From Roseococcus sp. (GTDB lineage Bacteria; Pseudomonadota; Alphaproteobacteria; Acetobacterales; Acetobacteraceae), in the NCBI GenBank assembly GCA_026414745.1, contig JAOAIK010000042.1, positions 53,404 through 117,403 on the forward strand: a stretch of 64,000 bases of DNA. Reading direction: 5' to 3'. The notes under the pieces were generated by a model. That model was not told the origin of the DNA, did not search any database, and saw only the letters and a program-made list of their open reading frames with translations. The translations under genes and the position numbers were made by a program. Shown here piece by piece: positions 1 through 64,000 of the stretch. The first letter of the stretch is position 1, and every line of letters starts with the position of its first letter.

Positions 1-1
1 C

Positions 2-274
2 GTCGAGCTGTTTCGCGCCTTCGCCGCGGCGCGCCGGCTCTCGCTCGAGGAGCTGCGGCTGACCAATGTGCTGCGCGTCTCCCTGCCCTGGATCGCCGCG
101 GCCATGGAGGAACAGACGCGCGCCATGGGCGGCGATCCCTGGCCCTACGGTTTCGCGCGCAACCGCGCGGAGGTGGCGGCGATGATCCGCTTCGCCCGCG
201 CCGACGGCCTCGCACCGCGCGAGATCGCGCCAGAGGAGCTCTTCCACCCGAGCACCCTCGCGGAAGCGGCGTGA
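2..274 (+). CDS. C-terminal fragment of 4,5-dihydroxyphthalate decarboxylase-like / ABC SBP-like protein (5' truncated by window)
   Basis: Open frame from the left edge; C-term ...GGDPWPYGFARNRAEVAAMIRFARADGLAPREIAPEELFHPSTL resembles the 4,5-dihydroxyphthalate decarboxylase family tail. Confidence 0.6.
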   Translation, partial: VELFRAFAAARRLSLEELRLTNVLRVSLPWIAAAMEEQTRAMGGDPWPYGFARNRAEVAAMIRFARADGLAPREIAPEELFHPSTLAEAA

Positions 275-327
275 CGGCCGTGCGGCGCGGCGTCTAACCT
301 GCGCAACGAAAAGGCGGGAGGAAGGCC

Positions 328-1113
328 ATGCAGATCAGGCTGGACGGGCGGCGCGCGCTCATCACCGGGGGCTCGAAGGGGCTTGGCCTCGCCATGGCGA
401 AGGCCTTCGCCGCGGCGGGCGGGCATGTCGCGCTGGTGGCGCGCGGGGCGGCGGCGCTGGACGCCGCGCGGGCCGAGATCGCGGCAGTGGCCCCGGCAGC
501 CCGCATCGCCGCCGTCGCCGCCGACATCCGCACGCCCGAGGGCTGCACCCAGGCCTTCCGGGAGGCCGAGGCGGCGCTCGGCCCGCTCGACATCCTGGTG
601 AACAACGCCGGCACCTCGCAGCGCGGCCCCTTCCTCGACATCAGCGATGCCGTCTGGCAGGAGGATCTGGACCTCAAGCTCTTCGCCGCCATCCGCCTCT
701 GCCGCCTCGCCCTGCCGGGGATGCGGGAGCGGCGCTGGGGGCGCGTGATCAACGTGCTGAACATCGGTGCGAAGGCGCCGCTGGCCGCCTCGACGCCGAC
801 CAGCGTCAGCCGCGCCGCAGGCATGGCGCTGACCAAGGCGCTGGCGAACGAATTCGCGCCGCACAACGTGCTGGTCAACGCGCTGCTGGTGGGCATCATC
901 GAAAGCGACCAGTGGGTGCGCCGTCACGCCGCCGATCTGCGCAACCTCTCCTGGGAGGCCTGGAAGGAGGAACAGGGCCGCACCGTGCCGCTCGGGCGGA
1001 TGGGGCGGCCGGAGGAGTTCGCCGCGCTCGCCCTGCTCTTGGCGAGCGAGCAGGGCGGCTATGTCACGGGCACGGCGATCAATGTGGATGGCGGGCGCAG
1101 CCCGGTGGTGTGA
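328..1113 (+). CDS. SDR family NAD(P)-dependent oxidoreductase
   Basis: TGGSKGLGLAMA, NNAG and C-terminal GGYVTGTAINVDGG motifs. Confidence 0.9.
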   Translation: MQIRLDGRRALITGGSKGLGLAMAKAFAAAGGHVALVARGAAALDAARAEIAAVAPAARIAAVAADIRTPEGCTQAFREAEAALGPLDILVNNAGTSQRGPFLDISDAVWQEDLDLKLFAAIRLCRLALPGMRERRWGRVINVLNIGAKAPLAASTPTSVSRAAGMALTKALANEFAPHNVLVNALLVGIIESDQWVRRHAADLRNLSWEAWKEEQGRTVPLGRMGRPEEFAALALLLASEQGGYVTGTAINVDGGRSPVV

Positions 1114-1134
1114 TTTTCTAAAACTACACTTGCG

Positions 1135-1162
1135 CGACGTGCTATTTGGCGATAGCACGTCG
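1135..1162. promoter_or_regulatory. Perfect 10-bp inverted repeat CGACGTGCTA-tttggcga-TAGCACGTCG, 2 nt before the YeeE ATG
   Basis: Read directly from sequence; lies between the SDR stop (1113) and the YeeE start (1165). Confidence 0.6.
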
Positions 1163-1164
1163 AT

Positions 1165-2367
1165 ATGCGCGCGATCCTCTCTCCCCGAACCCTGCTTGCC
1201 CTCCTCCCCTTTGCCGCCGGCCTGTGGTGGTTCGGCGCGGGCCCCGGCGCGGGGCTGCTGCCCCACTGGCTGCTGGGCGCGGCGATCGGCGCCCTGCTTC
1301 TGGCCGCGAGCTTCAGCTTCGCCGCGGCCTTCCGCCGCCTGATCGCGGAGGGGCGCGGGGCAGGGGCACGGGCCGTCCTGCTCGCCCTCGGCGCGGGGCT
1401 GCTGCTCTTCCTGCCCGCCCTGGCGGCCGGGGAGCTGTTCGGCCAGCCGGTACGGGGGTTGTATTTTCCCGTCGGGGCCGCGTTGATCCTGGGGGCCTTC
1501 CTGTTCGGGGTGGGGATGCAGCTCGGCGCGGGCTGCGCCTCGGGCACGCTCTTTGCCGCGGGCACGGGCGCGACGCGGCCCTGGCTCACCCTTCTCGGCT
1601 TCGTTGCGGGAGCGACGCTGATGGCCTGGGCGCTGCCGCTCACCGAGGGCTGGGCGGCGCTGCCGCCGGTGCGCCTGCCCGAGCGCTTCGGCTGGGCGGG
1701 GACTCTTGCGGGCGGGCTGCTGCTGGTCGGGCTGCTCTGGCTCGGCCTGCTGGCGCTGGAGCGGCGTCGGCATGGCGCGGTCGAGCCGCTACTGGGCAGC
1801 CGGGCGGGACGCTGGCTGGTGGCGGGGGCGCTCGGCCTTGCCGTGCTGGATTTCGCCACGCTCTGGCTGCTCGGGCGGCCCTGGGCCATCACCTCGGCGC
1901 TGCCGCTCTGGGGCTCGCGGCTGCTGGACGCGACCGGCTGGGGCGACCCCGCCTTCTGGCCCTATTGGGAGGAGCCGACGCGCGCCGAGTTGCTGTTCCG
2001 CCCGCTCGATCAGGACCGCACGGGGGTGATGAACCTCGGCGTGATCGCGGGGGCGGCGGTGGCGGCGGGGCTGGCGGGGCGCTTCCTGCGCGGCGGGGCC
2101 TGGCCCGGGCTGCGGCGGGCGCTGGCCGGGCTGCTGGGCGGCGGGCTGCTCGGCATAGGGGCGGTGCTCTCCAACGGCTGCAACATCGGCGCCTTCCTGG
2201 GCGGCGTCTTCTCCGGAAGCCTGCACGGCTGGCTCTGGTTGCCCGCGGCGCTCGCGGGGAATGCTGTGGGGCTGCTGTTGCGCCCCGCCTTCGGGCTCGA
2301 GGGTGGTCTGACGCTGGCGTCTCGTGGCATGCAGCTCGGCGACGAAGCCGCCCAACCGGCGCGCTGA
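1165..2367 (+). CDS. YeeE/YedE family (thiosulfate/sulfur) transport protein
   Basis: Polytopic; two half-repeats with GAGCASGTLF and SNGCNIGAFLGGVFSGSLHGW motifs. Confidence 0.88.
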   Translation: MRAILSPRTLLALLPFAAGLWWFGAGPGAGLLPHWLLGAAIGALLLAASFSFAAAFRRLIAEGRGAGARAVLLALGAGLLLFLPALAAGELFGQPVRGLYFPVGAALILGAFLFGVGMQLGAGCASGTLFAAGTGATRPWLTLLGFVAGATLMAWALPLTEGWAALPPVRLPERFGWAGTLAGGLLLVGLLWLGLLALERRRHGAVEPLLGSRAGRWLVAGALGLAVLDFATLWLLGRPWAITSALPLWGSRLLDATGWGDPAFWPYWEEPTRAELLFRPLDQDRTGVMNLGVIAGAAVAAGLAGRFLRGGAWPGLRRALAGLLGGGLLGIGAVLSNGCNIGAFLGGVFSGSLHGWLWLPAALAGNAVGLLLRPAFGLEGGLTLASRGMQLGDEAAQPAR

Positions 2368-2373
2368 GCTCAG

Positions 2374-2518
2374 TGCCGCCCGAAGCGGCGGCAATGATGA
2401 GCGGATTGCCTATCCGATGGGCAAAACGGCGGGCCCCTGGGCCTCATCCCGGCGGATGACGGCATGGACCAGCCCGCCGAGCGAAGGCATCTCCCGCCAC
2501 AAGACTGGGAGATGCGAC
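2374..2518 (+). promoter_or_regulatory. Structured 5' leader of the cyanate/nitrate-type ABC operon, ending in an SD-sequestering hairpin
   Basis: Consecutive hairpins: TGCCGCC/GGCGGCA (2374-2393), CGGAT/ATCCG (2402-2416) with possible loop pseudoknot TGCC(2407-2410)/GGCA(2420-2423), GGCGGGC(2428-2434)/GCCCGCC(2472-2478) enclosing TCATCC/GGATGA (2444-2459), and GCATCTCCC(2487-2495)/GGGAGATGC(2507-2515) burying the SD. Confidence 0.5.
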
Positions 2519-3871
2519 ATGGCCCGCCTTTTCCGACGCGACAGCACCCCCGACGCCTGCGCCTGCGGCGTGGCCCATGGGCCCGGCTTCCAATGCACGG
2601 AAGCCCCGGCGGACGGCACCGGCGCGCTCGGCCAAGCGGTGAACGAGGCGGCGCTGCGCGCGGCCTTCCCGAACGCCGCCACGCGGCGCGCCCTGCTCCA
2701 CGCCTTCGGTGCGGGCACGCTGCTCGCGGCGCTGGAGAGCGTGCTGCCGCTCGGCAACGCGCGCGAGGCCCTGGCCCAGCCCGCCGGCGCCCCCGAGAAG
2801 CGCGACCTCAAGATCGGCTTCATCCCCATCACCTGCGCCACGCCCATCATCATGGCGGACCCGATGGGCTTCTATCGCCGGCACGGGCTCAACGTGGAGG
2901 TGATCCGCACCGCCGGCTGGGCGGTGATCCGCGACCGCTCCATCGCGCGCGAATACGATGCGGCGCACATGCTGGCGCCCATGCCGGTGGCGATGTCGCT
3001 CGGGCTCGGCGTGGCCCAGCCCATCCCCTTCGCGGTGGCGGCCATCGAGAACATCAACGGCCAGGCCATCACGCTGGCGAACAAGCACCGCGAGCGCCGC
3101 AACCCGCGCGACTGGCGCGGCTTCCGCTTCGCCGTGCCCTTCGACTTCTCGATCCACAACTACCTGCTGCGCGCGCTGGTGGCCGAGCACGGGCTCGATC
3201 CCGACCGCGACATCCAGATCCGCGCCGTGCCGCCGCCCGAGATGGTCGCCAACCTGCGCGCCGACAACATCGACGGCTTCCTCGGCCCCGACCCGTTCAA
3301 CCAGCGCGCCGTGTTCGACGGGGTGGGCTTCATCCACCTGCTGACGCGCGAACTGTGGGACGGCCACCCCTGCTGCGCCTTCGCCGTGCCGCGCAGCATG
3401 GTGACCGAGACGCCCAACACCTATGCCGCGCTGCTGCGCGCCATCGTCGAGGCGACCTCCTACTCCGACAATCTCGCCAACCGGCGCGAGGTGGCGAACG
3501 CCATCCACGGGCCGAACTACCTCAACCAGCCGCTGACGGTGGTGGAGCAGGTGCTGACCGGCACCTTCGCCAACGGCCTGGGGCAGGTGGTGCGCCAGCC
3601 CAACCGCATCGGCTTCGACCCCTTCCCCTGGCATTCCATGGCGATCTGGATCCTCACGCAGATGCGCCGCTGGAACCAGCTGCAGCGCGACGTGGACTGG
3701 GCGGCGGTGGCCGAGCAGACCTTCCTCGCCCTCGACGCCGGCCGCGCCATGCGCGACCTCGGCCTGCCCGTGCCCGAGAGCCCGCTGCGCAACGAGGTCA
3801 TCCTCGGCCGCACCTTCGACCCGCGCCAGCCCGAGGCCTACATGGCGGGCTTCGCCATCCGCCGGAACTGA
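2519..3871 (+). CDS. CmpA/NrtA family ABC transporter substrate-binding protein, probable cyanate uptake (Tat-type signal)
   Basis: RR-type signal, KIGFIPITCATPIIMADPMGFYRRHGL; followed by permease, ATPase and cyanase. Confidence 0.85.
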   Translation: MARLFRRDSTPDACACGVAHGPGFQCTEAPADGTGALGQAVNEAALRAAFPNAATRRALLHAFGAGTLLAALESVLPLGNAREALAQPAGAPEKRDLKIGFIPITCATPIIMADPMGFYRRHGLNVEVIRTAGWAVIRDRSIAREYDAAHMLAPMPVAMSLGLGVAQPIPFAVAAIENINGQAITLANKHRERRNPRDWRGFRFAVPFDFSIHNYLLRALVAEHGLDPDRDIQIRAVPPPEMVANLRADNIDGFLGPDPFNQRAVFDGVGFIHLLTRELWDGHPCCAFAVPRSMVTETPNTYAALLRAIVEATSYSDNLANRREVANAIHGPNYLNQPLTVVEQVLTGTFANGLGQVVRQPNRIGFDPFPWHSMAIWILTQMRRWNQLQRDVDWAAVAEQTFLALDAGRAMRDLGLPVPESPLRNEVILGRTFDPRQPEAYMAGFAIRRN

Positions 3872-3875
3872 GGCC

Positions 3876-4724
3876 ATGACGGCGGCTGTTCCCGTCTGGC
3901 GCGCGGCGGCGCTCTCGCTCGCGCTGCTCGGCCTGCTGCTGCTCGGCTGGGAGATGGCGGTGAAGGCGCCCGCCGCCTCCGGCCCCGCCGTGGATCCGGA
4001 GCTGGCGGCGCTGCTCTCGCCCGCCGCCGCCGCGGGCGGGCAGAGCGCGATGCCCGCGCCCTCGGAGATCGGCGCGCGGCTGCTCGAGCTGCTCTCCGAC
4101 CCCTTCCACCGGCGCGGCACCAACGACCAGGGCATCGGCATCCAGATCGCCTGGTCGCTCTGGCGCGTCGCGGCGGGCTTCACCCTGGCCGCCCTCGTCG
4201 CCATCCCGCTCGGCTTCCTGATCGGGATGAGCCCGCTGCTGAACGCGGCGCTGAACCCCTTCATCCAGGTGCTGCGGCCCGTCTCTCCGCTCGCCTGGAT
4301 GCCGCTCGCGCTCTACACGATCAAGGACAGCTCGGTGTCCTCGATCTTCGTCATCTTCATCTGCTCGGTCTGGCCGATGCTGCTCAATACGGCCTTCGGC
4401 GTGGCCAGCGTGCGGCGGGAGTGGCTCAACGTCGCGCGCACGCTGGAGGCGGGGCGGCTCAAGACCGCCCTGCGCGTGATCCTGCCCGCCGCGGCGCCGA
4501 CGATCCTCACGGGCATGCGAATCTCCATCGGCATCGCCTGGCTGGTGATCGTGGCGGCCGAGATGCTCGTGGGCGGCACGGGCATCGGCTACTGGGTGTG
4601 GAACCAGTGGAACAATCTCTCCATCGCCGACATCGTGATCGCCATCCTGATGATCGGCCTCGTGGGCCTCGCGCTCGACCGGCTGCTCGGCCTCGTCGCG
4701 CGCGCTGTGGCGTGGCAGGAATGA
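3876..4724 (+). CDS. ABC transporter permease (nitrate/sulfonate/bicarbonate/cyanate type)
   Basis: BPD-type permease; EWLNVARTLEAGRLKTALRVILPAAAPTILTGMRISIGIAW. Confidence 0.9.
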   Translation: MTAAVPVWRAAALSLALLGLLLLGWEMAVKAPAASGPAVDPELAALLSPAAAAGGQSAMPAPSEIGARLLELLSDPFHRRGTNDQGIGIQIAWSLWRVAAGFTLAALVAIPLGFLIGMSPLLNAALNPFIQVLRPVSPLAWMPLALYTIKDSSVSSIFVIFICSVWPMLLNTAFGVASVRREWLNVARTLEAGRLKTALRVILPAAAPTILTGMRISIGIAWLVIVAAEMLVGGTGIGYWVWNQWNNLSIADIVIAILMIGLVGLALDRLLGLVARAVAWQE

Positions 4725-5584
4725 ACGCGATGAGCCCCCCGCTGCCGGCCGCGGCGCGCTACGTCTCCATCGAGGGGATCGCGCGGCGCTTTCCGGGGCT
4801 GACCGTGTTCGAGGACGTGTGGTTCCACATCGAGCGCGGCGAGTTCGTCTGCCTCGTCGGCCATTCGGGCTGCGGCAAGACCACCATCCTCAACATTCTC
4901 GCCGGGCTCGACCAGCCCAGCGCGGGCGCGGTGGTGGTGGACGGGCGCGAGATCACCGGCCCCTCGCTCGACCGCGCGGTGATCTTCCAGGGCCATGCGC
5001 TGATGCCCTGGCTGTCGGCGCTGGACAACGTGGCCTTCGCCATCTCCTGCCGGCATCCGGACTGGGAGAGGGGCCGGGTGCGCGAGGCGGCGCGCGCCGC
5101 GCTGGCGCGGGTGGGCCTCGCCCAGGCGGCCGAGCGCAAGCCCGCGCAGCTCTCGGGCGGCATGAAGCAGCGCGTGGGCATCGCGCGCGCGCTCGCGGTG
5201 AAACCCAAGCTGCTGCTGATGGACGAGCCGTTCAGCGCCCTCGATGCGCTCACGCGCGGCACCCTGCAGGAGGAGGTGAGCCGCCTCGTCACCGAGGCGG
5301 GGCAGACCGCCTTCATGATCACCCATGACGTGGACGAGGCGATCCTGCTCGCCGACCGCATCCTGCTGATGACCAACGGCCCCGAGGCGCGGGTGGCGGA
5401 GATCGTCCACAACACGCTGCCCCGCCCGCGCGTGCGGGCGAACCTGCACCACATGCCCGGCTATCACGCGCTGCGCGACCACATCATGGATTTCCTGATC
5501 ACGCGCAGCCGCACGCTCGCGGGCCGGCCGCCCGAGGGCTGGGATGCGCGCCGCCCGCCCGTGGTGGCCCCGGCCGCCGCCTGA
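4721..5584 (+). CDS. ABC transporter ATP-binding protein (NrtD/SsuB type)
   Basis: Walker A GHSGCGKTT, signature LSGGMKQRVGIARAL, Walker B LLLMDEPFSALD; ATGA overlap with permease. Confidence 0.92.
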   Translation: MNAMSPPLPAAARYVSIEGIARRFPGLTVFEDVWFHIERGEFVCLVGHSGCGKTTILNILAGLDQPSAGAVVVDGREITGPSLDRAVIFQGHALMPWLSALDNVAFAISCRHPDWERGRVREAARAALARVGLAQAAERKPAQLSGGMKQRVGIARALAVKPKLLLMDEPFSALDALTRGTLQEEVSRLVTEAGQTAFMITHDVDEAILLADRILLMTNGPEARVAEIVHNTLPRPRVRANLHHMPGYHALRDHIMDFLITRSRTLAGRPPEGWDARRPPVVAPAAA

Positions 5585-5625
5585 GACTTCCCGACCACCG
5601 CTGACGACGCACAGGAGTGACCGCG

Positions 5626-6108
5626 ATGACGCGCGCCGACCTCACCGAGAAGATCCTCGACATCAAGCGCGAGAAGGGCTGGAGCTGGAAATACATCTGC
5701 GAGGAGATCGGCGGCGTGGCGCCGACGCTGATCGTGGGCGCGCTGCTCGGGCAGATGAAGCTGGTGAAGCCTCTCGCGGCCAAGGCGGCCAAGCTGTTCG
5801 GCCTCAGCGAGGCGGAGGAGCGCATGCTGAACGAGGTGCCCTATCGCGGCACGCCCATGCCGCCCACCGACCCGCTGATCTACCGCTTCTACGAGATGGT
5901 GATGGTCAACGGCCCCGCCTGGAAGGCGCTGATCGAGGAGGAGTTCGGCGACGGCATCATGTCCGCCATCGACTTCGACTTCGAGTTCGAGCGCATGGCG
6001 CACGAGAAGGGCGACCGCGTGAAGATCACCATGACCGGCAAGTTCCTGCCCTACAAGTACTACGGCAACGAGCAGGGCATCCCCGCCTACGGCTACAAGG
6101 AGGAGTGA
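5626..6108 (+). CDS. cynS: Cyanate hydratase (cyanase)
   Basis: ALLGQ, PTDPLIYRFYEMVMVNG, EEEFGDGIMSAIDF, TMTGKFLPYK match cyanase motifs; AGGAG upstream of ATG 5626. Confidence 0.95.
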   Translation: MTRADLTEKILDIKREKGWSWKYICEEIGGVAPTLIVGALLGQMKLVKPLAAKAAKLFGLSEAEERMLNEVPYRGTPMPPTDPLIYRFYEMVMVNGPAWKALIEEEFGDGIMSAIDFDFEFERMAHEKGDRVKITMTGKFLPYKYYGNEQGIPAYGYKEE

Positions 6109-6116
6109 GTCCCGCC

Positions 6117-6139
6117 CCGCGCGGCCTTGCGCCGCGCGG
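6117..6139 (+). terminator. GC-rich hairpin CCGCGCGGC-cttgc-GCCGCGCGG after cynS
   Basis: 9-bp perfect stem directly downstream of the cynS stop; no U tract, so terminator or attenuator role is uncertain. Confidence 0.35.
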
Positions 6140-6217
6140 CCGGAGGCGCCATGCAGCGGCCGCGGTGCGCCCGGCGCGCCGCGTCCGTGGTGTTCGTCGC
6201 GGAGGAGGGAGGGGCGC

Positions 6218-7030
6218 ATGGCGGGGGAACTCAGGGTCGGCATCGCGGGGCTCGGCGCCATCGGGCTGCCGCTGGCCAGGGCGCTGGACCAGGGGGTGGA
6301 GGGGCTCTCGCTCGCCGCCGTCAGCGTGCGCGACCAGGCGAAGGCCGCGGCCCATCTCGCGGGCTTCCGCCACCGGCCCAGGCTCGTGCCGCTCGCCGCG
6401 CTGGCCGAGGAGGCGGAGATCGTGGTGGAGGCCGCCCCCGCCGCCGTCTTCGAGGAGGTGGCGCGCGCCGCCATCGCGCGCGGGCGCATCTTCGTCCCCT
6501 CCAGCGTGGGCGCGCTGCTGCCGCGCATGCATCTGGTGGAGGAGGCGAAGCGCACGGGGGCGCGCATCGTGGTGCCCACCGGTGCGCTGCTCGGCCTCGA
6601 TGCCGTGCGCGCCGCCACCGAAGGCGCGGTGGAGAGTGTCACCATCCAGACGCGCAAGCCGCCGCGCGGCCTCGCCGGCGCGCCCTATCTGGAGCAGCGC
6701 GGGATAGACATCTCCGGGATCGCCGAGGCCACCTGCGTCTTCCGCGGCAACGCCTATGACGCGGCGCAGGGCTTCCCGGCCAATGTGAACGTGGCGGCGG
6801 CGCTGGCGCTGGCCGGCATCGGGCCCGAGCGCACCATGGTCGAGATCTGGGCCGATCCCGCGCAGACGCGCAACACGCACACCATCCTGGTCGAGGCCGA
6901 GGCCGCCCGCCTCTCCATGACCATCGAGAACGTGCCGAGCGAGGAGAACCCGCGCACCGGGCGGATCACGCCGCTCTCCCTCCTCGCCTGCCTGCGCGGG
7001 CTGACCAGCACACTGAAGGTGGGGAGCTAG
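6218..7030 (+). CDS. L-aspartate dehydrogenase-like (NAD-dependent)
   Basis: VGIAGLGAIGLPLARAL, GALLGLDAVRAATEG, FPANVNVAAALALAGIG, NTHTI and IENVPSEENPRTGRITPLS. Confidence 0.82.
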   Translation: MAGELRVGIAGLGAIGLPLARALDQGVEGLSLAAVSVRDQAKAAAHLAGFRHRPRLVPLAALAEEAEIVVEAAPAAVFEEVARAAIARGRIFVPSSVGALLPRMHLVEEAKRTGARIVVPTGALLGLDAVRAATEGAVESVTIQTRKPPRGLAGAPYLEQRGIDISGIAEATCVFRGNAYDAAQGFPANVNVAAALALAGIGPERTMVEIWADPAQTRNTHTILVEAEAARLSMTIENVPSEENPRTGRITPLSLLACLRGLTSTLKVGS

Positions 7031-7105
7031 GATCAGGGCCCCCGCATCCGTGAGCTTCGAAGCGAGCCGCCCGCGTCGCCCCGAGCGGATGAATGGGTCC
7101 TGAGC

Positions 7106-7405
7106 CTAGTGAAACCCGTGATAGGCGAGGGTGCCGGTCACGATGGCGCCCATCGCCAGCACCAGCCCCGCCAGGCTCGAGACGAAGATCCCCCCTCCGG
7201 CCCCCACCCGATGGTTGGCGCGCGCATTGATCCGGCCGAAGGCGCGGCGCAGCGCGCCATAGACGAGCAGGCTGCCGGCCAGCCAGAGGCCGAGGAAGAC
7301 CATGACGCTCGCGATCTGCACCCAGGGTCTCCCGGCCGTTGCGGAACGGCGATCCTGCCTGTCCCTGCAATTCTTGTCGATACGGCGCGGAGGCGCCCTG
7401 TTCAA
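7106..7405 (-). CDS. Small membrane protein, hypothetical (99 aa)
   Basis: Two predicted TM segments (ASVMVFLGLWLAGSLLVYGAL; FVSSLAGLVLAMGAIVTGTLAYHGF); overlaps the upstream gene by 4 nt. Confidence 0.55.
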   Translation of the reverse strand: MNRAPPRRIDKNCRDRQDRRSATAGRPWVQIASVMVFLGLWLAGSLLVYGALRRAFGRINARANHRVGAGGGIFVSSLAGLVLAMGAIVTGTLAYHGFH

Positions 7406-8379
7406 CCGGGGACCATCACGATCTTCCCGAAATGCGCGTTGGCCCGCATGTGGGCCAGCGCCGCCTCTACCTCGTCGAGGGAGAAGACGCGGTCGATGGG
7501 CAGGCGCAGCCGCCCCTCGGAGAGCGGCGTCCAGAGATCCTCGCGCATGCGGCGGACGATCTCGCGCACCTCCGCCACGCTGCGGGTGCGGAAGGTGACG
7601 CCGATGTAGCTGATGCGCCGCGCCGCGTGCAGGTCGAAGTCGAACTCCGCCTTCATGCCGCCCAGCCGCCCCACATTGACGATGCGCCCCAGGATGGCGG
7701 TGGCCGAGAGCGTCTGCGAGACGAGCGGGCCCGAGACCATGTCCACCACCGTGTCCACGCCGCGCCCGCCGGTGGCTTCCAGCACCTGCGCCATCCAGCC
7801 GGGATCATTCGTGTCCACCGCCAGGGTGGCGCCGAACTCGGCCAGCCGCGCGCGCCGGCCGGGATGGGTGGAGCTGCCGACGACGACCGTGGCCCCCATC
7901 AGTCGCGCGATCTGCAGCCCCATCAGCCCGACGCCCGAGGAGGCGCCCTGGATCATGACGGCGCTGCCGGGCTTGCAGAGCCCGTGCGTCACCACCGCGT
8001 CGTGCATGGTCTGCAGGGCGATGGGCAGGCTCGCCGCCACCTCCCAGGACATGTTGGCCTCGGGCAGCGGGGTGACGCGGCCCCAGTCCGCCACCGCATA
8101 TTCGGCATAGGAGGCGGGCAGGGAGGCCATCACGCGCATCCCGGGCCGGAGGGAGTCCGGCACCTCGGCGCCCACCTCCACCACCTCGCCCGCGCCCTCG
8201 AGGCCCGGGATGGCGCCCGGGCCGCCGATGCTGCCATGCCGGTGCCCCGCGGCGACGCCGAGGTCGGCGCGGTTCAGCCCGATGGCGCGCAGGCGGATCA
8301 GCACCTGCTCCGGCCCGGGCCGCGGCTCGGGCACCTGCTGCACGACGAGGCCCTGTTCGGTGACGACGGCGGCTTTCAT
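7402..8379 (-). CDS. Zinc-binding alcohol dehydrogenase / quinone oxidoreductase family protein
   Basis: MDR superfamily; VMIQGASSGVGLMGLQIARLMGATVVVGSS. Confidence 0.88.
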   Translation of the reverse strand: MKAAVVTEQGLVVQQVPEPRPGPEQVLIRLRAIGLNRADLGVAAGHRHGSIGGPGAIPGLEGAGEVVEVGAEVPDSLRPGMRVMASLPASYAEYAVADWGRVTPLPEANMSWEVAASLPIALQTMHDAVVTHGLCKPGSAVMIQGASSGVGLMGLQIARLMGATVVVGSSTHPGRRARLAEFGATLAVDTNDPGWMAQVLEATGGRGVDTVVDMVSGPLVSQTLSATAILGRIVNVGRLGGMKAEFDFDLHAARRISYIGVTFRTRSVAEVREIVRRMREDLWTPLSEGRLRLPIDRVFSLDEVEAALAHMRANAHFGKIVMVPG

Positions 8380-8391
8380 GGGGGCGTTTCC

Positions 8392-9015
8392 TCACGCGGG
8401 ACGACGAAAGAGCAGGACACCGAGGCCGAGTGCGGCCAGCGCCGCCCCCGAGCCCTGGCGCAGGCGGCGCAGCATGCCCGGCCAGTCGAGCAGCCCCTGG
8501 CGCAGTCGCTCCGCAAGCAGCGCGACCAGCAGGTCCACGCCCGTGTTCAGCACGACGCAGAGAGTGCCCAGCACGGCGAACTGCACGAGCACGGAGCCGG
8601 CCTCCGCGCTCACGAACTGCGGCAGGAAGGCGAGGAAGAAGGCCGCGGTCTTGGGGTTCAGCGCCTCGACCAGCACGCCCTCGCGGAAGGGACGGCCGGC
8701 GCGGCCGAGCACGAGCTCCTGCTCCTCGCCGGCGTTGCGGAAAGTGCGCCAGCCGAGCCAGAGGAGGTAGAGCGCGCCCGCAAGCTTCAGCAGGGTGAAC
8801 AGCTCCGCGCTCGCCAGGACCAGCGCGGAGACTCCCAGGGCGCCGGCCAGCACATGCGCCAAGCCTCCCACCCCCGTGCCCAGAGAGGAGAGCACACCCG
8901 CGCGCCGTCCGGCCGCCATGCTGCGTGCGGCGACGTAGAGCATCCCGGGCCCCGGGCTCAGCGCCAACACGAGAGCCGCGGCGAGGAAGAGGAGCAGTGT
9001 CGTGCTGTCGGGCAT
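8392..9015 (-). CDS. LysE/RhtB family translocator
   Basis: LALSPGPGMLYVAARSMAAGRRAGVLSSLGTGVG motif. Confidence 0.9.
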   Translation of the reverse strand: MPDSTTLLLFLAAALVLALSPGPGMLYVAARSMAAGRRAGVLSSLGTGVGGLAHVLAGALGVSALVLASAELFTLLKLAGALYLLWLGWRTFRNAGEEQELVLGRAGRPFREGVLVEALNPKTAAFFLAFLPQFVSAEAGSVLVQFAVLGTLCVVLNTGVDLLVALLAERLRQGLLDWPGMLRRLRQGSGAALAALGLGVLLFRRPA

Positions 9016-9019
9016 GGGC

Positions 9020-9454
9020 TCAGAGCTTCTTGCGATACCAGATGCGCGCATGGCCGGGGGGCATGCCGTCCAGCCGGCCGGCCTCGACCCAGCCGTTGCG
9101 CTCCCAGAAATGCGGCGCCTGGAAGCTGAAGGTGTCGGTGTAGGCGTCGGTGCAGCCGCGCGCGCGCGCGATGGCCTCGGCGCGGGCCAGCAGCTCGGTG
9201 CCGAGGCCCCGGCCGCGCACCTCGCGCGCCAGCCACAGCCAGTCGATGAACAGCCAGTTCCAGTAGGTGAGGCCGAGCAGCCCGCCCTTCACCACCTCCG
9301 CCTCGTCGCGCGCCAGCACGGTGACGGGCTCGCGGTCATAGGGCCCGCCCATTTCCTGGTTGAACAGGTGCAGACCGCGCTGGATGGCGGCGACGGCCTC
9401 CAGCTCGGGATAGTCGTCGTCGCTGATGGTGATGCGCGGCGCGGGCGCCGTCAC
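9020..9454 (-). CDS. GNAT family N-acetyltransferase
   Basis: LFIDWLWLAREVRGRGLGTELLARAEAIARARGC; GTG start; 4-nt overlap with upstream gene. Confidence 0.88.
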   Translation of the reverse strand: MTAPAPRITISDDDYPELEAVAAIQRGLHLFNQEMGGPYDREPVTVLARDEAEVVKGGLLGLTYWNWLFIDWLWLAREVRGRGLGTELLARAEAIARARGCTDAYTDTFSFQAPHFWERNGWVEAGRLDGMPPGHARIWYRKKL

Positions 9455-9909
9455 CCGAGCCGCCCCCAGGCCGCGACGCCCACGGTGAGCAGGCCGAGGC
9501 CGAGGTTGATGCTCACCATCTGGCGCAGCGTCTCGTTCGCCGCCGCGGCGGCCTTGAGGTCTCCGGCCGCCAGCGCCGCGCGCATCTGCCGCCAGGGCCC
9601 GGTGAAGAGGGCGACGTAGATCGCGCCCATCAGCAGCCCGGTCAGGTGCATCAGGTGCACATGCCAGCCCGCGCCGCGGAAGCCGCCGTAATGGCCGAAG
9701 AGCAGGACATAGCCCGAGAGCAGCACGATGGGCATGGCGTGCCACACGATCAGGAAGAAGCGCCGGTGCACGCCGCCCAGCAGGGCGAGGCGCTGCGCGG
9801 GCTCCAGCGCGGCGAGGGCGGGCCGCAGCGCGAGGATGGCGAAGGCCATGCCCCCGACCCAGAGCACGGCGAACAGGACGTGAAGGAGGTAGGCGAGGTT
9901 TGCGATCAT
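9451..9909 (-). CDS. CopD-like integral membrane protein
   Basis: MIANLAYLLHVLFAVLWVGGMAFA, multiple TM helices with His. Confidence 0.75.
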   Translation of the reverse strand: MIANLAYLLHVLFAVLWVGGMAFAILALRPALAALEPAQRLALLGGVHRRFFLIVWHAMPIVLLSGYVLLFGHYGGFRGAGWHVHLMHLTGLLMGAIYVALFTGPWRQMRAALAAGDLKAAAAANETLRQMVSINLGLGLLTVGVAAWGRLG

Positions 9910-9918
9910 GCCGGCACA

Positions 9919-10542
9919 CTACGCCGGGAAGCGCCGGAGGGAAGAGGCCAGGGCGCGCACCTCCTCGGCGGCCGCCCCGCGCGGGGCGGCCTCGGTGACG
10001 CCGAGGCCCAGCGCGAAGGCGCTGGCGAAGGCGGTGCGGTTGCCCAGGCTCTCGGCCATCACCGGGGCCTTGCGGCGCGCCAGCTCGTCCAGCACCACGT
10101 CGCGCAGCCGGCCCGAGGGCGGCAGGCGGTTCAGCACCAGCCGGTGCGGGCGCTTCTCGGCCTCGGCGAGCCCGATCGTCGCCTCGCTCGCCCAGAGATC
10201 GGGCAGGGAGGGCTGCAGCGGCACCAGCACGAGATCGGCGCCGCGAATGGCGAGGCGGCTGTCGGTCTCGGCATGCGGCGGCGTGTCCACCACCACGACA
10301 TCCATCTCCCGCCGCAGCCGGTCGAGCGCGCCGGCGAGCCGCCAGCCCGAGAGCGCCTCGAAGCGCAGCGGCGTCACGGCCTCGGGGCGCAGGGCGTGCC
10401 AGCGCGCGAGGGTGCGCTGCGGGTCGGCGTCGAGCAGCGCCACGCGCCGCCCGCCCTCGGCGAGCGCCACGGCCAGGTTGGCGGCGAGGGTGGATTTCCC
10501 CGCGCCCCCCTTCTGCTGCGCGACGGTGAGGACAAGCGCCAT
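9919..10542 (-). CDS. ParA family ATPase (orphan)
   Basis: Deviant Walker A QQKGGAGKSTLAANLA; LLDADPQRT; VVVDTPPH. Confidence 0.9.
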   Translation of the reverse strand: MALVLTVAQQKGGAGKSTLAANLAVALAEGGRRVALLDADPQRTLARWHALRPEAVTPLRFEALSGWRLAGALDRLRREMDVVVVDTPPHAETDSRLAIRGADLVLVPLQPSLPDLWASEATIGLAEAEKRPHRLVLNRLPPSGRLRDVVLDELARRKAPVMAESLGNRTAFASAFALGLGVTEAAPRGAAAEEVRALASSLRRFPA

Positions 10543-10585
10543 CGGCCCGCTCCTGCGATTCCGCAGCCCATCATAGCAGCCGCGT

Positions 10586-10930
10586 TCAGTCGCGCGGCAG
10601 CAGCGCCCGGGGCACGCGCACCGTCAGCGACAGCAGGCGGAAGCTGTGGGTCTTGCCGTGGCCGTCCAGGTTGAGGCTGCCGTTCACCCCGCCCTCCAGC
10701 ACCTCGTCCACCACGAAGTTGAAGGCCGAGAGCAGCGGCAGATCGTAGCGCGTGCAGCGCGTGGCGCCGCGGTGGCGGAACAGGGCCAGCACCCGCGCCT
10801 CCGTCACCTGCTCGGCGAGCAGCGGATAGAGCGCGGGGTCGTAGGGAATGAGCGAGAGGTTCAGGCGGTTGCCCTTGTCTCCCGCGCGGCTGTGCGCCAG
10901 CCGGTGCAGCGGCACCTCCACCTCGCTCAT
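10586..10930 (-). CDS. AtuA C-terminal-domain-like small protein
   Basis: LAHSRAGDKGNRLNLSLIPYDP...NGSLNLDGHGKTHSFRLL; coupled to the AtuA-like gene. Confidence 0.8.
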   Translation of the reverse strand: MSEVEVPLHRLAHSRAGDKGNRLNLSLIPYDPALYPLLAEQVTEARVLALFRHRGATRCTRYDLPLLSAFNFVVDEVLEGGVNGSLNLDGHGKTHSFRLLSLTVRVPRALLPRD

Positions 10931-12300
10931 GCCGCGAACTCCCGCGCCTCGCGCACGGTCACGCGGGTGGGCACGCGCTCGCGCAGGACGAGGTGGCTGC
11001 GCGTCAGGATGCGGGGCGTGACGCGCCAGCGCGCCCCGCCCGTGCCGGCGGTGCCGCAGCACAGCAGGGCCAGCACCTCGCGCGCCGCCTGGTCGGCATC
11101 GTCGCGCCGGGCGGATTCCACGGCGAGGCGGATGCGGATGTCGGGCGGCTCGGGCCCCTCGTAGCCGCGCCACAGCGCGCCCGCGTCGCTGTCATGCACG
11201 GAGGCGACGCCGATCAGGTCCACCCGCGCGCGCACGGCGAGGCCGCGGCGGCGCAGCCGCTCCAGCAGCACATCGGCGGTGGCGCGGGCGCGGGCCAGCG
11301 CGTTGGGGCCGGCCACGCTCACCTCGCCCTCGCCGAGCCAGCTTCCCTCGAAGCTCGCCGTCACCTTCAGCGTCTCCGGCCGGGGGTGGCCGACGAGGCC
11401 CCGCACCGCCACGCGGTCGGGCCCCTCCTGCGCGAGGGTGCAGCGGGTGATGTCGAGCACCACGTCGGGGGTGACGTAGTGCGCGGGGTCGTGCAGCTCG
11501 TAGAGGAGCTGCTCCTTCACCGTGCGCAGGTCCACGAGGCCGCCGGTGTTCTCGGCCTTGGTGATCACGAGGCCGCCCTCGGCCGTCACTTCGGCGATGG
11601 GAAAGCCGATGTCGGCGGGGTCGGGGATGTCCTTCACGCCCGGGTCCCAGAACACGCCGCCGCTGACCTGGCTGCCGCATTCGAGCAGATGCCCCGCCGC
11701 CGCGCCGAGCGCGAGCGCCTGCCAGTCGTCGAAGCGCCAGCCGAAATGGTGCGCGAGCGGCGCGATGGCGAGGGCGGGGTCGCTGGTGCGGCCGGCCACC
11801 ACCACCTCGGCGCCGCGCGCGAGCGCCTCCACCAGCGGCTCGGCGCCGATATAGGCGTTGGCGGCGATCAGGCTCCAGGCGCCCATGTCGAGGCCGGCAT
11901 CGGCCTCGTGCACCGGAAGCTGCCCGCCCGCGACGAGCGGCGTCACGTCGTCGCCCTCGACGAGGCCGATGCGCAGCCCGGGCAGCCCCTGCGCGAGGGC
12001 GAGCCGCGCCACCGCCCGCGCCGCCGCCGGCGGGTTCGCCGCCCCCCAGTTGCCAAGCAGCGGGATGCGGTGGGCCTGCGCGGGCGCGAGGATGGGCGCG
12101 AGCAGCCGCTCCAGCATCGGCTCGTAGCCGAGCTCGGGGTCGCGCCGCTTCTCGAGATGGGCGAGCGCCACGGTGCGCTCGCCCAGCGTCTCGAAGAACA
12201 TGGCGGCCGGCAGGCCGCGCGCGATCAGGGTGCGCAGCACGGGGATGGGCGCGTCCACGCGGTCGCCCGAGAAGCCCGCGCCATTGCCGAGCAGGAACAT
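10927..12300 (-). CDS. Acyclic terpene utilization AtuA family protein (DUF1446)
   Basis: GNGAGFSGDRVDAPIPVL...LGNWGAANPPAAARAV...VVAGRTSDPALAIAPLAHHFGW. Confidence 0.87.
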   Translation of the reverse strand: MFLLGNGAGFSGDRVDAPIPVLRTLIARGLPAAMFFETLGERTVALAHLEKRRDPELGYEPMLERLLAPILAPAQAHRIPLLGNWGAANPPAAARAVARLALAQGLPGLRIGLVEGDDVTPLVAGGQLPVHEADAGLDMGAWSLIAANAYIGAEPLVEALARGAEVVVAGRTSDPALAIAPLAHHFGWRFDDWQALALGAAAGHLLECGSQVSGGVFWDPGVKDIPDPADIGFPIAEVTAEGGLVITKAENTGGLVDLRTVKEQLLYELHDPAHYVTPDVVLDITRCTLAQEGPDRVAVRGLVGHPRPETLKVTASFEGSWLGEGEVSVAGPNALARARATADVLLERLRRRGLAVRARVDLIGVASVHDSDAGALWRGYEGPEPPDIRIRLAVESARRDDADQAAREVLALLCCGTAGTGGARWRVTPRILTRSHLVLRERVPTRVTVREAREFAA

Positions 12301-12302
12301 GG

Positions 12303-13784
<1,482 letters not shown>

Positions 13785-13918
13785 GCGCGCGATCATGCGC
13801 CGCGGCGCACAGCGTGCGAAGTCCCTGCCGTTTCATGGCCATTCCGCTTGCGGCGGCGCAAAGGCGGCTCCTATCCTCCCCGGCGCGGACACGACACGAC
13901 ACGAGGAAGGAAAGCCGC

Positions 13919-14389
13919 ATGCGTCTCACATCCCTCGCCGCCGGGGCCGTCCTGGCTCTCGGCGTGATCGCCGCGCCGGCGCCGGCGCAGAACTTCAACC
14001 TCAATCCGACCTTCGGCACCATCTCGCTGGTGGCCGGGTTCACGCCCGATCCGCGCTTCATCGACGTGACCGCGGGCGGCACCATCCAGGCGGATCGCCT
14101 CGGGCGGGACTGCGCGGGCACCATCGCCAACGCGCCCGATGTCCGGCTGAACTACACTGCCGGGAGCTTCCCGCTCTACCTCTTCGCGCAGTCGCGCGAG
14201 GACACCACGCTGGTGGTCAACCTGCCCGACGGGTCGTGGATCTGCAACGATGATTTCGACGGGCTGAACCCGGGCATTGTGCTGCAGCGCCCCTCCTCGG
14301 GGCAGTATGACATCTGGGTCGGGGTGTTCGGCGGCGGGCGGGGCATCCCCGCGCGGCTCGGCATCTCGGAACTGCCGCCGCGGCGCTGA
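13919..14389 (+). CDS. Uncharacterised secreted beta-rich (PPC-like) protein
   Basis: Signal peptide MRLTSLAAGAVLALGVIAAPAPAQ; DGSWICNDDFDGLNPGIVLQRPSSGQYDIWVGVFGGG. Confidence 0.65.
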   Translation: MRLTSLAAGAVLALGVIAAPAPAQNFNLNPTFGTISLVAGFTPDPRFIDVTAGGTIQADRLGRDCAGTIANAPDVRLNYTAGSFPLYLFAQSREDTTLVVNLPDGSWICNDDFDGLNPGIVLQRPSSGQYDIWVGVFGGGRGIPARLGISELPPRR

Positions 14390-14392
14390 GGC

Positions 14393-15988
14393 TCAGCGCC
14401 CCTCCACCGCGCGGCGCAGCCGTTCGAGCAGCGCCGCGCGGGTCTCGTCGTCGGGCGCGGTGTCGAGCGCCTCCTCGATGCTGAGCAGCAGCGCGGCGCG
14501 CTGGTTGTGCCAGTCGGGCAGGCCCACCTCCTCCGGGTGCAGGCGCCGGGTGCGGGGCAGGCGCGGCCCCGGCGCGGGTGCGGCGCCGGGGGCCAGGCGG
14601 TAGCCCTCGTCCAGCACGGGGCGGGCGATGCGCGCCGCCGGCGCCACTCCTGCCGCCGCCAGCCGTGCCGCCAGCGCGCTGCTCGCCTCCGGCTCCCCAT
14701 GCACCAGGAAGACGCCGCCCGCCACCGGGCCCCGCGCGGCGGCCCAGCGCGTCAGCGCCGCGGCGTCGGCATGCGCGGAGTAGCCCTCGATGGTGGCGAT
14801 GCGCGCCGCCACCTTCACCGTCTCGCCCAGGATGCGCACGCGCCGCGCCCCCTCCTGCAGCAGCCGCCCGAGCGTGCCGGTCGCCTGGTAGCCCACCAGC
14901 GCCACGATGGTGCCCGGCTTCCAGAGATTGGCCAGCAGGTGCTGGCGGATGCGCCCCGCCTCGCACATGCCGCTGCCGGCGAGGATGATGCGGAACCCCG
15001 GGGCGCGCGCCAGGCGCCGGCTCTCCTCGGCGTCGGTGACATGCACCACCTGCGGCGCGGCCAGCGCGGCGCGCAGCCGCGCCCCCTCCTCCATCGCCGC
15101 GGCGTGGCGGGCGAAGACGCGGCTCGCGCGGATCGCGAGCGGGCTGTCGAGGTGGATGGGCGCGCGCGGCGCCTCGCCCGCCTCCATCAGCCGCACCAGG
15201 TCGAGGATCACCTCCTGCGCGCGCTCCACCGCGAAGGTCGGGATCAGCAGCGCCGCCTCGGCCTGGGCCGCCTCGCGCAGCAGGGCGGCGAGGGCGGCGC
15301 GCCGGCCGGCCTCCTCCACCTGCGGGCGTTCCGTGTCGCCATAGGTGGATTCGAGGATCAGGTGGTCGAGCCCGCCCGAGGGCCCCTCGGGGTCGGGCTG
15401 CATGTTCACGCCCGGCTGGCCGATGTCGCCCGAGACGAGCAGGCGCATGGGCCCGGTCCCGGTCTCGATGGCGATCTCGATGGAGGCCGAGCCCAGCATG
15501 TGCCCCGCATTCCACCAGCGCGCCGAAAGCCCGGGCAGCGGCTCGATCCACTCGCCATAGGCGAGGGGGCGGAACTGCTCGAGGCAGCGCTCCGCGTCCT
15601 CGGCGGTGTAGATCGGCGCCACATCGGCCCGGCCGCGGCGGCGATTGCGGCGGTTGAGGATCTCCACCTCGCTCTCCTGGATATGCCCGGCATCGGGCAG
15701 CATGCAGGAGCAGAGATCGGCCGTGGCGCGGGTGGCGTGGATGGGGCCGCGGTAGCCCGCCTTGGTCAGCCGCGGCAGCAGCCCGCTGTGGTCGATGTGC
15801 GCGTGGGTGAGCAGCACGGCCGACAGCGAGCGCGGCTCGAAGGGGAAGGGCTCGTGGTTCAGCGCCTTCAGCGTCTTCGGCCCCTGGAACATGCCGCAAT
15901 CCACCAGCACGCGGCCGCGCGGCGTCTCGAGGAACAGGCACATGCCCGTGACGGTGCGGGCGGCGCCGCAGACGCGCAGCGTGACCAT
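14393..15988 (-). CDS. MBL-fold metallo-hydrolase, beta-CASP (RNA-processing exonuclease-like)
   Basis: LTHAHIDHSG, ESTYGDTER, ILAGSGMCEAGRIRQHL, GYSAHAD. Confidence 0.92.
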   Translation of the reverse strand: MVTLRVCGAARTVTGMCLFLETPRGRVLVDCGMFQGPKTLKALNHEPFPFEPRSLSAVLLTHAHIDHSGLLPRLTKAGYRGPIHATRATADLCSCMLPDAGHIQESEVEILNRRNRRRGRADVAPIYTAEDAERCLEQFRPLAYGEWIEPLPGLSARWWNAGHMLGSASIEIAIETGTGPMRLLVSGDIGQPGVNMQPDPEGPSGGLDHLILESTYGDTERPQVEEAGRRAALAALLREAAQAEAALLIPTFAVERAQEVILDLVRLMEAGEAPRAPIHLDSPLAIRASRVFARHAAAMEEGARLRAALAAPQVVHVTDAEESRRLARAPGFRIILAGSGMCEAGRIRQHLLANLWKPGTIVALVGYQATGTLGRLLQEGARRVRILGETVKVAARIATIEGYSAHADAAALTRWAAARGPVAGGVFLVHGEPEASSALAARLAAAGVAPAARIARPVLDEGYRLAPGAAPAPGPRLPRTRRLHPEEVGLPDWHNQRAALLLSIEEALDTAPDDETRAALLERLRRAVEGR

Positions 15989-16072
15989 GCGGTGCGGCCT
16001 CCCTCATCCTCGCCGACTCTGGCAGCATAGCGCCGCACGGCCGCGCCGCCAGCCGCGCGCACCGGAGGGAGC

Positions 16073-16822
16073 ATGACGAGAGGCCGCCGCGCGAAGGACT
16101 GGCCGAGCTATCGCCTCGCGCTGCTGGATCACGACTTCCTGCGCAGCCCCGCCGCGCGCGGGGTGCGGCTGCAGCTCGAGCAGATGAAGGCCGAGGAGGC
16201 GCTGCGCGCCGCGGGCATCCGCTCCACCATCGTGGTCTTCGGCGGCTCGCGCGTGCGCGAGGACGGGCCCGGCGCGCAGCCGCGCTGGTATGCCGAGGCG
16301 CGGCGCTTCGGCCGCCTGGCCTCGGAGCGCGGGGGCGCACTGCACCCCGTGGGCGGCTGGCGCGACAACGTGATCGCGACCGGCGGCGGGCCCGGCATCA
16401 TGGAGGCCGCCTGCCGCGGCGCGCGCGAGGCCGGCGCCCCCGCCATCGGCTTCAACATCCGCCTGCCGCGCGAGCAGGCGCCCAACCGCTACACCACGCG
16501 CGAGCTCACCTTCCAGTTCCACTACTTCGCCATCCGCAAGCTGCATCTCGCCATGCGCGCGCGGGCGCTGGTGGTCTTCCCCGGCGGCTTCGGCACGCTG
16601 GACGAGCTGTTCGAGATTCTCACCCTGCGCCAGTCCGGGCGCATGGGCGCGGTGCCCGTGGTGCTGGTGGACGAGGCCTTCTGGCGCGGCATCGTCGCCT
16701 GGGAGAGGCTGGTCGAGACCGGGATGATCGAACCGGCCGACCTCGACCTGCTGCGCTTCGCACCCAACGCGGCGGCGGCGTGGCAGGCGCTGGAGGCGGC
16801 CGGCGTGGCGGTGCGCGGATGA
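16073..16822 (+). CDS. LOG family protein (Rossmann-fold nucleotide-binding)
   Basis: FGGSRV, TGGGPGIMEAACRGA, FPGGFGTLDELFEILTLRQ. Confidence 0.9.
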   Translation: MTRGRRAKDWPSYRLALLDHDFLRSPAARGVRLQLEQMKAEEALRAAGIRSTIVVFGGSRVREDGPGAQPRWYAEARRFGRLASERGGALHPVGGWRDNVIATGGGPGIMEAACRGAREAGAPAIGFNIRLPREQAPNRYTTRELTFQFHYFAIRKLHLAMRARALVVFPGGFGTLDELFEILTLRQSGRMGAVPVVLVDEAFWRGIVAWERLVETGMIEPADLDLLRFAPNAAAAWQALEAAGVAVRG

Positions 16823-18561
16823 GCGGGGAGGGGGCGCACGCCTCCGCGCTCGGCGGCTTCCTCGCACTGTCGCGGCCCTGGCTCGCGCGGCGGCGCACCC
16901 TCGCCGCCTTCGCCCTGCTGGTCCTGCTTACGGCGGTGCAGGTGCTGCTCGTCGTCGCGCTGAACTTCTGGAGCGCGCGGCTTTTCGATGCGCTCGACAA
17001 CCGCGATGCCGCCTCGCTCTGGGGCGCGGTGGGGCTGTTCGCCGCGCTGGTGCTGGGCGTGGTGGTGAGCAACGCGGCGCATCTTGAGGCGCGGCGCGGC
17101 CTCGCGCTGGGCTGGCGGCGGGCGCTGACGGCGGCGCTGCTCGGCGCCTGGCTCGCCGAGGGGCGGCAGTGGCACCTTGCCCAGCTCGCCGAGGCGCCGG
17201 ACAATCCGGACGGGCGCATCGCCGAGGACATCCGCATCGCCACCGAACACGCGGTGGAGCTGATCGCGACCCTGCTCTACGCCCTGATGCTGCTCGGCGC
17301 CTTCATCGGGCTGCTCTGGGCGCTCTCGGGGGAGGTGAGCGTGTTCGGCGTGCCGGTGCCGGGGCACATGGTCTGGCTCGCGTTGCTCTATGCGCTGGCG
17401 GGGGCGGCGGCCGCTTTCGCGCTCGGTCGGCCGCTGGCGCGCGCCACCGAGGGGCGCCAACGGGCGGAGGCGGAGCTGCGCACCGCGCTGATGCACGCGC
17501 GCGACGAGGCCGAGGCGCTGGCCCTGGCCCGCGGCGAGCCCGAGGCGCGCCGCGCCGCGGAGGCCCGTTTCGCCGCGCTGGGCGAGGCCTGGCGCCGGCA
17601 GACGGCAGGCCTGCGCAACCTGCTCGGCTTCCAGTCCGCCTATACCAGCGTCGCGCCGGTGCTGCCGCTGCTCGTCTCGGCGCCGCGCTACCTCGCGGGC
17701 GAGATCTCGCTCGGCGTGCTGGTGCAGATCGGCCAGGGCTTCCAGCAGGCGGTCTCCGCCCTGTCCTGGCCGGTGGACAACACGGCGCGGCTCGCCGAAT
17801 GGCACGCCTCGGCCGAACGCCTGCTCGCCCTGGCCGAGGCGGCCGCGGGCGCGAGTGCGGAGGGCATCGCGCGGGAGATCGGTGAGGACGGTGTGGCGGC
17901 CGAGGGGCTCGCGCTCTGCGCCGCCTCGGGCGCGCCGCTCGCCGCGCCGCTGTCCTTCGCGCTGCCGCCCGGGGCGCTGGCGGGGCTGGAGGGGCCGCCG
18001 CCCGCCGCCGCGGCGCTGCTGGCCGCGCTGGCGGGGCTCTGGCCCTGGGGGCGGGGGCGCATCGCCGCGCCGCCGCCCGCGCAATGCGCCGTCTGGTTCC
18101 GCCCGCCCTGGCTGCCCGAGGGCCCGCTCGCCCGGCTGCTCGACCCCTCGGGCGAGGCGCCGCGCCCGGCGCTGGTGGCGGCGCTGGAGGGGGTGGGGCT
18201 CGGCGCCCTCTCTGCGCGGCTCGACGAGGAGGCGGCCTGGGGCGCCGTGCTGGAGGAGCCGGAGAGGTTGCGCCTCGCCTTCGCGCGGCTGCTGCTGGCG
18301 CGGCCCGCGCTGGTGCTGGTGGCGGAAGGGGTGGCCGCGCTGGAGGCCGAGGAGCTGCGCCGGCTGATCGCGCTGCTGCGCGCCGCGCTGCCGCGCGCCG
18401 TCGTCATCATGGCTGCACCGGCGCCGGAGGGGGCGGAGCGCATCCGTCTCGCCCCGCCCGAGGGCGAGACGCTGCCTGCCGCCCGCGCCGCCCAGCGCCA
18501 ACCGCGCCCCGCGCGCCTCATCGCCTGGCTGCGCCAGGGCTTCGGCCATCCGCGGGGCTGA
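16819..18561 (+). CDS. SbmA/BacA-like ABC transporter family protein with degenerate nucleotide-binding domain
   Basis: ABC_membrane_2-type TM domain (ADNPDGRIAEDIRI; NFWSARLFDALDNRDAASLW) followed by an NBD-like domain lacking Walker A, signature and Walker B motifs. Confidence 0.85.
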   Translation: MSGEGAHASALGGFLALSRPWLARRRTLAAFALLVLLTAVQVLLVVALNFWSARLFDALDNRDAASLWGAVGLFAALVLGVVVSNAAHLEARRGLALGWRRALTAALLGAWLAEGRQWHLAQLAEAPDNPDGRIAEDIRIATEHAVELIATLLYALMLLGAFIGLLWALSGEVSVFGVPVPGHMVWLALLYALAGAAAAFALGRPLARATEGRQRAEAELRTALMHARDEAEALALARGEPEARRAAEARFAALGEAWRRQTAGLRNLLGFQSAYTSVAPVLPLLVSAPRYLAGEISLGVLVQIGQGFQQAVSALSWPVDNTARLAEWHASAERLLALAEAAAGASAEGIAREIGEDGVAAEGLALCAASGAPLAAPLSFALPPGALAGLEGPPPAAAALLAALAGLWPWGRGRIAAPPPAQCAVWFRPPWLPEGPLARLLDPSGEAPRPALVAALEGVGLGALSARLDEEAAWGAVLEEPERLRLAFARLLLARPALVLVAEGVAALEAEELRRLIALLRAALPRAVVIMAAPAPEGAERIRLAPPEGETLPAARAAQRQPRPARLIAWLRQGFGHPRG

Positions 18562-18568
18562 GCAGGCC

Positions 18569-19759
18569 TCAGCCCAGCGCGGCCAGCCCGCGCTCGAGAT
18601 CGGCGATCAGGTCCGCCACATCCTCGAGGCCGATGTGGATGCGCACCATCGGCCCGCCATAGTCGCCGGTGCCGGCGGTGCGGGTGATGAAGCCCGTGGT
18701 GGGGATAGCGAGGCTCTCATAGCCGCCCCAGGATGCGCCGATCCCGAAGAGCGACAGCGAATCGATGAATCGGACCATGTCCGCCTCGCCATAGCGCGGC
18801 TGCAGCACCACGCCGAAGAGCGAGCAGCCGCCCGTGAAGTCGCGCAGGAAGAGGTGGTGCTGCGGGTGCGAGGGCAGGGCGGGGTGCAGCACCTGCTTCA
18901 CCTGCGGCTGCGCCTCCAGCCAGCGCGCCACCTCGATGCTCGCCGCCTCCTGCGCCTTGAGGCGGATCGGCATGGTCCTCACCCCGCGCAGCGCGAGCCA
19001 GACGTCGTCGGGCGAGGCGTAGTGGCCGATGGCCGAGGCGGCGGACCGCACGATGAGGTGATCCTCCTCCGTGTTCACGGTGACGCTGCCGAGCAGGATG
19101 TCGGAATGGCCGCCGACGTATTTCGTCAGCGCCTGGATGGACACGTCCACCCCGTGCGCAAAGGGCTGGAAGCTGTGGATCCCCCAGGTGTTGTCCATCA
19201 GCACCTTCGCCCCGTGGGCGTGCGCGGCGCGGGCGATAGCCGGGATGTCCTGGATCTCGAAGGTGTGGGAGCCGGGGCTTTCGGTATAGACCACCTTGGT
19301 ATTGGGGCGCAGCAGGGCGCGCATCCCCGCCTCGTCCACGCAGGGGTCATAGAAGGTTGTCTCGATGCCCCATCTGGCCAGCAGCGTCGTGGCGAAGGCG
19401 CGCGCGGGGCCATAGACGCTGTCGGGCATCAGGCAGTGATCGCCCGTCCTGAGATAGGCCATCAGCGGCAGCGTCACGGCCGCGAGCCCGGTGCCGACGA
19501 GGGTGCAGCGGCTGCCGCCCTCGATCTCGGCGATCACGTCCTCGAGCGCGTAGTGGGTGGGCCCGCCCTGGGTGCCGTAGGTCATGACCTGCTCGAAACG
19601 CCGCGCCGAGGCGGCGCGCCGTGCCTCGCAGGAGGGGAAGAGCACGGTGGAGCCGCGGTGGACCGGCGGGTTCACGAAGCCGTGGATCCGCACACCCGCG
19701 CGCCCGGCATGGCTCATGCGGGTGCGGAAACCGTGGCGGCGATGCGTGTCGTCGGGCAT
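18569..19759 (-). CDS. metC: Cystathionine beta-lyase-like PLP-dependent enzyme
   Basis: VNPPVHRGSTVLFP, TYGTQGGPTHYALEDVIAEIEGG, VDVSIQALTKYVGGHSD. Confidence 0.9.
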   Translation of the reverse strand: MPDDTHRRHGFRTRMSHAGRAGVRIHGFVNPPVHRGSTVLFPSCEARRAASARRFEQVMTYGTQGGPTHYALEDVIAEIEGGSRCTLVGTGLAAVTLPLMAYLRTGDHCLMPDSVYGPARAFATTLLARWGIETTFYDPCVDEAGMRALLRPNTKVVYTESPGSHTFEIQDIPAIARAAHAHGAKVLMDNTWGIHSFQPFAHGVDVSIQALTKYVGGHSDILLGSVTVNTEEDHLIVRSAASAIGHYASPDDVWLALRGVRTMPIRLKAQEAASIEVARWLEAQPQVKQVLHPALPSHPQHHLFLRDFTGGCSLFGVVLQPRYGEADMVRFIDSLSLFGIGASWGGYESLAIPTTGFITRTAGTGDYGGPMVRIHIGLEDVADLIADLERGLAALG

Positions 19760-20598
19760 CAGGCGGTGGCCTTTTCGGTATCGGGCCGGCTGGCCCATTC
19801 GGTCCAGGAGCCGTCGTAGATGGCGGGTTCGCGGAGGCCGGCGCGCACCGCGCCCAGCGCCAGCACGCAGGCAGTGACGCCCGTGCCGCACGATGTGATG
19901 AGGGCGCGCCCCTCCGTCGCGCCGGCCGCGGCGAAGCGCGCGCGCAGCGCCTCGGGCGGCAGCATGGTGCCATCGGGGGCGAAGAGCTCGGTGAAGGGCA
20001 GGTTCGCCGCGCCCGGCATGTGCCCCGAGGGTAGGCCAGGCCGCGGTTCGGGGGCGGTTCCCTGGAAACGGCCCGCCGCGCGTGCATCGAGCACGAGGGC
20101 CGAGCCGTCGGCCAGCGCGCGCCGCACATCGCCGAGGCCGGCGAGGCGACGGGCGTGGAAGCTCGCAAGATAGCGCGCGGGCCTGGGCGGGGCGGGGGTG
20201 CCGGCGGCGAGCGCCCGCCCCTCGCGCCGCCACTTGGGCAGCCCGCCATCCAGCACCGCCGCCTTCTCGTGGCCGAAGAGGCGCATCAGCCACCAGCCGC
20301 GCGCGGCGGATTGCAGGCCCTTCTGGTCGTAGAACACCACGCGGTGCGCGTTGGAGACGCCCATCTCGCCCATCAGCCGCTCGAAGCGCGCGGCCGAGGG
20401 GGCCATGTGGGGCAGGCTCGCTTCCGGGTCCGCCACCAGGTCGATGTCGAAGTAGCGCGCGCCCGGGATGTGCGCCTCCTCGAACAGGGCCTTCGCGTCC
20501 TGTGGCTCGTTGGGCAGGGATTTCGTGGCGTCGAAGACCAGGAGATCGGGCGCGCCGAGCTGCGCCGCCAGCCACTCCGTGCCGACCAGATCCTCCAT
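19759..20598 (-). CDS. sseA: 3-mercaptopyruvate/thiosulfate sulfurtransferase (tandem rhodanese)
   Basis: Tandem rhodanese domains; active-site loop SCGTGVTAC; YDGSWTEWA. Confidence 0.92.
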   Translation of the reverse strand: MEDLVGTEWLAAQLGAPDLLVFDATKSLPNEPQDAKALFEEAHIPGARYFDIDLVADPEASLPHMAPSAARFERLMGEMGVSNAHRVVFYDQKGLQSAARGWWLMRLFGHEKAAVLDGGLPKWRREGRALAAGTPAPPRPARYLASFHARRLAGLGDVRRALADGSALVLDARAAGRFQGTAPEPRPGLPSGHMPGAANLPFTELFAPDGTMLPPEALRARFAAAGATEGRALITSCGTGVTACVLALGAVRAGLREPAIYDGSWTEWASRPDTEKATA

Positions 20599-20599
20599 C

Positions 20600-21319
20600 C
20601 TATCCCTCCAGCAGCGCGATGCTGATGCGCCGGTTCTGCCGGCCCTTGCTCTCGAGCTTCACGACCTCGACGCGGCCGATCTCGCGCGTGCTGCGCACAT
20701 GGGTGCCGCCGCAGGGCTGCAGGTCCACGGGGGTCTCGGCGGGGCCGATGCGCACGAGGCGGATGCGCCCCGCCCCGCGCGGCGGCTGCACGGAAAGGGT
20801 GCGCACGAGCCCCGGGTTCGCGTCCAGCTCGGCCTCGCTGATCCAGCGCTCCGCGATCGGGTGGTCCTCGGCGATGAGGGCGTTCAGCCGATCGGTGAGC
20901 CACTCCTTCGCGGGCGGCTCGGCGAGGTCGAAGTCGAGGCGGGATTTCTCGGCGCCGATCTGCCCGCCTGTCACGCCGGCGCCGGGCAGCAGGCTGCACA
21001 GCAGGTGCAGGGTGCTGTGCATGCGCATGTGCCGGTGCCGCCTGGCCCAGTCGAGCCGGGCGAGCACCTCCGTGCCGGGGGCGGGCAGGGGGGCGCCCTC
21101 GGGCAGGCGGTGCAGGATGGCCTCGCCCTCGCCCTTCACCGCCTCCAGCACCGGGGCCTCGGCGCCCGGCCAGAGCAGCAGCCCGGAATCCCCGGGCTGG
21201 CCGCCGGCGCGCGGGTAGAACACGCTGCGGTCGAGGATCACGCCCTCAGCCCCGGCCGCGAGCACGCGCGCGGGGGTCTCTGCCAGATAGGCGTCGGTGC
21301 GGAACAGCGGTTCGGTCAT
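20600..21319 (-). CDS. Alanyl-tRNA editing protein (AlaX-like)
   Basis: FYPRAGGQPGDSG, HSTLHLL, PCGGTHVRSTREIG. Confidence 0.9.
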   Translation of the reverse strand: MTEPLFRTDAYLAETPARVLAAGAEGVILDRSVFYPRAGGQPGDSGLLLWPGAEAPVLEAVKGEGEAILHRLPEGAPLPAPGTEVLARLDWARRHRHMRMHSTLHLLCSLLPGAGVTGGQIGAEKSRLDFDLAEPPAKEWLTDRLNALIAEDHPIAERWISEAELDANPGLVRTLSVQPPRGAGRIRLVRIGPAETPVDLQPCGGTHVRSTREIGRVEVVKLESKGRQNRRISIALLEG

Positions 21320-21957
21320 TCCCGGGTCCATTCCTCCCTCAGCCGCGCACGGTGCTGCCGCAGCCAGTGCAGGCAGAGCGCGGCGGTGGCGTTCTGGATG
21401 GCGTTGGCGTCGAGCGCGGCGAAGGCCTCCTCGGCGGGGCCGATCAGCACGCGGATGTCCTCGCCCTCCTCGGCGAGGCCGTGATGGGCGGCGGCCTGCC
21501 CCTCCAGCCGGGCGCGGCCGCAGTAGAGGTGCATCAGCTCGTCGCAGCCGCCCTGCAAGAGCATGAAGCGGCCGATGGGCTCCAGGTGGTCGGGGTGCAG
21601 CCCGGCCTCCTCCTCGGCCTCGCGCAGCACGGCCGCGGCGGGATCCTCGCCCGGCTCGAGCAGCCCCGCGATGCATTCGCGGTGGATGGGGTCGAGTCCT
21701 GCCGCAAGCACGGGCAGGCGGAACTGCTCGATCATCGCCACGCGGTCGGTCCAGGGATCGTAGGGCAGCAGGGCCACCCCCTGGCCGCGCCGCCAGAGCT
21801 CCCAGGTGAGCTCGCGCGAGCGCGCGCCGTCGAAGCGCCGATAGGCGAAGCGCACGCGCTGCAGCGGGAAGCGGCCGGACCACACCAGCTCATCGGCGAG
21901 GATCTCGAGGCCAGGATGGGGCGCGATGGGCGGGGCCTTGGGCGGTCTGGCATTCAT
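21316..21957 (-). CDS. NUDIX hydrolase (ADP-ribose pyrophosphatase-like)
   Basis: Nudix box GLLEPGEDPAAAVLREAEEEAGL. Confidence 0.88.
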   Translation of the reverse strand: MNARPPKAPPIAPHPGLEILADELVWSGRFPLQRVRFAYRRFDGARSRELTWELWRRGQGVALLPYDPWTDRVAMIEQFRLPVLAAGLDPIHRECIAGLLEPGEDPAAAVLREAEEEAGLHPDHLEPIGRFMLLQGGCDELMHLYCGRARLEGQAAAHHGLAEEGEDIRVLIGPAEEAFAALDANAIQNATAALCLHWLRQHRARLREEWTRE

Positions 21958-21994
21958 GGGCGGCTGACCCTAGCCTTGCGGCCCACGCCCGTCC

Positions 21995-22873
21995 ATGAGC
22001 CCCGACCCCTCCGCGCCGCGCCGGCGCGCCATCCTTGCCGTGCTCGGCGCGGCGCTGCTGTTCGCGCTGGCGGCGGCCTGCGTGAAGGCGCTGGGGGGCG
22101 CGATCCCGCTCGCGCAGCTCGTCTTCTTCCGCAGCGTGCTGGCGCTGCCGCTGCTGCTGCCGCTGCTGCTGGCCGCGGGTGGGCTGGCTGCGCTGCGCAC
22201 GACGCGGCCGATGGGCCACCTGTTCCGTACCCTGTTCGGACTGGGGGGCATGCTGGCGGCCTTCTATGGCTATGCCACGCTGCCGCTCGCGATGGTCACG
22301 GCGCTCGGTTTCACCATGCCGCTCTTTCTCGCCTTGCTGGCGGCGCCGCTCCTCGGTGAGCGGCCCGCGGCGGTGCGGCTCGCCGCGGCGCTGGCCGGAT
22401 TTGCCGGCGTGGTGCTCATGCTCCGGCCCTGGCGGGGCGACGCGCCGCCGACCCTTCCTGTCCTGGTGGTGCTGGCCGGGGCGCTGGCCTGGGCGCTGGC
22501 GATGATCACCATCCGCCGCCTCGGCGCGGCGGGCGAGAGCGGGGTGGCCATCGTGCTGTGGTTCGCGCTGGGCTCCTCGGTGCTCTCGCTCTTCGCGGCG
22601 CTGCCCGTCTGGGTCTGGCCCGATGCGCGGCAATGGGCGCTGCTGCTGGGGGTGGGCGTGGTCTCGGCGCTGGCGCAGCTCCTGATGACCGAGGCCTATC
22701 GCAAGGGAGAGACGACGCTGGTCGCGCCCTTCGAGTATTCGGGCATCCTTTGGACCACGCTGCTCGGCCTGCTGCTCTGGGCCGAGGCCCCGGATGGCTG
22801 GGACGCGCTCGGCGTGCTGGTGCTGATCGGCGCTGGCCTCGCGCTGTGGCGGCTCGATGCGCGCGGGCGCTGA
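21995..22873 (+). CDS. DMT/EamA family transporter
   Basis: Ten-TM EamA tandem; FEYSGILWTTLLGLLLWAEAPD. Confidence 0.88.
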   Translation: MSPDPSAPRRRAILAVLGAALLFALAAACVKALGGAIPLAQLVFFRSVLALPLLLPLLLAAGGLAALRTTRPMGHLFRTLFGLGGMLAAFYGYATLPLAMVTALGFTMPLFLALLAAPLLGERPAAVRLAAALAGFAGVVLMLRPWRGDAPPTLPVLVVLAGALAWALAMITIRRLGAAGESGVAIVLWFALGSSVLSLFAALPVWVWPDARQWALLLGVGVVSALAQLLMTEAYRKGETTLVAPFEYSGILWTTLLGLLLWAEAPDGWDALGVLVLIGAGLALWRLDARGR

Positions 22874-22980
22874 CGGCGGTCGGCCCCGGCCCCCCGCCTC
22901 TTCGGCACGCGGCGGCGGCCCGGTGCGCGCCGGCGCCGCCCCCGGTTGCCGCTTGCCCTTCCGCCCGCCTATCTGCCCCC

Positions 22981-24483
22981 ATGAGCGAGGCCTCGCACCC
23001 CGAGACCGGCCGCCGCGCCTGGATCGCGGCCCTGCTGCTGCTGCCGCTGCTGGCGGCGGGGCTGCGCTGGGCTTCCTTCCTGCCCTCGGTGATCGACTGG
23101 GACGAGAGCCTCTACATCCTCCAGGCGCGGGAGTGGCTGCGCGGCAACTGGCCGATCACCGGGGTATGGGACATGCATCCGGTGGGCGCGCCGGCGATGA
23201 TCGCGCTCGCCTTCATCGTCTTCGGCGAGAGCATCGCGGCGGTGCGGCTGCTCGGCGTCATCTGCGTCGCCGCCACCGGCTATGCGCTCATTGCCCTGGC
23301 CCGGGCGATGGGGGGCGGGCGGGCCCTCGGCTTCGCGGCGGCGGTGCTCTACGCCGGGCACAGCATCATGCTGGGGGGCCTCTCCTCCAACACGGAAATC
23401 CTCTTCGCACCGCTGGTCGTCTCGGCCCTCGCGCTCGCGTTGGCCGGCGGGCCGCCCTGGCCGCGGCTTTTCGGCATGGGAGGACTGATCGGCCTCGCCC
23501 TTCTCATCAAGCCTGTGGTGACACCTGAAGGCTGCCTCGCCTTCGCGCTGCTTGCCTGGCCCTGGCTGCGGGCGCGGCGCTGGCGGAGCCTTCTGCTGGC
23601 AGCGCTCGCCTATCTTGGGATGTGCCTCGCGCCCACCGCGCTGGCGGGCGCGGTGTATGCGCTGCGCGGCGAGTTCACCGAATGGGCGGAGGCCACGCTG
23701 CTTGCGCCCTTCGTCTACGCCGCGGCGGGCGTGACGCTGGAGACCGCGCTCTACCGCGTCACCGTGGCGGCGCTGGCCCTGCGCTGGCTGCTCGTGCTCG
23801 CCCTGCTTCTGCCGCTCGCGCTGCTGCGCTGGCCCGAGGCGACGCTCTGCCGAATCGCTCTCTTCGGGCTCGGCTGGCTGCTGGCGGCGGCGGTGGCGGT
23901 GGTGGGGCCGCGGCATTTCTTCCCGCACTATTTCCTGATCCTGCTGCCGCCGCTGTCGCTGCTCGCCGCGGCCGGGCTCTTCGCGGCGGCGCGTGGATTG
24001 ACCGCGGGGCGCGCCGCGCCGTTCGCCCTCGGGCTGTCGCTTCTCGTCTCGCTGGACCTCGTGGGGGGCGATCTGCAGACGCGGCTCGCGCGCGGCTTCG
24101 CCATGGGCTCGCCGGATACGCCGCGCCGCATCGCCGCCATCGTGAACGACGAACTGCGCCCCGGCGAGACCATCTTCGTCCCCAACTACCAGCCCGTCGT
24201 GTATTTCCTGACCCAGGCCGCCCTGCCCACGCGCTTTCCCTTCCCGGTTCATCTCACCGGCAGTTTCGGCCGCCTCGCCGGGGTGGACACTGACGCGGAG
24301 GTGGCGCGCATCCTGGCCGCGCGGCCGCGCTTCATCGTGCTCGACCGCAGCGAGTGGTTCTCCATGCGCCCCTCGGCCATGGCCATGCTGACCGAGGCGA
24401 TCGAGGAGCACTACGAGCTGGCCGCGAGCTTCGTGGAGGAGCGCGGCACCGTCGAACTCTACCGCCTGCTGGAGCCCGAGTGA
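22981..24483 (+). CDS. Glycosyltransferase family 39 / ArnT-like membrane protein
   Basis: IDWDESLYILQAREWLRGNWPITGVWDMHPVG, many TM helices. Confidence 0.8.
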   Translation: MSEASHPETGRRAWIAALLLLPLLAAGLRWASFLPSVIDWDESLYILQAREWLRGNWPITGVWDMHPVGAPAMIALAFIVFGESIAAVRLLGVICVAATGYALIALARAMGGGRALGFAAAVLYAGHSIMLGGLSSNTEILFAPLVVSALALALAGGPPWPRLFGMGGLIGLALLIKPVVTPEGCLAFALLAWPWLRARRWRSLLLAALAYLGMCLAPTALAGAVYALRGEFTEWAEATLLAPFVYAAAGVTLETALYRVTVAALALRWLLVLALLLPLALLRWPEATLCRIALFGLGWLLAAAVAVVGPRHFFPHYFLILLPPLSLLAAAGLFAAARGLTAGRAAPFALGLSLLVSLDLVGGDLQTRLARGFAMGSPDTPRRIAAIVNDELRPGETIFVPNYQPVVYFLTQAALPTRFPFPVHLTGSFGRLAGVDTDAEVARILAARPRFIVLDRSEWFSMRPSAMAMLTEAIEEHYELAASFVEERGTVELYRLLEPE

Positions 24484-25277
24484 TGGAGGATCTGCTCTTC
24501 GCCGCCTCCAAGCTGTTCTGGCTCTTCGCGCGGCCCAACACCTTCATGCTCTTCCTCGCCTGCCTGGGCGCGGGGCTGATGGCGGCGGGGCGGCGCTGGG
24601 GGCGCTGGCCGGCCTTCATCGGCCTGTCCTGGTTTGTGGCGGTCCTGCTCACGCCGCTCTCCACCTGGCTCACCCTGCCGCTGGAGGACCGCTTCCCGCG
24701 CCCGCCCGCGCCAGCACGTGTGGATGGGGTGGTGGTGCTTGGCGGGGCGGTGGAGCAGCAGCTCACTCTCGCGCGCGGCATCCCCGCCCTCAACGGCGCG
24801 GCCGAGCGCATGACCGAGGCGGTGGCGCTGGCGCGCCGCTTCCCCGAGGCGCGCATCGTCTTCACCGGCGGCTCGGCCGGCCTCGCGCCCGGCGAAATGA
24901 CGGAGGCCGATGTGGCGCGGCAGCTCTTCGCCGCGCTGGGTCTCGAGGGGCCGCGCGTGATCCTCGAGGCCGAGAGCCGCAACACCTGGGAGAACGCCAC
25001 CCTCTCGCACGCGCTGCTGCGCCCGCGTCCGGGGGAGGTCTGGCTGCTCGTCACCTCCGCGAGCCACATGCCCCGCGCCGTGGGCTGTTTCCGCCGCGCG
25101 GGCTGGAGCATCACGCCCTGGCCGGTGAACTACTCGACCCAGCCCGGGGGGCGCGGCTGGTTCGACCCGCCCTTCAGCGTCCGGCTCGGCCAGGCGGAAT
25201 GGGCGGTGCGCGAGTATGTGGGGATGCTGGCCTACTGGCTGCTCGGGCGGAGCAGCGCGCTGTTCCCGGCGCCGTAG
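24483..25277 (+). CDS. YdcF family (DUF218) envelope protein
   Basis: VDGVVVLGGAVE...SRNTWENATLSHALLRPRPGEVWLLVTSASHMPRAV. Confidence 0.88.
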   Translation: MEDLLFAASKLFWLFARPNTFMLFLACLGAGLMAAGRRWGRWPAFIGLSWFVAVLLTPLSTWLTLPLEDRFPRPPAPARVDGVVVLGGAVEQQLTLARGIPALNGAAERMTEAVALARRFPEARIVFTGGSAGLAPGEMTEADVARQLFAALGLEGPRVILEAESRNTWENATLSHALLRPRPGEVWLLVTSASHMPRAVGCFRRAGWSITPWPVNYSTQPGGRGWFDPPFSVRLGQAEWAVREYVGMLAYWLLGRSSALFPAP

Positions 25278-25357
25278 GTCGGGCTGCCGCGCGAGGGCCG
25301 CAGCTTCGCGCGTCCCGGTGGCCGGCTGCCGCCGGCCCGAACGGCGCGGGGCGGGGG

Positions 25358-26233
25358 TCAGAGGTCCAGGATCCGCTCCGGCGCGGCGCGGCCACGCAGC
25401 ACATCCCACAGCCCGATCATGTTGCCCTTGAAGCGCCCCCAGCGGTCCACTTCGGGCTCGGGCCAGGGGCTCAGCAGCAGGTTCTTGAGGCAGTGCCGTG
25501 CCGCGGAGGGCAGGGCGTGGCTCCAGGGGAAGCTGCCCTTGCAGGCGAGGTAGATCGGGTTCACCACCTGGCTGTAGCCGAGCCGGATGCCCGGCACGCG
25601 CCCCGACTTCGCGCCGAGATGCACGCCCCGCGCCCCGGCGAGGCGCAGGATCCGCCCATAGGGCAGCAGCCGGCGCGTGAGGTCGATGTCCTCATACCAG
25701 GCATAGAGCGGCAGCCGCTCGTCGAAGCGCAGCCCGTGCGCGCGCATGGGCGCGAGGCGCAGCGCCATGTTGCAGCCATAGCCGTTGAAGTGCGGCGCGA
25801 CCGCGAGCGGATCGGCGGGCGGCGCATCGGCGGCGAGCAGCGCCCGACCCTCCGTCACGCCGATGCCCGGGCCCTTCGCGCCATCGGCGATCACGGTGCC
25901 GGTCGCCACCGCGCAATCGGGGTGGGCGCGCATCACCGCCTCCAGCACCACGAGCCAGTCGGGCGCGGGCAGGAAGTCGTCGTCGAGGTAGAGCAGCAGG
26001 TCGCAGTCCGCCGCCGCGTCGAGGATGCGGTTGCGCTGGCGCGGCAGCCCGCCCGGGTTCTGCGCCAGGAACTCGGCCTCCGGGAAGCGGGCGGGCAGCC
26101 CGGCCACATCCTCCTCCGTCACATGGCAGACGAGCAGGCGATCGGGCCGTCGGCGCTGCCGGCGCAGCTCCTCCAGCACCTCGCCCAGTATGGCCGCACG
26201 CCCGCGCGTGGCGATGCCGACGGCGATCCTCAC
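25358..26233 (-). CDS. Glycosyltransferase family 2
   Basis: IAVGIATRGR..., LLYLDDDFLPAPDWL. Confidence 0.85.
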   Translation of the reverse strand: MRIAVGIATRGRAAILGEVLEELRRQRRRPDRLLVCHVTEEDVAGLPARFPEAEFLAQNPGGLPRQRNRILDAAADCDLLLYLDDDFLPAPDWLVVLEAVMRAHPDCAVATGTVIADGAKGPGIGVTEGRALLAADAPPADPLAVAPHFNGYGCNMALRLAPMRAHGLRFDERLPLYAWYEDIDLTRRLLPYGRILRLAGARGVHLGAKSGRVPGIRLGYSQVVNPIYLACKGSFPWSHALPSAARHCLKNLLLSPWPEPEVDRWGRFKGNMIGLWDVLRGRAAPERILDL

Positions 26234-27093
26234 GCGAGGGGCTCCAGCGGCTGCGGCCAGGGCAGGGGGCGGGCGAGCATCCCGCGCAGGCGGCCCTGGA
26301 AGGTGGCGAGGTAATACCAAGCGTGCAGCAGGTTCAGCCGCAGCAGCGCGAGCAGCGCCCCGCCGAGCGGGCGGATCAGGAAGGCGAGGCAGAGGCGCAT
26401 CGGCGCCCCGTGTCGGCGCAGCGCGAAGCCGAGGCCGAGGCCGTAGCGCCCCGCCCGCCGCGCCGCCTCGCGCGAGAGGCGCTTGTCGGGGTGCACCACG
26501 CGCAGCTCCGGCGCATAGCGCGCCTGAAGCCCCGCGGCCAGGGCGCGGCAGACGAGGTCATTGCCCTCGGCGCTGCCGAAGCGCGCGCCCGGGCCCATCG
26601 CCTCGTCGAAGCCGCCCAGGCGGAGCGCCGCCTCGCGCCGAATCCAGAGGTTGAACTCGATCACGCTGGTCCAGACAGTCTCGAGCGTGATGGGGCCGCG
26701 CTCCGTGTGCCAGCGCCCGGAGCCGAGCCCGCCGCCCGGCGCCGCGGCGGGGCCCGTGAGCACCGAAAGGCTGCCGTCGCTGTCGAAGGCGAGGCGCACC
26801 CGTGCCAGCACGCCCGGCGGCATCACGCAGTCGTCGTCGGGAAAGGCCACGATGTCGCCGCGGGCATGACGCAGGCCGAAGTTGCGTCCGGCATTGGCGT
26901 TGGCGCGCGCCATGCGCAGATGCGTCAGCGCCATGCGCGGCGCGTAGCGGCCGACCAGCGCATCGAGCCGCCCATCCCCGTTCTGGTCAACGAGGATCAC
27001 CTCGAAGGCCGCCCCTTGGCCCTCCAGCAGGCTCTCGAGCAGCAGGCCGATCTCCTCCACCCGGCCGCGGGTGGCGACGATGAGGGAGATCAC
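26230..27093 (-). CDS. Glycosyltransferase family 2
   Basis: ISLIVATRGRVEEI, FPDDDCVMPPGVL. Confidence 0.87.
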   Translation of the reverse strand: MISLIVATRGRVEEIGLLLESLLEGQGAAFEVILVDQNGDGRLDALVGRYAPRMALTHLRMARANANAGRNFGLRHARGDIVAFPDDDCVMPPGVLARVRLAFDSDGSLSVLTGPAAAPGGGLGSGRWHTERGPITLETVWTSVIEFNLWIRREAALRLGGFDEAMGPGARFGSAEGNDLVCRALAAGLQARYAPELRVVHPDKRLSREAARRAGRYGLGLGFALRRHGAPMRLCLAFLIRPLGGALLALLRLNLLHAWYYLATFQGRLRGMLARPLPWPQPLEPLA

Positions 27094-28202
27094 GCGCGCG
27101 CCTCCATCGCCCGCGCCACCGCCGCGGCCAGCCCCTCGCGGAAGCGCGGGATGGAGAAACGCACAGCATTGGCGCGGCAGGCCTCGGGGCGGAACTCCGC
27201 CTCGCGCGCGAGGAAGCGGCGCACCGCGGCGCGGATCGCCTCGGCGCTCTGCTCGGGGAAGAGCAGGCCGGTCTCGGGGGTCACGATGTCCTCCGCGCCG
27301 CCGCGGGCGAAGGCGATGAGCGGCGTGCCGCAGGCCTGCGCTTCCACCATGCCGATGCCGAAATCCTCCTCGGCGGGAAAGACGAAGGCGCGCGCGCCCT
27401 GCAGCAGCGAGACGAGCTCCGCCTGCGGTACGCGGCCGCGCAGCGCGATGTTGGGCGCGCCGGCGGCGGCGGCGCGCACCAGCGGCGCGGAAGGCCCGTC
27501 GCCCACGACGATGAGCTGCAGCTCGGGCAGGCCGCGGAAGGCCTCGGCCACCAGCTCGATGCGCTTGTAGGGCACCTGCCGGCCGGCCACCAGGAAATGC
27601 CCGCGCGGGCCGGCGCCGAGGGGGAAGCCCTCCACGTCCACCGGCGGGTGCAGCACCTCCGCCTCGCGCCGCCAAGCCTTGGCGATGCGCCGGGCGATGT
27701 AGCGCGAGTTGGCGAGGATGGCGTCGGGCCTCGCCGCGCTCGCCTGATCCCATTGCCGCAGCCGGTGCAGCAGCCAGCGCGTGTAGAGCGAGGCCGGGCC
27801 GCGCTCGAGCCCCGCCTGGGCGAGATACTGGTGCTGCAGATCCCAGGCGTAGCGCATGGGCGAATGGACATAGCTCACATGCAGCGTGCCCGGCCCCGTG
27901 ATCGCCCCCTTGGCGACGGCGTGCGAGGAGGAGAGCACGAGATCGTAGCCGCGCAGGTCGAACTGCTCGACGGCCAGCGGCATGAGCTGGAGGTAGTGGC
28001 GGAAGCGCCGCCGTGCAAAGGGCAGGCGCTGGATGAAGCTCGTGCGCGGGACGCGCCCGCCCAGGAAGCCGCGCTCACCCTCGGGCAGGACATCCACCAG
28101 GGCGAAGAGATCGGCCTGGGGATAGACGGCGAGCATCTGCTCCACCACCCGCTCGGAGCCCGCGTAGCTCTCGAGCCATTCATGGACGATGGCGACCTTC
28201 AT
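27090..28202 (-). CDS. Glycosyltransferase family 4
   Basis: HEWLESYAGSERVVEQ, FVFPAEEDFGIGMVEAQACGTPLIAF. Confidence 0.9.
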   Translation of the reverse strand: MKVAIVHEWLESYAGSERVVEQMLAVYPQADLFALVDVLPEGERGFLGGRVPRTSFIQRLPFARRRFRHYLQLMPLAVEQFDLRGYDLVLSSSHAVAKGAITGPGTLHVSYVHSPMRYAWDLQHQYLAQAGLERGPASLYTRWLLHRLRQWDQASAARPDAILANSRYIARRIAKAWRREAEVLHPPVDVEGFPLGAGPRGHFLVAGRQVPYKRIELVAEAFRGLPELQLIVVGDGPSAPLVRAAAAGAPNIALRGRVPQAELVSLLQGARAFVFPAEEDFGIGMVEAQACGTPLIAFARGGAEDIVTPETGLLFPEQSAEAIRAAVRRFLAREAEFRPEACRANAVRFSIPRFREGLAAAVARAMEARA

Positions 28203-29254
28203 GCGTCGAGGAATCCCAGGAGGCGACGCGCGGCGGCGTCCCAGGAGAAGAGGGCCGCGCGGGCGCGGCCGGCGGCGATGAGCGCCGCGCGCCGCGCGGG
28301 GGCGGCGGCGAGCAGGGCGATCGCCTCGCCCAGGCTGTCGGGGCGCGCGGGGTCGAACCAGAGCGCCGCCTCGCCGCACACCTCGGGCACCGCGCCCATG
28401 GGGGCGGCGATGACGGGGCAGCCGCACCACATCGCCTCGACCGGCGGCAGGCCGAAGCCCTCGTAGAGCGAGGGGAAGAGCAGGCAGAGCGCGTTCTCGT
28501 AGAGGGCGCGGAGCTCGGCGTCGCTCACCCGGCCGAGCGCGCGCACCTCCTCGGGCGGGCGGCCCTCGGCGCGGAACACGGCGGCATCCTTTGCCCCGGC
28601 GATGGCGAGCACCGCCCCCGCCCCGGCAAGCGCCGCGCGGGCATGGCCGAGCGCGGCGAGGTTCTTGTGCGCCGCCCCCGTCCCCACCACCAGCGCATAG
28701 CGCCCGGGCGCGAGCCCGTGCCGCGCCAGCACGCCGGGATTGGGGGGGACGCGAAGGATGTGCTCGCCCCCCTCCCAGGTCACGCCGATCCGCGCGGGGT
28801 CCAGGCCGAGGTGATGGGCGATGCGCCCGGCCGAGAAATGCGAGACGGAGAGCAGCCGCGCCCCGCGCGCCGCAAGCCCGCGCTGGAGCAGCCGGTACCA
28901 GAGGCGGAACGCCCAGGCGTAGCTGCCCGGCGTGTCGAACACGCCCGCGTCATGGATCACCACCGCCTGGCGGCGCGCGAGCAGCGGCCCCGTGTTGCCG
29001 AGGCCGAGCAGCAGCCCCTCGGCGGCGCGGGGCAGCTCGAGCTGCTCCCAGAACTGCCCGCCGCGGAGGCCCACATGGCGGGGGGCGAGGTGGGGAAAGG
29101 CCTCCAACCCCTCCGCCCCCGGCGGGGCGAGCAGGCGAACCGGCGGCGCCTCGTCCCGCGCGGCCAGCGCGTCGAGAGCGGCGGCCATCTCGCGCGCGTA
29201 GCGCTGCACGCCGGTCAGAGGCTGCGTCAGGAAGCGGCCGTTGAGGGTGATCAT
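28199..29254 (-). CDS. Glycosyltransferase family 4
   Basis: VGTGAAHKNLAAL, LLFPSLYEGFGLPPVEAMWCGCPVIAA. Confidence 0.9.
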   Translation of the reverse strand: MITLNGRFLTQPLTGVQRYAREMAAALDALAARDEAPPVRLLAPPGAEGLEAFPHLAPRHVGLRGGQFWEQLELPRAAEGLLLGLGNTGPLLARRQAVVIHDAGVFDTPGSYAWAFRLWYRLLQRGLAARGARLLSVSHFSAGRIAHHLGLDPARIGVTWEGGEHILRVPPNPGVLARHGLAPGRYALVVGTGAAHKNLAALGHARAALAGAGAVLAIAGAKDAAVFRAEGRPPEEVRALGRVSDAELRALYENALCLLFPSLYEGFGLPPVEAMWCGCPVIAAPMGAVPEVCGEAALWFDPARPDSLGEAIALLAAAPARRAALIAAGRARAALFSWDAAARRLLGFLDA

Positions 29255-30771
29255 GGCCCCAGCGCCTCGCGCAGCCGCCAGGGGCGGCGCAGCAGCGGCC
29301 GCAGCCGCCGGCGCTCCTCGGCCGAAAGGGCGCCGGCCGCCGCGCCCGCCGCCAGCAGCAGCCCGCCCGTCGCCGTGCCGGCGGACCAGGCGCCCTCCGG
29401 CGCCAGGACGGTGGCTGCGAGCGCGGCCAGCGCGGCAAGGCCCGGCGCGGCCAGCGCCCGTGCGGCCGGGGCGGCCGCGGGATAGGCGCGCACCGCGAGC
29501 CAGAGCTTGCCCGCCGCATCGGCCAGCGCGCGCAGCGCCCAGGCCAGCGCCGCGCCCTCGATGCCGAAGCGCCAGAGCAGCAGCGCCGAGAGCGGCAGGA
29601 AGACCGCCACCTGCACCAGGACGAGCTTCGCCGTCAGGTCCGGCCGGCCGATCGCCTCCAGCAGCGCATTGGGCGCATGGGCGAGGCAGGAGAAGAAGAT
29701 GCCGAGGGCGAGCAGCCGCAGCACCGTCCCGCCCTCGGCGGCGAACGCGGCGCCGAGCCAGAGGCGCAGCGCGAACTCCCCGAAGCCCGCGAGGAGCAGG
29801 CAGGGCGGCAGGGTCAGCGCCAGGATCAGCAGCGCGCCGCGCCGCATCAGCCCTGCCGTCGTCTCCGGCAGCAGGCGGAAGGCCGAGGCCATGGGCGGCA
29901 GCAGCGCCTGCGCCACCGCGACGGGGATGATCCACATGCGCAGCACGAGGTCGAGCGGCGTCGCGTAGTGCGCGACGGCGGCGAGCGTCAGCAGCGCGCC
30001 GATCAGGAAGCGGTCGGCGTAGAGCAGCGCCTGGTTCAGCACCGAGGCGAAGGTGAGCCAGCCGCCGATGCGCAGCAGCGGCCAGACGAGGCCGGGCGGG
30101 CCGAGGGCGAGGCGCGGCAGCAGCCCCCGGCACAGCCAGGCGTAGGAGAGGGTGTTGGCGAGCCGGCAGGCCAGCAGCACCAGCATCACCCCCACCAGGC
30201 TCTGCCAGACCAGCAGCACCAGCGCCGGGCCGATGTAGTACATGGCCGCGACCGGGATGGTGGCGAGGTTGGCCGCGCGGAACCGCTGGTGCGCCGCGAG
30301 CACCCCCCACAGCGCCGCGTTGACCACGACGAGCGGCGCGGCGAGGGCGAGCAGGCGGAAGGCGGCCAGCGCCTCCGCCTGCAGGGCGGGGGGCACGTTC
30401 AGCGCCCGGCCGATGAGCCAGGGCAGCCCGGCCCAGAGCGCCGCCGCCCCCAGCCCGGCGAAGAGGCCGAGCGCGAGCAGCGCCGTGCCCACGAGCTTGC
30501 CCGCCTCGGGGTCGGCGCCGCCGGTGCGCGTCATGCGCTCGGAGAGGGCGCGGGTCAGCGCCGGGCCCAGGCCGAGGTCGAAGATGCCGAAGACGCCGAC
30601 GAGCGCGAGCGCCAGCGTGAACAGGCCCCAGCGCTCCAGCCCCATGAGTGCGATCAGCACCGGGGTGAGCAGCAGCGCGAGCAACAGGGGCAGGCCGCGG
30701 CCCAGCGCGTTCCAGAACAGGCCGGAGAGGAGTCGTCCGGCCCCGGCCCGCTCGGCGGCGGAGTCGCTCAT
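29251..30771 (-). CDS. Polysaccharide flippase / oligosaccharide transporter (Wzx-like)
   Basis: 12-14 TM; LFWNALGRGLPLLLALLLTPVLIALMGLERWGLFTLALALVGVFGIFDLGLGPALTR. Confidence 0.87.
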   Translation of the reverse strand: MSDSAAERAGAGRLLSGLFWNALGRGLPLLLALLLTPVLIALMGLERWGLFTLALALVGVFGIFDLGLGPALTRALSERMTRTGGADPEAGKLVGTALLALGLFAGLGAAALWAGLPWLIGRALNVPPALQAEALAAFRLLALAAPLVVVNAALWGVLAAHQRFRAANLATIPVAAMYYIGPALVLLVWQSLVGVMLVLLACRLANTLSYAWLCRGLLPRLALGPPGLVWPLLRIGGWLTFASVLNQALLYADRFLIGALLTLAAVAHYATPLDLVLRMWIIPVAVAQALLPPMASAFRLLPETTAGLMRRGALLILALTLPPCLLLAGFGEFALRLWLGAAFAAEGGTVLRLLALGIFFSCLAHAPNALLEAIGRPDLTAKLVLVQVAVFLPLSALLLWRFGIEGAALAWALRALADAAGKLWLAVRAYPAAAPAARALAAPGLAALAALAATVLAPEGAWSAGTATGGLLLAAGAAAGALSAEERRRLRPLLRRPWRLREALGP

Positions 30772-30852
30772 GCTTGGTTCACCCTGACACTGGCGCGCCT
30801 TCTACCGGCCGGGCGCGCCGCGCGGAACCTTCTCGCTCCCGACCCTGCCGCC

Positions 30853-31590
30853 TCAGACCGCGCCGCGGCGCGAGAGCACGGCGAGCGGCGTGCGCAGCAG
30901 GATGGCGAGGTCACGCCAGATCGAGGGCTGCGCCACATAGGCGACATCCAGCGCCACGCGCTGCGCGTAGCTGGTGTCCGACCGGCCCGAGACCTGCCAC
31001 AGCCCGGTGATGCCGGGCCGGACACTGATGTAGTGCGCCGCCGCCGCGCCGTAGTAGCGGTCGAGCTCCGCCTGGGTGACGGGGCGCGGGCCGACGAGGC
31101 TCATCTCGCCGCGCAGCACGTTGAGGAGCTGCGGCAGCTCGTCCAGCGAGGTGGCGCGCAGGAATCGGCCGACCCGCGTCACGCGCGGATCGTGGCGCAG
31201 CTTGCGCGTGGCCTCCCACTCCGCGCGGGCGGCGGGGTCGGCCGCCAGCAGCGCCTCGAGCCGCGCCTGGCTGTCCACCACCATGGAGCGGAACTTCAGG
31301 CAGCCGAAGGACTGCCCGCCGCGGCCCACGCGCCGATGCGCATAGAAGGCCGGCCCGCCATCGGCGCGCACGAGCAGCGCGAGCAGCAGGAAGACCGGCG
31401 CGAGCAGCAGCAGCAGAGCGCCCGCGCCCAGCAGGTCGAGCGCGCGCTTCAGCGCCGGGCGCAGCCCCTGGCGCCAGGCGCCGTGCGGCGGGGCGGCCAG
31501 CGCCTCGGGCGGCGCATAGCCCGCGCCGATGCGGCTTTCGCGCGCCGCGCTGTCGCGTTGCAGGGACGAAAGAGCGTCCAGGCCCGGCAT
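30853..31590 (-). CDS. Exopolysaccharide sugar transferase (WcaJ/UndPP-glycosyl-1-P transferase type)
   Basis: KRALDLLGAGALLLLLAPVFLL, LKFRSMVVDSQARLE, TSLDELPQLLNVLRGEMSLVGPRP. Confidence 0.92.
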   Translation of the reverse strand: MPGLDALSSLQRDSAARESRIGAGYAPPEALAAPPHGAWRQGLRPALKRALDLLGAGALLLLLAPVFLLLALLVRADGGPAFYAHRRVGRGGQSFGCLKFRSMVVDSQARLEALLAADPAARAEWEATRKLRHDPRVTRVGRFLRATSLDELPQLLNVLRGEMSLVGPRPVTQAELDRYYGAAAAHYISVRPGITGLWQVSGRSDTSYAQRVALDVAYVAQPSIWRDLAILLRTPLAVLSRRGAV

Positions 31591-31827
31591 CTTGCGCCAT
31601 CCGTGACGGGGCCGGTCGTCGCGCCCCATCGGGTTCGTCGCGGCGGGGGAGGGCCCACCCCTCCCTGGCCGCGGGGGCCTTATCCCCTTGGCGGTAGGCG
31701 GCTTTTGGACCCGGTTGGGGCAAGATTGTGGCGGCGCAACAATTCGGAAGCCTGGTGGATCGTTTCAAACCGGCGGGATTCAGCGATTCTCTCGCGGCGC
31801 GTGCATGCCAGGAAAAGCGTCGCGCCG

Positions 31828-32739
31828 TCACAGCCCCTCCGCCGCCCGCGCCAGCCAGTGGGCCGCAATCTCCCGCCGCCGCGCCACCCAGATGCCCCGG
31901 CTGCGCGCCACATGGTCGAGCACCGCCGCCAGCCCCGCCATGCGCCCGGGCCGGCCGATGATGCGCAGGTGCAGGCCGATGGAGAGCATCTTCGGCGCGC
32001 GCGCGCCCTCCTGCAGAAGCCACTCGATGGCGCCGATGCAGTAGCGCGCGAAATCCTCGGCCTGCACGAAGCCGCCGCCCGGGGAAAAGCGCATGTCGTT
32101 GCAGTCGAAGCCGTAGGGGATGATCACATGGCCCGGCGCGTGCAGGCGCGGCAGGTCGTCGTCATAGGCGTCGCTGTCGTAGAGGAAGCCGCCATGCTCC
32201 AGCAGCAGCCGCCGCGTGCTGGGCGAGGCGGCCGAGCGCGTGTGCCAGCCCACCGGCGCCTCGCCTGTCGCGGCGCGGATGGCGGCGACGGTGGCGGCGA
32301 TGACGGCGCGCTCGCTCGCCTCGTCCATGTTGGCGTGGCGTTCCCAGCGCCAGCCATGGGCGCTGACCTCGTGCCCCGCCTCGTGCGGGATGCGCGCGAG
32401 GAAGGGGTTGGCCGCCACCGCCCGCCCGCAGGCCGAGAAGGTGGCCGGCAGCCCGCGCGCGGCGAAGGCGTCGAGGATGCGCCAGAACCCCGCGCGCGCG
32501 CCATAGGCGTAGTGGGTCTCCATGCAGGGGTCGGGCACGCCCTCCACCTCCTCGCGGATCTCGTGCACGCTCTCGTTGCGCGCATCGCCGCTCGCGAGGC
32601 TGAGCTCCGCCCCCTCCTCCACGTTCACCACGAAGCTGAGCGCGAGCCGCGCGCCCCCCGGCCAGCGCGGATCGGGCGGGCGGCGCCCGTAGCCGACAAG
32701 GTCGCGGGTCGTCGGCGGCATTCCTCCGGGCAGCGGCAT
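31828..32739 (-). CDS. Polysaccharide deacetylase family protein (PuuE/allantoinase-like)
   Basis: DLVGYGRRPPDPRWPGGARLALSFVVNVEEGAE; GHEVSAHGWRWERH. Confidence 0.88.
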   Translation of the reverse strand: MPLPGGMPPTTRDLVGYGRRPPDPRWPGGARLALSFVVNVEEGAELSLASGDARNESVHEIREEVEGVPDPCMETHYAYGARAGFWRILDAFAARGLPATFSACGRAVAANPFLARIPHEAGHEVSAHGWRWERHANMDEASERAVIAATVAAIRAATGEAPVGWHTRSAASPSTRRLLLEHGGFLYDSDAYDDDLPRLHAPGHVIIPYGFDCNDMRFSPGGGFVQAEDFARYCIGAIEWLLQEGARAPKMLSIGLHLRIIGRPGRMAGLAAVLDHVARSRGIWVARRREIAAHWLARAAEGL

Positions 32740-32801
32740 GGGGCGTCCTTCGCAGCGGCTGCGCGCGGGTCTAGGAAAGCCGCGACAGAAGGAGAAGCCC
32801 G

Positions 32802-33734
32802 ATGCTGAGCGCCGATGCCAAGGGCGTGTGCGTGATCTGCCCCACCCCCTTCACGCCCGAGGGCGCGCTGGACGAGCGCAGCGCCGCCACCATGACCGAG
32901 GCCTATGCGGCCGCCGGCGCCACGGGCCTGACCATCCTCGGCATCATGGGCGAGGCGCCGAAGCTCGACCAGGAGGAGGCGATGGCGCTGCTCGGCGTGG
33001 TGCTGCGCCATGCGCGGGGGCTGCCGGTGGTCGTGGGCGTCTCCGCGCCCGGCTATGCGCCGATGCGCGCCCTGGCCGCCCGCGCCATGGCGGCCGGCGC
33101 GGCGGGGGTGATGATCGCCCCGCCCTCCGGCCTGCGCGGCGATGACGCCGTGCTGTCCTGGCTCGAGGGCGCGGCCGAGGCCGTGGCCCCCGCCCCCTGG
33201 GTGCTGCAGGACTTCCCGCAGGCGAACGGCGTGCATCTCTCGCCGCGCGTCATCGCCGCCCTCGCGGCCGATCCGCGCTGCGTCATGCTCAAGGCCGAGG
33301 ACTGGCCGGGCCTCGACAAGATCAGCACCCTGACCGGCATGATGGCGCGCGGCGAGATGCGGCGCATCGCCATCGATGGCGGCAATGGCGGCCTCTTCCT
33401 GCCGGAGGAGACGCTGCGCGGCGCCGATGGCGTGATGACCGGCTACGCCTTCCCCGAGATGCTGGTCCGCCTGCGCGCGCTGCTCGCGGAAGGGCAGCGC
33501 GAGGCGGCGATGGACCTCTTCGAGGCGCATCTGCCGCTGATCCGCACCGAGCACCAGCCGGGCCTCGGCCTCGCGGTGCGCAAATACGTGCTGGCGCGGC
33601 GCGGCATCATCGCCCACCCGACGCTGCGCGCGCCCGCGCCGAAGCTCTCGGAGGCGACGCGCGCGGAGGTGGACGCCATGCTCGCCCGCCTCGCCCGGCG
33701 CGACCCCCTCGCGCGCCTGCCGGCGGCGGCATGA
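32802..33734 (+). CDS. Dihydrodipicolinate synthase family protein
   Basis: GVCVICPTPFTPEGALDERS; GATGLTILGIMGEAPKL. Confidence 0.88.
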   Translation: MLSADAKGVCVICPTPFTPEGALDERSAATMTEAYAAAGATGLTILGIMGEAPKLDQEEAMALLGVVLRHARGLPVVVGVSAPGYAPMRALAARAMAAGAAGVMIAPPSGLRGDDAVLSWLEGAAEAVAPAPWVLQDFPQANGVHLSPRVIAALAADPRCVMLKAEDWPGLDKISTLTGMMARGEMRRIAIDGGNGGLFLPEETLRGADGVMTGYAFPEMLVRLRALLAEGQREAAMDLFEAHLPLIRTEHQPGLGLAVRKYVLARRGIIAHPTLRAPAPKLSEATRAEVDAMLARLARRDPLARLPAAA

Positions 33735-34461
33735 CGCTCGCGGGGCGGGTTGCCCTCGTCACCGGCGCGCAGCAGGGCATCGGGGCCGCCATCGCGCAGG
33801 CGCTGGCGCGCGAGGGCGCGCGCGTGGCGGTGAACTGGCTGGACGACGAGGCCGCCGGGCAGGCGGTGGCCGAGGCCTGCGGCGGCATCGCGATCCGCGC
33901 CGATGTGGCGACCGCCGAGGGGCGGGCGCATCTGCAGGCCGAGACCGGGCGGCGCCTGGGTCTGCCCGACATCCTGGTGTGCAACGCCGGCATCTTCCCG
34001 CGCGCGGAGTTCCTCGACCTCACCGAGGCGATGTGGGATGCGGTGCTGGGCGTGAACCTCAAGGCCGCCTGCTTCCAGGCGCAGCTCTTCGCGCGCGCGC
34101 TGGTGGCGGCGGGGCGGCCGGGGGCGGTGCTGACGCTCTCCTCCTCGGCGGTGCGCGGCGATCCGCGCGGGGCGCACTACAGCGCGAGCAAGGCGGGGCT
34201 GCTCGGGCTGACGCGCGCCATGGCGCTTGCCCTCGCGCCGCACCGCATCCGGGTGAACGCCATCGCGCCCGGGCTGACCGACACGGCCCAGCCGAGGGGC
34301 GGGGACCGCGAGGCGGAACTGCAGGAGCGCGCGCGCAGCATCCCGCTCGGCCGCATGGGCCGGCCCGAGGAGATCGCGGAGCTGGCGGCCTTTCTCGCGA
34401 GCGAGCGCGCCGGCTGGATCACCGGCCAAGTTCACCACATCAATGGCGGGATGTGGATGCC

Positions 34462-34465
<4 letters not shown>
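33731..34465 (+). CDS. SDR family oxidoreductase
   Basis: VALVTGAQQGIGAAIAQAL, NAGIFPRAEF, YSASKAGLLGLTRAMA. Confidence 0.92.
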
Positions 34466-34997
<532 letters not shown>

Positions 34998-35001
<4 letters not shown>

Positions 35002-36176
35002 GCCGCCGACGCACCGTGCTGGTGCTGGGCACCACCCAGACCCTGGCCTGGGCAGGCAGCTACTATCTGCCGGCCATTCTCGCGGCGGGGATCGCGCGCG
35101 ATCTCGAGATCGGCACGGCCACCGTCTTCATGGCCCTCTCCATGGCGCTCCTGCTCACCGCCTTCCTGGGCCAGCCCGTGGGGCGGGCGGTGGACGAGCG
35201 TGGCGGGCGAGTGGTGCTCGTTTGCTCCAACATCGTGATGGCGGCGGGCGTGGTGGTGCTGGCGCTGGCCGAGGGGCCAGCCATGCTCTTCGCCGCCTGG
35301 GCGCTGCTTGGGGTCGCGATGGCGATGGGGCTCTACGATCCCGCCTTTGCGACGCTCGCCCGCATCTACGGGAGCGAGGCGCGCGGCGCGATCACCGGCA
35401 TCACGCTGCTGGCGGGCTTTGCCAGCACCATCGGCTGGCCGCTGACGGCGGCGATGGAGGCGGCCTGGGGCTGGCGCGGCGCCTGCCTAGGCTGGGCGGC
35501 CATCCATCTTCTCGTCAGCCTGCCGCTGAACCTGTTTCTTCTGCCGGGGGCCGAGCATCGCGCCGTGGCCGCGGCAAAGGCTCCGCTGCCCGCCGAGGCA
35601 GAGACGGCGCGGGGCACCCGGCACCAAGCCTGGCTGATGGCCTTCGTCTTCTGCGCGAGTTTCTTCACCGCGACCGCTCTCTCCGCGCATCTGCCGGGGC
35701 TGCTGGTGGCGGCGGGCGCGGCGCCGGCGGCCGCCATCGCCGCCGCCGCGCTGCTCGGGCCGGCGCAGGTGGCCGCGCGGGTGCTCGAGTTCACGCTGCT
35801 GCGCCGCGCGCACCCGCTGCTGTCGGCCAAGCTCGCCAGCATCGCCCATCCACTGGGCGCGGTGCTGCTGCTCGCCTTCGGCGCGCCGGTGGCGGCGCTG
35901 TTCGTGCTTCTGCACGGCGGGGGGAATGGGGTGCAGACCATCGTGCGCGGCACCCTGCCGCTCGCGGTGTTCGGCCCCGCTGGCTACGGGGCGCGGCAGG
36001 GGCTGATCGTCGCGCCCTCGCGCTTCTTCGGGGCGCTCGCGCCCGGCCTGTTCGGCCTCGTGATCGCCGCGAGCGGGGCGCAGGCCCTGTGGCTGACCGT
36101 GGCGCTCAACCTCGCCGCCTTCATGGCCCTCTTCTTTCTTCGCGTCGCGCCAGCATCGCCAGCAGCGCCGCGTTGA
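34998..36176 (+). CDS. MFS transporter
   Basis: 12-TM; TTQTLAWAGSYYLPAILAAGIARDL. Confidence 0.88.
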
Positions 36177-36963
36177 AGGCTTCGGGCGCCTCGTAGGCGA
36201 CCCAGTGGCCGGCGCCGGGGATCACCGCCTCCAGCAGCGAGGGATCGGCCTCGCGCAGCACGGCGAGGCGCGCCTCCACCTCCGGCCAGGCCACCGCGTC
36301 GAACTCGCCCCAGATGCCGTTCAGCGGCGCGCGCACCCGCGAGAGCGCGTCGCGCAGGGAGGCGCCGGAGGCGAAGCGGCGCGAGCGCAGCCGCGCATGG
36401 CGCGTGTTCCACTCCTGGATGGCGAGTGCCGTCGCGTCGATGCGCGCCGGGTCGCGGATCATCAGCCGCGCGAGGTTCTCTCGGTGCGCCGCCATCCGCG
36501 CCTCGCCCTCCTTGTCGCGCACCTTCAGCAGCTCGAGCGGCGGGCGCGGCAGGCCGAGCGAGGCGGCGCCGACGAGGGTGAGGCTCGCCACGCGCGCGCC
36601 CTCGATGGCGGCCAGGTGCCCGCCCACATTGGCCCCGAAGGAGAAGCCGCAGAGGTGGTAGCGCCGCGAGGGCCCGAGCAGCGCCACCAGCCCCTCGGCC
36701 AGCGGGATGGCGGCGTCCTCGGGCGTGCCCTCGCCGGGCGGCATGGCGCTCTCGCCCAGGCCCGGGATGTCGGGCGCGAGCACCGTGTAGCGGGCCGCGA
36801 GCGCGGGGATGTTGCGCAGCCAGTGCCGCCAGCTTCCCGAACCGCCATGCAGCAGCACGAGCGGCATGCCCTCGCCCCAGAGGCGCCAGACCGTCTCGCC
36901 CTCGCCGCAGGGGGTGCGGTGCAGCCGCGCGGCGCGCGCGAGGCGCTCGATCTCGTCGGTCAT
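36121..36963 (-). CDS. Alpha/beta hydrolase
   Basis: LVLLHGGSGSWRHW, GFSFGANVGGHLA, PGAGHWVAYEAP. Confidence 0.88.
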   Translation of the reverse strand: MTDEIERLARAARLHRTPCGEGETVWRLWGEGMPLVLLHGGSGSWRHWLRNIPALAARYTVLAPDIPGLGESAMPPGEGTPEDAAIPLAEGLVALLGPSRRYHLCGFSFGANVGGHLAAIEGARVASLTLVGAASLGLPRPPLELLKVRDKEGEARMAAHRENLARLMIRDPARIDATALAIQEWNTRHARLRSRRFASGASLRDALSRVRAPLNGIWGEFDAVAWPEVEARLAVLREADPSLLEAVIPGAGHWVAYEAPEAFNAALLAMLARREERRGP

Positions 36964-37829
36964 GGGCGGGTGCTCCTGCCGCGCCGCGATTCCACGCGCG
37001 CGATCCAGCTCGTGGCGAGGAAGATCACGGCCGCGCCGGCCAGTGTGGAAGGGCTCGGCACCTCGTGGAAGAGGAGGTGGCCGAGCAGCGCGGCCCAGAT
37101 CAGGTCGAGGAACTTCACCGGCTGGGCGCTCGAGATGTCGGCCAGGCGGTAGGCGGTGGTCAGCAGCCAGTGGCCGAGGCTGCCCAGCGCCCCGCAGAGC
37201 AGCACGACCGCCCATTGCCCCGCGCCCGGCGCCTGCCACAGCCAGAGGGCGACAGGCAGGGTGAACAGCGCCACCGTGAGCGCCTGCCAGGCGACGATCA
37301 CCTCCGGCCGGTCATGCCGCGTCAGCGCCTTCGCCATGAGGAAGGAGGCGGCGAAGAGCGGCGCGGAGGCGAGCATGACGAGCAGGTGCTGCCCCCCCGC
37401 GCCCGAGAGCTTCGGCCCGACCACCACCAGCACGCCCGCGAAGCCGAGCAGCGCCGCCGCCCAGCGCTGCCAGAACATCGGCTCCTTCAGGAAGAGGGCG
37501 GCGCCCAGCATGATGAAGATCGGCCCCGTGAAGCCGATGGCCGTCATGTCGGCGAAGGCGATGTGGGGCAGGGCGGCGAACCAGAAGAACAGCGCGATGG
37601 TGTGCACCGCCCCGCGCAGCACCTGCCCGCCCGGCGCCTTGGGCCGATAGGCGGCGAGGCCCGTGCGCCAGATCAGCGGCAGCATGACCACGAGCCCCGC
37701 GGCATAGCGCAGGAACTGCACCTGGAAGGGCGGCAGCTCGCTCGCGAGGCCCCGCAGGTTCGCGTTCAGGGCCGCGAAGACGAAGCCCGCGGCGGCCGCG
37801 AGCGCCATGCCCTGAACCGTGGGGTTCAC
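36960..37829 (-). CDS. DMT/EamA family transporter
   Basis: Tandem EamA; IAFADMTAIGFTGPIFIMLGAALFLKE; GTG start overlapping the upstream gene. Confidence 0.88.
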   Translation of the reverse strand: MNPTVQGMALAAAAGFVFAALNANLRGLASELPPFQVQFLRYAAGLVVMLPLIWRTGLAAYRPKAPGGQVLRGAVHTIALFFWFAALPHIAFADMTAIGFTGPIFIMLGAALFLKEPMFWQRWAAALLGFAGVLVVVGPKLSGAGGQHLLVMLASAPLFAASFLMAKALTRHDRPEVIVAWQALTVALFTLPVALWLWQAPGAGQWAVVLLCGALGSLGHWLLTTAYRLADISSAQPVKFLDLIWAALLGHLLFHEVPSPSTLAGAAVIFLATSWIARVESRRGRSTRP

Positions 37830-38518
37830 CGATCGAGCCAAGCCACCGCGCGGATCGGGCTGCCCGTGCCGCCCGCGATCTTCAGCGGGAAGCCGATGAA
37901 GCGGAAGCGCCCCTGGCCGACCAGCGCCTCCAGGTTGCACAGGCCCTCCATGTGGGTGATGCCGCGGTCGCGGCAGACGTGGTGCACCTCGAAATTGTGC
38001 CGGCCTGGCCGGCCCGGGCTCACCGCCTCCACGCCGAACATGCCGATGCCCTGGTCGCAGAGCCAGTGGGCGCTCTCCTTCGTCAGGCCGGGGAAGTCGG
38101 TCAGCCAGGCCTCGCTGCCCCAGCTGCGCGCGTGGTGCGCCATGTGCAGCAGCACCGTGTCGCCCGGCCGGATCGGCGCGCCGGCCTTCGCCACCGCCTC
38201 CTCGAGGTCGGCGATGGTGATGTCGCTGCGCGGCGGCTTGTGCGAGAGGTCGAGGCAGATGGCTTCGGTGAAGAAGCGCTCGAGCGGCATCTGATCCACA
38301 GTCATCGCGCCCGGGCGCTCGTCGAAATGCACGGGCGCGTCCACATGAGTGCCGGCATGGTCGCCCATGTGCAGCACCAGGGTGGCCGAGGAGAAGGCAT
38401 AGCCCTCGGCCATGCGCTTCTCCGCATGCGTCGAGAAGGGGAACACCTCGATGCTGGGGTGGTTGGGCAGGCGCGGAAGCCGGTGCGTGATGGTGCGCGA
38501 GAGGTCGATGAGGCGCAT
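37826..38518 (-). CDS. Cyclase family protein (arylformamidase/KynB-like metal hydrolase)
   Basis: IDLSRTITHRLP, HMGDHAGTHVDAPVHF. Confidence 0.87.
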   Translation of the reverse strand: MRLIDLSRTITHRLPRLPNHPSIEVFPFSTHAEKRMAEGYAFSSATLVLHMGDHAGTHVDAPVHFDERPGAMTVDQMPLERFFTEAICLDLSHKPPRSDITIADLEEAVAKAGAPIRPGDTVLLHMAHHARSWGSEAWLTDFPGLTKESAHWLCDQGIGMFGVEAVSPGRPGRHNFEVHHVCRDRGITHMEGLCNLEALVGQGRFRFIGFPLKIAGGTGSPIRAVAWLDR

Positions 38519-38631
38519 GGCGGGCCGCTCCTTCGGGGTGCGGGCGCAGCGTGGCGCGCGCCGCGCCCTTGCGGAAGCCCCCGCCGCCCCTACCATCGTC
38601 CGAGGCCCCCTCCGATCCAGGACGCCCCGCG

Positions 38632-40977
38632 ATGCCGGACACCAACCTCCCCTTCGACCCCACGCGCCTGAAGTTCGGCATCGGCCAGCCCGTGCCGCGC
38701 CAGGAGGACCCCCGTCTGCTGCGCGGGCAGGGGCGCTACACGGACGACCTCGCCCTGCCAGGGATGCTCTGGGCCGTTGTGGTGCGCAGCCCCTATGCGC
38801 ATGGCGTCATCACGCGCCTCGATGTCGAGGCCGCGCGCGCCGCGCCGGGGGTGCGGGCGGTGATCACCGCGGCCGACCTCGAGGGCTATGGCCCCATGGT
38901 CTGCGCCATGCCGCTCAGGAACGCCGACGGCACGCCGCTGCGCAGCACCCGCCGCGCCGCCCTGGCGCAGGACAAGGTGCGCTGGGTGGGCGATCCCGTC
39001 GCCCTGGTGGTCGCCGAGAGCAAGGCGCAGGCGAAGGACGCGGCCGAGCTGGTGGAGCTGGAGGTGGAGGTGCTGCCCGCGGTGACCGAGGCCTCGGCCG
39101 CCGCGGCGCCCGGCGCGCCGCTCGTCTATGACGAGATCCCCGGCAACTGCGTGCTCGACTTCGCCTTCGGCGATTCGGCGAAGGTGGCCGAGGCCTTCGC
39201 GCGCGCGGCGCATGTGCAGCGCCTCTCGATCCGCAACAGCCGCGTCGTCGTCGCCGCCATGGAACCGCGCAGCGCCATCGGCGAGTACGACGCCGAGACG
39301 GGCCGCTTCACCCTGCATGTCGGCTGCCAGGGCGTGTTCGGCCTGCGCAACCAACTCGCCGACGACATCCTGAGGCTGCCGCGCGACAAGGTTCGGGTGC
39401 TGACCGGCAATGTCGGCGGCAGCTTCGGCATGAAGGCCAACGCCTATCCCGAATACCTGCCGCTGCTGCACGCGGCGAAGCTGCTGGGCCGCCCGGTGAA
39501 ATGGACGGACGAGCGCTCGGGCGCCTTCCTCTCCGACCAGCACGGGCGCGACCACGAGGTGCAGGCCGAACTCGCCCTCGACGCCGAGGGCCGCTTCCTC
39601 GCCGTGCGTCTCACAGCCTTCGCCAACATGGGCGCCTATCTCTCCACCGTCGCGCCGCTGATGGGCACGGGCAACTTCGTCAAGAACGTGCAGTCCAACT
39701 ACGCGCTGCCGCTGATCGAGGTGCGCACGAGATGCCTGCTGACGAACACCACCCCCGTCTCGGCCTATCGCGGCGCGGGGCGGCCCGAGGGCAACTACTT
39801 CATGGAGCGGCTGATCGAGGAGGCCGCGCGCGCCATGGGCCGCGACGCTGTGGCGCTGCGCCGGCTCAACCACATCCGCCCCGAGCAGATGCCCTTCAAG
39901 GCGCCCTCGGGCAGCGTCTATGACGGGGGCGAGTTCGGCGCGATCCTGGACAAGGCGCTCGCGCTCGCCGACGCCGCGGGCTTCGAGGCGCGGCGGGCCG
40001 AGGCGCGCGCGCGCGGGATGCTGCGCGGCCTCGGCGTGGGCAACTTCCTCGAATGCACCGCCCCGCCTGCGAAAGAGCAGGGCGGCATCCGCTTCGAGAA
40101 GGACGGCACGGTGACCATCATCACCGGCACCCTCGACTACGGGCAGGGCCACTGGACGCCCTTCGCCCAGGTGCTGCACCAGAAGCTCGGCGTGCCCTTC
40201 GAGGCGATCCGGCTGCTGCAGGGCGATTCCGACGAGTTGATCGCAGGCGGCGGCACGGGCGGGTCGAAGTCGCTCATGGCCTCGGGCGCGGCCATCCTGG
40301 AGGCGAGCGAGCGGGTGATCGCGAAGGGGCGGCTGGCCGCCGCCCATGTGCTGGAGACTGCCCCGGCGGACATCGAGTTCGAGGCCGGCCGCTTCCTAGT
40401 GGCGGGCACGGACCGCGGCATCGGCATCATGGAGCTCGCTGCGCGGCTGCGCGAGAGCCACTCGCTCCCCTCGGAGATCCCCGCGAGCCTCGACGTGACG
40501 CATGTCTTCGAGGAGGCGCCGATGGCCTTTCCCAACGGCTGCCATGTCTGCGAGCTGGAGGTGGACCCGGAGACGGGGCTGACCCGCATCGTGAACTACG
40601 TGGCGGTCAACGATTTCGGCGTGATCGTGAACCCGCTGCTCGTGGCCGGCCAGGCCCATGGCGGCATCGCGCAGGGCATCGGCCAGGCGCTGCACGAGCG
40701 CGTGGCCTACAGCGAGGACGGGCAGCTCCTCTCCGGCAGTTTCATGGACTACGGCCTGCCCCGGGCCGATGACCTCCCCGCCTTCACCCTCGACACCCAT
40801 GCCGTGCCCTGCACCACCAACCCGCTCGGCGCCAAGGGCTGCGGGGAGGCAGGCTGCGCGGGCAGCCTGCCGGCGGTGATGAACGCGCTGGTCGATGCGC
40901 TGCGCCCGCTGGGGGTGAGCCACATCGACATGCCGGCCACGCCCGAGCGCATCTGGCGCGCCATCCACGGAGCGTGA
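38632..40977 (+). CDS. Xanthine dehydrogenase family molybdopterin-binding subunit (CoxL form II-like)
   Basis: GQPVPRQEDPRLLRGQGRYTDD; AYRGAGRPEGNY; KGCGEAGCAGSLPAVMNAL. Confidence 0.92.
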   Translation: MPDTNLPFDPTRLKFGIGQPVPRQEDPRLLRGQGRYTDDLALPGMLWAVVVRSPYAHGVITRLDVEAARAAPGVRAVITAADLEGYGPMVCAMPLRNADGTPLRSTRRAALAQDKVRWVGDPVALVVAESKAQAKDAAELVELEVEVLPAVTEASAAAAPGAPLVYDEIPGNCVLDFAFGDSAKVAEAFARAAHVQRLSIRNSRVVVAAMEPRSAIGEYDAETGRFTLHVGCQGVFGLRNQLADDILRLPRDKVRVLTGNVGGSFGMKANAYPEYLPLLHAAKLLGRPVKWTDERSGAFLSDQHGRDHEVQAELALDAEGRFLAVRLTAFANMGAYLSTVAPLMGTGNFVKNVQSNYALPLIEVRTRCLLTNTTPVSAYRGAGRPEGNYFMERLIEEAARAMGRDAVALRRLNHIRPEQMPFKAPSGSVYDGGEFGAILDKALALADAAGFEARRAEARARGMLRGLGVGNFLECTAPPAKEQGGIRFEKDGTVTIITGTLDYGQGHWTPFAQVLHQKLGVPFEAIRLLQGDSDELIAGGGTGGSKSLMASGAAILEASERVIAKGRLAAAHVLETAPADIEFEAGRFLVAGTDRGIGIMELAARLRESHSLPSEIPASLDVTHVFEEAPMAFPNGCHVCELEVDPETGLTRIVNYVAVNDFGVIVNPLLVAGQAHGGIAQGIGQALHERVAYSEDGQLLSGSFMDYGLPRADDLPAFTLDTHAVPCTTNPLGAKGCGEAGCAGSLPAVMNALVDALRPLGVSHIDMPATPERIWRAIHGA

Positions 40978-41073
40978 CGCCGGCTTTCTCATCGCCCTTG
41001 CATATGCGGGATCACTCATGCTTCACTCCCGCGCGGAGAGGGCGGAAAGCCCCGGCGGAGGAGGGTTGGTCCA

Positions 41074-41556
41074 GTGAGGTTCCCGTTTGAGCAGCGCGCC
41101 CTGCGCCAGGCCGTTCTGGCTTTCGGCCTGGCGCTGCCGCTCGGGCTTGTGCCGGGAGAGGCGCCGGCGCGGGGCGACACGCAGCCCGTTCCCTTCCGCG
41201 TCGTCGAGGATGCCATTCCCGAGCCGCTGACGAACCAGCCGGGCGACGCCGAGCGTGGCCGGGCCGTGGCGCTCGACCGCTCGCGCGGCAACTGCATCAC
41301 CTGCCACGAAATGCCGGTGCAGGCCGATTTCCAGGGCAACCTCGGCCCGCCGCTGGACGGCCTCGCCCAGCGCTACACGGTGGGCGAACTGCGCCTGCGC
41401 GTGGTGGACAGCAAGCGCATCAACCCCGAGAGCAACATGCCCTCCTTCTACCGCATCGAGGGCCTCTACAACGTCCGCCGCGACTGGGTCGGCCGCACCA
41501 TGCTGACCGCCCAGGAGGTGGAGGATCTTCTGGCCTATCTGATGACCCTGCGCTGA
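41074..41556 (+). CDS. soxX: Sulfur oxidation c-type cytochrome SoxX
   Basis: Single CITCH haem motif; GNLGPPLDGLAQRYTVGELRLRVVDSKRINPESNMPSFYR. Confidence 0.95.
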   Translation: MRFPFEQRALRQAVLAFGLALPLGLVPGEAPARGDTQPVPFRVVEDAIPEPLTNQPGDAERGRAVALDRSRGNCITCHEMPVQADFQGNLGPPLDGLAQRYTVGELRLRVVDSKRINPESNMPSFYRIEGLYNVRRDWVGRTMLTAQEVEDLLAYLMTLR

Positions 41557-41561
41557 GAACC

Positions 41562-42035
41562 ATGGAGAACGCGATGCATCACCTCAAGGCGCCCACACGG
41601 CGCGGCGCGATGGGGCTGGCGGCGGCGGCCGCAGCTGTCGCGCTGCTGCCCATGCCCGCCTCCGCCCAGCTCTCCGCCGCCGTGCAGGCGGCGGTGGACC
41701 GGGTGCGCGGCAACCGCACGGCGCAGGAGGGGCGTATCACTCTGCGCGCCCCGCCGATCGCCGAGAACGGCAACACCGTGCCGATCACCATCAGCGTGGA
41801 CAGCCCCATGACGGCGGCGGACCACGTGACGCGCGTGCACGTCTTCGCCACCGGCAACCCGACGCCGGAGGTCGCGGTCTTCCACCTCACTCCGGCCATG
41901 GGCCGGGCGCAGGTGGACACGCGCATCCGCCTTGGCCAGACCCAGGACGTGCTGGTGCTCGCGGAAATGCAGGACGGCTCACTGTTCCAGGCGCGCTCCG
42001 AGGTGAAGGTCACCATCGGCGGCTGCGGCGGCTGA
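41562..42035 (+). CDS. soxY: Thiosulfate oxidation carrier protein SoxY
   Basis: Tat-type leader; C-terminal swinging-arm motif ...VTIGGCGG. Confidence 0.96.
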   Translation: MENAMHHLKAPTRRGAMGLAAAAAAVALLPMPASAQLSAAVQAAVDRVRGNRTAQEGRITLRAPPIAENGNTVPITISVDSPMTAADHVTRVHVFATGNPTPEVAVFHLTPAMGRAQVDTRIRLGQTQDVLVLAEMQDGSLFQARSEVKVTIGGCGG

Positions 42036-42055
42036 GCGAAGGAGGGAGACGAACC

Positions 42056-42388
42056 ATGGCGGCACCCATCGGACAGCCCCGCGTTCGCCTTCCCGCGCAG
42101 GTCCGCGCGGGCGAGGTGATCGAAATCCGCACCCTGATCTCGCACGTGATGGAGACGGGGCAGCGGCGCGACCAGGCGGGCAACGTGATCCCGCGCGACA
42201 TCATCAAGCGCTTCGAGGCGAAGTTCGAGGGCCAGCTCGTCTTCGCCATGGACCTCGCGCCCGCAATCTCGGCGAACCCCTACATCGCCTTCCAGTTCCG
42301 CGCGGAGCGCCCGGGCCGCTTCGAGTTCACCTGGACGAACGACGCGGGCGAGAGTCGGAGCGCGACGCAGGATCTCCGGCTCGCCTGA
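42056..42388 (+). CDS. soxZ: Thiosulfate oxidation carrier complex protein SoxZ
   Basis: EIRTLISHVMETGQRRDQAGNVIPRDIIKRFEAKFEGQ. Confidence 0.96.
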   Translation: MAAPIGQPRVRLPAQVRAGEVIEIRTLISHVMETGQRRDQAGNVIPRDIIKRFEAKFEGQLVFAMDLAPAISANPYIAFQFRAERPGRFEFTWTNDAGESRSATQDLRLA

Positions 42389-42427
42389 GGCGGGCCGGGG
42401 GCGCGCGTTCGGGGGAGGAGGCAGGGC

Positions 42428-43225
42428 ATGAAGATCGGGATGGTCCTGGCGGGGCTGGCCGCGGCCTCGCTTACCGCTGTTGTCGCCTTCGCGCAGGGCG
42501 AACGTCCTCCCAACCGCCCCATCCCCGATCCGCAATCGGGCCGGCATTTCGCCACCCCCGACACGCTGGCCATCCAGGACGACGATTTCCTCAACCCCGC
42601 CTTCCTCTGGGTGGAGGAGGGAGAGCAGGCCTGGAACCGGGTGGAGGGGACAGCCGGCCAGTCCTGTGCCTCCTGCCACAACGACGCGACAGAGAGCATG
42701 CGGGGCGTGCGGGCGCGCATGCCCGCCTATCACCCGCGGCTGCAGCGCGTGGTGACGCTGGAGCAGCAGGTGAACATCTGCCGCACCGAGCGCATGGGCG
42801 CGCCGCCCCTGCCCATCGACAGCCGGCCGCTCAACGCCATCACCACCTACATCGCGCTGCAGTCGCGCGGGATGCCGGTGAACGTGGACATCTCCGGCCC
42901 CGCGCGACGCTTCTTCGACGAGGGCGAGCGCTTCTACAACACGCGCCGCGGTCAGCTCGACATGCGCTGCGCCACCTGCCACGAGGAGAACTACGGGCGT
43001 TACCTCCGCGCCGATCTGCTCTCCCAGGGCATGTCCAATGGCTTCCCCACCTATCGGCTGAAGGAGCAGCGGGTGATCAGCCTGCAGTTCCGCCTGATGG
43101 GCTGCGTGCAGGACGTGCGCGGCGAGCCGCCGGCCATGGGCAGCGAGGCCTTCACCAACCTCGAGTTCTACCTCGCGTGGCGCGCGCAGGGGCTGCCGGT
43201 CGAGAGCCCCTCCGTGCGCCGCTGA
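42428..43225 (+). CDS. soxA: Sulfur oxidation c-type cytochrome SoxA (dihaem)
   Basis: CASCH and CATCH motifs; GFPTYRLKEQRVISLQFRLMGCVQDVRGEP. Confidence 0.96.
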   Translation: MKIGMVLAGLAAASLTAVVAFAQGERPPNRPIPDPQSGRHFATPDTLAIQDDDFLNPAFLWVEEGEQAWNRVEGTAGQSCASCHNDATESMRGVRARMPAYHPRLQRVVTLEQQVNICRTERMGAPPLPIDSRPLNAITTYIALQSRGMPVNVDISGPARRFFDEGERFYNTRRGQLDMRCATCHEENYGRYLRADLLSQGMSNGFPTYRLKEQRVISLQFRLMGCVQDVRGEPPAMGSEAFTNLEFYLAWRAQGLPVESPSVRR

Positions 43226-43238
43226 GGAGACGCCCCGC

Positions 43239-44900
43239 ATGATCACCCGCCGCGACCTGCTCGCTGCCGGGGCCGCGCTGGCGGCGCTGCCCGCCCGCGC
43301 CCAGCAGGCGCCGAGCCAGGAGGAGCTGCTGCGCTTCGCGCCCCTCGGCCAGGTCACGCTGCTGCACAGCACCGACCTGCACGCGCAGCTCACCCCCATG
43401 TTTTTCCGCGAGCCCGAGACCAATCTCGGCGTGGGCGAGGTGCGCGGCGTGCTGCCGCACCTGACGGGTCAGGACTTCCTCGCCGCCTTCGACATCCCGC
43501 GCGGCAGCGCCATGGCGCATGCGCTGACGCATCTCGACTTCGCCGATCTCGCCCGCCGCTTCGGGCCGATGGGCGGCGTGGACCGGCTGGCCACCGTGAT
43601 CAAGGCCATTCGCGCCGAGCGCCCGGGCCGCACCCTGCTGCTCGATGGCGGCGACACCTGGCAGGGATCCTGGACCAGCCTGCGCACCCGCGGGGCCGAC
43701 ATGGTGGCGGTGCAGAAGGCGCTGGGCGTCGAGGCCATGGTCGGCCACTGGGAGTTCACCTACGGCGCCGACCGGGTGAAGGAACTGGCCGAGGAGCTGG
43801 GCGCGCCCTTCCTCGCCAGCAACGTGCAGGACAGCGAGTGGAACGAGGACGTGTTCGGCCACACCGCCATGTTCGAGCGCGGCGGCGTGAAGATCGCGGT
43901 GATCGGCCAGGCCTTCCCCTACACGCCCATCGCCAACCCGCGCTGGATGTTCCCGGAGTGGAGCTTCGGCATCAAGGAGGAGAAGCTGGCCGAGCGCGTG
44001 GCGGCCGCCCGCGCCGATGGCGCGGCGCTCGTCGTGCTGCTCTCGCACAACGGCTTCGACGTGGACCGCAAGCTGGCCCGGCGTGTGCCCGGCATCGACG
44101 TGATCCTGACCGGCCACACCCATGACGCCATGCCCCGGCCGCTGCAGGTCGGAAACACGCTGCTGATCGCCACCGGCGCCTGCGGGAAGTTCCTCTCGCG
44201 CCTCGACATCGAGGTGGAGGGCGGGCGCATGAAGGCCTGGCGCCACGCGCTGATCCCGATCTTCAGCGAGCGCATCGCGCCGGATGCCGAGATGGCCGCG
44301 CTGGTGGCGCGGCTGCGCGCGCCCTTCGCGGCCGAGCTCTCGCGCGTGGTGGGCCGGACGGAGTCGCTGCTCTACCGCCGCGGCAACACCGCCGGCACCT
44401 GGGACGACGCGATCTGCGACGCGCTGCTCTCGGTGCGCGAGGCGGAGATCGCCCTCTCGCCCGGATTCCGCTGGGGCACCTCCCTGCCGCCGGGCAGCGA
44501 CATCACCGCCGAGGATGTCTGGGCGCAGACCGCCATCACCTATCCCAACGCCTACCGCATGCTGATGACCGGGGCGCAGATCAAGGCGATCCTCGAGGAC
44601 GTGGCGGACAACCTGTTCAACCCCGACCCCTATTTCCAGCAGGGTGGGGACATGGTGCGCACGGGCGGCCTCGCCTTCACCCTGGATGTGGCGGGGCGGC
44701 CGGGGCAGCGCGTCTCCGATCTGCGGCTGCTGCGCACCGGCGCGCCGCTGGAGGCCGAGCGCAGCTACCGCGTGGCGGGCTGGGCCTCCATCAACCAGGG
44801 CACGGAGGGGCCGCCGATCTGGGAGGTGGTGTTCGCCCATCTCGCGCGCGGGCCGCTGCGCGCCGAGCCGCGCCAGGACGTGCGGCTGCGCGGCGTCTGA
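43239..44900 (+). CDS. soxB: Thiosulfohydrolase SoxB
   Basis: TLLHSTDLHAQL, LLDGGDTWQGSWTSLRTRGADMV, LLSHNGFDVDRKLARRVPGIDVILTGHTHDAMP. Confidence 0.97.
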   Translation: MITRRDLLAAGAALAALPARAQQAPSQEELLRFAPLGQVTLLHSTDLHAQLTPMFFREPETNLGVGEVRGVLPHLTGQDFLAAFDIPRGSAMAHALTHLDFADLARRFGPMGGVDRLATVIKAIRAERPGRTLLLDGGDTWQGSWTSLRTRGADMVAVQKALGVEAMVGHWEFTYGADRVKELAEELGAPFLASNVQDSEWNEDVFGHTAMFERGGVKIAVIGQAFPYTPIANPRWMFPEWSFGIKEEKLAERVAAARADGAALVVLLSHNGFDVDRKLARRVPGIDVILTGHTHDAMPRPLQVGNTLLIATGACGKFLSRLDIEVEGGRMKAWRHALIPIFSERIAPDAEMAALVARLRAPFAAELSRVVGRTESLLYRRGNTAGTWDDAICDALLSVREAEIALSPGFRWGTSLPPGSDITAEDVWAQTAITYPNAYRMLMTGAQIKAILEDVADNLFNPDPYFQQGGDMVRTGGLAFTLDVAGRPGQRVSDLRLLRTGAPLEAERSYRVAGWASINQGTEGPPIWEVVFAHLARGPLRAEPRQDVRLRGV

Positions 44901-44906
44901 GCGCCC

Positions 44907-45641
44907 ATGGAGGTCGGCCACGCCGCGGCCGTGCTGGGCGGCGCGCTCAGCTTCCTCTCGCCCTGCGTGCTGCCGCTCATCATCCCCTATCTGGGCTTCC
45001 TGGGCGGGGTGACGCTGCGCGCCGCCCCGGGCGGGGTGGTGGCGGAGGTGCCGGCGCGCGGGCGCGTGCTGCTGGCCGCGCTGTTCTTCGTGCTGGGCTT
45101 CGCCACGGTGTTCACCGCGCTGGGCGCCACGGCCAGCGCCGTCTCGCAGCTTCTGCAGGCGCATCTGGAGACGGCGGCGCTGGTGGCGGGGGCGGTGCTG
45201 GTGCTGTTCGGCCTGCATGTGATGGGGGTGCTGCGCCTCGGGCTGCTGAACCGCGAGGCGCGGTTCCAGACGGCCGCGCGCCCCGTCTCGCCCGCCGGGG
45301 CCTATCTGGTGGGCCTCGCCTTCGCCTTCGGCTGGACGCCCTGCGTGGGGCCCATCCTCGCGGGCATCCTCACCATCGCGGCGAGCCGCGGCGGCGCGCT
45401 GGAGGGGGCGACGCTGCTCTTCGCCTACGCCATGGGCATCGGCATCCCCTTCCTGCTGGCGGCCGCTTTCGCCACGCCCTTCCTCGGCTTCGTGCAGCGC
45501 TTCCGCCGACACTTCCGCAAGGTGGAGATCGCGCTCGGCCTGCTGCTGATCGCCACCGGCCTGCTGGTGATGACCGGCGGCTTCCAGGAGATCGGCGCCT
45601 GGATGATCGAGCGCTGGCCCGAACTCGGGCGCTTCGGATGA
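44907..45641 (+). CDS. CcdA-type thiol-disulfide membrane protein (SoxV-like)
   Basis: GALSFLSPCVLPLIIPYLGFLGG; FAFGWTPCVGPILAGIL. Confidence 0.93.
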   Translation: MEVGHAAAVLGGALSFLSPCVLPLIIPYLGFLGGVTLRAAPGGVVAEVPARGRVLLAALFFVLGFATVFTALGATASAVSQLLQAHLETAALVAGAVLVLFGLHVMGVLRLGLLNREARFQTAARPVSPAGAYLVGLAFAFGWTPCVGPILAGILTIAASRGGALEGATLLFAYAMGIGIPFLLAAAFATPFLGFVQRFRRHFRKVEIALGLLLIATGLLVMTGGFQEIGAWMIERWPELGRFG

Positions 45642-45649
45642 GGCGGCGC

Positions 45650-46219
45650 TCAGCCCGCCCCGCGCCGGGCGCGCCAAGCGCGGAACTCCGTGCCGTCGGC
45701 GTACCCATGGGCGGCGACGTACTGGAACAGGGCGAGGAAGTCGGGCTTGGCCATCAGCCCGTGCATGCGCGCCACCTCTACCTCGCGGCCCGGGCGGCGG
45801 GGCGCCTGCTCGGGGAAGAAGACGATGGTGGGGGTGAAGGTGACGCGCCAGCGCCGGGCCAGCGCGCGCTCCTCCATCTTCTGCCCATCGAAATCCGTGG
45901 CCTCGCGCGCGCCGTGCAGGTCCATCTGCACCATGCGGAAGCGGGGCCGGATGAAGCCTTCGATCTCGGGCTGCACCAGGTGGTCGGTGTGCATCTCCCG
46001 GCAGTAGGGGCAGCCGCGCTGGTCGAACACCACGGCCAGGCGCAGCCCGGCGGCGGTGGCCTCGGCCAGCTCCTCGGGCAGGTCGAGGAAGCCCTCGTGG
46101 AACCAGTCCTGGGTGTAGCCGCTCTCGGTCCGCACGGGGGCGGCCGCTGCGGGCGCGATCCGGGCCAGGGCGGGAAGGGCGAGCGCGCCGAACAGCGTGC
46201 GGCGGGCAAGGCGGGGCAT
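45650..46219 (-). CDS. SoxW-like thioredoxin-fold periplasmic protein
   Basis: Signal peptide; FDQRGCPYCREMHTDHLVQPEIEGFIRPRFRMVQMDL. Confidence 0.85.
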   Translation of the reverse strand: MPRLARRTLFGALALPALARIAPAAAAPVRTESGYTQDWFHEGFLDLPEELAEATAAGLRLAVVFDQRGCPYCREMHTDHLVQPEIEGFIRPRFRMVQMDLHGAREATDFDGQKMEERALARRWRVTFTPTIVFFPEQAPRRPGREVEVARMHGLMAKPDFLALFQYVAAHGYADGTEFRAWRARRGAG

Positions 46220-46272
46220 GGCGGCGATCTCCTCCGCGCGCCATCATGCGCCCGCGCCCCCGGGGTGCGTCA

Positions 46273-47814
46273 ATGCGGCTGAGGCCCTGGCTCGATGCGG
46301 CGACCATGGGCCTGTCCAGCGCGCTGGGGCTGCTGGTCGAGATCGTCGCGGGGCGGCTGATCGCGCCCTATGTCGGCATGTCCGTCCATTCCTGGACGGC
46401 GGTGATCGCGGTGGTGCTGGGGGGCTTCTCGCTCGGCCACTGGTGGGGCGGGCGGCTCGCCGGGCCGGAGTGCGACCGCGCGCGCGGCCATGCGCGGCTG
46501 GCCTGGCTGCTGCTGGGCTGCGCCGGTGCGACGCTCGCCGCGGTGCCGGCGCTGCGCCTCGTCGCGCCCGTGCTCGACGCGCCGGGGGTGCATCCCCTTC
46601 TCGCCATGCTGGGCTTTGCGCTGGCGGGCTTCCTCGCCCCCAGCCTGCTGGTGGGCGCCGTCTCGCCCATCGTCACCAAGCTCGCGGTGGAGGAGGCGCC
46701 GCCGGGCGGGGTAGGGCGGGTGCTGGGCCGGCTCTTCGCGCTCTCGGCGCTGGGCGCCATCGCGGGCACCCTCGCGGCGGGCTTCCTGCTGCTCGCGTGG
46801 ATCGGCTCCTCGGGCGCGATGCTGGCCGCCGCCGCGCTCTATGGGCTGATGGGGGCCGCCCATGCGGCGGCCGCGCGCGGGCTGCGCCCGGGGCTCGCGC
46901 TCGCGGCGGCTGCGCTGGCGGTGCCGGGCGGGGCGGCCTTCCTGCCTGCCTTCGCCCGCGCCTGCGACGCCGAGAGCGCCTATGCCTGCCTGCGCGTGGT
47001 GGACGCAGCACCGCTCGTCGGGCAGCCGGCGCGGCTGCTGGTGCTCGATCACCTCGCCCATGGCGTGAATGTGGAGCGCGAGCCCGGCCTGCTGGTGCAA
47101 CCCTATCTGCATCTGGCGGACGAGCTCGTCCGCGCCCGCGGCCTGCCGGAGCGCCCGCGCGCCTTCTTCGCCGGCGGCGGCGCCTTCACCCTGCCGCGCG
47201 CCTGGGCCGAGGCCTTTCCCGAGGGGCGCCTGCTCGTCGCCGAGATCGACGCGACGGTGGTGCGCCTCGCGCGCGAGGCCTTCTGGCTTGCGGACTCCCC
47301 CGCGCTCGAGGTGGTGGCGCGCGACGCGCGCGCCGCGCTGCAGGCCCTGCCGGAAGGCCCGCGCTTCGACGTGATCCTGGCCGACGCCTTCCAGGACCTC
47401 GCCATGCCCGTGCACCTCGTCACGCGCGAATGGCACCGCGCGGTGCGCGCGCGCCTCGCCCCCGGCGGCGCCTATCTGGTGAACGTGATGGAGGACCGGC
47501 GCGAGCCGCGCTTCCTGCTCGCCCTCGTGCGCACCCTCGCCGAGGAGTTCGCGCATGTGGAGCTGTGGGTGGAGATGGCCGAGCAGCCGCCCGGGCGGCG
47601 CATCACCTATCTCGTGCTCGCCTCCGACGCGCCCACCCCCTTCGCGCGCCTCGCCGCCACGCGCGGGCCGGGGCGCGGCTGGGCGCGCCTGCCGCCCGAG
47701 TTCGTCGCCGCCCGCGCCGCGCGCGCGCGCGTGCCGCTGCTTACCGACGACTACGCGCCGGTGGAGCGGCTGATGTCGCACCTGCTTCTCTCGCCGGAGG
47801 CCAGCGGACGATGA
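46273..47814 (+). CDS. Fused membrane / spermidine synthase-like protein
   Basis: N-terminal MFS-like TM region (GLLVEIVAGRLIAPYVGMSVHSWTAVI) and C-terminal FFAGGGAFTLPRAW...VAEIDATVVRLARE methyltransferase-like fold. Confidence 0.82.
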   Translation: MRLRPWLDAATMGLSSALGLLVEIVAGRLIAPYVGMSVHSWTAVIAVVLGGFSLGHWWGGRLAGPECDRARGHARLAWLLLGCAGATLAAVPALRLVAPVLDAPGVHPLLAMLGFALAGFLAPSLLVGAVSPIVTKLAVEEAPPGGVGRVLGRLFALSALGAIAGTLAAGFLLLAWIGSSGAMLAAAALYGLMGAAHAAAARGLRPGLALAAAALAVPGGAAFLPAFARACDAESAYACLRVVDAAPLVGQPARLLVLDHLAHGVNVEREPGLLVQPYLHLADELVRARGLPERPRAFFAGGGAFTLPRAWAEAFPEGRLLVAEIDATVVRLAREAFWLADSPALEVVARDARAALQALPEGPRFDVILADAFQDLAMPVHLVTREWHRAVRARLAPGGAYLVNVMEDRREPRFLLALVRTLAEEFAHVELWVEMAEQPPGRRITYLVLASDAPTPFARLAATRGPGRGWARLPPEFVAARAARARVPLLTDDYAPVERLMSHLLLSPEASGR

Positions 47815-48263
47815 CCCCACGCCGGAAGCTTCTGATCCTTCCCGCCGCGCTTCCCCTCGCCGCGCGGGCGCAGCGGCGCGAGACCCCGCTCGCGGAGCCG
47901 CGCCCCTCCATGGACCAGCCGCGGCGCATCGTCGTCTCGCTCAGCGAGCGCGAGCCGGAGCGCGCGCATGCGGTGTTCTCGAACCTGATCAACATCCAGG
48001 GCTTCTACGGGCAGGACCTGGTGGAGATCCTCCTCGTCGCCTACGGCCCCGGGGTGCGCCACCTGATCGCGGCCGAAAGCCAGGTGGCCGAGCGCGTCGC
48101 GTCGCTGCAGGCCTATGACGTGGCCTTCGTGGCCTGCGGGGCGACGCTCGATTCCCTTGGTCTCGGGCCCGAAGCCCTGCTGCCGGGGGTGGAGGTGGTG
48201 CAGAACGGCCTGCCCGAGATCGTGGAGCGCACGCTGATGGGCTGGGTGCATCTGCGCCCCTGA
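47811..48263 (+). CDS. Exported DsrE-family protein
   Basis: N-terminal signal-like MTPRRKLLILPAALPLAARAQ; FSNLINIQGFYGQDLVEILLVAYGPGVRHLI; VAFVACGATLDSLGL. Confidence 0.78.
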   Translation: MTPRRKLLILPAALPLAARAQRRETPLAEPRPSMDQPRRIVVSLSEREPERAHAVFSNLINIQGFYGQDLVEILLVAYGPGVRHLIAAESQVAERVASLQAYDVAFVACGATLDSLGLGPEALLPGVEVVQNGLPEIVERTLMGWVHLRP

Positions 48264-48270
48264 GGGCGCC

Positions 48271-48774
48271 TCACATCAGCAGCCTTTCCTCCACCGCGGC
48301 GATGCCGGCACGGGCGCAGGCGTCGTCCTCCGCCCCGCCGGGCGCGCCGGAGATGCCCACCCCGCCCACGATCATGCCGCCCGCCTCCACCGGCACGCCG
48401 CCGCCCAGAAAGACGAAGCCCGGGATGTGGCGGATGGCGCTGTTCACCTGCCCCGCCTGGGTCAGCGCCGAGAGCTCCTCCGTCGAGGCGCGGAAGGAGA
48501 CGGCGGCGCGCGCCTTGCCGATCGCGGTCTCGGGCGTGTGGGGGCCGGCCAGCGCGTCGCGCAGCATCACCTGCGGCACGCCCATGCGGTCCACCACCGC
48601 GACCGCCACCTGGAAGCCCCGCGCGCGGCAGGCCTCCAGCGCGGCGCGCGCCAGATCGAGCGCGAGGCTCGGGGCCATCATCCGCATCGGGATGAAGTCC
48701 TCGGCCCGCGCGGGCGGCGCGGCGAGCGCGGCCAGCAGCGCCGCGGCGGTCAGGACAGGTGTTCTCATGCTCAT
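48271..48774 (-). CDS. GlcG/HbpS-family (haem-binding) periplasmic protein
   Basis: Signal peptide; VAVVDRMGVPQVMLRDALAGPHTPETAIGKARAAVSF; GGGVPVEAGGMIVGGVGISGAPGGAEDDACARAGI. Confidence 0.88.
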   Translation of the reverse strand: MSMRTPVLTAAALLAALAAPPARAEDFIPMRMMAPSLALDLARAALEACRARGFQVAVAVVDRMGVPQVMLRDALAGPHTPETAIGKARAAVSFRASTEELSALTQAGQVNSAIRHIPGFVFLGGGVPVEAGGMIVGGVGISGAPGGAEDDACARAGIAAVEERLLM

Positions 48775-49172
48775 CCTTCCTCCCTCATGGCCGGCGGCAG
48801 GCGCGCGAGCAGCGCCTCGGCCTGCTGCCAGAAGAACAGATCCGCCTGGTAGCCGATGATGCGGCCGATCTCGCGCCCCCCGACCACCAGCACGAAGGTC
48901 GGCGTGAAGCGCCAGTTGGCGAGGAAGCCGAGATCCTCCGGCAGGCCGCGCGCCACGTCCACGCGGCGCAGCGGCGCGCGCCGGCCGAGGTCGGAGAGGT
49001 TCCACGCGCTCTCGCCCACCTCGCGCAGCCAGCGCCGGCACCAGGCGCAGTCATGGCGCTCGAGCATGACGAGGCGCGGGCCGGCCGCCCAGGCGCGCGG
49101 CGCCGGCGCGAGCGGCACGGCGAGGGCGAGAATCCCCCGCCGCGCGAGGTCGCGGTTGATCGGCGCCTGCAT
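48771..49172 (-). CDS. Thioredoxin-like regulatory protein, SoxS-like
   Basis: RLVMLERHDCAWCRRWLREVG; FTPTFVLVVGGREIGRIIGYQADLFFWQQ. Confidence 0.82.
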   Translation of the reverse strand: MQAPINRDLARRGILALAVPLAPAPRAWAAGPRLVMLERHDCAWCRRWLREVGESAWNLSDLGRRAPLRRVDVARGLPEDLGFLANWRFTPTFVLVVGGREIGRIIGYQADLFFWQQAEALLARLPPAMREEG

Positions 49173-49293
49173 CCTCGCCCATCCTTTCGCGCTGTGCGGG
49201 AGGATTTCCCTCTGGACCTTCCCGTCGAGTTAGCTTTAGCTAGTTTGCACATAACGGGCCGCGGATGAAAGCGCGGCCAGGAGGAATCAGCTC
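49173..49293. promoter_or_regulatory. Divergent intergenic region with AT-rich island (soxS-like / cytochrome c-fccB-soxCD)
   Basis: Divergent starts 49172(-)/49294(+); TTAGCTTTAGCTAGTTTGCACATAAC with TAGCT-tt-AGCTA dyad (49231-49242); SD aggaggaa before 49294. Confidence 0.5.
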
Positions 49294-49590
49294 ATGCGCC
49301 TTGCCGCATCCGTGTTGACCCTTGGCCTGTTGGCCGCCGCGCCCGCGCCCGCGCAGGCGCCGGACGCCGCGCTGCTGGCCGGCGCCTGCCAGGGCTGCCA
49401 TGGCGTGGCCGGGGAGGGGGGGCACGGCATCCCCAGCATCAAGCAGCAGCAGACGCGCGCGGAGTTCGTCGCGGCCATGCGCGCCTTCCGCGGCAACGAA
49501 CGGCCGAACACCGTGATGGGCCGCATCACCCGCGGCTACACCGACGCCGAGATCGCGGCCCTCGCCGCGCATTTCGCCAAGCCCGAGTGA
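49294..49590 (+). CDS. Monohaem cytochrome c (FccA/SoxE-like partner of flavoprotein)
   Basis: Signal peptide, CQGCH, immediately upstream of FccB/SoxF-like gene. Confidence 0.87.
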   Translation: MRLAASVLTLGLLAAAPAPAQAPDAALLAGACQGCHGVAGEGGHGIPSIKQQQTRAEFVAAMRAFRGNERPNTVMGRITRGYTDAEIAALAAHFAKPE

Positions 49591-49603
49591 CGGAGGCCAC
49601 GCC

Positions 49604-50899
49604 ATGACGCTCCCTCGCCGCAGCCTGCTCGCCGCCGCCCCGGCCCTCGTCGCCTCCGCCCTCGCCGCGCCGCGCGCCGCCCGTGCCCAGGCGGGCGCGG
49701 GGCGCGTGGTCATCATCGGCGGCGGATTCGGCGGCGCCTCCGCCGCCCGCTTCGCGCGCGACCGCTTCCCGCAGCTCGATGTGACGCTGATCGAGCGCAG
49801 CCGCAGCTTCACCACCTGCCCCTACGGCAATCTCGTGCTCGCCGGGCGGCGCGACATGGCGAGTATCACCTTCGGCTACGAGCGCCTCGCCGCGCGCGGG
49901 GTGCGCGTGGTGCACCAGGCGGCGGTGGCGGTGGATGCGCAGGCGAAGCGCGTGCGCCTCGCCGACGGGGCGCAGGTGCCCTACGACAAGCTGATCGTCT
50001 CGCCGGGCATCGACCTGCGCTGGGGCGCGATCGAGGGCTATGACGAGGCGGCGAGCGCGCGCATGCCGCATGGCTGGATCCCCTCGCTGCAGCCGATCAG
50101 CCTGCTCGCCGCGCAGCTGCGCGCCATGCCCGATGGCGGCGTGTTCGTGATGGTGATCCCGGACAACCCCTTCCGCTGCCCGCCCGGGCCCTATGAGCGC
50201 ATCTCGATGGTCGCGGAGTATCTCAAGCGCCACAAGCCGCGCAGCAAGATCATCGCGCTCGATGCCAAGAACGGCTTCTCCAAGCAGCCGCTCTTCCAGG
50301 ACGCCTGGGCCGAGCTCTACCCCGGCATGGTGGAGTGGCGCGGCGCGTCCAACGACGGGCGGGTGGTGCGGGTGCGGCCCGCCGAGATGGAGGTGGAGAC
50401 CGAGTTCGGCGACCGCGTGAAGGGCGACGTGATCAATGTCATTCCGCCGCAGATGGCCGCCTCCATCGCGCGCGAGGCGGGGCTCGCGGCCGCCTCGGGG
50501 TGGTGCCCGATCCGTCCCACTACCTTCGAGAGCGCGCAGGTGCCCGACATACACGTGCTGGGCGATGCGACGGTTGCCGCGCCCATGCCGAAATCGGGGT
50601 TCGCCGCCTCCTCGCACGCCAAGCACGCGGTGGCCTGCATCGCCGCCGCGCTCTCGGGGCGCCCCGCGCCGCCGGCGGTGTTCTTCAACACCTGCTACAG
50701 CCATGTCGGCGACGACTACGGCATCTCCATCGTCGGCGTCTTCCGCGGCACGCCGGAGCGCATCATCGAGGTGGAGGGGGCGGGCGGCATCAGCCCGCGC
50801 AACGAGGTGCTGGGGGCGCGGGCACGCGAGTTCCGGCGGCTCGAGGCGCTGTATGCCGATGGCTGGTATGACGCGATCACCAACGAGATGTTCAGCTGA
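49604..50899 (+). CDS. Flavocytochrome c sulfide dehydrogenase flavoprotein (FccB/SoxF-like)
   Basis: Tat signal; VVIIGGGFGGASAARFARDRFPQLDVTLIERSRSFTTCPYGNLVL; TCYSHVGDDYGISIVGVF. Confidence 0.93.
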   Translation: MTLPRRSLLAAAPALVASALAAPRAARAQAGAGRVVIIGGGFGGASAARFARDRFPQLDVTLIERSRSFTTCPYGNLVLAGRRDMASITFGYERLAARGVRVVHQAAVAVDAQAKRVRLADGAQVPYDKLIVSPGIDLRWGAIEGYDEAASARMPHGWIPSLQPISLLAAQLRAMPDGGVFVMVIPDNPFRCPPGPYERISMVAEYLKRHKPRSKIIALDAKNGFSKQPLFQDAWAELYPGMVEWRGASNDGRVVRVRPAEMEVETEFGDRVKGDVINVIPPQMAASIAREAGLAAASGWCPIRPTTFESAQVPDIHVLGDATVAAPMPKSGFAASSHAKHAVACIAAALSGRPAPPAVFFNTCYSHVGDDYGISIVGVFRGTPERIIEVEGAGGISPRNEVLGARAREFRRLEALYADGWYDAITNEMFS

Positions 50900-50915
50900 G
50901 GAAGGGTAGGGACGC

Positions 50916-52184
50916 ATGAGGAGAGAGGGCGGGCTGGCCTCGCGGCGGGGCGTGATCGGGGCGGTGGCGGGGGCGGCGGCGACCCTTCCGACCGGGGCGC
51001 TCCGCGCCGCCGGGAATCCGGACAACCTTCCGCCCAATCTGCCCGAATGGGGGCGCAGCCTTGGGCCCGGCGTGATCGAGGAGACCTACGGCACGCGCTC
51101 GCGCCACGAGAAGGCGGTGCGCCGCTATGTGCCCTGGCTCACGCCCGATCGCGTCTCCTCCGTCTCCTTCACGCCGCTCGCCGAGATGCATGGCATTATC
51201 ACGCCCTCGGGCCTGCATTTCGAGCGCCATCACGGCGGGGTGCCGGACATCGACCCCGCCGACTATCGGCTGATGATCCACGGCATGGTGGAGCGGCCGC
51301 TGATCTTTACCCTCGAGGACCTGAAGCGGATGCCGCAGGTCTCGCGCATCCACTTCATCGAGTGTCCGGCCAATGGCGGCATGGAGTGGCGCGGAGCGCA
51401 GATGTCGGGCGTGCAGTTCACCCACGGCATGCTCTCCTGCTCCGAATGGACCGGGGTGCCGCTCAAGTTCTTGCTCGCCCAGGCGGGGCTGCGCCCGGGC
51501 GCCTCCTGGCTGCTGGCCGAGGGCGGCGACGCTTCGCACATGACGCGCTCGGTGCCGCTGCTGAAGGCGCTGGACGACGCCATTATTGCCTATGGCCAGA
51601 ATGGGGAGGCGGTGCGGCCGCAGCAGGGCTACCCGGTGCGCCTCGTGCTGCCCGGTTACGAGGGTAACATGTGGGTGAAGTGGCTGCGCCGGATCGAGGT
51701 GGGCGACCGTCCCTGGTTCACCCGCTGGGAGACGCGCACTTACACCGACCTGATGCCTGACGGGCTCTCGCGCCAGTTCACCTTCGTCAACGAGGTGAAC
51801 AGCGTGATCACCTACCCCTGCCCCGAGAAGCCGCTGAGAGGCAGGCCGGGCTTCGTGGAGATTGTGGGCCTCGCCTGGTCCGGCGCGGGGCGCATCACCC
51901 GCGTGGACGTGAGCGTGGACGGTGGCGACAACTGGCGCACGGCCGAACTCCAGGACCCTGTTCTGCCCAAGGCGCTGACACGCTTCCGCATCCCCTGGGA
52001 GTGGCGCGACGGGCAGACGGCCTTCCTCCAGAGCCGCGCGATGGACGAGACGGGCCGCGTGCAGCCCACCATCACCGCGCTGCGCGCCGCGCGCGGCACC
52101 GAGAGCATCTACCACAAGAACAGCATCCATACCTGGCTGGTCGAGCGCGACGGGACGGTGGTGAATGTGCAGATCGATGCGTAG
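50916..52184 (+). CDS. soxC: Sulfane dehydrogenase molybdopterin subunit SoxC
   Basis: Sulfite oxidase family; IHFIECPANGGMEWRGAQMSGVQFTHGMLSCSEWTGVPLKFLL. Confidence 0.95.
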   Translation: MRREGGLASRRGVIGAVAGAAATLPTGALRAAGNPDNLPPNLPEWGRSLGPGVIEETYGTRSRHEKAVRRYVPWLTPDRVSSVSFTPLAEMHGIITPSGLHFERHHGGVPDIDPADYRLMIHGMVERPLIFTLEDLKRMPQVSRIHFIECPANGGMEWRGAQMSGVQFTHGMLSCSEWTGVPLKFLLAQAGLRPGASWLLAEGGDASHMTRSVPLLKALDDAIIAYGQNGEAVRPQQGYPVRLVLPGYEGNMWVKWLRRIEVGDRPWFTRWETRTYTDLMPDGLSRQFTFVNEVNSVITYPCPEKPLRGRPGFVEIVGLAWSGAGRITRVDVSVDGGDNWRTAELQDPVLPKALTRFRIPWEWRDGQTAFLQSRAMDETGRVQPTITALRAARGTESIYHKNSIHTWLVERDGTVVNVQIDA

Positions 52185-52920
52185 CGCCCTGCTCTCCGCT
52201 GTGGCGGCATTCGCGCTGGGCGGACTTGCCATCGCGCAGCCCGTCGATGTGGCCCGCCTCTACCGCCCCTTCGAGGCCCCGCCGGGCGATCGAACCCGCG
52301 CCGATGTGCCCTGGCCCGCGCCGTCCCTGCCGCCGCTGCCCGCGCCCTTGCCGGGGCTCGGCCGCCCTGCCAGCCCGGCCGAGATCGCCGGTTGGGACAT
52401 CGCGGTGCGCGGTGACGGGCGCAACCTGCCCCCCGGACGGGGCACCGCGAAGGAGGGCGAGGAGCTCTACCTCCAGCACTGCGCCTCCTGTCACGGCGAC
52501 TTCGGCGAGGGAATCGATCGCTGGCCTGCGCTGATGGGCGGGCGCGGCAGCCTGCGCAGCGACCAGCCGCGGCGCACCGTGGGCAGCTTCTGGCAGCACG
52601 CCCCGGCGGTGTTCGACTATGTGCGCCGCGCCATGCCCTACACCGCGCCGCAGAGCCTCACCAACGAGGAATATTACGCCATCACCGCCTACATCCTGCA
52701 CCTCAACGAGCTGGTGGGCGAGGACGAGGTGATGGACCGCGACACGCTCCCGCGAGTCGAGATGCCCAACCGTGACGGCTTCGTGCTGGAGGCGCGGCCT
52801 GACACGCCGAATACCGCCTGCATGACCAATTGCCGCGAGGGCCGGCCCGTGCGCGTGACTATGGACAGCCGCCAGTTCGTGCCGCCAGGCTCCGGCTCGG
52901 GAACCGATCAGCCAGAGTAG
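52177..52920 (+). CDS. soxD: SoxD-like cytochrome c subunit (single CxxCH)
   Basis: GEELYLQHCASCHGDFGEGIDRWPALMGGRGSL; NEEYYAITAYILHLN; directly downstream of soxC. Confidence 0.9.
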   Translation: MRSALLSAVAAFALGGLAIAQPVDVARLYRPFEAPPGDRTRADVPWPAPSLPPLPAPLPGLGRPASPAEIAGWDIAVRGDGRNLPPGRGTAKEGEELYLQHCASCHGDFGEGIDRWPALMGGRGSLRSDQPRRTVGSFWQHAPAVFDYVRRAMPYTAPQSLTNEEYYAITAYILHLNELVGEDEVMDRDTLPRVEMPNRDGFVLEARPDTPNTACMTNCREGRPVRVTMDSRQFVPPGSGSGTDQPE

Positions 52921-52947
52921 CCGGCGGCGAAGGGAAGGGAGGAGACG

Positions 52948-53403
52948 ATGGCCAGGAAGCTGGGACGGCGCGGTGGGATCGCGGCGCTCGCCGCCGCCGG
53001 GGCGGCACTGCCCGCCATGGCACAGCCCGCGCCAGTGGAGAAGATCCTTTACCACCTCAACATGCCGGGCGGCGAGGAGTTCGCCTACTACCGCCAGATG
53101 CTGGTGAATGTGCAGAACCACCTCACCGTGCTCACGCCGGGCCGCTTCGACCTGCGCATCGTCATGCACGGGCCGGGCATCAACCTGCTGCGCTTCGCCG
53201 CGCGGAACGATCCCCAGATCGCTGCCATGGTGGACGAACTCAAGCTCGCGGGCGTGCGCTTCGAGATCTGCCGCATCACGCTGCAGCGCGGGAACATCCC
53301 GCTCGCCCAGCTCTATGACGCGAGCGAGGACGACTTGGTGCCGAGCGGCGTGGGCCAGATCGGCAAGCTGCAGCACCAGGGCTTCGCCTACCTCAAGATC
53401 TGA
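52948..53403 (+). CDS. Exported DsrE/F-like protein
   Basis: Tat-like leader MARKLGRRGGIAALAAAGAALPAMAQ; KILYHLNMPGGEEFAYYRQMLVNVQNHL; VRFEICRITLQRGN. Confidence 0.8.
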   Translation: MARKLGRRGGIAALAAAGAALPAMAQPAPVEKILYHLNMPGGEEFAYYRQMLVNVQNHLTVLTPGRFDLRIVMHGPGINLLRFAARNDPQIAAMVDELKLAGVRFEICRITLQRGNIPLAQLYDASEDDLVPSGVGQIGKLQHQGFAYLKI

Positions 53404-54118
53404 GGGCCGCGGCCCCGCGCAGCACCGCCTCGGCCTCGGCGGTGTAGCCGCCTTGCGCGTCGTGGAGCACGAGGCCGGGCAGCACGCGGTCCGGCCCGCG
53501 CCCGCCGCGCCGCGCCTGCAGCAGGATGCGCTTCGCCGCCAGCCCCGCGCGCGGCCAGAGCGGCAGCAGCGTCAGCGCGCCGCAGCGCGCGGCCTTGAGG
53601 GCGGCCGCCGCATCGGCGAGCCGCGCCGCCGGCAGCACCAGCGAGAGCGTGCCCAGATGCCGCAGCGGCGCGGCCAGCGCCGCCACCCAGGCCGCGAGCG
53701 GCAGCGCCTCATGCGTCGCGGCGGCGCGGCGCGCGCTGGGGGGCGGCGTGCCGCCGGCCCACCAGGGCGGGTTGGCGAAGGCGTGGTCGCAGCGGGGCAG
53801 GGGGCCCGGCGCGCGCAGATCGGCCGCGCGCACATCCGCCGCGACGCCGTTCGCCGCCGCGTTGCGCGCCGCGAGCGCGGCGAGCTCCGTCTCGCGCTCG
53901 ATGGCGATGACGGCGATCCCCGGCACCCGCGCGGCGAGGCAGAGGAAGGCCGGGCCTGCGCCGCAGCCCATCTCCAGCACCGTCTCTCCCGGTTGCGCGG
54001 GGACGAAGGCCGCGAGCAGCACCGGGTCCGTCGTCGCGCGCAGCCCCTCGCGCGGCTGCGCGAGGCGCACGCGCCCGCCGAGCAGCCGGTCCTCGCCGGG
54101 CGGATCAGAGCCCGGCAT
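53393..54118 (-). CDS. tRNA1(Val) (adenine-N6)-methyltransferase-like / class I SAM methyltransferase
   Basis: GRVRLAQPREGLRATTDPVLLAAFVPAQPGETVLEMGCGAG; FANPPWW. Confidence 0.87.
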   Translation of the reverse strand: MPGSDPPGEDRLLGGRVRLAQPREGLRATTDPVLLAAFVPAQPGETVLEMGCGAGPAFLCLAARVPGIAVIAIERETELAALAARNAAANGVAADVRAADLRAPGPLPRCDHAFANPPWWAGGTPPPSARRAAATHEALPLAAWVAALAAPLRHLGTLSLVLPAARLADAAAALKAARCGALTLLPLWPRAGLAAKRILLQARRGGRGPDRVLPGLVLHDAQGGYTAEAEAVLRGAAALRS

Positions 54119-54302
54119 CGGCCAGGATGCGCCGCGCGCGCGCCGCGTCCTCGCCGCGCACGGCGAGGCGCTGGGGAAACAGGCCGGGCCCGAGCGCGGC
54201 GAGCTGCTGGTCGAGCAGCACCGCCTCGATCCCCGCATCGCGCAGCAGCGCGGCGAGGAACTGCATCCGCACCGGCTCCGCGCCCTCGGCCACCACCACC
54301 AT
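54105..54302 (-). CDS. DUF2007-like small protein (putative signal transducing)
   Basis: 65 aa; RMQFLAALLRDAGIEAVLLDQQLAALG...RLAVRGEDAARARRILADAG. Confidence 0.8.
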   Translation of the reverse strand: MVVVAEGAEPVRMQFLAALLRDAGIEAVLLDQQLAALGPGLFPQRLAVRGEDAARARRILADAGL

Positions 54303-54363
54303 CGCGCGCTCTCTTGCGGGGCCCTTCCTTGTCGCTACCTGAGGCGGTGGGTATCCTGCGGGC

Positions 54364-55458
54364 ATGGGCCACGGGGTCAAGGCCGGAAGGGAACAGGGGC
54401 GGGGCAGCGTGGCCGGAGTGATCGAAGCAGGCAGGGACGGGGCAGGCCGGGACGGGGCGGCGCGGTGGCGCGCCGAGGGCGAGGATGCGCTGAAGCGCCT
54501 CACCGCGCTGGTGGCCGATGATCTCGCCCGCTGCAACCGGCTCATCGTCGAGCGCATGCACAGCCCCGTCGCGCTCATCCCGCAGCTCGCGGCGCATCTG
54601 GTTTCGGCCGGCGGCAAGCGGCTTCGCCCCGTGCTCACCCTCGCCGCGTCGCGGCTGTGCGGCTACGCCGGGGATCGCCATGTGGCCCTGGCGGCGTGCG
54701 TGGAGTTCATCCACACCGCCACGCTGCTGCATGACGACGTGGTGGACGAGAGCGCACTCCGCCGCGGCCAGGCCAGCGCCAACGCGCTGTTCGGCAACAA
54801 GCCCTCGGTGCTGGTCGGCGATTTCCTCTTCGCCCGGGCCTTTCGCCTGATGGTGGAGGACGGCGAGCTCGAGGTGATGCGCATCCTCTCCACCGCGGCG
54901 GCGACCCTCGCCGAGGGCGAGGTGCTGCAACTCCTCATCCAGAACGACCTTGCCACCAGCGAGGCGCAGTATCTCGAGGTGGTCGAGGGCAAGACCGCCT
55001 CCCTCTTCGCTGCGGCCACGCGGCTCGGCGCGGTGGTGGCGGGCCGCCCGCCGGAGGAGGCGGAGGCGCTGGACGCCTATGGCCGGAACCTCGGCATCGC
55101 CTTCCAACTCGTGGACGACGCGCTGGACTACGCGGCCGAGCAGGCACTGCTCGGCAAGACGGTGGGCGATGATTTCCGCGAGGGAAAGATCACGCTGCCC
55201 GTGCTGATCGCCTTCCACGCGGGGGACGCGGCCGAGCAGGGCTTCTGGCGGCGCACCATCGAGGAGCGCGACCAGCGCGAGGGCGACCTGGCGGAGGCGC
55301 AGCGCCTCATGGCCCGCCACCGCGCGGTGGAGCGCACGGTGGAGCGCGCCGCCGCTTATGGCGAGATCGCGCTGCGCGCGCTGGCGGGCTTCCCCGCGAA
55401 CCCCTACCGCGAGGCGCTGGCCGAGGTGGTGCGCTTCTGCATCGGTCGCGCGCGCTGA
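54364..55458 (+). CDS. ispB: Polyprenyl (octaprenyl) diphosphate synthase
   Basis: GGKRLRPVLTL, FIHTATLLHDDVVDESALRRG, LVDDALDY. Confidence 0.93.
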   Translation: MGHGVKAGREQGRGSVAGVIEAGRDGAGRDGAARWRAEGEDALKRLTALVADDLARCNRLIVERMHSPVALIPQLAAHLVSAGGKRLRPVLTLAASRLCGYAGDRHVALAACVEFIHTATLLHDDVVDESALRRGQASANALFGNKPSVLVGDFLFARAFRLMVEDGELEVMRILSTAAATLAEGEVLQLLIQNDLATSEAQYLEVVEGKTASLFAAATRLGAVVAGRPPEEAEALDAYGRNLGIAFQLVDDALDYAAEQALLGKTVGDDFREGKITLPVLIAFHAGDAAEQGFWRRTIEERDQREGDLAEAQRLMARHRAVERTVERAAAYGEIALRALAGFPANPYREALAEVVRFCIGRAR

Positions 55459-55474
55459 GGGGCGGTGCCTCAGC
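55454..55474. terminator. Bidirectional hairpin GCTGAGG-ggcggtg-CCTCAGC containing both stop codons
   Basis: 7-bp perfect stem; IspB TGA (55456-55458) and DsbA-family TCA (55470-55472) lie in opposite arms. Confidence 0.5.
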
Positions 55475-56084
55475 CGCCGGCCAGCGCCACCTCGATCAGG
55501 CGTTCCAGCACCTCGGGCTCCTGCGCGCCGGCGATGGCGTGCTGGCCCTCGACCAGGAAGCAGGGCACCCCGTTGATGCCGAGGCGATGGGCGCGGAGGT
55601 TCTCCACATGCACCCATTCCGTCTCGGCGCCGGAGGCGAGGAAGCGGCGCGCCTCGGCCTCGTCGAAGCCCTCCTCGGCGGCGAGGGCGGCGAGCAGCGC
55701 GTGCTGGCCGATGTCCTGGCCCTCGCTGAAATACGCCGCGAAGATACGGCCGATCAGCCCTTCCACCGGCCCGCGCAGCGCAGCCCAGCGGATCAGCCGG
55801 TGGCCGTCGAGGCTCGAGGAGATGCGCCGCATGAGCTCGAAGCGGAAGAGCAGCCCCTCGGCGCGGCCGAGTTCGGCGATGGTGCCGTGCAGGCGGCGCG
55901 CGCGCTCCTCGCCGCCGAACTTGCGCGTCAGCCAGTCCTGGCGGGGGATGCCGCCCGGGGCGATGTCAGGGTTGAGCAGGAAGGGGCGCCAGTGCAGCTC
56001 GGGTTGCAGCTCGGGCCGCGCGGCCAGCACCCGCTGCAGGCGCCGGATTCCCAGCCAGCACCAGGGGCAGACGAGATCGAACAC
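55470..56084 (-). CDS. DsbA family oxidoreductase (FrnE-like); true start uncertain
   Basis: FDLVCPWCWLGIRRLQRVLA; GINGVPCFLVEGQHAIAGAQEPEVLERLI. Confidence 0.88.
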   Translation of the reverse strand: MFDLVCPWCWLGIRRLQRVLAARPELQPELHWRPFLLNPDIAPGGIPRQDWLTRKFGGEERARRLHGTIAELGRAEGLLFRFELMRRISSSLDGHRLIRWAALRGPVEGLIGRIFAAYFSEGQDIGQHALLAALAAEEGFDEAEARRFLASGAETEWVHVENLRAHRLGINGVPCFLVEGQHAIAGAQEPEVLERLIEVALAGG

Positions 56085-56170
56085 GATCTCGACCGAGAGT
56101 CGCGGCCGGGGTGGCGCCAGGACGTTCCCCCCGCCATTGTAGCTGCCCGCGCGCCGAAGGGTAAGGATGC

Positions 56171-57247
56171 ATGGACACGCAGGAGGGGCTGACCCGGCTG
56201 ATCGGGCTGATGGCGGCGGTGGCGCTCGGAGTGGCGGGGTTCCTGGTGCTGCAGCCCTTCATCTCGGCGCTGCTATGGGCGGTGATCCTCGTCTTCTGCA
56301 CCTGGCCGGCCTATCGCGCGCTGACGGACCGGCTGCGCCTCGGCCCCGGCACGGCGGCGCTGGTGATGGTGGCGGCGGAGTTCCTGCTGCTCGGCCTGCC
56401 GCTGCTCTTCGCCGCGCCGGTGCGGCGGGAGGACATCGAGGGCATTCGTGCCTGGATCGAGCGCGTGCTCTCCGAGGGCCTGCCCGATCTCTCGGGCCTG
56501 TTCCTCGCCATCCCGCTGGTCGGCGGGCAGATCAACGACTGGTGGAACTCGCTGGCGGGCGACAGCTCGCATCTCATCGCCACGCTGCGGCCCTATTCGG
56601 GGCCGGTGGCGCAGTTCCTGCTGGGGCTGCTGCTCGCGGTGCTCTCGGGCATCGCGGAGATGCTGCTGGCCATTGCCCTGGCCTTCTTCCTCTACCGCGA
56701 CGGGCCCGCCATCGCCCGGCACGGCTTTCTGCTGCTGCAGCGGCTGGCGGGCGCGCAGGCGGCGCATCTGTGGGAACTGACGGGCAACGTCACGCGTGGC
56801 GTCGTGTATGGGCTGCTGGGCACGGCCATCGTGCAGGGCTTCATGACGGCCTTCGGGCTGTGGATCGCGGGCGTGCCGCAGCCGGTTCTGCTGGGCGTGA
56901 TCGCGGGGGTGATCTCCATCCTGCCGGTGGGGGCGCCGCTCGTGTGGATTCCGGCCGCGATCTGGCTCTTCGCCACCGACAAGATCGGCTGGGGGCTGTT
57001 CATGCTGGCCTATGGGGCGCTCGGCATCTCCTCGGTGGACAACGTGATCCGGCCCTGGCTGATCTCGCGCGGGGCCGATCTGCCGCTGCTGCTGACGCTG
57101 CTGGGGGCGCTGGGCGGGGTCTTCGCCTTCGGCTTCCTCGGCCTGTTCCTGGGGCCGGTGGTGCTGGCGGTGGGCTACGCCCTGCTGCTCGACTGGGTGC
57201 GGGAGGGGCAGGATCAGGCTTCCAACCCGCCGCCGCCGCCCCTATAG
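56171..57247 (+). CDS. AI-2E family transporter / PerM-like permease
   Basis: GLLGTAIVQGFMTAFGLWIAGVPQPVLLGVIAGVISILPVGAPLVWIPAAIWL. Confidence 0.92.
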   Translation: MDTQEGLTRLIGLMAAVALGVAGFLVLQPFISALLWAVILVFCTWPAYRALTDRLRLGPGTAALVMVAAEFLLLGLPLLFAAPVRREDIEGIRAWIERVLSEGLPDLSGLFLAIPLVGGQINDWWNSLAGDSSHLIATLRPYSGPVAQFLLGLLLAVLSGIAEMLLAIALAFFLYRDGPAIARHGFLLLQRLAGAQAAHLWELTGNVTRGVVYGLLGTAIVQGFMTAFGLWIAGVPQPVLLGVIAGVISILPVGAPLVWIPAAIWLFATDKIGWGLFMLAYGALGISSVDNVIRPWLISRGADLPLLLTLLGALGGVFAFGFLGLFLGPVVLAVGYALLLDWVREGQDQASNPPPPPL

Positions 57248-57293
57248 GGGCCGCTTGCCGGCCGCACGGCCGGGGGACGGGGAGACAGAGCAG

Positions 57294-58880
57294 ATGCGTC
57301 GTTGGTTGCTGGCCGCGGCCCTGGCCGTGGCGTGCTGGGCCATCGCACCCGGCGTGGAGGCGCGCACCGTGCGCTGGTCGGCGAGCGGTGATCCGAACAC
57401 CATGGACCCGCACAGCCAGAACCTGGGCACCGTGACCATGGTGCTGCAGCAGATCTATGACCCGCTGATCCACCGCAACCCGCAGCTCGGGCTGGAGCCG
57501 GGCCTCGCCCTCTCCTGGCGGCAGGAGGAGCCGACGCGCTGGCGCTTCGTGCTGCGCCAGGGGGTGCGCTTCCACGAGGGCGAGCCCTTCACGGCCGATG
57601 ACGTGGTGTTCAGCATCACCCGCGCCCTCGCCCCCACCTCCAACTTCGGCATCTTCGTGGACACGATCGAGCGCGCGGTGGCCGTGGACGATTTCACCGT
57701 GGACATCGTGACAAGGGTCCCGGACCCGATCCTGCCCAACAAGCTTGCCTCCGTCTTCATCATGTCGCGCTCATGGAGCGAGCGGCACAACGCCACGCGA
57801 CCGCAGAACACGCGCCAGCGCGAGGAGATGCACACGGTCCGCAACACCAACGGCACCGGCGCCTTCCGCCTCTCCGTCCGCGAGCCAGACGTGCGCACGG
57901 TGCTGACGCGCAACGCCGAGTGGTGGGGCTGGCAGGTGCCCGCCAACCGCGGCAACGTGACCGAGATCGTCTACCGCCCCATCGCGAGCGACGCGACGCG
58001 CGTCGCCGCGCTCCTTTCCGGCGAGGTGGATTTCGTGCTCGACCCGCCGCTGCAGGACTTGGCACGGCTGCGCAACGCCCCGGGCCTGCGCGTGCTGGAA
58101 GGCCCCGAGGTGCGCACCCTCTTCTTCGCGATGGATGTCCACCGCGAGGAGCTGCTCTACAGCGACGTGCGCGGCCGCAACCCGTTCCGCGACGTCCGCG
58201 TGCGCCAGGCGCTCTACCAGGCGATCGACATCCAGGCGATCCATCGCACCATCATGCGCGGGCAGAGCGTGGTCACCGGCACCCTCTTCCCCGAGCAGGT
58301 GAACGGCTATGTGCGCGAGGAGGACCTGCGCCTGCCCTACGACCCGGCCCGCGCCCGCGCCCTGCTGGCCGAGGCGGGCTATCCCAACGGCTTCGAGATC
58401 ACCCTCGACTGCTCGAACAACCGCTACATCAACGACGAGCAGATCTGCCAGGCGGTGGCGGCGATGTGGACGCGGGTGGGGGTGCGCACGCGGCTGAACG
58501 CCATGCCGCTGTCCACCTTCTTCCCGAAGATCCAGCGCGACGACACCTCCATCTACCTGCTGGGCTGGGGCGTGCCGACGCTGGATGCGTTGTATTCCTT
58601 CCAGTCGCTGCTGGCCACGCGCGGCACGGCGCAGGGCGATGGCATCTGGAACTTCGGCCGCTACTCCAACCCGCGCATGGACGCGCTGATCGAGCGGATG
58701 AAGACCGAGACGGGCGAGGCGCGCCAGGCCGCCATCCGCGAGGCGCTGCGCCTCTATCGCGAGGACGTGCCGCACATCCCGCTGCACCACCAGATGATCC
58801 CCTGGGCCATGCGCGCCAACATCCAGGTGCCGCACATGGCGAACAACCAGCCCTATTTCCGCTGGATGGTGGTCAACTGA
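57294..58880 (+). CDS. ABC transporter substrate-binding protein, family 5 (peptide/dipeptide type)
   Basis: SASGDPNTMDPHSQN...FHEGEPFTADDVVFSITRAL; signal peptide. Confidence 0.93.
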   Translation: MRRWLLAAALAVACWAIAPGVEARTVRWSASGDPNTMDPHSQNLGTVTMVLQQIYDPLIHRNPQLGLEPGLALSWRQEEPTRWRFVLRQGVRFHEGEPFTADDVVFSITRALAPTSNFGIFVDTIERAVAVDDFTVDIVTRVPDPILPNKLASVFIMSRSWSERHNATRPQNTRQREEMHTVRNTNGTGAFRLSVREPDVRTVLTRNAEWWGWQVPANRGNVTEIVYRPIASDATRVAALLSGEVDFVLDPPLQDLARLRNAPGLRVLEGPEVRTLFFAMDVHREELLYSDVRGRNPFRDVRVRQALYQAIDIQAIHRTIMRGQSVVTGTLFPEQVNGYVREEDLRLPYDPARARALLAEAGYPNGFEITLDCSNNRYINDEQICQAVAAMWTRVGVRTRLNAMPLSTFFPKIQRDDTSIYLLGWGVPTLDALYSFQSLLATRGTAQGDGIWNFGRYSNPRMDALIERMKTETGEARQAAIREALRLYREDVPHIPLHHQMIPWAMRANIQVPHMANNQPYFRWMVVN

Positions 58881-59011
58881 GGCTGTCGCACCGCACCGGC
58901 GGGCAGCGGCCGCACCGGCACTGTCCACCGGCGCGCAGGAGTGCATCATCGTGATCGCGCCGGCGGCCAGCCGCCCCACCCGCACTGGCCGCCGGCACTT
59001 GGGAATCCGGC

Positions 59012-59992
59012 ATGTTCGCCTTCATCGTCTCGCGCCTGCTGCAGGCGCTGCCCGTGATGTTCACCGTCTCGCTGATCAGCTTCGCCATGTTCGCCTATGT
59101 GGGCGACCCGGTGGTGATCATGCTGGGGCAGGACTTCACCGAGGCGCAGCGCCAGCAGCTCATCCGTGACCTGGGGCTGGATCAGCCCTTCTTCATGCAG
59201 TTCGCGACCTTCCTCGGCAACGCGGTGCAGGGCGAGTTCGGCCTCTCCTACCGGCTCTCGCGCCCGGTGGCGGAACTGATCGCCGAGCGCGCGCCCGCCA
59301 CTCTGGAGCTCGCCTTCACCGCCGCCTTCATCGCGCTGGCGGTGGGCGTGCCGATGGGGGTCTATACGGGGCTCTACCGCTACTCCTGGCTGTCGCGCGT
59401 CTTCCTCACCTTCTCGCTGATCGGCGTCTCGCTGCCTACCTTTCTCATTGGCATTCTGCTCATCCTCACCTTCAGCGTCTGGCTCGGCTGGCTGCCCTCC
59501 TTCGGTCGCGGTGAGGTGACCAGGATCGGCTGGTGGACAACGGGCTTCCTCACTTGGTCGGGCATAAAGGCGCTGGTCCTGCCCGCCATCACGCTTGGGC
59601 TGTTCCAGCTCACGCTGATCATGCGCCTCGTCCGCAGCGAGATGCTGGAGGTGCTGCGCACCGACTACATCAAGTTCGCGCGCGCGCGGGGCCTCTCCAA
59701 CCGGGCGGTGCATTTCGGCCATGCGCTGAAGAACACGCTGGTGCCCGTCATCACCATCGCCGGGCTGCAGCTCGGCGGCATCATCGCCTTCGCCATCGTC
59801 ACCGAGACGGTGTTCCAGTGGCCGGGCATGGGGCTTCTCTTCATCCAGAGCGTCGGCGCGGCGGACATCCCGGTCATGGCCGCCTACCTGATGCTCATCG
59901 CCCTCGTCTTCGTCACCATCAACCTCGTGGTGGACCTGCTCTACTACGCGGTGGACCCGCGGCTGCGCATCGGCCGCGGGCGCGGACACTAG
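59012..59992 (+). CDS. ABC transporter permease (DppB/OppB type)
   Basis: RTDYIKFARARGLSNRAVHFGHALKNTLVPVITIAGLQLG. Confidence 0.94.
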   Translation: MFAFIVSRLLQALPVMFTVSLISFAMFAYVGDPVVIMLGQDFTEAQRQQLIRDLGLDQPFFMQFATFLGNAVQGEFGLSYRLSRPVAELIAERAPATLELAFTAAFIALAVGVPMGVYTGLYRYSWLSRVFLTFSLIGVSLPTFLIGILLILTFSVWLGWLPSFGRGEVTRIGWWTTGFLTWSGIKALVLPAITLGLFQLTLIMRLVRSEMLEVLRTDYIKFARARGLSNRAVHFGHALKNTLVPVITIAGLQLGGIIAFAIVTETVFQWPGMGLLFIQSVGAADIPVMAAYLMLIALVFVTINLVVDLLYYAVDPRLRIGRGRGH

Positions 59993-59994
59993 CC

Positions 59995-60897
59995 ATGCGC
60001 GCCTTCTTCGACTCCGACCTGTGGTGGAGCTTCACGCGCTCGCCCGTCACGGTGATCTCGGCCGTCACAGCCATCGTCTGCATCGCGGGGGCGGTGTTCG
60101 CGCCCTGGCTCGCGCCGCACAACCCCTTCGACCTTGCCTCGCTGCAGCTTCTCGACGCTTTCAAGCCGCCAGCCTGGAGCGCGCAGGGTGACCCGACCTA
60201 TCTGCTCGGCACCGACGACCAGGGGCGGGACGTGCTCTCGGCCATCATGTACGGCGCGCGGGTCTCGTTGCTGGTGGGCTTCGCGGCGGTGGCCTTCTCC
60301 ACCCTGCTCGGCGTCACGCTCGGGCTGCTGGCCGGCTATCTGGGGGGGAAGGTGGATGCGCTCCTGATGCGCATCGCCGACATCCAGCTCACCTTCCCCG
60401 GCATCCTGGTGGCGCTGCTGGTGGACGGCATCGTGCGCGCGGCCCTGCCGCGCGACGTGCACGACCAGATCGCGGTGTTCGTGGTGATCTTCGCCATCGG
60501 TATCTCCAACTGGCCGCAGTTCGCGCGCACCGTGCGCGGCTCCACCCTCGTCGAGCGCAACAAGGAATACGTTCAGGCGGCGCGGGTGATCGGGCTCTCG
60601 CCCGCGCGCATCATGGTCAGCCATGTGCTGCCCAACGTGATGTCGCCGGTGCTGGTGATCGCGACCCTCTCGCTCGGCTTCGCGATCCTGGCGGAGGCCA
60701 CGCTCTCCTTCCTCGGCGTGGGCGTGCCGCCCACCCAGCCCTCGCTCGGCACCCTCATCCGCATTGGCAACGACTTCCTGTTCTCCGGCGAGTGGTGGAT
60801 CACCATCTTCCCCGGCGTGGCGCTGATCGTGATGGTGCTCTCCGTCAACCTGCTGGGCGACTGGCTGCGCGACGCCCTCAACCCGAAGCTGCGCTGA
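59995..60897 (+). CDS. ABC transporter permease (DppC/OppC type)
   Basis: LLGTDDQGRDVLSAIMYGARVSLLVG; EYVQAARVIGLSPARIMVSHVLPNV. Confidence 0.94.
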   Translation: MRAFFDSDLWWSFTRSPVTVISAVTAIVCIAGAVFAPWLAPHNPFDLASLQLLDAFKPPAWSAQGDPTYLLGTDDQGRDVLSAIMYGARVSLLVGFAAVAFSTLLGVTLGLLAGYLGGKVDALLMRIADIQLTFPGILVALLVDGIVRAALPRDVHDQIAVFVVIFAIGISNWPQFARTVRGSTLVERNKEYVQAARVIGLSPARIMVSHVLPNVMSPVLVIATLSLGFAILAEATLSFLGVGVPPTQPSLGTLIRIGNDFLFSGEWWITIFPGVALIVMVLSVNLLGDWLRDALNPKLR

Positions 60898-61880
60898 TGA
60901 GCCTTCTGCAAGTGAGGAATCTGCGCGTGGAGTTCCCCACGCGCCGCGGCACCCTGGTGGCGCTCGACGACGTCTCCTTCGACATCGCCCCGGGCGAGGT
61001 GCTGGGCGTGGTGGGCGAATCGGGGGCCGGGAAATCCATGACCGGCGCGGCCATCATCGGCCTGCTAGAGCCGCCCGGGCGCATCGCCGGCGGCGAGATC
61101 CTGCTCGAGGGCCGGCGCATCGACAACCTGCCCTATGAGCGGATGCGCCGCATCCGCGGCCGCGAGATTGGCGCCATCTTCCAGGATCCGCTGACCACGC
61201 TGAACCCGCTCTACACCGTGGGCCGGCAGCTCGTGGAGACGATGCTCACCCACCTTCCCATCGGCCCAGCGGAGGCGCGCGAGCGCGCGATCGGCTGGCT
61301 CGAGATGGTGGGCATCCCCGCCGCGCGCGAGCGGATAGACAGCTACCCGCACGAGTTCTCGGGCGGGATGCGCCAGCGCGTCGTCATCGCGCTTGCGCTC
61401 TGCGCCGAGCCGAAGCTGATCGTGGCCGACGAGCCGACGACGGCCCTCGACGTCTCCATCCAGGCGCAGGTCATCGCCCTGCTCAAGCGCCTGGCGCGCG
61501 AGAAGGGCACGGCGATGATGCTGGTGACGCACGACATGGGCGTGATCGCCGAGACGGCCGACCGGGTGGCGGTGATGTATGCCGGCCGCATCGCCGAGAT
61601 CGGCCCAGTGCGCGAGGTGGTGAAGCGCGCCAACCACCCCTATTCCCAGGGGCTGATGGCCTCCATCCCGCCCCTCGACCGGCGGGTGGAGAGGCTCGCG
61701 CAGATCGAGGGAGCCATGCCGCGCCTCTCCGCGATCCCCAAGGGCTGCGCCTACAACCCGCGCTGCCCGCGCGTCTTCGACCGCTGCCGCAGGGAGCGGC
61801 CCGATCTGATGCCCGCCGGCGCCACCCTGGCGGCCTGCTGGCTGTACGCCCCCGCGAGCGGCGAGGGGCACGCGCCATGA
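60897..61880 (+). CDS. ABC transporter ATP-binding protein (DppD/OppD type)
   Basis: [35 protein letters not shown]; Cys-rich oligopeptide ATPase C-term. Confidence 0.95.
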
Positions 61881-62866
61881 GGCCGATGATCGAGACGCAG
61901 GATCTGGTGCGCCATTTCGACGTCTCGCGCCCGCTGATCCAGCGCCTCCTGGCGCGTGAGGGCCGGCGCACCCTGCGCGCGGTGGACGGGGTGAGCTTCG
62001 ACATCCCCAAGGGGAGCACCCTCTCGCTGGTGGGCGAGAGCGGCTGCGGCAAATCCACCGTCGCGCGGCTGGTGGTGGGGCTCTACGCGCCGACGCGCGG
62101 GCGGGTTCTCTTCGACGGGCAGGATCTCGGCACGGCGCGGGCCGACCGCCGCCAGCGCAGCCGCATGCAGATGATCTTCCAGGACCCCTACGCCAGCCTC
62201 AACCCGCGCTGGCGCGTGGAGGACATTATCGCCGAACCCATCCGCGCCTTCGGCCTGGTCGAGGGCCGGGCGGCCCAGCGCGAGCGGGTGGGCGCGCTGC
62301 TGACGCAGGTGGGGCTCTCGGCGCTCGATGGGCGGAAATACCCGCACGAGTTCTCGGGCGGGCAGCGCCAGCGCATCTCCATCGCGCGCGCCCTCTCCTC
62401 CAATCCCGAGTTCCTGGTCTGCGACGAGCCGACCTCGGCGCTCGATGTCAGCGTGCAGGCGCAGATCCTGAACCTGATGAAGGAGCTGCAGGCGAGGCTC
62501 GGCCTCACCTATCTGTTCATCTCCCACAACCTCGCGGTGGTCCGGCAGGTGAGCGACCGGGTGGGGGTGATGTACCTTGGCCGGCTGGTGGAACTCGCGC
62601 CCGCCGAGACACTCTTCACCACGCCGCGCCACCCCTATACGCGGGCGCTGATGGAGGCGATCCCGGACCTCGAGATGACCGGGCGCACGCGCATCCCCGT
62701 GGGCGGCGAGGTGCCGAGCCCGATCAGCCCGCCCAGCGGCTGCGCCTTTCACCCGCGCTGCCCGCTGGCCAACGCTCGCTGCCGAGCCGAGGCGCCGGCG
62801 ATGCGCCCGGCGGGCGAGGCGCAGGTGGCCTGCCACGCGGTGGAGGAGGGGCGGTCGGCGGCCTGA
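61877..62866 (+). CDS. ABC transporter ATP-binding protein (DppF/OppF type)
   Basis: [40 protein letters not shown]. Confidence 0.95.
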
Positions 62867-62884
62867 ACCCGCCCGCGCGGCGCG

Positions 62885-64000
62885 TCAGACGCGCTCGAGG
62901 ATGCTCACGTAGTTCGCGACCGCGGCGCCACCCATGTTGAAGACGCCGCCGATCTCGGCCTTGGGAAGCTGCATCTCGCCCGCCTCGCCGCAGAGCTGCA
63001 TGGCGGCGAGCGCGTGCATGGACACGCCGGTGGCGCCGATCGGGTGGCCCTTGGCCTTGAGCCCGCCCGAGCGGTTCACCGGCAGGCGGCCGTCCTTCGC
63101 CGTCCAGCCCTCCAGCGCCGCGCGGCTGCCCTGGCCCTCGGGGGTGAGGCCCATCGCCTCGTACTGGATGAGCTCGGCGATGGTGAAACAGTCATGCGTC
63201 TCGGCGAAGGAGAGGTCGCGGATCGTCAGCCCGGCGGCCGCCAGCGCCCGCGCCCAGGCCTCGCGCGGGCCCTCGAAGCGCACCACGTCGCGCCGCGCCA
63301 TGGGCAGGAAGTCGTTGACATGGGCGGTGGCACGGAAGCGCACGGCGCGGGGCGCAGCGCGCGCCACATCGCCATCGGCGATCACCACCGCCGCCGCCCC
63401 GTCGGAGACGAGGCTGCAATCCGTCCGCTTGAGCGGCCGGGCGACATAGGGGTTCTTCTCGCTCTCGGTGCGGCAGAAGGCGAAGCCGAGGTCCTTGCGC
63501 ATCTGCGCCCAGGGATTGTCCACCCCGTTTGCGTGATTCTTTGCGGCGATGGCAGCCAGCGCGTCGGAGGCGTCGCCATGGCGCTGGAAATAGGCCTCGG
63601 CGATGCGCGCGAAGACGCCAGCGAAGCCGTTCTCCACCCCCGCCTCGGTCTTGAGGTGCGAGGCGGAGAGCAGGATCTCCCCGATGCGGGGCCCGGGTGT
63701 GGCCGTCATCTTCTCCACGCCGACGACAAGGGTGATCCGCCCGCGCTTCGCGCCCAGGAAATCGAGCGCGCCATGGATGGCCGCGCTGCCGGTCGCGCAG
63801 GCGTTTTCGTAGCGGGTGGCGGGCGTGAAGCGCAGCTCTGGCACAGCCTCGAACACCAACGAGGCGGGGAACTCCTGCGGCACGAAGCCGCCGTTGAACT
63901 GGCCGAGGAAGACGGCATCCACCTCCTCGGGCGCGATGCCGGCATGCTCGATGGCCTGGCGCGCGACGAGGCCGATCAGCGTCTCGGCGTCCGGGCAGTC
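62885..64000 (-). CDS. Thiolase family protein / acetyl-CoA acetyltransferase (5' end beyond window)
   Basis: YENACATGSAAIHGALDFL (active-site Cys), NRSGGLKAKGHPIGATGVSM; frame remains open to position 64000. Confidence 0.9.
   Translation of the reverse strand, partial: DCPDAETLIGLVARQAIEHAGIAPEEVDAVFLGQFNGGFVPQEFPASLVFEAVPELRFTPATRYENACATGSAAIHGALDFLGAKRGRITLVVGVEKMTATPGPRIGEILLSASHLKTEAGVENGFAGVFARIAEAYFQRHGDASDALAAIAAKNHANGVDNPWAQMRKDLGFAFCRTESEKNPYVARPLKRTDCSLVSDGAAAVVIADGDVARAAPRAVRFRATAHVNDFLPMARRDVVRFEGPREAWARALAAAGLTIRDLSFAETHDCFTIAELIQYEAMGLTPEGQGSRAALEGWTAKDGRLPVNRSGGLKAKGHPIGATGVSMHALAAMQLCGEAGEMQLPKAEIGGVFNMGGAAVANYVSILERV

Follow-up and report, generated by a model that had tools for sequence, protein, structure and literature searches.

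The intergenic leader in front of a cyanate/nitrate-type ABC transporter operon in Roseococcus sp. raises the question of why a ribosome-binding site (RBS) should lie at the end of a strongly folded stretch of RNA. An earlier note on this DNA read the arrangement, in which successive hairpins precede a terminal hairpin holding the Shine-Dalgarno (SD) sequence, as a candidate translational riboswitch. Here, we analyze the leader within the window (i.e., the whole 64,000-nucleotide stretch of DNA under study) and compare it with a sister genome (G010) and with the leaders of orthologous operons.

The leader and its stems

The leader separates a YeeE-type transporter gene from the SBP gene of the operon (Table 1), which continues 3' of the SBP gene with genes for a permease, an ATPase, CynS and an aspartate dehydrogenase-like protein. 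The SBP start at 2519 is backed by ortholog alignment; an SBP with its N-terminus extended through the leader, where the frame is open from 2324, was rejected as unconserved and interrupted by a stop in the G010 frame. The SDR-YeeE-SBP gene order (window 328-7030) was seen only in the window genome and in G010, and in the other Roseococcus relatives, where the region is covered, the SDR gene lies immediately upstream of the SBP gene with no YeeE gene between them. In the AT-rich gap before the YeeE start (1165), a perfect 11-bp inverted repeat (CGACGTGCTAT-ttggcg-ATAGCACGTCG, 1135-1162), of which G010 carries a degenerate form (GTGATATTCTGGAATAGCAC), is a candidate operator, possibly within the promoter region that now drives the YeeE gene and the cyn operon.

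Table 1. Features of the leader and its neighboring genes, in window coordinates.
Feature	Position	Strand	Remarks
Sulf_transp (YeeE-type) gene	1165-2367		upstream neighbor of the leader
Intergenic leader, YeeE gene to SBP gene	2368-2518	+	z -4.2 relative to shuffles and to 160 background segments
Hairpin 1, TGCCGCC/GGCGGCA	2374-2380/2387-2393	+	shortly 3' of the YeeE stop
Hairpin 2, CGGAT/ATCCG or TTGCC/GGCAA	2402-2424	+	the two pairings are mutually exclusive unless pseudoknotted
Closing stem, CGGCGGGC/GCCCGCCG	2427-2434/2472-2479	+	8 bp
Inner hairpin within the closing stem, TCATCC/GGATGA	2444-2449/2454-2459	+	
Degenerate sigma-54-like site, CGGCATGGACCAGC	2460-2473	+	GG-N9-GC, spacing one short; inferred from position relative to the orthologs' intact sites
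SD-sealing hairpin, GCATCTCCC-N11-GGGAGATGC	2487-2495/2507-2515	+	9 bp, -15.3 kcal/mol
SBP gene (NMT1_2 family)	2519-3871	+	Pfam PF13379, E 1.3e-81
cynS cyanase gene of the operon	5617-6108	+	Pfam PF02560, 4.2e-34; NCBIfam cyanase

The stems drawn in the earlier note are present at the exact coordinates, with one adjustment: the closing stem exists, but it has 8 bp rather than the 7 bp (2428-2434/2472-2478) first described. The complementarity of TGCC (2407-2410) and GGCA (2420-2423) is confirmed in the window. The terminal hairpin is the 9-bp stem that had been proposed, with the GGGAG of the SD (2507-2511) in its 3' arm, 7 nt before the ATG. The predicted cost of opening the RBS is 15-16 kcal/mol for RNA that begins between 2368 and 2440, and ~10 kcal/mol for RNA started at or after 2494.

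Folded on its own, the leader RNA (2368-2521) has an MFE of -77.6 and a z of -4.20, which none of 200 shuffles equaled and which a repeat run reproduced (z -4.21). For comparison, 160 other 154-nt segments of the same 64 kb have a mean z of -0.03 (sd 1.01, minimum -2.7), a background that was drawn from the window and is to be read with the caveat that GC-rich DNA folds readily. The SD hairpin part by itself (2486-2521) gives a z of -4.08; with flanking coding DNA included, the z of the fold is only -1.72. A perfect 9-bp stem occurs anywhere in 5.3% of the shuffles and ends within the last 20 nt in 0.85%, and in a crude sample of gene starts in the window the stem at that place never exceeds 8 bp. 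These values support the proposal that the SD is buried in a stable terminal hairpin within a significantly structured leader. They also bear on the main rival explanation, namely that the structure is largely incidental and stems from GC-rich intergenic DNA and local inverted repeats (mutational quasi-palindromes or REP-like elements) with no regulatory role, against which it counts that the z of the leader lies far beyond the window background.

The sister genome and the riboswitch reading

G010 is the closest ortholog with an alignable leader (94% protein identity, and the same SDR-YeeE-SBP order), and the window-type leader is known from these two sequences only. In the SD hairpin, all 8 pairs that have letters in both leaders are kept, a retention that again speaks against an incidental origin. 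Hairpin 1 keeps its 5 inner pairs, with 1 pair broken and 1 gapped. In hairpin 2, TGCC/GGCA is kept and CGGAT/ATCCG, stem 1 of the H-type pseudoknot that had been suggested for 2402-2424, loses 2 of 5 pairs; the pseudoknot reading was consequently rejected, and the TTGCC/GGCAA hairpin is favored. Between the two sequences, the 8 pairs of the closing stem comprise 3 changed on both sides (compensated), 3 broken and 2 unchanged, and the 6 pairs of the inner hairpin include 2 breaks and 1 gap. The G010 leader folded alone has a z of -2.34 and an architecture that differs overall from that of the window, except for the SD hairpin. Judged from sequence, the middle "aptamer" domain is largely rewritten in G010, and of the stems only the SD hairpin keeps all of its alignable pairs; across relatives it is the complementarity of the SD hairpin's arms, and not their sequence, that persists, which suits a simple fold-back hairpin.

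A metabolite-sensing translational riboswitch (for cyanate, bicarbonate, carbamate or similar), with 2374-2479 as its aptamer, would account for a layout in which the sealed SD comes after a structured domain. The SD could be released by an alternative pairing of 6 bp (2428-2433/2493-2498), and total pair retention in the sister exceeds that of shuffles. However, with 3 of 8 pairs lost from the closing stem and 2 of 5 from the pseudoknot stem, the candidate ligand domain does not qualify as conserved, and the covariation across orthologous leaders to which the earlier note had looked is not apparent for the upstream domain, judged from two sequences. Nor did the proposed Infernal/Rfam check lend support: the whole window gave 0 matches at the gathering threshold, and lax filters returned two chance-level snoRNA matches (E 1.8 and 4.3). 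A covariance model of the two leaders (R1) matches strongly only in the window genome and in G010; its search of 36 sources (mostly ortholog loci) and 120 family genomes yielded no further strong match, the best other one having an E of 0.003 per genome over the 120 genomes. The orthologs' leaders are unrelated and mostly hold sigma-54 promoters at this place. Among the listed papers that mention both cyanate and riboswitch, titles and the opening lines of abstracts describe no cyanate riboswitch. The leader thus resembles translational riboswitches in being structured and in sealing its SD, and differs from them in having no conserved aptamer, Rfam match or phylogenetic spread; we consider this reading extremely improbable.

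Hairpins 1 and 2, which lie close behind the YeeE stop and are the better conserved among the upstream elements, could also serve the YeeE transcript as a hairpin-rich 3' end (terminator or processing site) or as an attenuator. Yet the leader holds no intrinsic terminator pattern, and such a role leaves the SD hairpin unaccounted for, making this a decidedly improbable explanation.

Sigma-54 promoters and fold-back pairing in orthologous leaders

A sigma-54 site (GG-N10-GC, with TGGCAY/TTGCW as the criterion) was found in 77 of 105 orthologous leaders and, in a larger set, in 110 of 145. Sigma-54 control of such operons is known from cynFABDS of Pseudomonas pseudoalcaligenes (PMC6627978) and from operons that join COG0715/0600/1116 with the cyanate lyase COG1513 (PMC12316311). 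The operon type is the same here, and most orthologous leaders have the -24/-12 site; the window leader differs in that the -12 element is lost and no recognizable promoter is present. In the window and in G010, the YeeE gene intervenes and only a degenerate CGGCATGGACCAG(C) is left of the sigma-54 site. No GG-N10-GC site scoring at least 10.5 was found in 2368-2518, the best remnant having a spacing of 9, and a search of the leader for a sigma-70 promoter found none, so that a hidden promoter of either type within the leader was rejected. Loss of rpoN as the cause is ruled out by its presence in the window genome. Roseococcus relatives, among them L032, L034 and L005, have the SDR gene as their direct upstream neighbor, with a sigma-54 site behind it. 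The loss of the site coincides with the presence of a sulfur-type transporter gene, which separates the SDR gene from the cyanate operon; the YeeE insertion need not be the cause of the loss, because L003, L033, L006 and L013 have no intact sigma-54 site and no YeeE gene there either.

By eye, the orthologous leaders contain inverted repeats with the 3' arm over the SD and the 5' arm at about -11 to +2 of the start site, with sequences that differ between species; all start sites (TSS) in this analysis are predictions. Across 110 leaders, pairing of the 5' arm (-11..+5) is stronger with the RBS region of the same leader than with species-swapped ones (z 8.5, to be read with the fact that the hypothesis arose on part of its test data and that the relatives are not independent), with z values of 7.0 in the Acetobacteraceae, 3.9 in other alphaproteobacteria and 2.5 in beta and others. 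The scores are 14.58 for own against 12.25 (sd 0.29) for swapped pairing in 73 non-redundant leaders, and 14.9 against 12.0 in the 12 Roseococcus leaders. A class-level sample of 21 leaders, fetched afterwards and thus out-of-sample, gave a z of 1.55 (p 0.08). Shifted 16-nt blocks from elsewhere upstream have z values from -1.4 to 3.1, and the excess of about +1.9 stands above background by no wide margin, because upstream DNA in general carries a modest excess of local inverted repeats (up to +1.2 score units). In glnK/glnB leaders, taken as a control, there was no pairing excess (z 0.70, n=19). Separately, we noticed that the unrelated sigma-54 leaders L290, L296, L320 and L345 of the family pair -11..+5 with the RBS region, e.g., by CTCCGCC/GGCGGAG in L296.

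The position of this structure is given by the mean folding z of the 110 leaders as their 5' end is moved, which is -1.31 at -16, -1.25 at -11, -0.94 at -7, -0.68 at -5, -0.35 from -3 and -0.05 from +1, the predicted TSS. Length-matched upstream DNA stays level at -0.55 to -0.69, and the extra structure therefore ends at the predicted start; replacing -11..-1 by the segment of another leader gives a mean z of -0.42 to -0.62. The cost of opening the RBS is 10.7 kcal/mol for the native leaders, 9.3 kcal/mol with swapped segments and 8.2 kcal/mol from +1 (p 4e-6), and gains above 4 kcal/mol occur in 31% of native leaders and in 10% of those with swapped segments. The feature is strong in only about a third of the relatives. 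In the 21 out-of-sample leaders of the class set, the opening cost moves the same way but weakly (p 0.09), with gains above 4 kcal/mol in 24% against 6%. By the cruder measure of SD pairing probability, the SBP leaders did not gain significantly, and opening cost was used instead. The orientation of the upstream gene did not correlate with the feature in gene calls that are crude and noisy. The effect is also seen, in weaker form, with other sigma-54 genes (9.85 against 9.04, p 0.03), and given this and the enrichment of inverted repeats upstream, part of it may be general or mutational.

These comparisons weigh in both directions on an incidental origin. In its favor are the excess of local inverted repeats elsewhere upstream, the baseline mean z of about -0.6 of upstream DNA, the multi-copy genomic repeat of which the upstream hairpins in several Roseococcus leaders form part, and a window leader that is not shared past one sister; it does not explain why the structure in relatives stops at the predicted TSS, and we hold it to be possible, with the odds against it. 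A further alternative is that a regulator recognizes the dyads in the DNA, as operator or enhancer, and that they are not RNA elements. G.T mismatches are not favored over A.C in the arms (7 against 10), so that the RNA strand is not singled out, and this asymmetry was set aside as an uninformative discriminator. The arms of close relatives, however, differ in sequence yet stay complementary, which a sequence-reading protein would not need, and a role as DNA sites seems improbable.

The proposed role of the SD hairpin

The reading that we prefer, with a probability of roughly 0.45 and hence slightly below even odds, is that a fold-back hairpin seals the SD and damps the translation of RNA arriving from upstream genes, as a remnant that has outlasted its sigma-54 promoter. 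The hairpin resembles the fold-back type of the orthologs and looks like a lineage-specific version of it. The SD of the SBP gene pairs with a segment 24-32 nt before the start codon, which would make for poor translation of any RNA running in from the SDR-YeeE genes. For many orthologs, the corresponding 5' arm maps to about -11 to -1 of the sigma-54 promoter, and RNA from the operon's own promoter would start (at the predicted TSS) without that arm and leave the ribosome site open, with read-through RNA being sealed. The -12 element appears to have been lost in both the window species and G010, with the YeeE gene now upstream and the hairpin staying; we infer a loss of the promoter as opposed to its relocation. 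Since the promoter is gone and the hairpin is kept, the latter is probably now a constitutive translational damper on RNA from the YeeE side, with the operon read from upstream. An insulating function cannot work fully in the window, because the window itself is without the promoter. The wider proposal, that sigma-54 nutrient operons, above all those of the cyanate/nitrate ABC type, commonly carry a TSS-straddling hairpin with co-varying arms, such that only own-promoter RNA is well translated and stray read-through is silenced, we regard as rather unlikely.

A known counterpart is the lysozyme gene e of phage T4. For it and related T4-type lysis genes, PMC3014915 (citing McPheeters 1986) describes a hairpin that seals the SD and holds a late promoter within its 5' strand. 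Here too, the SD lies in the 3' arm of the hairpin, which is stable, and in many relatives the 5' arm also overlaps the start region of the promoter, so that own-promoter RNA is predicted to escape the hairpin. The window case differs in belonging to a cellular nutrient operon of sigma-54 type and in its degenerate promoter. An own promoter from which RNA begins inside or past the 5' arm, as in the T4 e type, was not found in the window leader and is present on average in the relatives, going by predicted TSS. The transposase genes of IS10 and IS50 have fold-back protection from outside transcription and are similar in that the ribosome site is hidden only in RNA entering from outside; the window case involves no mobile element and differs in its geometry relative to a sigma-54 start.

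Should the straddling hairpin prove real, it would amount to a simple device, made of RNA, by which a cellular operon answers to its own promoter and no other, as so far known from phage and transposons. It would also account for the sequence complementary to the RBS that is often found in sigma-54 leaders shortly before the start. For the window, the analysis mainly removes a riboswitch candidate, and suggests that a nitrogen-controlled promoter was lost and its RNA hairpin kept.

Other hairpins were seen in the relatives' leaders. In L032, L007, L034 and L010, an AGGAAAC-N3/4-GTTTCCTGC hairpin 5' of the sigma-54 site is a repeat that occurs in 4-16 places per genome in six Roseococcus relatives, once in G010 and nowhere in the window genome, and it is followed in these four leaders by a second hairpin, e.g., GCGAGAGGGC/GCCCTCTCGC. 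The leader of L111, an ortholog with 93% protein identity, combines an intact sigma-54 site with a nested structure of TGATCCG/CGGATCA and CCCGAC/GTCGGG and with CCTGA/TCAGG beside the SD, and it is a different solution to the same layout. In L116, L225, L226 and L036, which belong to one Acetobacteraceae genus, the transcribed leader keeps a small AGCGC-N3-GCGCT hairpin just 3' of the predicted start, with G.U variants such as AGTGT/GCGCT.

Follow-up and report, generated by a model that had tools for sequence, protein, structure and literature searches.

Two exported-type DsrE-family proteins in a Roseococcus sox cluster: candidate sulfur-transfer partners of periplasmic SoxYZ

Sulfur relays built from DsrE-type proteins are known from the cytoplasm, while SoxY, SoxB and SoxC are Tat-type exports and SoxZ is made without a leader. 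What, then, would two DsrE-family proteins with export-type leaders be doing in a sox cluster? The locus that raises this question lies in a 64,000-nucleotide stretch of DNA from Roseococcus sp. (GCA_026414745.1 JAOAIK010000042.1:53404-117403), here called the window. By sequence its sox cluster is complete (XYZAB, SoxV/W/S-like genes, FccAB and CD), with the order soxX-Y-Z-A-B, soxV/ccdA, a soxW-like gene, a membrane and methyltransferase-like gene, DsrE1, an HbpS-like gene, a soxS-like gene, fccA, fccB, soxC, soxD and DsrE2 (Table 1). An earlier note on this DNA had described SoxC, SoxD, FccB and an HbpS-like protein beside the DsrE pair, and family matches confirm these neighbours. The window also holds a YeeE-type transporter gene (1165-2367), about 39 kb from the sox genes, and the genome has TusA-family genes.

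Table 1. Features of the sox cluster and of the two DsrE proteins (positions counted from the first nucleotide of the window)
Feature	Position	Strand	Basis
soxX-like cytochrome c, soxY (GGCGG end), soxZ, soxA	41074..43225	+	
soxB	43239..44900	+	TIGR04486 791 bits, cut-off 550
SoxV/CcdA-like thiol electron carrier	44907..45641	+	PF02683
SoxW-like thioredoxin	45650..46219	-	PF13098
Membrane and methyltransferase-like protein ahead of DsrE1	46246..47814	+	spermidine-synthase-like by eye; no Pfam match
DsrE1, exported-type DsrE-family protein, 150 aa	47811..48263	+	PF02635 8.1e-8, model, synteny
Predicted Tat-type leader of DsrE1 (RRKLL, cleavage between ARA and Q), MTPRRKLLILPAALPLAARA followed by Q	47811..47870	+	sequence, leader rule, orthologues
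Cys109 codon of DsrE1, putative carrier cysteine (CGAT; family motif CxNT)	48135..48137	+	invariant in A3
HbpS/GlcG-like exported protein, tail to tail with DsrE1	48271..48768	-	PF03928 1.5e-31
SoxS-like exported protein, CAWC motif	48771..49172	-	identity by eye; no Pfam match
fccA/soxE-like cytochrome c and fccB/soxF flavoprotein	49294..50899	+	PF00034; PF21706, PF09242
soxC and soxD	50916..52920	+	SoxC TIGR04555 617.7 bits, cut-off 420; SoxD cytochrome c
DsrE2, exported-type DsrE-family protein, 151 aa	52948..53403	+	PF02635 2e-8, model, synteny
Predicted leader of DsrE2 (GRRGGI, cleavage between AMA and Q), MARKLGRRGGIAALAAAGAALPAMA followed by Q	52948..53022	+	sequence, leader rule
Cys108 codon of DsrE2, putative carrier cysteine (CRIT)	53269..53271	+	invariant in A4

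Coordinates, Pfam matches and coding selection all agree with the two DsrE-like reading frames of the earlier note. DsrE1 overlaps the gene ahead of it by 4 bases and DsrE2 begins 27 bases 3′ of soxD; the two lie 4.7 kb apart within the cluster, and both have a Shine-Dalgarno-like GGAGG ahead of the ATG. Their scores against the Pfam DsrE family (PF02635, with four places in the whole source genome) are 32.9 and 34.9 bits, above the gathering cut-off of 22.7. Changes relative to orthologues are dominated by the third codon position (for example, 16/12/60 and 26/15/56 at positions 1/2/3), the mark of genes that appear to be under coding selection. Orthologues of DsrE1 are found at the matching position in loci L095, L096, L135 and L138 and those of DsrE2 3′ of soxD in L095, L096, L098 and L135; the membrane and methyltransferase-like gene is conserved together with DsrE1 in L095-L097 and L135. 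Chance or spurious reading frames are ruled out by the Pfam matches, the codon-position changes and this synteny. The fold is that of the family: AlphaFold2 models of the mature parts (mean pLDDT 97.5 for DsrE1 and 95.1 for DsrE2) matched MTH1491 (1l1s) and ST0148 in Foldseek, then YchN and DsrEFH, the comparison that the earlier note had proposed as a check. TusBCD was matched by the DsrE2 model, and the best PDB match of both models was 1l1s (TM 0.92 for DsrE1).

Export was judged by a leader rule: a basic n-region, an uncharged hydrophobic stretch and an A-x-A-like site, with controls taken from the same loci. The rule was positive in 94 of 97 DsrE relatives, and the controls (SoxY 83/85, SoxB 79/88, SoxC 82/94, SoxA 62/72, SoxZ 0/83) match what is established about the export of SoxY, SoxB and SoxC and the leaderless SoxZ. 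Among the three failures, two are broken or truncated reading frames (L096 and L175) and the third comes from Pseudochrobactrum (L218). Leaders that merely reflect the choice of start codon are ruled out by the relatives and controls. About half of the relatives (52/97) have RR ahead of the hydrophobic stretch; both window leaders have it, judged by eye, and the orthologues of DsrE1 retain RR leaders. N-termini read in eleven genomes with DsrE within 12 kb of soxB (mostly non-Bradyrhizobium, with other families among them) and in the window show leader and cysteine motif in all but G418 (L265), whose DsrE relative has a membrane-anchor-like start and lacks the motif. Good export-type leaders are therefore predicted on both DsrE1 and DsrE2, as the earlier note had read them. 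That the leaders are non-functional and the proteins cytoplasmic would fit the distant Pseudochrobactrum relative without a leader call, but against leaders in nearly all relatives and in none of the SoxZ controls this is barely credible.

Cys109 of DsrE1 and Cys108 of DsrE2 share one alignment column. Across 39 aligned sequences (the window pair and soxC-locus relatives) the only invariant positions are C74, T77 and G98 in mature DsrE1 numbering, and in the profile alignment 96 of 98 relatives retain the cysteine, the exceptions being one partial match and one Bradyrhizobium protein with alanine. The earlier claim of a cysteine at the carrier position thus survived its conservation check. In an alignment to E. 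coli TusD that is short and weak by sequence (E about 0.1) and agrees with the fold, this cysteine falls on Cys78, the position used by the active-site subunits DsrE and TusD. Each window protein has a single cysteine at the conserved site and no CxxC.

Known members of the family resemble the pair in part. MTH1491 and ST0148 (2pd2), structures of unknown function, are nearest by sequence and fold (profile E 2e-27), and MTH1491 has the same cysteine within a C-x-N-T-like motif; however, both proteins are archaeal, their solved chains have no leader and they have no known sox link. DsrEFH of Allochromatium vinosum and TusBCD of E. coli have the fold in common with DsrE1 and DsrE2, TusD Cys78 lines up, and DsrEFH shares the sulfur-oxidation context. 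These are cytoplasmic complexes of three subunits, whereas the window encodes two proteins placed outside the cytoplasm by the sequence leader rule, from two DsrE genes in the cluster rather than three adjacent subunit genes. In A. vinosum, Cys78 of DsrE binds sulfane sulfur and hands sulfur to DsrC (PMC3397948). DsrE3A of Metallosphaera cuprina, also of the DsrE fold and also part of a scheme in which a cysteine-bound sulfur species is passed between proteins, binds S-thiosulfonate; it differs from the window proteins, with their one conserved cysteine, in having two conserved cysteines, a TusA partner and a location in the archaeal cytoplasm (PMC4175335).

The tie to sulfur-oxidation genes that the earlier note had drawn extends well beyond the window. 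In a same-family sample of 150 genomes, DsrE1 relatives occurred in 27 and SoxC over its cut-off in 26, with both in 16 against 4.7 expected; in a phylum sample of 399, soxB occurred in 61 and an exported-type DsrE relative in 58, with both in 41 against 8.9 expected. Put differently, 41/61 soxB genomes have a DsrE relative compared with 17/334 genomes without soxB or soxC, and in 23 of the 61, from seven families, it lies within 12 kb of soxB. Named soxC loci were counted as fully flanked when 7 kb or more lay to each side of them, and leader-bearing DsrE relatives were present in 30 of 52 such loci, two apiece in 14. The most frequent upstream neighbours were soxB (24), another DsrE (18) and soxD (16). 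Sox-linked matches are favoured by the A3 profile, whose source sequences were themselves soxC-linked, and Bradyrhizobium is over-represented; the same excess was seen in the 150-genome test, for which only the window protein served as query. The earlier note had implied that exported DsrE is rare, and it is instead a frequent accessory of sox clusters. It does not belong to the Sox core, since complete clusters without it exist: it is absent from 13 of 40 genomes with both soxB and soxC, including ones with complete sox clusters, and from the complete cluster of Neoroseomonas alkaliterrae (L137). Relatives away from sox adjoin TauE or DsbD/DsbA genes, as in Methylorubrum AM1 and Pseudochrobactrum, where the related DsrE comes after dsbD and a DsbA-like gene, or, in the source genome, an SQR-like gene and a thioredoxin. 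The function may therefore be broader than Sox, the common theme inside and outside sox being envelope thiol or sulfur chemistry.

Two layouts recur within sox clusters. DsrE lies directly 3′ of soxB in soxCDXYZA(x)B operons (Bradyrhizobium, Marinobacter, Methylobacterium and several genomes of the window's family) or after soxD (the window type, a second Bradyrhizobium type and Terasakiella). An HbpS-like exported protein is often a direct neighbour of DsrE, both in clusters of the window type and in seven of the soxB-DsrE kind; as a statistical link, its co-presence with DsrE is only suggestive (7/30 DsrE-bearing vs 1/22 DsrE-less clusters, p 0.12). Methylosinus trichosporium OB3b has the order soxZ-soxB-DsrE-DsrE-DUF302, and DUF302 follows or separates the DsrE pair both there and in Sulfurovum mangrovi. 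On the tree, DsrE1 and DsrE2 fall in different deep clades, and the members of a pair come from different clades at all 23 paired loci read (23/23). With midpoint rooting, the pairs straddle the basal split at 16 of the 23, nine of these 16 being one Bradyrhizobium lineage. A recent tandem duplication is ruled out by the placement of DsrE1 and DsrE2 in different supported clades.

Genes of this kind have been seen before and left unexplained. In Sulfurovum indicum, dsrE lies upstream of soxABXY1Z1 and the gene set rises 2.17-3.83-fold on thiosulfate; the study labels DsrE and SoxW "periplasmic and cytoplasmic thioredoxins" (PMC10045233). In Sulfitobacter, orf2 between soxB and soxC encodes a "DsrE family protein" of unassigned function, and an orf for a heme-binding protein separates soxR from soxS (PMC11034169). 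Neither paper proposes a carrier role, pairing or a wider distribution, and the kinship of such genes to the window proteins was checked for the S. mangrovi locus only. No description of a periplasmic DsrE sulfur carrier was found in the literature searched, most subscription journals lying outside it. What appears to be new here is an exported-type, sox-linked form of the DsrE family.

What might these proteins do? The earlier note had them carrying persulfide from FccAB and SoxYZ to SoxCD, and the arrangement of genes in the window and in its closest relatives would suit such a shuttle. It is not favoured, because DsrE relatives are equally common in soxB genomes without soxC (14/21) and with it (27/40), FccB is rarer in DsrE-bearing clusters (8/30 vs 14/22 without DsrE, p 0.011) and some clusters have no SoxV/W/S; we consider it improbable. 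Somewhat less so, though still rather unlikely, is thiol-redox maintenance, with DsrE as a reductant or disulfide partner of SoxV, SoxW or SoxS that rescues SoxY from false disulfides. The window DsrE genes flank SoxV/W/S-like genes, the dsbD and DsbA-like genes of Methylorubrum AM1 and Pseudochrobactrum precede a related DsrE, and the thioredoxin label given in S. indicum points the same way. However, a lone cysteine without CxxC is an odd fit to that chemistry, homologues of SoxV, SoxS and SoxW are variably present beside DsrE, with none seen nearby in several soxCDXYZAB-DsrE clusters, and SoxS is no commoner with DsrE (18/30) than without (16/22). Dependence of DsrE on SoxCD, FccAB or SoxV/W/S, tested by co-occurrence, was not found, and its constant partner is the SoxYZ/SoxB core.

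Linkage to soxB, the Sox part that handles S-thiosulfonate, could instead hint at a thiosulfonate carrier whose cysteine binds S-thiosulfonate from tetrathionate or SoxY. The chemistry is known in one DsrE-family protein, DsrE3A, but the second conserved cysteine and cytoplasmic TusA partner of that protein set it apart from the window pair, and this role has only a slim chance of being right. The chance is equally slim that the pair passes sulfane sulfur from the periplasm to an importer of the YeeE/SoxT type, to be used in the cytoplasm or sensed by repressors that respond to sulfur: the genome has both the transporter and TusA-family genes, and the sox linkage of DsrE persists without SoxCD, but here the transporter is far from the sox genes.

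The reading that we propose, with about even confidence, is that the window pair are exported sulfur transferases with a DsrE fold and that they serve the periplasmic SoxYZ carrier. Fold, export-type leaders, near-invariant cysteine and repeated soxB/soxYZ linkage are its basis, and from them we infer sulfur binding, partner and direction. After export, sulfide, polysulfide or an over-loaded SoxY would supply the DsrE cysteine with sulfane sulfur, and this cysteine would give sulfur to, or take it from, the swinging-arm cysteine of SoxY, so that SoxYZ would be held in its active sulfane-bearing state or trimmed of excess sulfur. The two paralogues probably cooperate, as a hetero-oligomer or a relay, on the pattern of the cytoplasmic DsrEFH or TusBCD subunits; pairing from different clades on the tree is suggestive of a hetero-oligomer, the models being of single chains. 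According to Grabarczyk and Berks, underivatised SoxYZ starts to work only once a lag has passed, and the likely working form is the sulfane-bearing protein; in Paracoccus SoxYZ without the sulfane atom is inactive until activated (PMC5336275). This lag, together with the sulfur chemistry of A. vinosum DsrE Cys78 and M. cuprina DsrE3A, suggests that DsrE would load SoxY with sulfane sulfur or trim it. A more specific version, which is tentative and somewhat unlikely, makes the pair the missing SoxYZ activator, a periplasmic sulfurtransferase pair that would supply the SoxY cysteine with the sulfane atom needed for activity, in whose absence SoxYZ would stay outside the pathway.

Given its recurrence in the sox clusters of many bacteria, exported-type DsrE is probably an accessory of the pathway that has been overlooked. 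The sox-linked genes offer a concrete, testable candidate for SoxYZ activation, and they occur in tractable strains such as M. trichosporium OB3b. If the proposal is true, the periplasmic Sox cycle, too, would have dedicated sulfur-transfer helpers, in the form of a widespread exported DsrE linked to soxB.

In many sox clusters an HbpS/GlcG-like exported protein directly adjoins the exported DsrE gene or genes, and in those of Methylosinus OB3b and Sulfurovum mangrovi the DsrE pair is accompanied by a DUF302 protein (L256:7437-8926 and L216:8950-10801, respectively). In the window, the start of DsrE1 overlaps by 4 bases with a membrane/methyltransferase-like gene.

Features of the window near to and distant from the exported DsrE genes
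Feature	Position	Strand	Remarks
HbpS/GlcG-like exported protein beside DsrE	48271-48768	-	likewise at loci L144, L149, L155, L167, L178, L181, L191
Membrane/methyltransferase-like gene	46246-47814	+	conserved; without Pfam match
YeeE/SoxT-type sulfur transporter	1165-2367	+	PF04143; ~39 kb from sox genes

In G045 a frameshift separates leader from domain in the DsrE2 orthologue (L096:12990-13447; a single-contig assembly; possibly a sequencing error), and in a Bradyrhizobium protein (L185:13252-13701), adjoined by an intact paralogue, alanine replaces the conserved cysteine. At three loci (L113, L114, L121) with no sox genes nearby, a TauE/SafE exporter lies upstream of DsrE2-like proteins predicted to be exported. 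The window's own genome encodes a third DsrE-like protein of predicted export (G000:C12:82234-82569, locus L004), flanked by an SQR-like gene and a CGPC-bearing thioredoxin.
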